A stretch of 13,885 nucleotides of DNA from Candidatus Omnitrophota bacterium (GTDB lineage: Bacteria > Omnitrophota > Gorgyraeia > Zapsychrales > Zapsychraceae): positions 1 to 13,885 of the forward strand of contig JACRHQ010000015.1 of the NCBI GenBank assembly GCA_016217585.1, read 5' to 3'. A program made the translations under genes and the position numbers. Positions 1 through 13,885 of the stretch are shown here, in pieces. How positions within the stretch are numbered: the first letter of the stretch is position 1; each line of letters begins with the position of its first letter. The notes beneath the pieces are model-generated. The model was not told the origin of the DNA and made no database searches. It worked only from the letters and a program-made list of their open reading frames with translations.

Positions 1-171
1 CGTCTGGCCTGTCTGGAAGGCAAAAAGATCATGACTCTTCTTGAATACGCGAAATGTCACAAATTGTCTCATCCGAATCTTATTAACAAGGCTAACCGGC
101 AGACCATTGAAGCTTTTTTGGAAAAAGGCGTATGGAAAATAGGCGTGACGGAGACGGATAAGAATAAATAG
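1..171 (+). CDS. C-terminal fragment of a helix-turn-helix-like protein
   Basis: Frame 1 is open from the window edge to TAG at 169-171 and gives 56 residues; the N-terminus lies outside. The visible part (TLLEYAKCHKLSHPNLINKA, then RQTIEAFLEKGVWKIGV) has the layout of MerR/excisionase-type winged-helix DNA-binding segments: a helix, a turn with a 'SHPNLINKANRQT' recognition-helix-like stretch, and a short wing ending in 'GVWKIGV'. That suggests a small DNA-binding protein, but the assignment is by pattern only. It ends with a polar tail (TETDKNK). No gene follows for about 190 bases, and the next gene has its own promoter, so this one is probably in a separate transcription unit. It could equally be the DNA-binding end of a larger regulator or mobile-element protein. 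Confidence 0.6.
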   Translation, partial: RLACLEGKKIMTLLEYAKCHKLSHPNLINKANRQTIEAFLEKGVWKIGVTETDKNK

Positions 172-289
172 TATGAACAACTGAATCCGTGACAGGGACT
201 AATTTTTCAACCGCCCCGAAGATCGCCCTTTTCTGTTAATGGGGAGCAGCATAATCCCGCCATCATGTAGTATCACCGGGAAATAAAAG
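172..289. other. intergenic stretch, nothing firm
   Basis: Between the first gene and the arsR-type promoter I see no gene, tRNA or convincing terminator. A run GTGACAGGGAC at 189-199 followed by TAATTTTT is reminiscent of dispersed repeat debris but is not demonstrably repeated in this window. Confidence 0.4.
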
Positions 290-317
290 TTGACAAGGTA
301 AGGCGTCTTTGTATAAT
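290..317 (+). promoter_or_regulatory. sigma70-type promoter of the ArsR/exporter operon
   Basis: A consensus -35 box TTGACA lies at 290-295 and a consensus -10 box TATAAT at 312-317, with a 16-base spacer. The expected transcription start is near 324, inside the inverted repeat that follows, and about 40 bases upstream of the first start codon. No other promoter this good is visible before 7289, so it probably drives the whole run to 7239. Confidence 0.85.
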
Positions 318-338
318 AGTTTCGAAATAGCGAAACTA
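317..338. promoter_or_regulatory. inverted-repeat operator, probably bound by the ArsR protein
   Basis: A perfect 8-base inverted repeat, TAGTTTCG - 6 bases - CGAAACTA, begins at the last base of the -10 box and covers the predicted start site. A protein bound here would block polymerase. Its position in front of an ArsR-type repressor gene suggests autoregulation. The binding partner is inferred. Confidence 0.7.
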
Positions 339-365
339 ATAAACTATGAATGAACGGGGGCAGGG

Positions 366-710
366 ATGGACAAAAACATGGAAGAAAAAATATTTGAGAT
401 GCATGCCGAGGTTTGCAAGAGCATGGCCAACCCCACCCGTCTGAAGATCATGAGCCTGCTGCGCGAGGGAGAGAAATCCGTCGAGGAATTGAAAAGGCAG
501 CTGGGGCTGCCGAAGGCAAACCTTTCGCAGCACCTGGGCATATTGCGCCAGCGCGGGATCCTGTCCTCCCGCAGGGCGGGCCTCAATATTTATTACAGAG
601 TTACCAACACCAAGATGATCCGGGCCTGTGACATCTTGAGGGAGGTGCTCTTTGAGCTGATGCGGGAGAATGAGAAATTGGCCAAAGGCATCCGCAGGGG
701 GACTAAATGA
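366..710 (+). CDS. ArsR-family winged-helix transcriptional repressor
   Basis: A 114-residue protein of normal ArsR/SmtB length. The winged-helix core runs from about residue 12 to 95: 'KSMANPTRLKIMSLL' (helices 1-2), 'SVEELKRQLGLPKANLSQHL' (helix 3 and recognition helix), then the wing 'SSRRAGLNIYYRV'. The classic metal site ELCVCDL on helix 3 is absent (here EELKRQLGL), so it is not an ArsR/SmtB metal sensor of the usual kind. The only cysteines are C17 (helix 1) and C88 (C-terminal helix), which could face each other in the dimer interface. ATG at 366 follows a purine-rich GGGGGCAGGG; a second ATG at 378 is possible but lacks such a site. The stop overlaps the next start in ATGA. Likely autoregulator of the exporter operon; the ligand is unknown. 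Confidence 0.9.
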   Translation: MDKNMEEKIFEMHAEVCKSMANPTRLKIMSLLREGEKSVEELKRQLGLPKANLSQHLGILRQRGILSSRRAGLNIYYRVTNTKMIRACDILREVLFELMRENEKLAKGIRRGTK

Positions 711-3010
711 TTAAAAGAATTTTTGGTTTTTCCGTAGAACATACCAGGCTGGTTATCCTTCTGACGCTGATCGTCACGTGTCTTTTTTTGTGGCAGTTCC
801 CCAAAATAAAAGTAGACACCGACCCCAAGCACATGCTCCCCACCACCTCCCCGGTGCGGGTCTATAACGACGAGGTCGACCGCCTGTTTTCCCTTCACGC
901 GGATACGATCGTCCTGGGGATCTCGAATAAAGAAGGCATAATCAATACAGATACGCTCAAGAAGGTCGCCCTCATTACCCAATCTATCCTGAAGATCAAA
1001 GGGGTCATTACGCAGGATCTCTTGAGCCTGTCCACGGTCAATGACGTTATTGTTAAAGAAGACGGCCTGCAGGTGAGGCCGTTGCTGGACCAAATCCCTG
1101 AAACAAAAGATGAACTGGAAACCATGAGGAAGGTTCTCTATGAGAACCCTATGCTGGTGGACAGATTTATTTCCAAAGACGGCAAGACCACGGCTGTTTA
1201 TATTCCCATTGAACCCGCGGCTAACGGCAAAGCGGTAGCTGATCTTGTCAGAAAGATTGTCAAAGAGGCCGGCCCGCCGGAGGAATATTATCTGGCGGGG
1301 GATCCCATCGCCAGGGATACGTTCGGCTCCCAGATGTTCAAGCAGATGGGCCTTTTTTCTCCCGTCTCCGGGATGGTGATGTGCGTTGCCCTGTTTCTTA
1401 TGTTCCGGAATTACGCCCTTGTCTTCACCAATATGGGTGTAGCCATGATAAGCATATTCTGGAGCCTGGGCCTGTTGATCGGCATGGGGTTCCCTGTCCA
1501 CATCATGAGTTCGATGATGCCTGTATTTTTGATGGCGATCAGCACCGATACCGTGCATATTTTTAATGAGTTCTATTTCCGCTTCAGAGAAGTTAAAGAC
1601 AAACGGAGGGCGGTCCTGGAGACGATGAACACGGTCGCGCAACCCGTGTTTTATTCGGACCTGACGACCGCTGTCGGCTTCGCCTCTTTGGCCACCGGGG
1701 CCATTGTTCCCGTCAAGGTGTTCGGCTTGTTTGTCGCCTTCGGCACCTTCGTCATCCTCCTGATGAGCTACACCTTTGTGCCGGCGATATTGATGGTCAT
1801 GAAAGAAAGCACCATCCAGAAGGCGCTCGGGCGGGAGGACATTAAGGAAGGCAAGGCCCAGGGCATGACCTGGCTGGTTAAACTCGGGGGCCTGAGCTTA
1901 TCCAGGAGGTCGGTGATCTTGAAGACCGGCCTTATCCTCATCATATTCTCGGTCATCGGGATCAGCCGGATCCACGTCAATAACAATATGGTCTCCTGGT
2001 TCAAGGCCGAAAGCGAAATCAGGCGTTCGGACAAAATTCTGAATAAAGAACTGGGAGGCACATCGCTCGCTTATTTTGTCCTGGATTCCGACAAGGAAGA
2101 TTTTATCAAGGAGCCGTCCACGCTCCGCTATATGGAAACCCTCCAGCGCCGGCTGGAACAGAACCCTCTCGTCGGCAAAACAACATCCGTGGCCGATTAT
2201 GTAAAGCACATCAACCGCGTGCTCCATCAAAATGACCCGAAGTTTGAAGTGATCCCAGGCTCCAAAGATGAAGTCGCCCAGTATTTATTCCTCATGGAAA
2301 TGTCGGCCAGGCCCAACGACCTCAACAACGTCGTCGATTATCCGTTCAAAAGGGCGAACATCTGGGTCCAGCTGAAATCCTGGGACGCCGGTGTGATGCG
2401 CGAGCTTGTCCAGGCCGTACAAAAATACACCCTGGACCGCCCGCTGCCCGAGGCCAAATTCAAACCCGCGGGGATCGCCTACTTTAACATGGTCTGGAAC
2501 GACGAAGTGCTCTGGGGCATGGTGTCGAGCTTTCTTGCCTCGCTGGTGCTGGTGCTGGGCCTCCTGATCTTTGAGTACCGTTCTTTGAAGTGGGGCATCA
2601 TCAGCTTTATCCCGCTGTTGGCCACCATCGTCATAATCTACGGAATGGTGGGGTGGATCGGCAAGGACTTTGACATGCCCATATCGGTCTTGTCCACGCT
2701 TTCCTTGGGCATGGCGATTGATTTCGCCATCCACTTCGTCAGCAGACTTAAACAGCGGTATCAAGAAATCCCCGACGTGGAGGACGCGCTGGCCTGGACC
2801 GTGGGGCGCCCAGGCAAGGGGATCATAAGAAATGCCGTCTTGTTTGCCCTGGGGTTCGCGGTGATGATGTTCGCGAGCCTCACGCCATATATTACGGTCG
2901 GCATATTTATGGCCCTGATTATGATATTAAGTTCCGTAGCGACATTGATATATTTGCCGGCTTTAATTATCCATTTTAAAGAATCGTTATCTTTCAAGGG
3001 AGGGCGATAA
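707..3010 (+). CDS. RND-superfamily exporter, HAE3/MMPL type
   Basis: A 767-residue inner-membrane protein with the two-fold repeat of MMPL-domain RND exporters. TM1 is around residues 14-31, followed by a periplasmic domain starting VDTDPKHMLP (36-45), a five-helix block at about 215-365, a second TM1 equivalent near 403-422, a second periplasmic domain, and a final five-helix block ending near 757. The two TM4 equivalents carry matching charged pairs, D281/H284 (STDTVHIF) and D672/H676 (AIDFAIHF), as expected for proton-relay helices of this family. At under 800 residues it matches HAE3/hopanoid-exporter-like members rather than AcrB. It starts within the ArsR stop (ATGA), preceded by AGGGGG, so it is translationally coupled. 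Followed by a LolA-like protein and an outer-membrane barrel, it probably lifts a lipid or hydrophobic molecule from the inner membrane. The substrate cannot be read from sequence. Confidence 0.9.
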   Translation: MIKRIFGFSVEHTRLVILLTLIVTCLFLWQFPKIKVDTDPKHMLPTTSPVRVYNDEVDRLFSLHADTIVLGISNKEGIINTDTLKKVALITQSILKIKGVITQDLLSLSTVNDVIVKEDGLQVRPLLDQIPETKDELETMRKVLYENPMLVDRFISKDGKTTAVYIPIEPAANGKAVADLVRKIVKEAGPPEEYYLAGDPIARDTFGSQMFKQMGLFSPVSGMVMCVALFLMFRNYALVFTNMGVAMISIFWSLGLLIGMGFPVHIMSSMMPVFLMAISTDTVHIFNEFYFRFREVKDKRRAVLETMNTVAQPVFYSDLTTAVGFASLATGAIVPVKVFGLFVAFGTFVILLMSYTFVPAILMVMKESTIQKALGREDIKEGKAQGMTWLVKLGGLSLSRRSVILKTGLILIIFSVIGISRIHVNNNMVSWFKAESEIRRSDKILNKELGGTSLAYFVLDSDKEDFIKEPSTLRYMETLQRRLEQNPLVGKTTSVADYVKHINRVLHQNDPKFEVIPGSKDEVAQYLFLMEMSARPNDLNNVVDYPFKRANIWVQLKSWDAGVMRELVQAVQKYTLDRPLPEAKFKPAGIAYFNMVWNDEVLWGMVSSFLASLVLVLGLLIFEYRSLKWGIISFIPLLATIVIIYGMVGWIGKDFDMPISVLSTLSLGMAIDFAIHFVSRLKQRYQEIPDVEDALAWTVGRPGKGIIRNAVLFALGFAVMMFASLTPYITVGIFMALIMILSSVATLIYLPALIIHFKESLSFKGGR

Positions 3011-3012
3011 AG

Positions 3013-3816
3013 ATGAGGTATAGGAAAGCATTGATTATGACATTGGCGTTAGGGACAATTTGGACAAGGGCGTCTTTTTCCGGCGATGCGTTGGCCCCGG
3101 GAGAGATCGTCCGCGCCTGTTACGCCCGTTTTTATTACGCGGGCGATGATATGAAGGCCAGGATACTGATGAAGTTGATCGATAAAGGCGGGCAGGAAAG
3201 GATAAGAGACCTTACCATGCTCAGGAAAAATTCCGCCGAAGGAGGGGAACAGAAATATTTTATCTATTTCCACCAGCCTGCGGATGTCAAAGACACCACC
3301 TTTATGGTCTATAAATATCCGGATAAAGACGATGACCGCTGGCTGTTTATTCCCGCCATCGACCTGGTCAAGAGGATAGCGGCCAACGACAAATTTTCAA
3401 GTTTTGTCGGGAGCGACTTTACGTATGAAGATATCTCCGGGAGGAAGCCGGAAGAAGATACGCACACGCTCCTTAGGGAAGAGGACGTGGACGGGCGGAG
3501 CTGTTTTGTTGTTGAAAGCGTCCCCCAAGAGAGATCGGCCTATACAAAGAGAGTTTCATGGATTGATAAAGAGAACTTTCTGCCTTTAAAGGAAGAATTT
3601 TATGATAAACAGAACGAACTTTACCGCCGGTTTGAGGCGCTGGAGGTCAAAGAGGACAACGGTATCCCGACGGCAACCAAAAGAGTGATGCAAAATGTCA
3701 AAACCGGCCATCGGACCGAAGTCACCTTCCAGGAAGTTGAATATAATGCAGGGATAGGCGATGATATTTTCTCCGAGCGGTATCTCAGGAGGCCGCCGCT
3801 TCAATGGATAGAATAA
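3013..3816 (+). CDS. LolA-like outer-membrane lipoprotein-sorting family protein
   Basis: A 267-residue protein with an N-terminal signal peptide (RKALIMTLALGTIW core, cleavage probably between residues 20 and 30). The mature part has features typical of the COG2834/LolA_like proteins found beside MMPL exporters: 'MKARILMKLIDKGGQERIRD' near 50-70, 'DRWLFIPAIDLVKRI' near 110-125, 'FVGSDFTYEDIS' near 133-145, and 'RRFEALEVKEDNGIPTA' in the C-terminal sheet. The family forms a half-barrel that holds acyl chains in the periplasm. The likely role is a periplasmic shuttle between the RND pump and the outer-membrane barrel. The start lies 2 bases after the pump stop, with GGGAGGG as ribosome site about 8 bases before ATG. 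The end overlaps the next gene by 13 bases. Confidence 0.88.
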   Translation: MRYRKALIMTLALGTIWTRASFSGDALAPGEIVRACYARFYYAGDDMKARILMKLIDKGGQERIRDLTMLRKNSAEGGEQKYFIYFHQPADVKDTTFMVYKYPDKDDDRWLFIPAIDLVKRIAANDKFSSFVGSDFTYEDISGRKPEEDTHTLLREEDVDGRSCFVVESVPQERSAYTKRVSWIDKENFLPLKEEFYDKQNELYRRFEALEVKEDNGIPTATKRVMQNVKTGHRTEVTFQEVEYNAGIGDDIFSERYLRRPPLQWIE

Positions 3817-5087
3817 AAACGGTCTGTGTCGTCTTTATTTCCGGGGCCCTCTTTTTCCCGGTGGGGAAAGTTTGGGCGGCGGCCCCCCGGTTCCACGGTT
3901 TCGCGGAGATGGTGTATGGGCCCAAAGTCAGTGATGATAATACCCAAAGGGACAATTTTAATCTGCTGGAACAGCGCCTGCAGCTTAAAACGAAATATTT
4001 GTTTGAAGGCGAGGGGGCGCTGGCGCGCAAGAATTCGTCCATCAACTTCAAAGGCGATTTTACGGTCGATGAATATTTCTCCGGTAAAACGGATTTTGAG
4101 CTGCGGGAGTTTAATTTCTCGACCACGCCGCACGATAGTCTGGATGTTAAACTTGGCCGGCAGGTCTTGACGTGGGGAACCGGAGACTATCTGTTCATTA
4201 ATGATCTTTTCCCAAAAGATTACATCTCATTTTTTACAGGACGGGACGATGAATATCTGAAAAAGCCGTCGGACGCGCTGAAGGTATCCTTTTATCCTTC
4301 CTGGGCGAACATTGATCTTGTTGCCTCGAGGTTCGAGGCCAACACGATTGCTGACGGCGGCCGGCTGTCCTTCTTTGACAGTTTTCAGGGAGGGATCGCC
4401 GGGACGAATTCGGACCGCGACCTTTTGGAGCCGCCGTTGCGGCCGTCGAACATCGAATACGCGTTGAGGGGTTACCGGAGCCTGGGGAGCCATGAAGCGG
4501 CCTTTTATTATTTTCGCGGGTTTGACAAAAATCCCGGCGGGTTCAAGGACGAGGCGGCCCGGCAGCTTTTTTACCCGCGCCTGGATGTTTACGGAGGGAG
4601 CCTGCGCGGGCCCGCGGCCGGCGGCATCGGGAATATCGAACTCGGATATTATCATTCCCGGGAAGATCCAGACGGCAAGGACCGCCTCATCGGGAATTCC
4701 AGGTTCAAAATTTTAACCGGCTATGAGAAGGATCTGGGGAACGATTTTAAGGTCGGGTTCCAGTATCTCTATGAACAAACATTGGATTACGGCAACTACA
4801 GCGCCAGCCTTTTGCCGACGGATTTCGTTTTTGATAAATTCAGGCACTTGTTGGCCCAGCGGATAACAAAGCTTTACAAGAACCAGACGGTCAGCGTGTC
4901 GTTGTTTAACTTTTATTCCCCGTCGGATAGGGACGGATACCTCCGTCCGACTGTCAGTTATGACGCGACGGACCAGTGGAAGCTGGCCCTGGGCGCCAAC
5001 CTGCCGTGGGGGGAGGATGATTTCACGGAATTCGGGCAGATGAAGAGGAATAAAAATGTGTTCTTTCGGGCAAGGTATAGTTTTTAA
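3804..5087 (+). CDS. outer-membrane beta-barrel protein, DUF1302-like
   Basis: A 427-residue protein with a clear signal peptide (TVCVVFISGALFFPVGKVWA, cleavage near AAA|PRF). The mature chain alternates polar and aromatic residues as in a porin-type barrel and ends in FFRARYSF, a C-terminal phenylalanine typical of the Bam recognition signal. The block 'LGRQVLTWGTGDYLFIND' followed by 'LFPKDYISFFTGRDDEYLKK' (about residues 114-150) is what I associate with the DUF1302-type barrels that sit with MMPL exporters and LolA-like proteins. It overlaps the preceding gene by 13 bases, with AGGAGG at 3787-3792 inside it as ribosome site. Inferred role: outer-membrane acceptor or exit channel for the cargo of this operon. 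An uptake porin is the alternative, less likely given the neighbours. Confidence 0.82.
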   Translation: MDRIKTVCVVFISGALFFPVGKVWAAAPRFHGFAEMVYGPKVSDDNTQRDNFNLLEQRLQLKTKYLFEGEGALARKNSSINFKGDFTVDEYFSGKTDFELREFNFSTTPHDSLDVKLGRQVLTWGTGDYLFINDLFPKDYISFFTGRDDEYLKKPSDALKVSFYPSWANIDLVASRFEANTIADGGRLSFFDSFQGGIAGTNSDRDLLEPPLRPSNIEYALRGYRSLGSHEAAFYYFRGFDKNPGGFKDEAARQLFYPRLDVYGGSLRGPAAGGIGNIELGYYHSREDPDGKDRLIGNSRFKILTGYEKDLGNDFKVGFQYLYEQTLDYGNYSASLLPTDFVFDKFRHLLAQRITKLYKNQTVSVSLFNFYSPSDRDGYLRPTVSYDATDQWKLALGANLPWGEDDFTEFGQMKRNKNVFFRARYSF

Positions 5088-5115
5088 TGGAAAGACCGGG
5101 AAAGGAGAGCCAGAA

Positions 5116-5295
5116 ATGGAAAGACAATTAAGAGGTATCGCGGGGGCGTTTATTATCCTTAGCTTGCTGTTGGCGCACTATGTCCATCCGGCGTGGCTCT
5201 GGTTCACGGCCTTCGTGGGGCTGAACCTGTTTCAGTCGGCCTTTACCAACTGGTGTCCGATGATGTGGATATTAAAAAAGTGCGGGGTAAAATAA
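5116..5295 (+). CDS. small DUF2892-like inner-membrane protein
   Basis: A 59-residue protein with two hydrophobic helices (AGAFIILSLLLAHYV and AWLWFTAFVGLNLFQSAF), followed by 'TNWCPMMWILKKCGVK'. The two-helix hairpin followed by a W-C-P motif and a short tail is the pattern of DUF2892 (YgaP C-terminal type) membrane proteins, often found as partners of rhodanese or sulfur-handling proteins. C47 and C56 would lie near the membrane face after the second helix. I chose ATG 5116 because AAAGGAGAG (5101-5109) precedes it at good spacing. The frame is open further upstream to 5056, but that would overlap the barrel gene and add a non-hydrophobic leader. The biochemical role of the family is poorly known. 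Confidence 0.8.
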   Translation: MERQLRGIAGAFIILSLLLAHYVHPAWLWFTAFVGLNLFQSAFTNWCPMMWILKKCGVK

Positions 5296-5319
5296 ATTCC
5301 CGACGGGGGTTATTTCCTG

Positions 5320-6336
5320 GTGGATAAAATCTTTTGGACAGGAGTTTTGTGTTTATTTCTCGCCGGCTGCGCGGGGCCGGGGCCGGTCAAGCGGTTCTCC
5401 GAGTCGCGGGAATTTTTCGGCAGCGTTGTGCGCGTCGATGTTTGCCACGCGCCCGGCCGGAAAGAGGCGCTGGAGCGCGCGGTATCGGAAATCTGGGCGC
5501 GGTTCGCCGACATCCACTCCCGGTTAAGCGTGTATGACCCCGCCAGCGACTTGAACCGCGTCAACCATTCTTTCCCCGCCGCCGTCACGGTCGGCGCCGA
5601 TACCTGGGCGATCATCCGCGAGGCGGTTTATTACAACCGTCTCTCCGCCGGAGAGTTTGATATTACGGTTTATCCGCTTTTGAAATTATGGAAAGACAGC
5701 GAAAAAAGCGGTGTCCTGCCGACGGCCGGGCAGGTCCGTTTGATTCAGCAGGGGATGGGCTCGGATAAGTTTGAACTTTTAGGAAACAATCAGATCCGCC
5801 TCCTGAACCCGGCCACACAGCTTACCATCGACAGCATCGCCGACGGGTACGCCGCGGACGAGGCCGCGCGGATCCTTCGGGCCCACGGCTTCGCGGATTT
5901 TCTGGTGGACACCAGCGGCGAATTGTACGCCGGCGGGCGCGGCTGCCAGGGGCGTCCCTGGCGGGTGGGCGTCAACGACCCGCGCGACCCGTTGCGCTCG
6001 ACGCTGGTGGAGGCGGTGTTTCTCGAGAATATGTCGGTGACGACCTCCGGCAGCTACGAACATTTTTATACAGTCGCCGGCAAAAGGTATTCACACGTCA
6101 TCAGCCCCGTCACCGGGTTCCCGCGCGACGAGATCGTCAGCGCGACGGTGATCGCCCCCGGCACGGAATTCTCGGACTTTTTATCGACCGCCTTGTGTCT
6201 GATGCCCGTCAAGAAGGGTATCGCCTTGGTCGATGCGCTGGGAGAGGGCTACGCCGCCATGGTCCTCGTGGACGAGGGCGGCGGCAAGCTCGCGCGAAAG
6301 GCCAGCCGTTATTACAAAAAATATTTGTCGCGATAG
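5320..6336 (+). CDS. apbE: FAD:protein FMN transferase (ApbE family), lipoprotein
   Basis: A 338-residue protein starting at GTG. The N-terminus is a lipoprotein signal with lipobox LAGC (14-17), so C17 would be lipidated. ApbE landmarks occur in order: FFGSVVRVDV, RLSVYDPASDLNRVN, GEFDITVYPLLKLW, IDSIADGYAADEAARIL (171-187), FLVDTSGELYAGG, WRVGVNDPRDP, TTSGSYEHF, YSHVISPVTGFP, and a C-terminal FSDFLSTALCLM matching the metal-binding D...T region. The family transfers FMN from FAD to Thr/Ser of exported flavoproteins in the periplasm. In the KGYA motif the first residue is D175; I recall acidic residues here in other ApbE proteins too, so activity is not excluded. No flavinylation target or FMN-binding domain protein is encoded in the window. 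It lies 24 bases after the DUF2892-like gene, in the same run. Confidence 0.92.
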   Translation: MDKIFWTGVLCLFLAGCAGPGPVKRFSESREFFGSVVRVDVCHAPGRKEALERAVSEIWARFADIHSRLSVYDPASDLNRVNHSFPAAVTVGADTWAIIREAVYYNRLSAGEFDITVYPLLKLWKDSEKSGVLPTAGQVRLIQQGMGSDKFELLGNNQIRLLNPATQLTIDSIADGYAADEAARILRAHGFADFLVDTSGELYAGGRGCQGRPWRVGVNDPRDPLRSTLVEAVFLENMSVTTSGSYEHFYTVAGKRYSHVISPVTGFPRDEIVSATVIAPGTEFSDFLSTALCLMPVKKGIALVDALGEGYAAMVLVDEGGGKLARKASRYYKKYLSR

Positions 6337-6349
6337 CAGGGGGAAACGT

Positions 6350-6922
6350 ATGAAGGGCAGGGAAAGCGGCATGCCGGCCAGGGAAATGTGGGAGCAGTTC
6401 TTCAACCCGGAGCAGGCGCTGAAAATCATGGGGCTCGACGGACGCGTCGCGGACGTCGCGGAGTTCGGCTGCGGCTACGGGACTTTTACCATCCCCGCGG
6501 CAAAAATTGCGCGAGGGGCCGTTTATGCCGTCGACATTGAGGAAGAGATGGTTGCCGCCACCGAAAACGAAGCGAAGAAACAGGGGCTGTGCAACGTTCA
6601 GACCATGCGGCGTGATTTCATGGCCGACGGCAGCGGTCTGAAGGAGGAAATCGTCGATTACGTCATGCTTTTTAACATCCTCCATGTCGAGCGGCCTGAA
6701 ATACTGCTCCGGGAGGCGTACCGGATCCTGCGGCGAGGAGGGACGTTGGGCATCATCCACTGGAATTATGACCCGGCCACGCCCCGCGGGCCTTCCATGG
6801 ACATCCGGCCGAGGCCCGCGCAGTGCGTCGCCTGGGCGAGGGAAGCGGGGTTCATCAACCCCAAGGAGCATGATTTAAAACCGTACCATTACGGGATCGT
6901 CATGGTGAAAGGGAAAGAATGA
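6350..6922 (+). CDS. class I SAM-dependent methyltransferase
   Basis: A 190-residue protein with a Rossmann-type methyltransferase fold. Motif I is VAEFGCGYGTF (36-46), the acidic ribose-binding residue is D62 in 'GAVYAVDIEEEM', an acidic residue before the adenine pocket is at D89 (RRDFM), and motif II is 'VDYVMLFNILHV', followed by 'LREAYRILRRGGTLGIIHWN'. That order matches the Methyltransf_11/25/31 group; the substrate cannot be inferred. I chose ATG 6350 because CAGGGGGA lies just upstream. An in-frame extension to 6233 would overlap apbE by about 100 bases and adds no fold element. ATG 6371 is a possible alternative. The last bases overlap the DsrE-like start (ATGA), which implies translational coupling to that gene. 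Confidence 0.87.
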   Translation: MKGRESGMPAREMWEQFFNPEQALKIMGLDGRVADVAEFGCGYGTFTIPAAKIARGAVYAVDIEEEMVAATENEAKKQGLCNVQTMRRDFMADGSGLKEEIVDYVMLFNILHVERPEILLREAYRILRRGGTLGIIHWNYDPATPRGPSMDIRPRPAQCVAWAREAGFINPKEHDLKPYHYGIVMVKGKE

Positions 6923-7239
6923 AAACAGGGGTTATCATTTCCACCAACGACGCCGAGACGTGCTGGAACGCCTTGCGTTACGCGAACTTCTCCCTCGGGC
7001 AGAAAGACGCCGTGAAGATATTCTTCGTCGGGAAAGGGGTCGAGTATCAGCAGATCAGCACAGAGAAGTTTAACACCGTTGAGCAGGCGCGGAAGTTTCT
7101 CGCCGCCGGCGGGAAGCTGTACGCCTGCGGCACCTGCATCCAGTCCAGGGACCAACAAGGCTCCGAGCTGTGCCCCGTCTCGACGATGAAGGATTTACAC
7201 GAAATCGTGAAGGAAAGCGACCGGGTCGTGACGTTCTGA
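6919..7239 (+). CDS. DsrE-like sulfur-relay fold protein
   Basis: A 106-residue protein with the alpha/beta layout of the DsrE/DsrF/TusD family: 'MKTGVIISTNDAETCWNALR' (first strand and helix), 'AVKIFFVGKGVEY' (second strand), 'EQARKFLAAGGKLYACGTCIQSR' and a C-terminal 'LHEIVKESDRVVTF'. The family's candidate sulfur-accepting cysteine is in ACGTC (C70, C73), with a further C85 and C15. Members bind or relay persulfide sulfur. The start overlaps the methyltransferase stop. Together with the DUF2892-like protein it gives the operon a sulfur or thiol-redox flavour, but no dedicated sulfur enzyme is present. It is the last gene of the run. The stop codon lies in a tandem 8-base repeat TGACGTTC (7229-7244). 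Confidence 0.85.
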   Translation: MKTGVIISTNDAETCWNALRYANFSLGQKDAVKIFFVGKGVEYQQISTEKFNTVEQARKFLAAGGKLYACGTCIQSRDQQGSELCPVSTMKDLHEIVKESDRVVTF

Positions 7240-7288
7240 CGTTCCGATGCCCCCCCCCGCCGGGATTTTCTCTTGCCCCAAAGAGTAT

Positions 7289-7317
7289 TCGACAAACCAC
7301 AGGTTTTGTTTTATACT
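7289..7317 (+). promoter_or_regulatory. promoter of the MarR-TolC / RND operon
   Basis: A -35 box TCGACA (7289-7294) and a -10 box TATACT (7312-7317) are separated by 17 bases, each one mismatch from consensus. The predicted start is near 7324, about 40 bases before the GTG start at 7364. Confidence 0.7.
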
Positions 7318-7324
7318 CTCCGGT

Positions 7325-7346
7325 GTTAATAGTTAAGATAGCTAAC
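7325..7346. promoter_or_regulatory. candidate MarR operator
   Basis: Immediately downstream of the -10 box lies an AT-rich motif bounded by GTTA (7325-7328) and TAAC (7343-7346). It contains two near-identical units ATAGTTAA (7329-7336) and ATAGCTAA (7338-7345), offset by 9 bases. It covers the predicted transcription start, where MarR proteins commonly repress their own genes. The symmetry is imperfect, so binding by the MarR domain encoded next is inferred. Confidence 0.5.
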
Positions 7347-7363
7347 CAATTGGAGCAAGGCCC

Positions 7364-9055
7364 GTGGACATTCAGCAATTCGCCCGGCGCATGATGGAAG
7401 TCCTGCCGCAGTGCCGGCGGGGATTTTTTCGCTACGAGCACGGATATATTTCGTGCGGCAAGATCAGCCTGCCGCAATTCGACGCCCTGGAATACCTTTT
7501 CCATCGCAAGCATTGCCTGATGACCGAACTGGCCAGGGCCTTCCACATCTCCAAACCCGCCGCGACGGGGTTGATCGACCGGCTGATCGCCCAGAAAATG
7601 GTGGAACGTATCCTGAGCGACAAAGACCGCCGGGTTGTGATGGTGCGCCTGACCGCCAAAGGCCGGGGGGTCGTCCGCGGCGTTTCCGAGCACCGCCGCC
7701 GCAGCTTCATGAAAGTTTTCGCGCGTATTTCCCCCGACGACCGGCGTCAGCACGTCAAGATCCTCGAGCAGGTGGTCAAAATCCTCAACGAAAAGACATT
7801 GGTGATGGTGGTTCTCATCGGCGCCGGCATGATGTTTTCTTTGTCGGCCAGGGCGCAAGAGCTGTCGGCCGCCGCGCCCCGGGAGTTCACGCTGAAGGAG
7901 TGTTATGAGCTGGCGCTCAAGCGCAGTGAAACGCTGGCGGCCGCCCGACAGGCCGTCGAGGAAGCGCGGGGCCGGTTCCTGCAGTCTTTAAGCGGTGTCC
8001 TGCCCGACGTTTCTTTCAATTATTCGAAAACATATAACCAGGGCCTGGCCGACGAACGGGAAGGCAAGTTCACCTTCAGCCAGCCGCTTTTCTCGGGGTT
8101 TAAGGAGTTCGCGGCCATCGCGGCGGCGAAGGCCCAGGGCCGCCAGGTGCGCCAGGAAGAACTCCGCGCGCGCCAGCTTTTGTTCGCCGATGTCTCCGAC
8201 GCTTTTTATTATTATGGTTTTCATCAGGAGCACCTGAAATTGACTCAAGCGATAGTCCAGGCGCTTGACGAGCGTGTTGAGGAGTTGAAAAAACGCGTGG
8301 AGCTGGGCCGTTCGCGGGCGAGCGAGCCGGCCAGCGCCATGGCGCGTCTTCGCCGGGCGCAGGCGCAGGCCGAGCAAACGCGCGGCGACCTGGGCGTCGG
8401 CCGCGCGCTTCTGGAATTTTTGACGGGTATCACGGTGGAGGCTGTCCAGGACGACGACACATTCCCGTTGTTGGCGCAAGCCGGGGCGGACCTGACGGCG
8501 TACGCCGGGCGGCGGCCGGACGTACTGGCGGCCGGGGAGGCGGTTACGGTTGCCAGGAAAAAGGTGACGGTCGCCCGGGCCGGCTACTGGCCCAGCGCCC
8601 ATGTCGAGGGGAACGCGTACACCGAGAAAGCTTCCGCGAGTACCGCCCCGACCCCGGGCATGGACGTGAGCCTGAAGGTCAGCGTGCCGATCTTCGACGG
8701 CGCGGAAACTCCGGGGAAAGTCAGGGAAGCCGCGGCATTGGCCCAAGAGGCCGAACTCGAATATAGCAGAATATCCCGTGAGGCCCTGAAGGAAATCCGT
8801 CAGGCGTACGCGCGCTGGGAGTCCTCCTCCAAACGGGTGGAGGCGCTCCAGAAGGCCGTGGATGCCGCCGAGGAAAATTACAAACTTCAGCTGGCGGATT
8901 TTCAGGTCAGCATGGTCAATAACCTCGACGTGTTGCAGGCGCTGGCGGACCTGGAAGATGTCCGCCGGGATTACATCAGCGCCTTGACGGACATGAAACG
9001 GTTTTACTGGGATTTCAAGGTAAAGACGGGGGACCTGGACGATGTCCATCTCTGA
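7364..9055 (+). CDS. MarR regulator fused in one frame to a TolC-like outer-membrane efflux protein
   Basis: One open frame of 563 residues holds two complete modules. Residues 1-144 are a full MarR protein: LPQFDALEYLF, LMTELARAFHISKPAATGLI (52-71, recognition helix), DRLIAQKMVER and the wing SDKDRRVVMVRLT (85-97). Residues 145-164 (TLVMVVLIGAGMMFSLSARA) look like a signal peptide with an A-R-A cleavage site before Q165. Residues 175-555 are a TolC/OEP channel with its two repeats (FTLKECYELALKRSE; second repeat from about L377) and long coiled-coil helices. GTG 7364 is preceded by GGAG at good spacing. An internal ATG at 7805 (M148), or GTG 7802 or TTG 7799, could start a separate channel protein, but no ribosome site is obvious and the signal peptide would lack its basic N-region. 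Alternatives are a lost stop codon with signal-peptide release, or a sequencing frameshift near 7795. The gene overlaps the RND gene by 14 bases. Confidence 0.85.
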   Translation: MDIQQFARRMMEVLPQCRRGFFRYEHGYISCGKISLPQFDALEYLFHRKHCLMTELARAFHISKPAATGLIDRLIAQKMVERILSDKDRRVVMVRLTAKGRGVVRGVSEHRRRSFMKVFARISPDDRRQHVKILEQVVKILNEKTLVMVVLIGAGMMFSLSARAQELSAAAPREFTLKECYELALKRSETLAAARQAVEEARGRFLQSLSGVLPDVSFNYSKTYNQGLADEREGKFTFSQPLFSGFKEFAAIAAAKAQGRQVRQEELRARQLLFADVSDAFYYYGFHQEHLKLTQAIVQALDERVEELKKRVELGRSRASEPASAMARLRRAQAQAEQTRGDLGVGRALLEFLTGITVEAVQDDDTFPLLAQAGADLTAYAGRRPDVLAAGEAVTVARKKVTVARAGYWPSAHVEGNAYTEKASASTAPTPGMDVSLKVSVPIFDGAETPGKVREAAALAQEAELEYSRISREALKEIRQAYARWESSSKRVEALQKAVDAAEENYKLQLADFQVSMVNNLDVLQALADLEDVRRDYISALTDMKRFYWDFKVKTGDLDDVHL

Positions 9056-12000
9056 TATCTCCATCCGCCGGCCCGTCATGGGCTGGATGATGATGCTGGG
9101 GCTGATGATCTTCGGCTGGATCAGTTTCCGGTCCATGGGGATCAGCCAGCTGCCCAACGTCGAGTTTCCGGTCATCTCGGTCAGCGTTTCGTGGGAGGGG
9201 ACCGCGCCGGAGGTCATGGAGTCCGACGTGGTGGACGTGATCGAACAGTCGATCATGACCGTCCAGGGCGTCAAGGACATTTCGTCTTCCGTCCGCCAGG
9301 GCCAGGCCACGATCACGGTGGAGCTGGAACTGGGCCGGGACGTGGACGTGGCGGTGCAGGAGGTCCAGACCAAGATCGCGCAGGCGCAGCGGCTCTTGCC
9401 CAACGACATCGACCCGCCGATCGTGATCAAGCAGAACCCGGCGGAACAGCCCATCATCTGGCTGGTCCTGCGCGGGGAGCGCTCGCCGCGCGAACTGATG
9501 GAATACGTGCAGGACCATCTCCAGGACCAGTTTGCCACGGTCAGCGGCGTGGGGGAAGTATCCCTGGGAGGGTTTGTTGACCCGAACCTGAGGGTCTGGG
9601 TGGACCGGGAGAAGCTGTTGCAATACCAGCTGACCGTCCAGGACGTGATCGACGCGATCGAAAAGGAGCACGCCGAATTGCCCGCCGGGCGCATCGAGAC
9701 GCCGCAGACCGAGCAGAACGTCCGGGCCATGGGCGAGGCGGCCAGCGTCGAAGACTTCGGCAATATCCGCATCCCGCAGCGCGCCGGGCGGCCCGTTTAC
9801 ACGCCGATTTATTTGAAAGACGTCGCCGTGGTCGAAGACGGCCTGGCGGACGTCCGCCGCATTTCCCGCAGCGATTTCAAGACCGCCATCGGCCTGGGGA
9901 TCCGCAAGCAGACCGGCAGCAATGAAGTGGAGGTCGCCAGGGCTGTCTTCAAGAAACTGGAGAAGGTGCGCGCGCGCCTCCCGCAGGGGATGCAGCTTGA
10001 CGCCGTGGTCAACCGCAGCAAATTTATCGAAGACTCCATCCATGAACTGAACATCACATTGATTTTATCGGCCGTCGTCACGTCGCTGGTCTGCTGGCTT
10101 TTTTTAGGGTCCTGGAGCGCGACGCTGAACATCTTGCTGGCCATCCCCGTCTCGATCCTCGGCGCGTTTATGGTCATCAGGTTCGCCGGGTTCACGCTCA
10201 ATACCTTCACGATCCTGGGGCTGTCGCTCGCCATCGGCATGGTTGTCGACGACGCGATCATGGTGCTGGAGAACATCACCCGTTACCGGGAAATGGGGCA
10301 TTCCGCCGTCGAGGGCGCGAGCCGGGGCGCGCGGCAGATCAGTTTCGCGGCGACGGCCTCCACGGCGGCCATCATCGCCATTTTTCTCCCCATCGTGTTC
10401 ATGCAGGGGATCATGGGAAAATTTTTCTACGAATTCGGCGTGACGATCTCCGCGGCGGTGGCGATCTCATTGTTCGAGGCGCTGGTCTTTACGCCGATGC
10501 GCTGCGCCCAGTTTTTGAGGGTGGGGGAACACCAGTCCCGGTTCGGCCGTCAGGTGGACGGGCTGTTCCGCCGGCTGGCCTCCGGCTACAAAAAGTATCT
10601 TGAGACGGCCTTGCGCCGGCGCCGGCTGGTCGTCGCCGGCGCGATAGCGCTCTTCGTCGCCTCTCTGGGGGTCGCCGGGCTTTTGCGCAAAGAGTTCGTG
10701 CCGCCGCAGGACCAGAGCATGATTTTTTGCACCCTGCGCACGGCCCCGGGGTCGTCGATAAAATTTACCAGCGAGCGTTTCAAGGAGGCGGAGAAAATCG
10801 TCGCCGCGCGTCCGGAGGTAAAAAGCTATTTCGCGGCCATCGGCGGGTTCCAGGGCGGGGAGTCGAACCGCGGGATCATTTTTGTCAACCTGAAATATCC
10901 GCACGACCGGCCGGTTGTCCCGCCGAACAGAAAGGCGTTGTCGCAAAAAGAGCTGATGAATATCTTCCGTGAGGAATTGAACAAAATTCCGGGGATCAAA
11001 GCGGCCATGCAGGACTTGTCGTTAAGCGGGTTCTCCGCCCAGCGCGGGTTCCCCATCGAGCTGACCGTGCGCGGCCCCGACTGGGACCGGCTGGTCGCCC
11101 TCACGAACAAAATGCAGGACCAGATGCGCCAGGGCGGTCTGATGGTCGACGTGAATACGGATTATCTGACGGGGTCCAAGGAGGTCCGGGTCATCCCCGA
11201 CCGCGTTAAAGCCGCCGGGCGGGGGGTGAGCGTGGAGACGATCGGCAAGGCCATCGACGCGCTGATCGGCGGCCGACGCGTGGGCAAATACACGCATAAC
11301 GGCCGGCGTTACGACATCCGCGTGCGGTTGAAACCGGAGCAGCGTCTCAACCCGGAGGACATTACCAGCATTTATGTGTGGAATAACCAGGGGGAAATGG
11401 TCCAGCTCAAGGACGTTGTTGCGGTCGAGCAAAAGGACGCCTCTTTGAACATCACCCGCCGCGGCCGCGAGCGGGCGATCACCATCGACGCCAACGTGGC
11501 GCCGGGCAAGTCGCAGTCCGACGCCATCGCCGCGGCGCAGCGCGTCGCCAAAGACGTCTTGCCCGAGGGGTATGACGCCGTCCTGGGTGGCAGTTCGCAG
11601 GCCTTCCAGGAATCGAACCGGAGTTTTATATTCGTGTTCGTCATGGGCATCGTCGTGGCGTATATGGTCCTGGCGTCCCAGTTCAACAGCTACCTCCATC
11701 CTTTGACGATCCTGATGGCGCTGCCGTTCAGCATCTCCGGCGCCCTGGCCGCGCTGTGGCTGACGGGGCAGTCCCTGAACATTTACAGCATCATCGGGGT
11801 CGTCCTCCTGATGGGGATCGTCAAGAAGAATTCGATCTTGCTCGTCGAGTTTACCAACCAGCTGCGCGCGCAGGGCAAAGGCGTGTCCGAGGCCGTCCTG
11901 GAAGCCTGTCCCATCCGTCTGCGTCCGATCCTGATGACGTCTTTAGCCACGATCGTGGCGGCCGTCCCGCCGGCGCTGGCGCTGGGCCCCGGCGCCGAGG

Positions 12001-12116
12001 TGCGCATCCCGATGTCGATCGCCGTCATCGGCGGGGTCCTTGTCTCGACGCTGTTGACCTTGTTCGTCGTTCCCTGCGTTTATATGTTCTTCACGCGCTT
12101 TGAGCGGCGCAAATAA
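9042..12116 (+). CDS. RND multidrug-type efflux pump, HAE1/AcrB family
   Basis: A 1024-residue inner-membrane proton antiporter of normal AcrB-family length. It opens with ISIRRPVMGWMMMLGLMIFG (TM1), has two large periplasmic loops (roughly 30-335 and 560-870) and two blocks of TM helices. The proton-relay residues are present: D403-D404 in GMVVDDAIMVLENI (TM4), K929 in GIVKKNSILLVEF (TM10) and R961 in LRPILMTSLATI (TM11). The start ATG sits inside the end of the MarR-TolC gene, preceded by GGGGGA at 9028-9033. The neighbouring TolC domain would supply the outer-membrane channel, and the MarR domain local control. HAE1 pumps normally need a periplasmic adaptor (AcrA type), and none is encoded in this window. 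The substrate range is not readable. Confidence 0.94.
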   Translation: MSISDISIRRPVMGWMMMLGLMIFGWISFRSMGISQLPNVEFPVISVSVSWEGTAPEVMESDVVDVIEQSIMTVQGVKDISSSVRQGQATITVELELGRDVDVAVQEVQTKIAQAQRLLPNDIDPPIVIKQNPAEQPIIWLVLRGERSPRELMEYVQDHLQDQFATVSGVGEVSLGGFVDPNLRVWVDREKLLQYQLTVQDVIDAIEKEHAELPAGRIETPQTEQNVRAMGEAASVEDFGNIRIPQRAGRPVYTPIYLKDVAVVEDGLADVRRISRSDFKTAIGLGIRKQTGSNEVEVARAVFKKLEKVRARLPQGMQLDAVVNRSKFIEDSIHELNITLILSAVVTSLVCWLFLGSWSATLNILLAIPVSILGAFMVIRFAGFTLNTFTILGLSLAIGMVVDDAIMVLENITRYREMGHSAVEGASRGARQISFAATASTAAIIAIFLPIVFMQGIMGKFFYEFGVTISAAVAISLFEALVFTPMRCAQFLRVGEHQSRFGRQVDGLFRRLASGYKKYLETALRRRRLVVAGAIALFVASLGVAGLLRKEFVPPQDQSMIFCTLRTAPGSSIKFTSERFKEAEKIVAARPEVKSYFAAIGGFQGGESNRGIIFVNLKYPHDRPVVPPNRKALSQKELMNIFREELNKIPGIKAAMQDLSLSGFSAQRGFPIELTVRGPDWDRLVALTNKMQDQMRQGGLMVDVNTDYLTGSKEVRVIPDRVKAAGRGVSVETIGKAIDALIGGRRVGKYTHNGRRYDIRVRLKPEQRLNPEDITSIYVWNNQGEMVQLKDVVAVEQKDASLNITRRGRERAITIDANVAPGKSQSDAIAAAQRVAKDVLPEGYDAVLGGSSQAFQESNRSFIFVFVMGIVVAYMVLASQFNSYLHPLTILMALPFSISGALAALWLTGQSLNIYSIIGVVLLMGIVKKNSILLVEFTNQLRAQGKGVSEAVLEACPIRLRPILMTSLATIVAAVPPALALGPGAEVRIPMSIAVIGGVLVSTLLTLFVVPCVYMFFTRFERRK

Positions 12117-12183
12117 TGTAGCCTTCCGGGCAGATCCCGCCGGACAGATTCACCGAAGCCCCGCCCCGCAAGCCACCGCCCGC

Positions 12184-12211
12184 TTGACATCTTCTTAAAA
12201 TATGGCATACT
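12184..12211 (+). promoter_or_regulatory. promoter-like sequence upstream of the large secreted-protein gene
   Basis: TTGACA at 12184-12189 and CATACT at 12206-12211 are separated by 16 bases. If used, transcription starts near 12218, inside the palindrome, giving a leader of about 230 bases before the ATG at 12449. Confidence 0.6.
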
Positions 12212-12247
12212 TCTTTCACCTGTGACTTGAAGTCACAGGTGAAAGAA
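12211..12247. repeat. 37-base palindrome with 18-base arms
   Basis: TTCTTTCACCTGTGACTT (12211-12228) and its exact reverse complement (12230-12247) flank a single G. The repeat overlaps the last base of the -10 box and the predicted start site, so it could be an operator, an extruding cruciform or, as RNA, a very stable hairpin at the 5' end of the transcript. Neither strand has a T-run after it, which argues against an intrinsic terminator. A mobile palindromic element is also possible. Confidence 0.75.
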
Positions 12248-12344
12248 CCCCGATGAGCATGGCAAAATTGTCCAGGATTTTTCAGCACGGATAAAAGTCA
12301 ATAAAAAATCCGGGAGAATTTTGCCATATCTCGCGAATCGGGGT
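12247..12344 (+). promoter_or_regulatory. long nested hairpin in the leader
   Basis: Four nested complementary pairs of segments can form one imperfect stem. They are ACCCCGAT (12247-12254) with ATCGGGGT (12337-12344), ATGGCAAAATT (12259-12269) with AATTTTGCCAT (12317-12327), TCC (12271-12273) with GGA (12313-12315), and GGATTTTT (12275-12282) with AAAAATCC (12304-12311). This leaves a loop of about 21 bases. It could be a structured 5' leader or an insertion-like (MITE-type) remnant. I recognise no known riboswitch class. Confidence 0.6.
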
Positions 12345-12359
12345 AACCAATTTATTTCT

Positions 12360-12413
12360 CTGCAGTTATAAACACTTCCGGGGACGGCAGGGTTTATACG
12401 GATAGTTCTGCAG
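12360..12413 (+). promoter_or_regulatory. third leader hairpin close to the start codon
   Basis: CTGCAG (12360-12365) can pair with CTGCAG (12408-12413), and TATAAAC (12367-12373) with GTTTATA (12392-12398). It ends 35 bases before the ATG. Its pairing is weaker than that of the two upstream structures. Confidence 0.4.
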
Positions 12414-12448
12414 GACATCGCACTATTATCATATAACCCAGGGTTCCC

Positions 12449-13885
12449 ATGATCACCTGTTTAGAGAAAACACACGCCTCGTTATCCCATAAAGTTTTCT
12501 GCGGCTTTATCACACTGACGTTTCTGACCAGCGTTATCCTGCCGCCGGGGATTGCCTCGGCGCAGGCAGGGACTACAATATTAAACCTTCCCGTCCCCGG
12601 CGCGATGGTGCCGCCCAGCGCCGGTTTTATGCCGGCCTTGATGACCGGCGTCACCATCCATCCCGACAATCCTCTGCGTTTTGACTTTATCATGGACCGC
12701 GGCCAAAGCGGTCTGGCCGGCGGGCCGTTGAAAGAAGAATACACAAAGATGATCAAGTATTTCATGGCCTCGTTGACGGTGCCCGAGGACGAGCTGTGGG
12801 TCAACCTTTCCCCGTATGAACAAGACCGGATGGTCCCGCGAGGCCTCGGCGATACCGGGATGGGCCGGGACATGCTGGCGCAGGATTATCTGTTGAAGCA
12901 GCTCACCGCTTCCCTGATGTATCCGGAGAAAGAGCTGGGCAAGGAATTCTGGAACAAAGTTTATCAGAAAGCCAAAGAAAAATTCGGCACCACCGGGATC
13001 CCCGTCAATACCTTTAACAAGGTCTGGATCGTGCCCGACGAAGCCCTGGTTTACGAACAGGGGTCGAGCGCGTTTGTGATTAAGAGCCGGTTGGGAGTTA
13101 TGTTAGAAGAAGATTATGAAGCGATGAGTCACCAGGACACAAAGTCACCAAGTCACCAAGATCCCGCGGGTGACGTTGTGACAGCGACCGAAGGGAGTCC
13201 CCGGCAGGGGAGTGACGTTGTGACCACAGGAATTATTCGCGAGATCATCATCCCCGCCATCGAACAAGAGGTCAACGAAGGCAAGAATTTCGCCAGCCTG
13301 CGCCAGATCTACAACGCCCTGATCCTGGCCACGTGGTACAAACAAAAATTAAAGGTAGGGACAGGTCGCGACCTGTCCCTACTTGGCCAGGTGTATGTCG
13401 ACCAGAACAAGACCAAAGGGATCGACACGCCGGACAAGGAAGTCAACCGGAAGATCTACGACCAATATATCGAGTCCTTCAAGAAGGGCGTGTACAACTT
13501 TATCAAGGAAGACGTTGACCCGGCAACGCAAGAGATCATCCCGCGCAAATACTTCTCCGGCGGTGCGCGGCTGACGTATCATCCTAAGAAGGGGTCTTTG
13601 ATATTGAAGACAGTCGGGCCGTTATTGGTCGGCGCGCTGCTGGCCTTCGGTTCACTCGCCCCGGCGGATGCCCGGAATCTGGTCGCCGCGGCGACACAAG
13701 GGAACAAAGACGGCGTCACTACCGAATTTGTCGATAATGCCAGGCCGGGCGATGTCGGGACCGCAATTACGCTCAAAGAAGGCATCGTCGAGCCGCTATT
13801 GCTCGCGCAGGCGGCTTCCTTGTTGGTGGAAGACCAGGGTCAAGGGTTCCCATGGCTGGGACTCCCTTCGGTCGCAAGGGTCAAG
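12449..13885 (+). CDS. large secreted Omnitrophota-type protein, N-terminal part (3' end outside window)
   Basis: The frame is open from ATG 12449 to the window edge, 479 codons without a stop; a TAA at 12434 in frame rules out a longer start. The ribosome site is weak (CAGGG, 12439-12443). Residues 16-38 form a signal peptide (KVFCGFITLTFLTSVILPPG, then IASA|QA). The stretch LNLPVPGAMVPP, TIHPDNPLRFDFIMDRG, VNLSPYEQDRMVP and MGRDMLAQDYLLKQLTASLM matches, from memory, the N-terminus of very long exported proteins of Candidatus Omnitrophota; no function is known to me. Later parts include FNKVWIVPDEALVYE, REIIIPAIEQEVNEGKNF and FKKGVYNFIKEDVDPATQEI. A second hydrophobic segment with an ADA end lies at 384-409. 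Residues 227-261, 303-312 and 466-476 are encoded by palindromic or repeated DNA that appears to have inserted in frame. Confidence 0.85.
   Translation, partial: MITCLEKTHASLSHKVFCGFITLTFLTSVILPPGIASAQAGTTILNLPVPGAMVPPSAGFMPALMTGVTIHPDNPLRFDFIMDRGQSGLAGGPLKEEYTKMIKYFMASLTVPEDELWVNLSPYEQDRMVPRGLGDTGMGRDMLAQDYLLKQLTASLMYPEKELGKEFWNKVYQKAKEKFGTTGIPVNTFNKVWIVPDEALVYEQGSSAFVIKSRLGVMLEEDYEAMSHQDTKSPSHQDPAGDVVTATEGSPRQGSDVVTTGIIREIIIPAIEQEVNEGKNFASLRQIYNALILATWYKQKLKVGTGRDLSLLGQVYVDQNKTKGIDTPDKEVNRKIYDQYIESFKKGVYNFIKEDVDPATQEIIPRKYFSGGARLTYHPKKGSLILKTVGPLLVGALLAFGSLAPADARNLVAAATQGNKDGVTTEFVDNARPGDVGTAITLKEGIVEPLLLAQAASLLVEDQGQGFPWLGLPSVARVK
13127..13160. repeat. 8-base tandem repeats inside the secreted-protein gene
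   Basis: AGTCACCA occurs at 13127-13134, 13143-13150 and 13151-13158, with a variant unit GGACACAA between the first and second. The period is 8 bases, not a multiple of 3, so successive copies are read in different frames (giving SHQDTKSPSHQD). That is unusual for protein-selected repeats. Confidence 0.75.
13170..13224. repeat. direct repeat GTGACGTTGTGAC, two copies
   Basis: Exact 13-base copies lie at 13170-13182 and 13212-13224, 42 bases apart, so both are read in the same frame (GDVVT and SDVVT). They bracket the 28-base hairpin element at 13184-13211, as if that element were flanked by duplicated sequence. An 8-base perfect palindrome CCCGCGGG (13163-13170) abuts the first copy. Confidence 0.75.
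13184..13211 (+). repeat. 28-base palindromic repeat element, copy 1
   Basis: The element consists of the 18-mer GCGACCGAAGGGAGTCCC (13184-13201) merging into a hairpin TCCCC-GGCA-GGGGA (13198-13211). A second copy in reverse orientation lies at 13848-13875 and matches at 25 of 28 positions. It is read as ATEGSPRQG within the secreted protein. Confidence 0.8.
13355..13382. repeat. 28-base perfect palindrome inside the coding sequence
   Basis: The arm GTAGGGACAGGTCG (13355-13368) is followed directly by its exact reverse complement (13369-13382). It is read as VGTGRDLSLL (303-312) between WYKQKLK and GQVYVDQNK. It looks like a REP-type dispersed palindrome that landed in the gene and kept the frame. 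It differs in sequence from the element at 13184-13211. Confidence 0.85.
13848..13875 (-). repeat. 28-base palindromic repeat element, copy 2 (reverse orientation)
   Basis: GGGACTCCCTTCGGTCGC (13858-13875) is the exact reverse complement of the 18-mer in copy 1. The adjoining hairpin TCCCA-TGGC-TGGGA (13848-13861) occupies the same place as that of copy 1. The 9-base direct repeat AGGGTCAAG lies just outside on each side (13836-13844 and 13877-13885). In this orientation it is read as GLPSVA near the end of the visible protein. Confidence 0.75.

Follow-up and report, generated by a model that had tools for sequence, protein, structure and literature searches.

The window, meaning the whole 13,885-nt stretch of Candidatus Omnitrophota DNA analysed here, contains a gene that joins a MarR-type repressor to a TolC-type channel, next to a gene for an RND permease (Table 1). 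A repressor and an outer-membrane channel are normally encoded by separate genes, as they are destined for opposite sides of the inner membrane. The first-pass annotation described one frame (ORF 7364-9055) in which a MarR domain leads into a signal-peptide-like segment with the end ARA↓Q (the arrow marks the predicted cut) and then into a two-repeat TolC/OEP domain, and this architecture holds. Elsewhere in the window, MMPL, LolA-like and weakly DUF1302-like genes (707-5087) lie downstream of an ArsR-type regulator gene (366), and a long ORF with a signal-peptide-like start (12449-13885) runs off the window.

Table 1. Features of the marR-tolC locus (window coordinates).
Feature	Position	Strand	Details
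sigma70-type promoter	7289..7317	+	-35 TCGACA 7289-7294, 17-nt spacer, -10 TATACT 7312-7317
MarR-type operator (predicted)	7330..7348	.	TAGTTAAGATAGCTAACCA; 2 mismatches to TAGTTAA-N5-TTAACTA; 12 nt after the -10 box
marR-tolC fusion gene	7364..9055	+	GTG start, 563 aa, one terminal stop
MarR winged-helix domain	7364..7783	+	residues 1-140; helix 64-76, wing strands 80-84 and 92-96
Hydrophobic core and predicted internal signal peptide	7796..7855	+	residues 145-164, TLVMVVLIGAGMMFSLSARA↓Q
TolC/OEP outer-membrane channel domain	7886..9052	+	about residues 175-563
AcrB-type RND permease	9042..12116	+	Pfam ACR_tran E 1.9e-283; first 14 nt shared with the 3' end of the fusion gene

Both halves of the protein are recognized by Pfam. 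The N-terminal part matches MarR_2 (PF12802) at residues 34-90 (E 1.2e-11, 45.1 bits, cut-off 27) and MarR (PF01047) at residues 34-92 (38.4 bits, cut-off 24.6). In a 30-row alignment, the wing residues R82, R89 and R90 are invariant and D88 is nearly so; the arginines belong to the DxRR-type motif of the MarR family. The C-terminal part matches OEP (PF02321) in two stretches, above the curated cut-off (E 4.8e-52, 176.9 bits). It reaches 161.8 bits against a cut-off of 225.15 for the NCBIfam TolC subfamily TIGR01844, and the channel is therefore assignable to the OEP superfamily only. An AlphaFold2 model built on a 61-row alignment (mean pLDDT 83.2, pTM 0.63) shows a winged helix, then an unbroken helix at residues 124-161, then TolC-like helices and strands. 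The unbroken helix carries the last MarR helix on into the hydrophobic core and ends just before ARA↓Q, and residues 164-168, at the predicted cut, form a low-confidence stretch.

The junction between the two domains looks like a signal peptide placed inside the chain (in the window, ..VKILNEKTLVMVVLIGAGMMFSLSARA↓QELS..). A cleavage-type site, defined as small-x-Ala with a D, E or Q no more than three residues further on, occurs in 33/33 fused rows versus 11.5 expected from shuffled segments; these rows include close relatives and are not independent. A looser rule finds sites in 33/33 fused rows and in 25/32 N-terminal signals, and because it comes with no base rate the stricter rule with shuffles was used. 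The core itself is as hydrophobic as a free signal: the median hydropathy of its best 14-mer is 2.30 across the 33 fused rows, against 2.34 for 32 TolC rows that carry the signal at their N-terminus, and 32 of the 33 fused rows reach at least 1.6. The 12 residues that precede the core carry little positive charge, with a net value of 0 in the window and a median of +1 in the fused rows; free TolC signals have +1.5. Junction dN/dS lies at 0.15-0.31 in the three pairs, of four, for which dS could be computed, which, with dS nearly saturated, argues that the segment is coding in the frame of the fusion. The 11-codon linker after the cut gives no sign of constraint in the window/L031 pair (dN 0.87 over dS 0.58). 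The enzyme that would make the cut, signal peptidase I (PF10502), is present in eight of nine genomes searched; it was not found in the 61%-complete genome of the window itself. Of the three explanations offered by the first-pass annotation, a signal peptide that works behind an N-terminal extension and is then cut is the one best supported by sequence evidence. As a separate observation, 13 of the 33 fused rows have a cysteine immediately ahead of the hydrophobic core or where it begins, absent in the window and its nearest relatives; a one-base deletion considered as its origin was dropped, as the frame arithmetic fails.

The fusion extends well beyond this genome. MarR and OEP Pfam domains occur together in 29 of 120 listed protein matches, window included (120 of 276 found), of which P0010, P0033 and P0040 are incomplete, and a second search with an alignment added no further fused protein among the best 120 of 230. 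The join is also seen in metagenomic proteins with 36-68% identity. In a whole-genome collection, seven of 81 genomes of the order carry the fusion (G000, G110, G253, G347, G392, G121 and G337). Sixty loci compared as DNA comprise eight that are fused, 32 with a separate marR just upstream of tolC (split loci, below) and 20 with no MarR detected near TolC; among the 20, eight bear the titles of other phyla and some are truncated where the contig stops. One locus, L091 (G392), shares its match start with L033 and is counted as the same place. The in-frame join is thus seen at the DNA level in nine genomes, the window and eight of the 60 loci, and the titles of the other eight read Candidatus Omnitrophota in seven cases and just "bacterium" for L032. 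Close relatives that always had two separate genes were the first-pass annotation's sign of a spurious join; the relatives include both fused and split forms, and by these counts the fusion is conserved and recurrent, more than chance would give. Several other long frames around TolC were rejected as fusions. In G097 (L108, G097:C100:2446-7020, a 1525-aa frame), an apparent TolC-RND fusion is bridged by undetermined XXXX residues and MarR lies in another frame, as it does in the long open frames of G146, G190, G009 and G030.

A second explanation in the first-pass annotation was an internal start that makes the channel separately. In its strongest form, initiation at the junction (GTG7772, TTG7799, GTG7802 or ATG7805) mainly makes TolC, through translational coupling retained from a split ancestor, and the long form is minor. 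The window does contain in-frame candidates, with anti-SD dG of -1.8 for GTG7772, +0.1 for TTG7799, -0.9 for GTG7802, -0.9 for ATG7805 and -4.7 for GTG7808, and the product of GTG7772 (MVKILNEKTLVMVV..) would resemble a signal peptide. Coupling would also have a precedent in the split loci, as tolC ATG overlaps the marR stop, as ATGA or TGATG, in eight of 11 printed split junctions; the remaining three show a 1-nt gap (L056), a 24-nt gap (L036) and a GTGA overlap (L051). Some fused relatives offer better candidates, such as a TTG before the core of L032 with a strong ribosome-site score of -9.6, TTGs near -5 in L035 and L042 and a GTG at -4.0 in L031. These scores are blunt measures, since the assumed MarR starts of L031 (-1.0) and L035 (+2.0) are also weak; the GTG start of the window's fusion gene scores -5.6.

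Against internal initiation stands the loss of the channel's own start codon. Within a scan range from 16 codons before to one codon after the start of the hydrophobic core, an ATG is found in 0/9 fused versus 26/32 split loci (Fisher p 1.4e-5, for rows that are not phylogenetically independent). In 19 of the 32 split loci an ATG has a dG of -5 or lower, and the median of the best split ATG is -5.9, whereas the window's candidates before the core reach -1.8 at best; ATG7805 lies inside the core, outside the scan range. The leftover GTG and TTG codons vary between fused loci. L033 has no ATG, GTG or TTG anywhere in its printed junction, and L038 has none in the start range, its TTGs lying only inside or after the core. 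Candidate codons are therefore present in the window as the annotation proposed, but the weak ribosome sites and the two relatives without candidates make separate production of the channel from an internal start unlikely. Young fusions may differ, because P0032 and P0056 apparently keep the old tolC Met, a plausible start; such proteins may still be made as two products.

Upstream of the fusion gene, a predicted operator follows the sigma70-type promoter, and similar -35/-10 pairs lie at the same place in related loci. The predicted operator scores 18.5 bits with a matrix made from the other 21 sites, the top of the whole window, and the next site reaches 11.5 bits. That second-best site (TAGCGAAACTAATAAACTA, 328-346) lies just before the ArsR-type regulator gene. 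The operator pattern occurs with 0-3 mismatches before the gene in 8/9 fused loci and in 14/16 split loci examined, the latter a chosen subset of those in hand, and where a site is present it lies 12 nt from the -10 box in seven of eight fused and 14/14 split loci. Leave-one-out matrices rank it first among all sites of the locus in 8/9 fused loci, barely so in L049, where it is weak (7.2 versus 6.1 bits); no operator was found in L038 with such a matrix. A search that allowed one mismatch located a mismatch-free copy directly ahead of the fusion gene in six of eight fused genomes, and one further site elsewhere, in G392. Sites with at most one mismatch number one in five of the eight fused genomes, two in G392 and none in G000 and G113. 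A backwards-read control gives 0-4 sites per strand, above the real count in G347 and G392; a regulon beyond the gene's own promoter is accordingly not claimed, and because these controls are high the case for autorepression rests on the position of the operator and its mismatch-free copies, not on counts. Since the operator is kept in nearly all fused loci, the fused MarR probably still represses its own promoter.

The RND permease gene presumably belongs to the same operon. A similar ORF, judged by its first residues and length, follows the fusion in the other eight fused loci, that of L032 being cut by a contig end. No HlyD-type adaptor gene was recognized beside the fused tolC-RND pair, in ORF lists read by eye and in Pfam searches of seven downstream neighbours. 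HlyD_D23 matches occur on other contigs in seven of nine genomes, with none in G071 or G000.

The MarR part could also be a passive leader: a mutation would have joined the two frames, and the extra domain would be tolerated while regulating nothing in the fused protein. Some relatives lend this idea substance by doing without the domain. MarR is missing from the TolC protein of the near relatives P0018, P0021, P0023 and P0047. P0021 and P0023 begin MDILRKTVCC.., which puts the junction segment at the very N-terminus, in the position of an ordinary signal peptide, and P0018 begins MDVQEFVKRM, followed by a signal-like segment. With their MarR-like initial residues, P0018, P0021 and P0023 are apparent MarR-lacking descendants of the fusion, known as proteins from contigs of 1.9-2.9 kb. 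Another relative has exchanged its partner. UppP/BacA is an undecaprenyl-diphosphate phosphatase, and a 650-aa frame at L005:727-2679 (the same as L109:2995-4947, in G071) fuses a near full-length UppP in frame to a TolC that is 62% identical to that of the window. The UppP part scores 250.9 bits over residues 2-256 with NF001390, just below the cut-off of 260, and its last helix runs into AHA↓SE; the printed junction holds no ATG or GTG, only TTG. In the OEP tree L005 groups with the MarR-fused P0009 and P0011 and the MarR-lacking P0021 and P0023, on an end branch of 0.037, and P0086 has the same UppP and TolC domain pair. Because a separate uppP gene (PF02673, 234.4 bits) is the next gene upstream of the marR-tolC fusion in L035, a deletion that removed marR could explain the swap. 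A passive leader is nevertheless improbable where MarR is retained. The MarR domain is under purifying constraint, with a dN of 0.10-0.16 across four pairs; dS is 0.9 and 1.9 for two of them and could not be computed for the others. The operator, too, has been kept in front of nearly all fused genes.

Trees place the fusion deep in the window's lineage. In a MarR tree of 62 rows made with a careful method, the window lies in an all-fused clade of 24 rows (UFBoot 99, SH-aLRT 93). Fused P0034 stands beside split L065 and fused P0035 beside split L051, and the fused P0039, P0056, L038 and L049/P0085 are placed elsewhere, L038 and P0056 on long branches. At least four changes of the fused label are forced on this tree and six are needed, and a more mixed OEP tree of 110 rows made with a quick method forces at least 12; such changes may be gains or losses, and the number of independent fusions is uncertain. 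The two trees therefore suggest that the window's lineage carries an old fusion, that several more arose separately and that some were lost. The ancestor was likely a side-by-side pair of split marR and tolC genes, the end of one at the start of the other, which small frame-joining changes would have united more than once. In L051 (2448-2546), the split tolC signal region is broken by an in-frame stop just after the marR stop. A recent loss of a stop codon, the third explanation in the first-pass annotation, is refuted by the 24-row clade, and an origin in the window genome alone or as an assembly or sequencing artefact, which its 999-kb, 61%-complete assembly in 198 contigs might have suggested, has next to no probability given the same fusion in eight other genomes, from several assembly sources and on contigs of up to 820 kb.

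Taken together, the locus probably encodes a single polyprotein, in which a MarR autorepressor, an internal cleavable signal peptide and a TolC-type channel head an RND operon. Four features can be read directly from the aligned genes: the single conserved frame, the lost tolC ATG, the conserved core with its cleavage-type site and the conserved operator. From these we infer the course of export, cleavage and DNA binding. The MarR part would fold in the cytoplasm and, as a dimer, occupy TAGTTAA-N5-TTAACTA where its own promoter starts. The last MarR helix would continue into the hydrophobic core, and the core would direct the downstream chain into Sec while the N-terminus stays on the cytoplasmic side. 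Signal peptidase I would then cut at ARA↓QE. TolC could move on to the outer membrane, and for each channel one MarR would remain behind on a membrane stub. Left uncut, the protein could scarcely function, because the architecture of TolC calls for the outer membrane whereas the stub would sit in the inner membrane.

After the cut, the MarR stub might be processed further. PMC8144685 describes E. coli RseP as removing remnant signal peptides, with prior cutting by leader peptidase needed. Release of MarR coupled to export is plausible, because the MarR stub would be a remnant of this kind. A eukaryotic parallel appears in PMC7618786, where a signal peptidase cut of iRhom2 sends an N-terminal fragment to the nucleus and changes the transcriptome. 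A full feedback loop is a more speculative proposal, which we hold tentatively and regard as rather unlikely: only after signal peptidase I has left a MarR stub would the stub become a substrate of a site-2 protease, which would free MarR to repress the operon. Peptidase_M50 (PF02163), the site-2 protease family, scores over its cut-off in all nine genomes searched, the matches being short pieces only in G347 and G337 and partial in G000. If the loop exists, the cell would keep a tally of its exported channels, since each would yield one repressor, and the operon would stay on for as long as export is blocked.

The arrangement has wider implications. A fusion kept for so long, together with loss of the channel's ATG, suggests that a signal peptide can function even when an entire folded DNA-binding domain precedes it. 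The fusion could serve as a natural design that yields regulator and regulated product in a one-to-one ratio, with release of the repressor as a possible readout of protein export. With split, fused, MarR-lacking and UppP-TolC versions in one phylum, the origin of a polyprotein is unusually visible. In this variant of the MarR/efflux operon, repressor and channel would form a polyprotein with an internal signal peptide; searches of open-licence PMC papers listed no report of a MarR-TolC fusion and none of a transcription factor attached to a remnant signal peptide.

Several known systems share parts of this design. MarR-family autorepressors head drug-efflux operons, and the fusion resembles them in its winged helix, its palindromic site over the promoter and its adjoining pump gene, yet here the repressor shares one reading frame with the outer-membrane channel of its operon. 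Its TolC part matches E. coli TolC (1ek9), OprM (1wp1) and CusC (3pik) in sequence. Like such TolC/OEP factors, it has two OEP repeats and an RND pump next door; unlike them, it carries its signal-peptide-like segment behind about 144 residues and has no recognized adjoining adaptor gene. The Bradyrhizobium fbcH product, cytochrome b/c1, is a polyprotein cut by signal peptidase at an internal signal sequence. The fusion is likewise one gene with two predicted products parted at such a sequence, but both halves of fbcH are respiratory-complex subunits, whereas the upstream half here is a DNA-binding repressor. ToxR and CadC are membrane-bound regulators in which a DNA-binding domain is followed by a transmembrane helix and the periplasmic sensor stays attached. 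The fusion shares the order of DNA-binding domain and membrane-type helix, and differs in that its distal part is a channel with a cleavage-type site before it. As PMC7618786 presents iRhom2, a signal peptidase cut yields an N-terminal fragment that alters the transcriptome, as we suppose the cut fusion might; iRhom2 is eukaryotic and unrelated, and a bacterium would need a further intramembrane cut to free MarR. The substrates of RseP and other site-2 proteases, as PMC8144685 portrays them, may offer a parallel to that last step, since the MarR stub would be in the same leader-peptidase-cut state.
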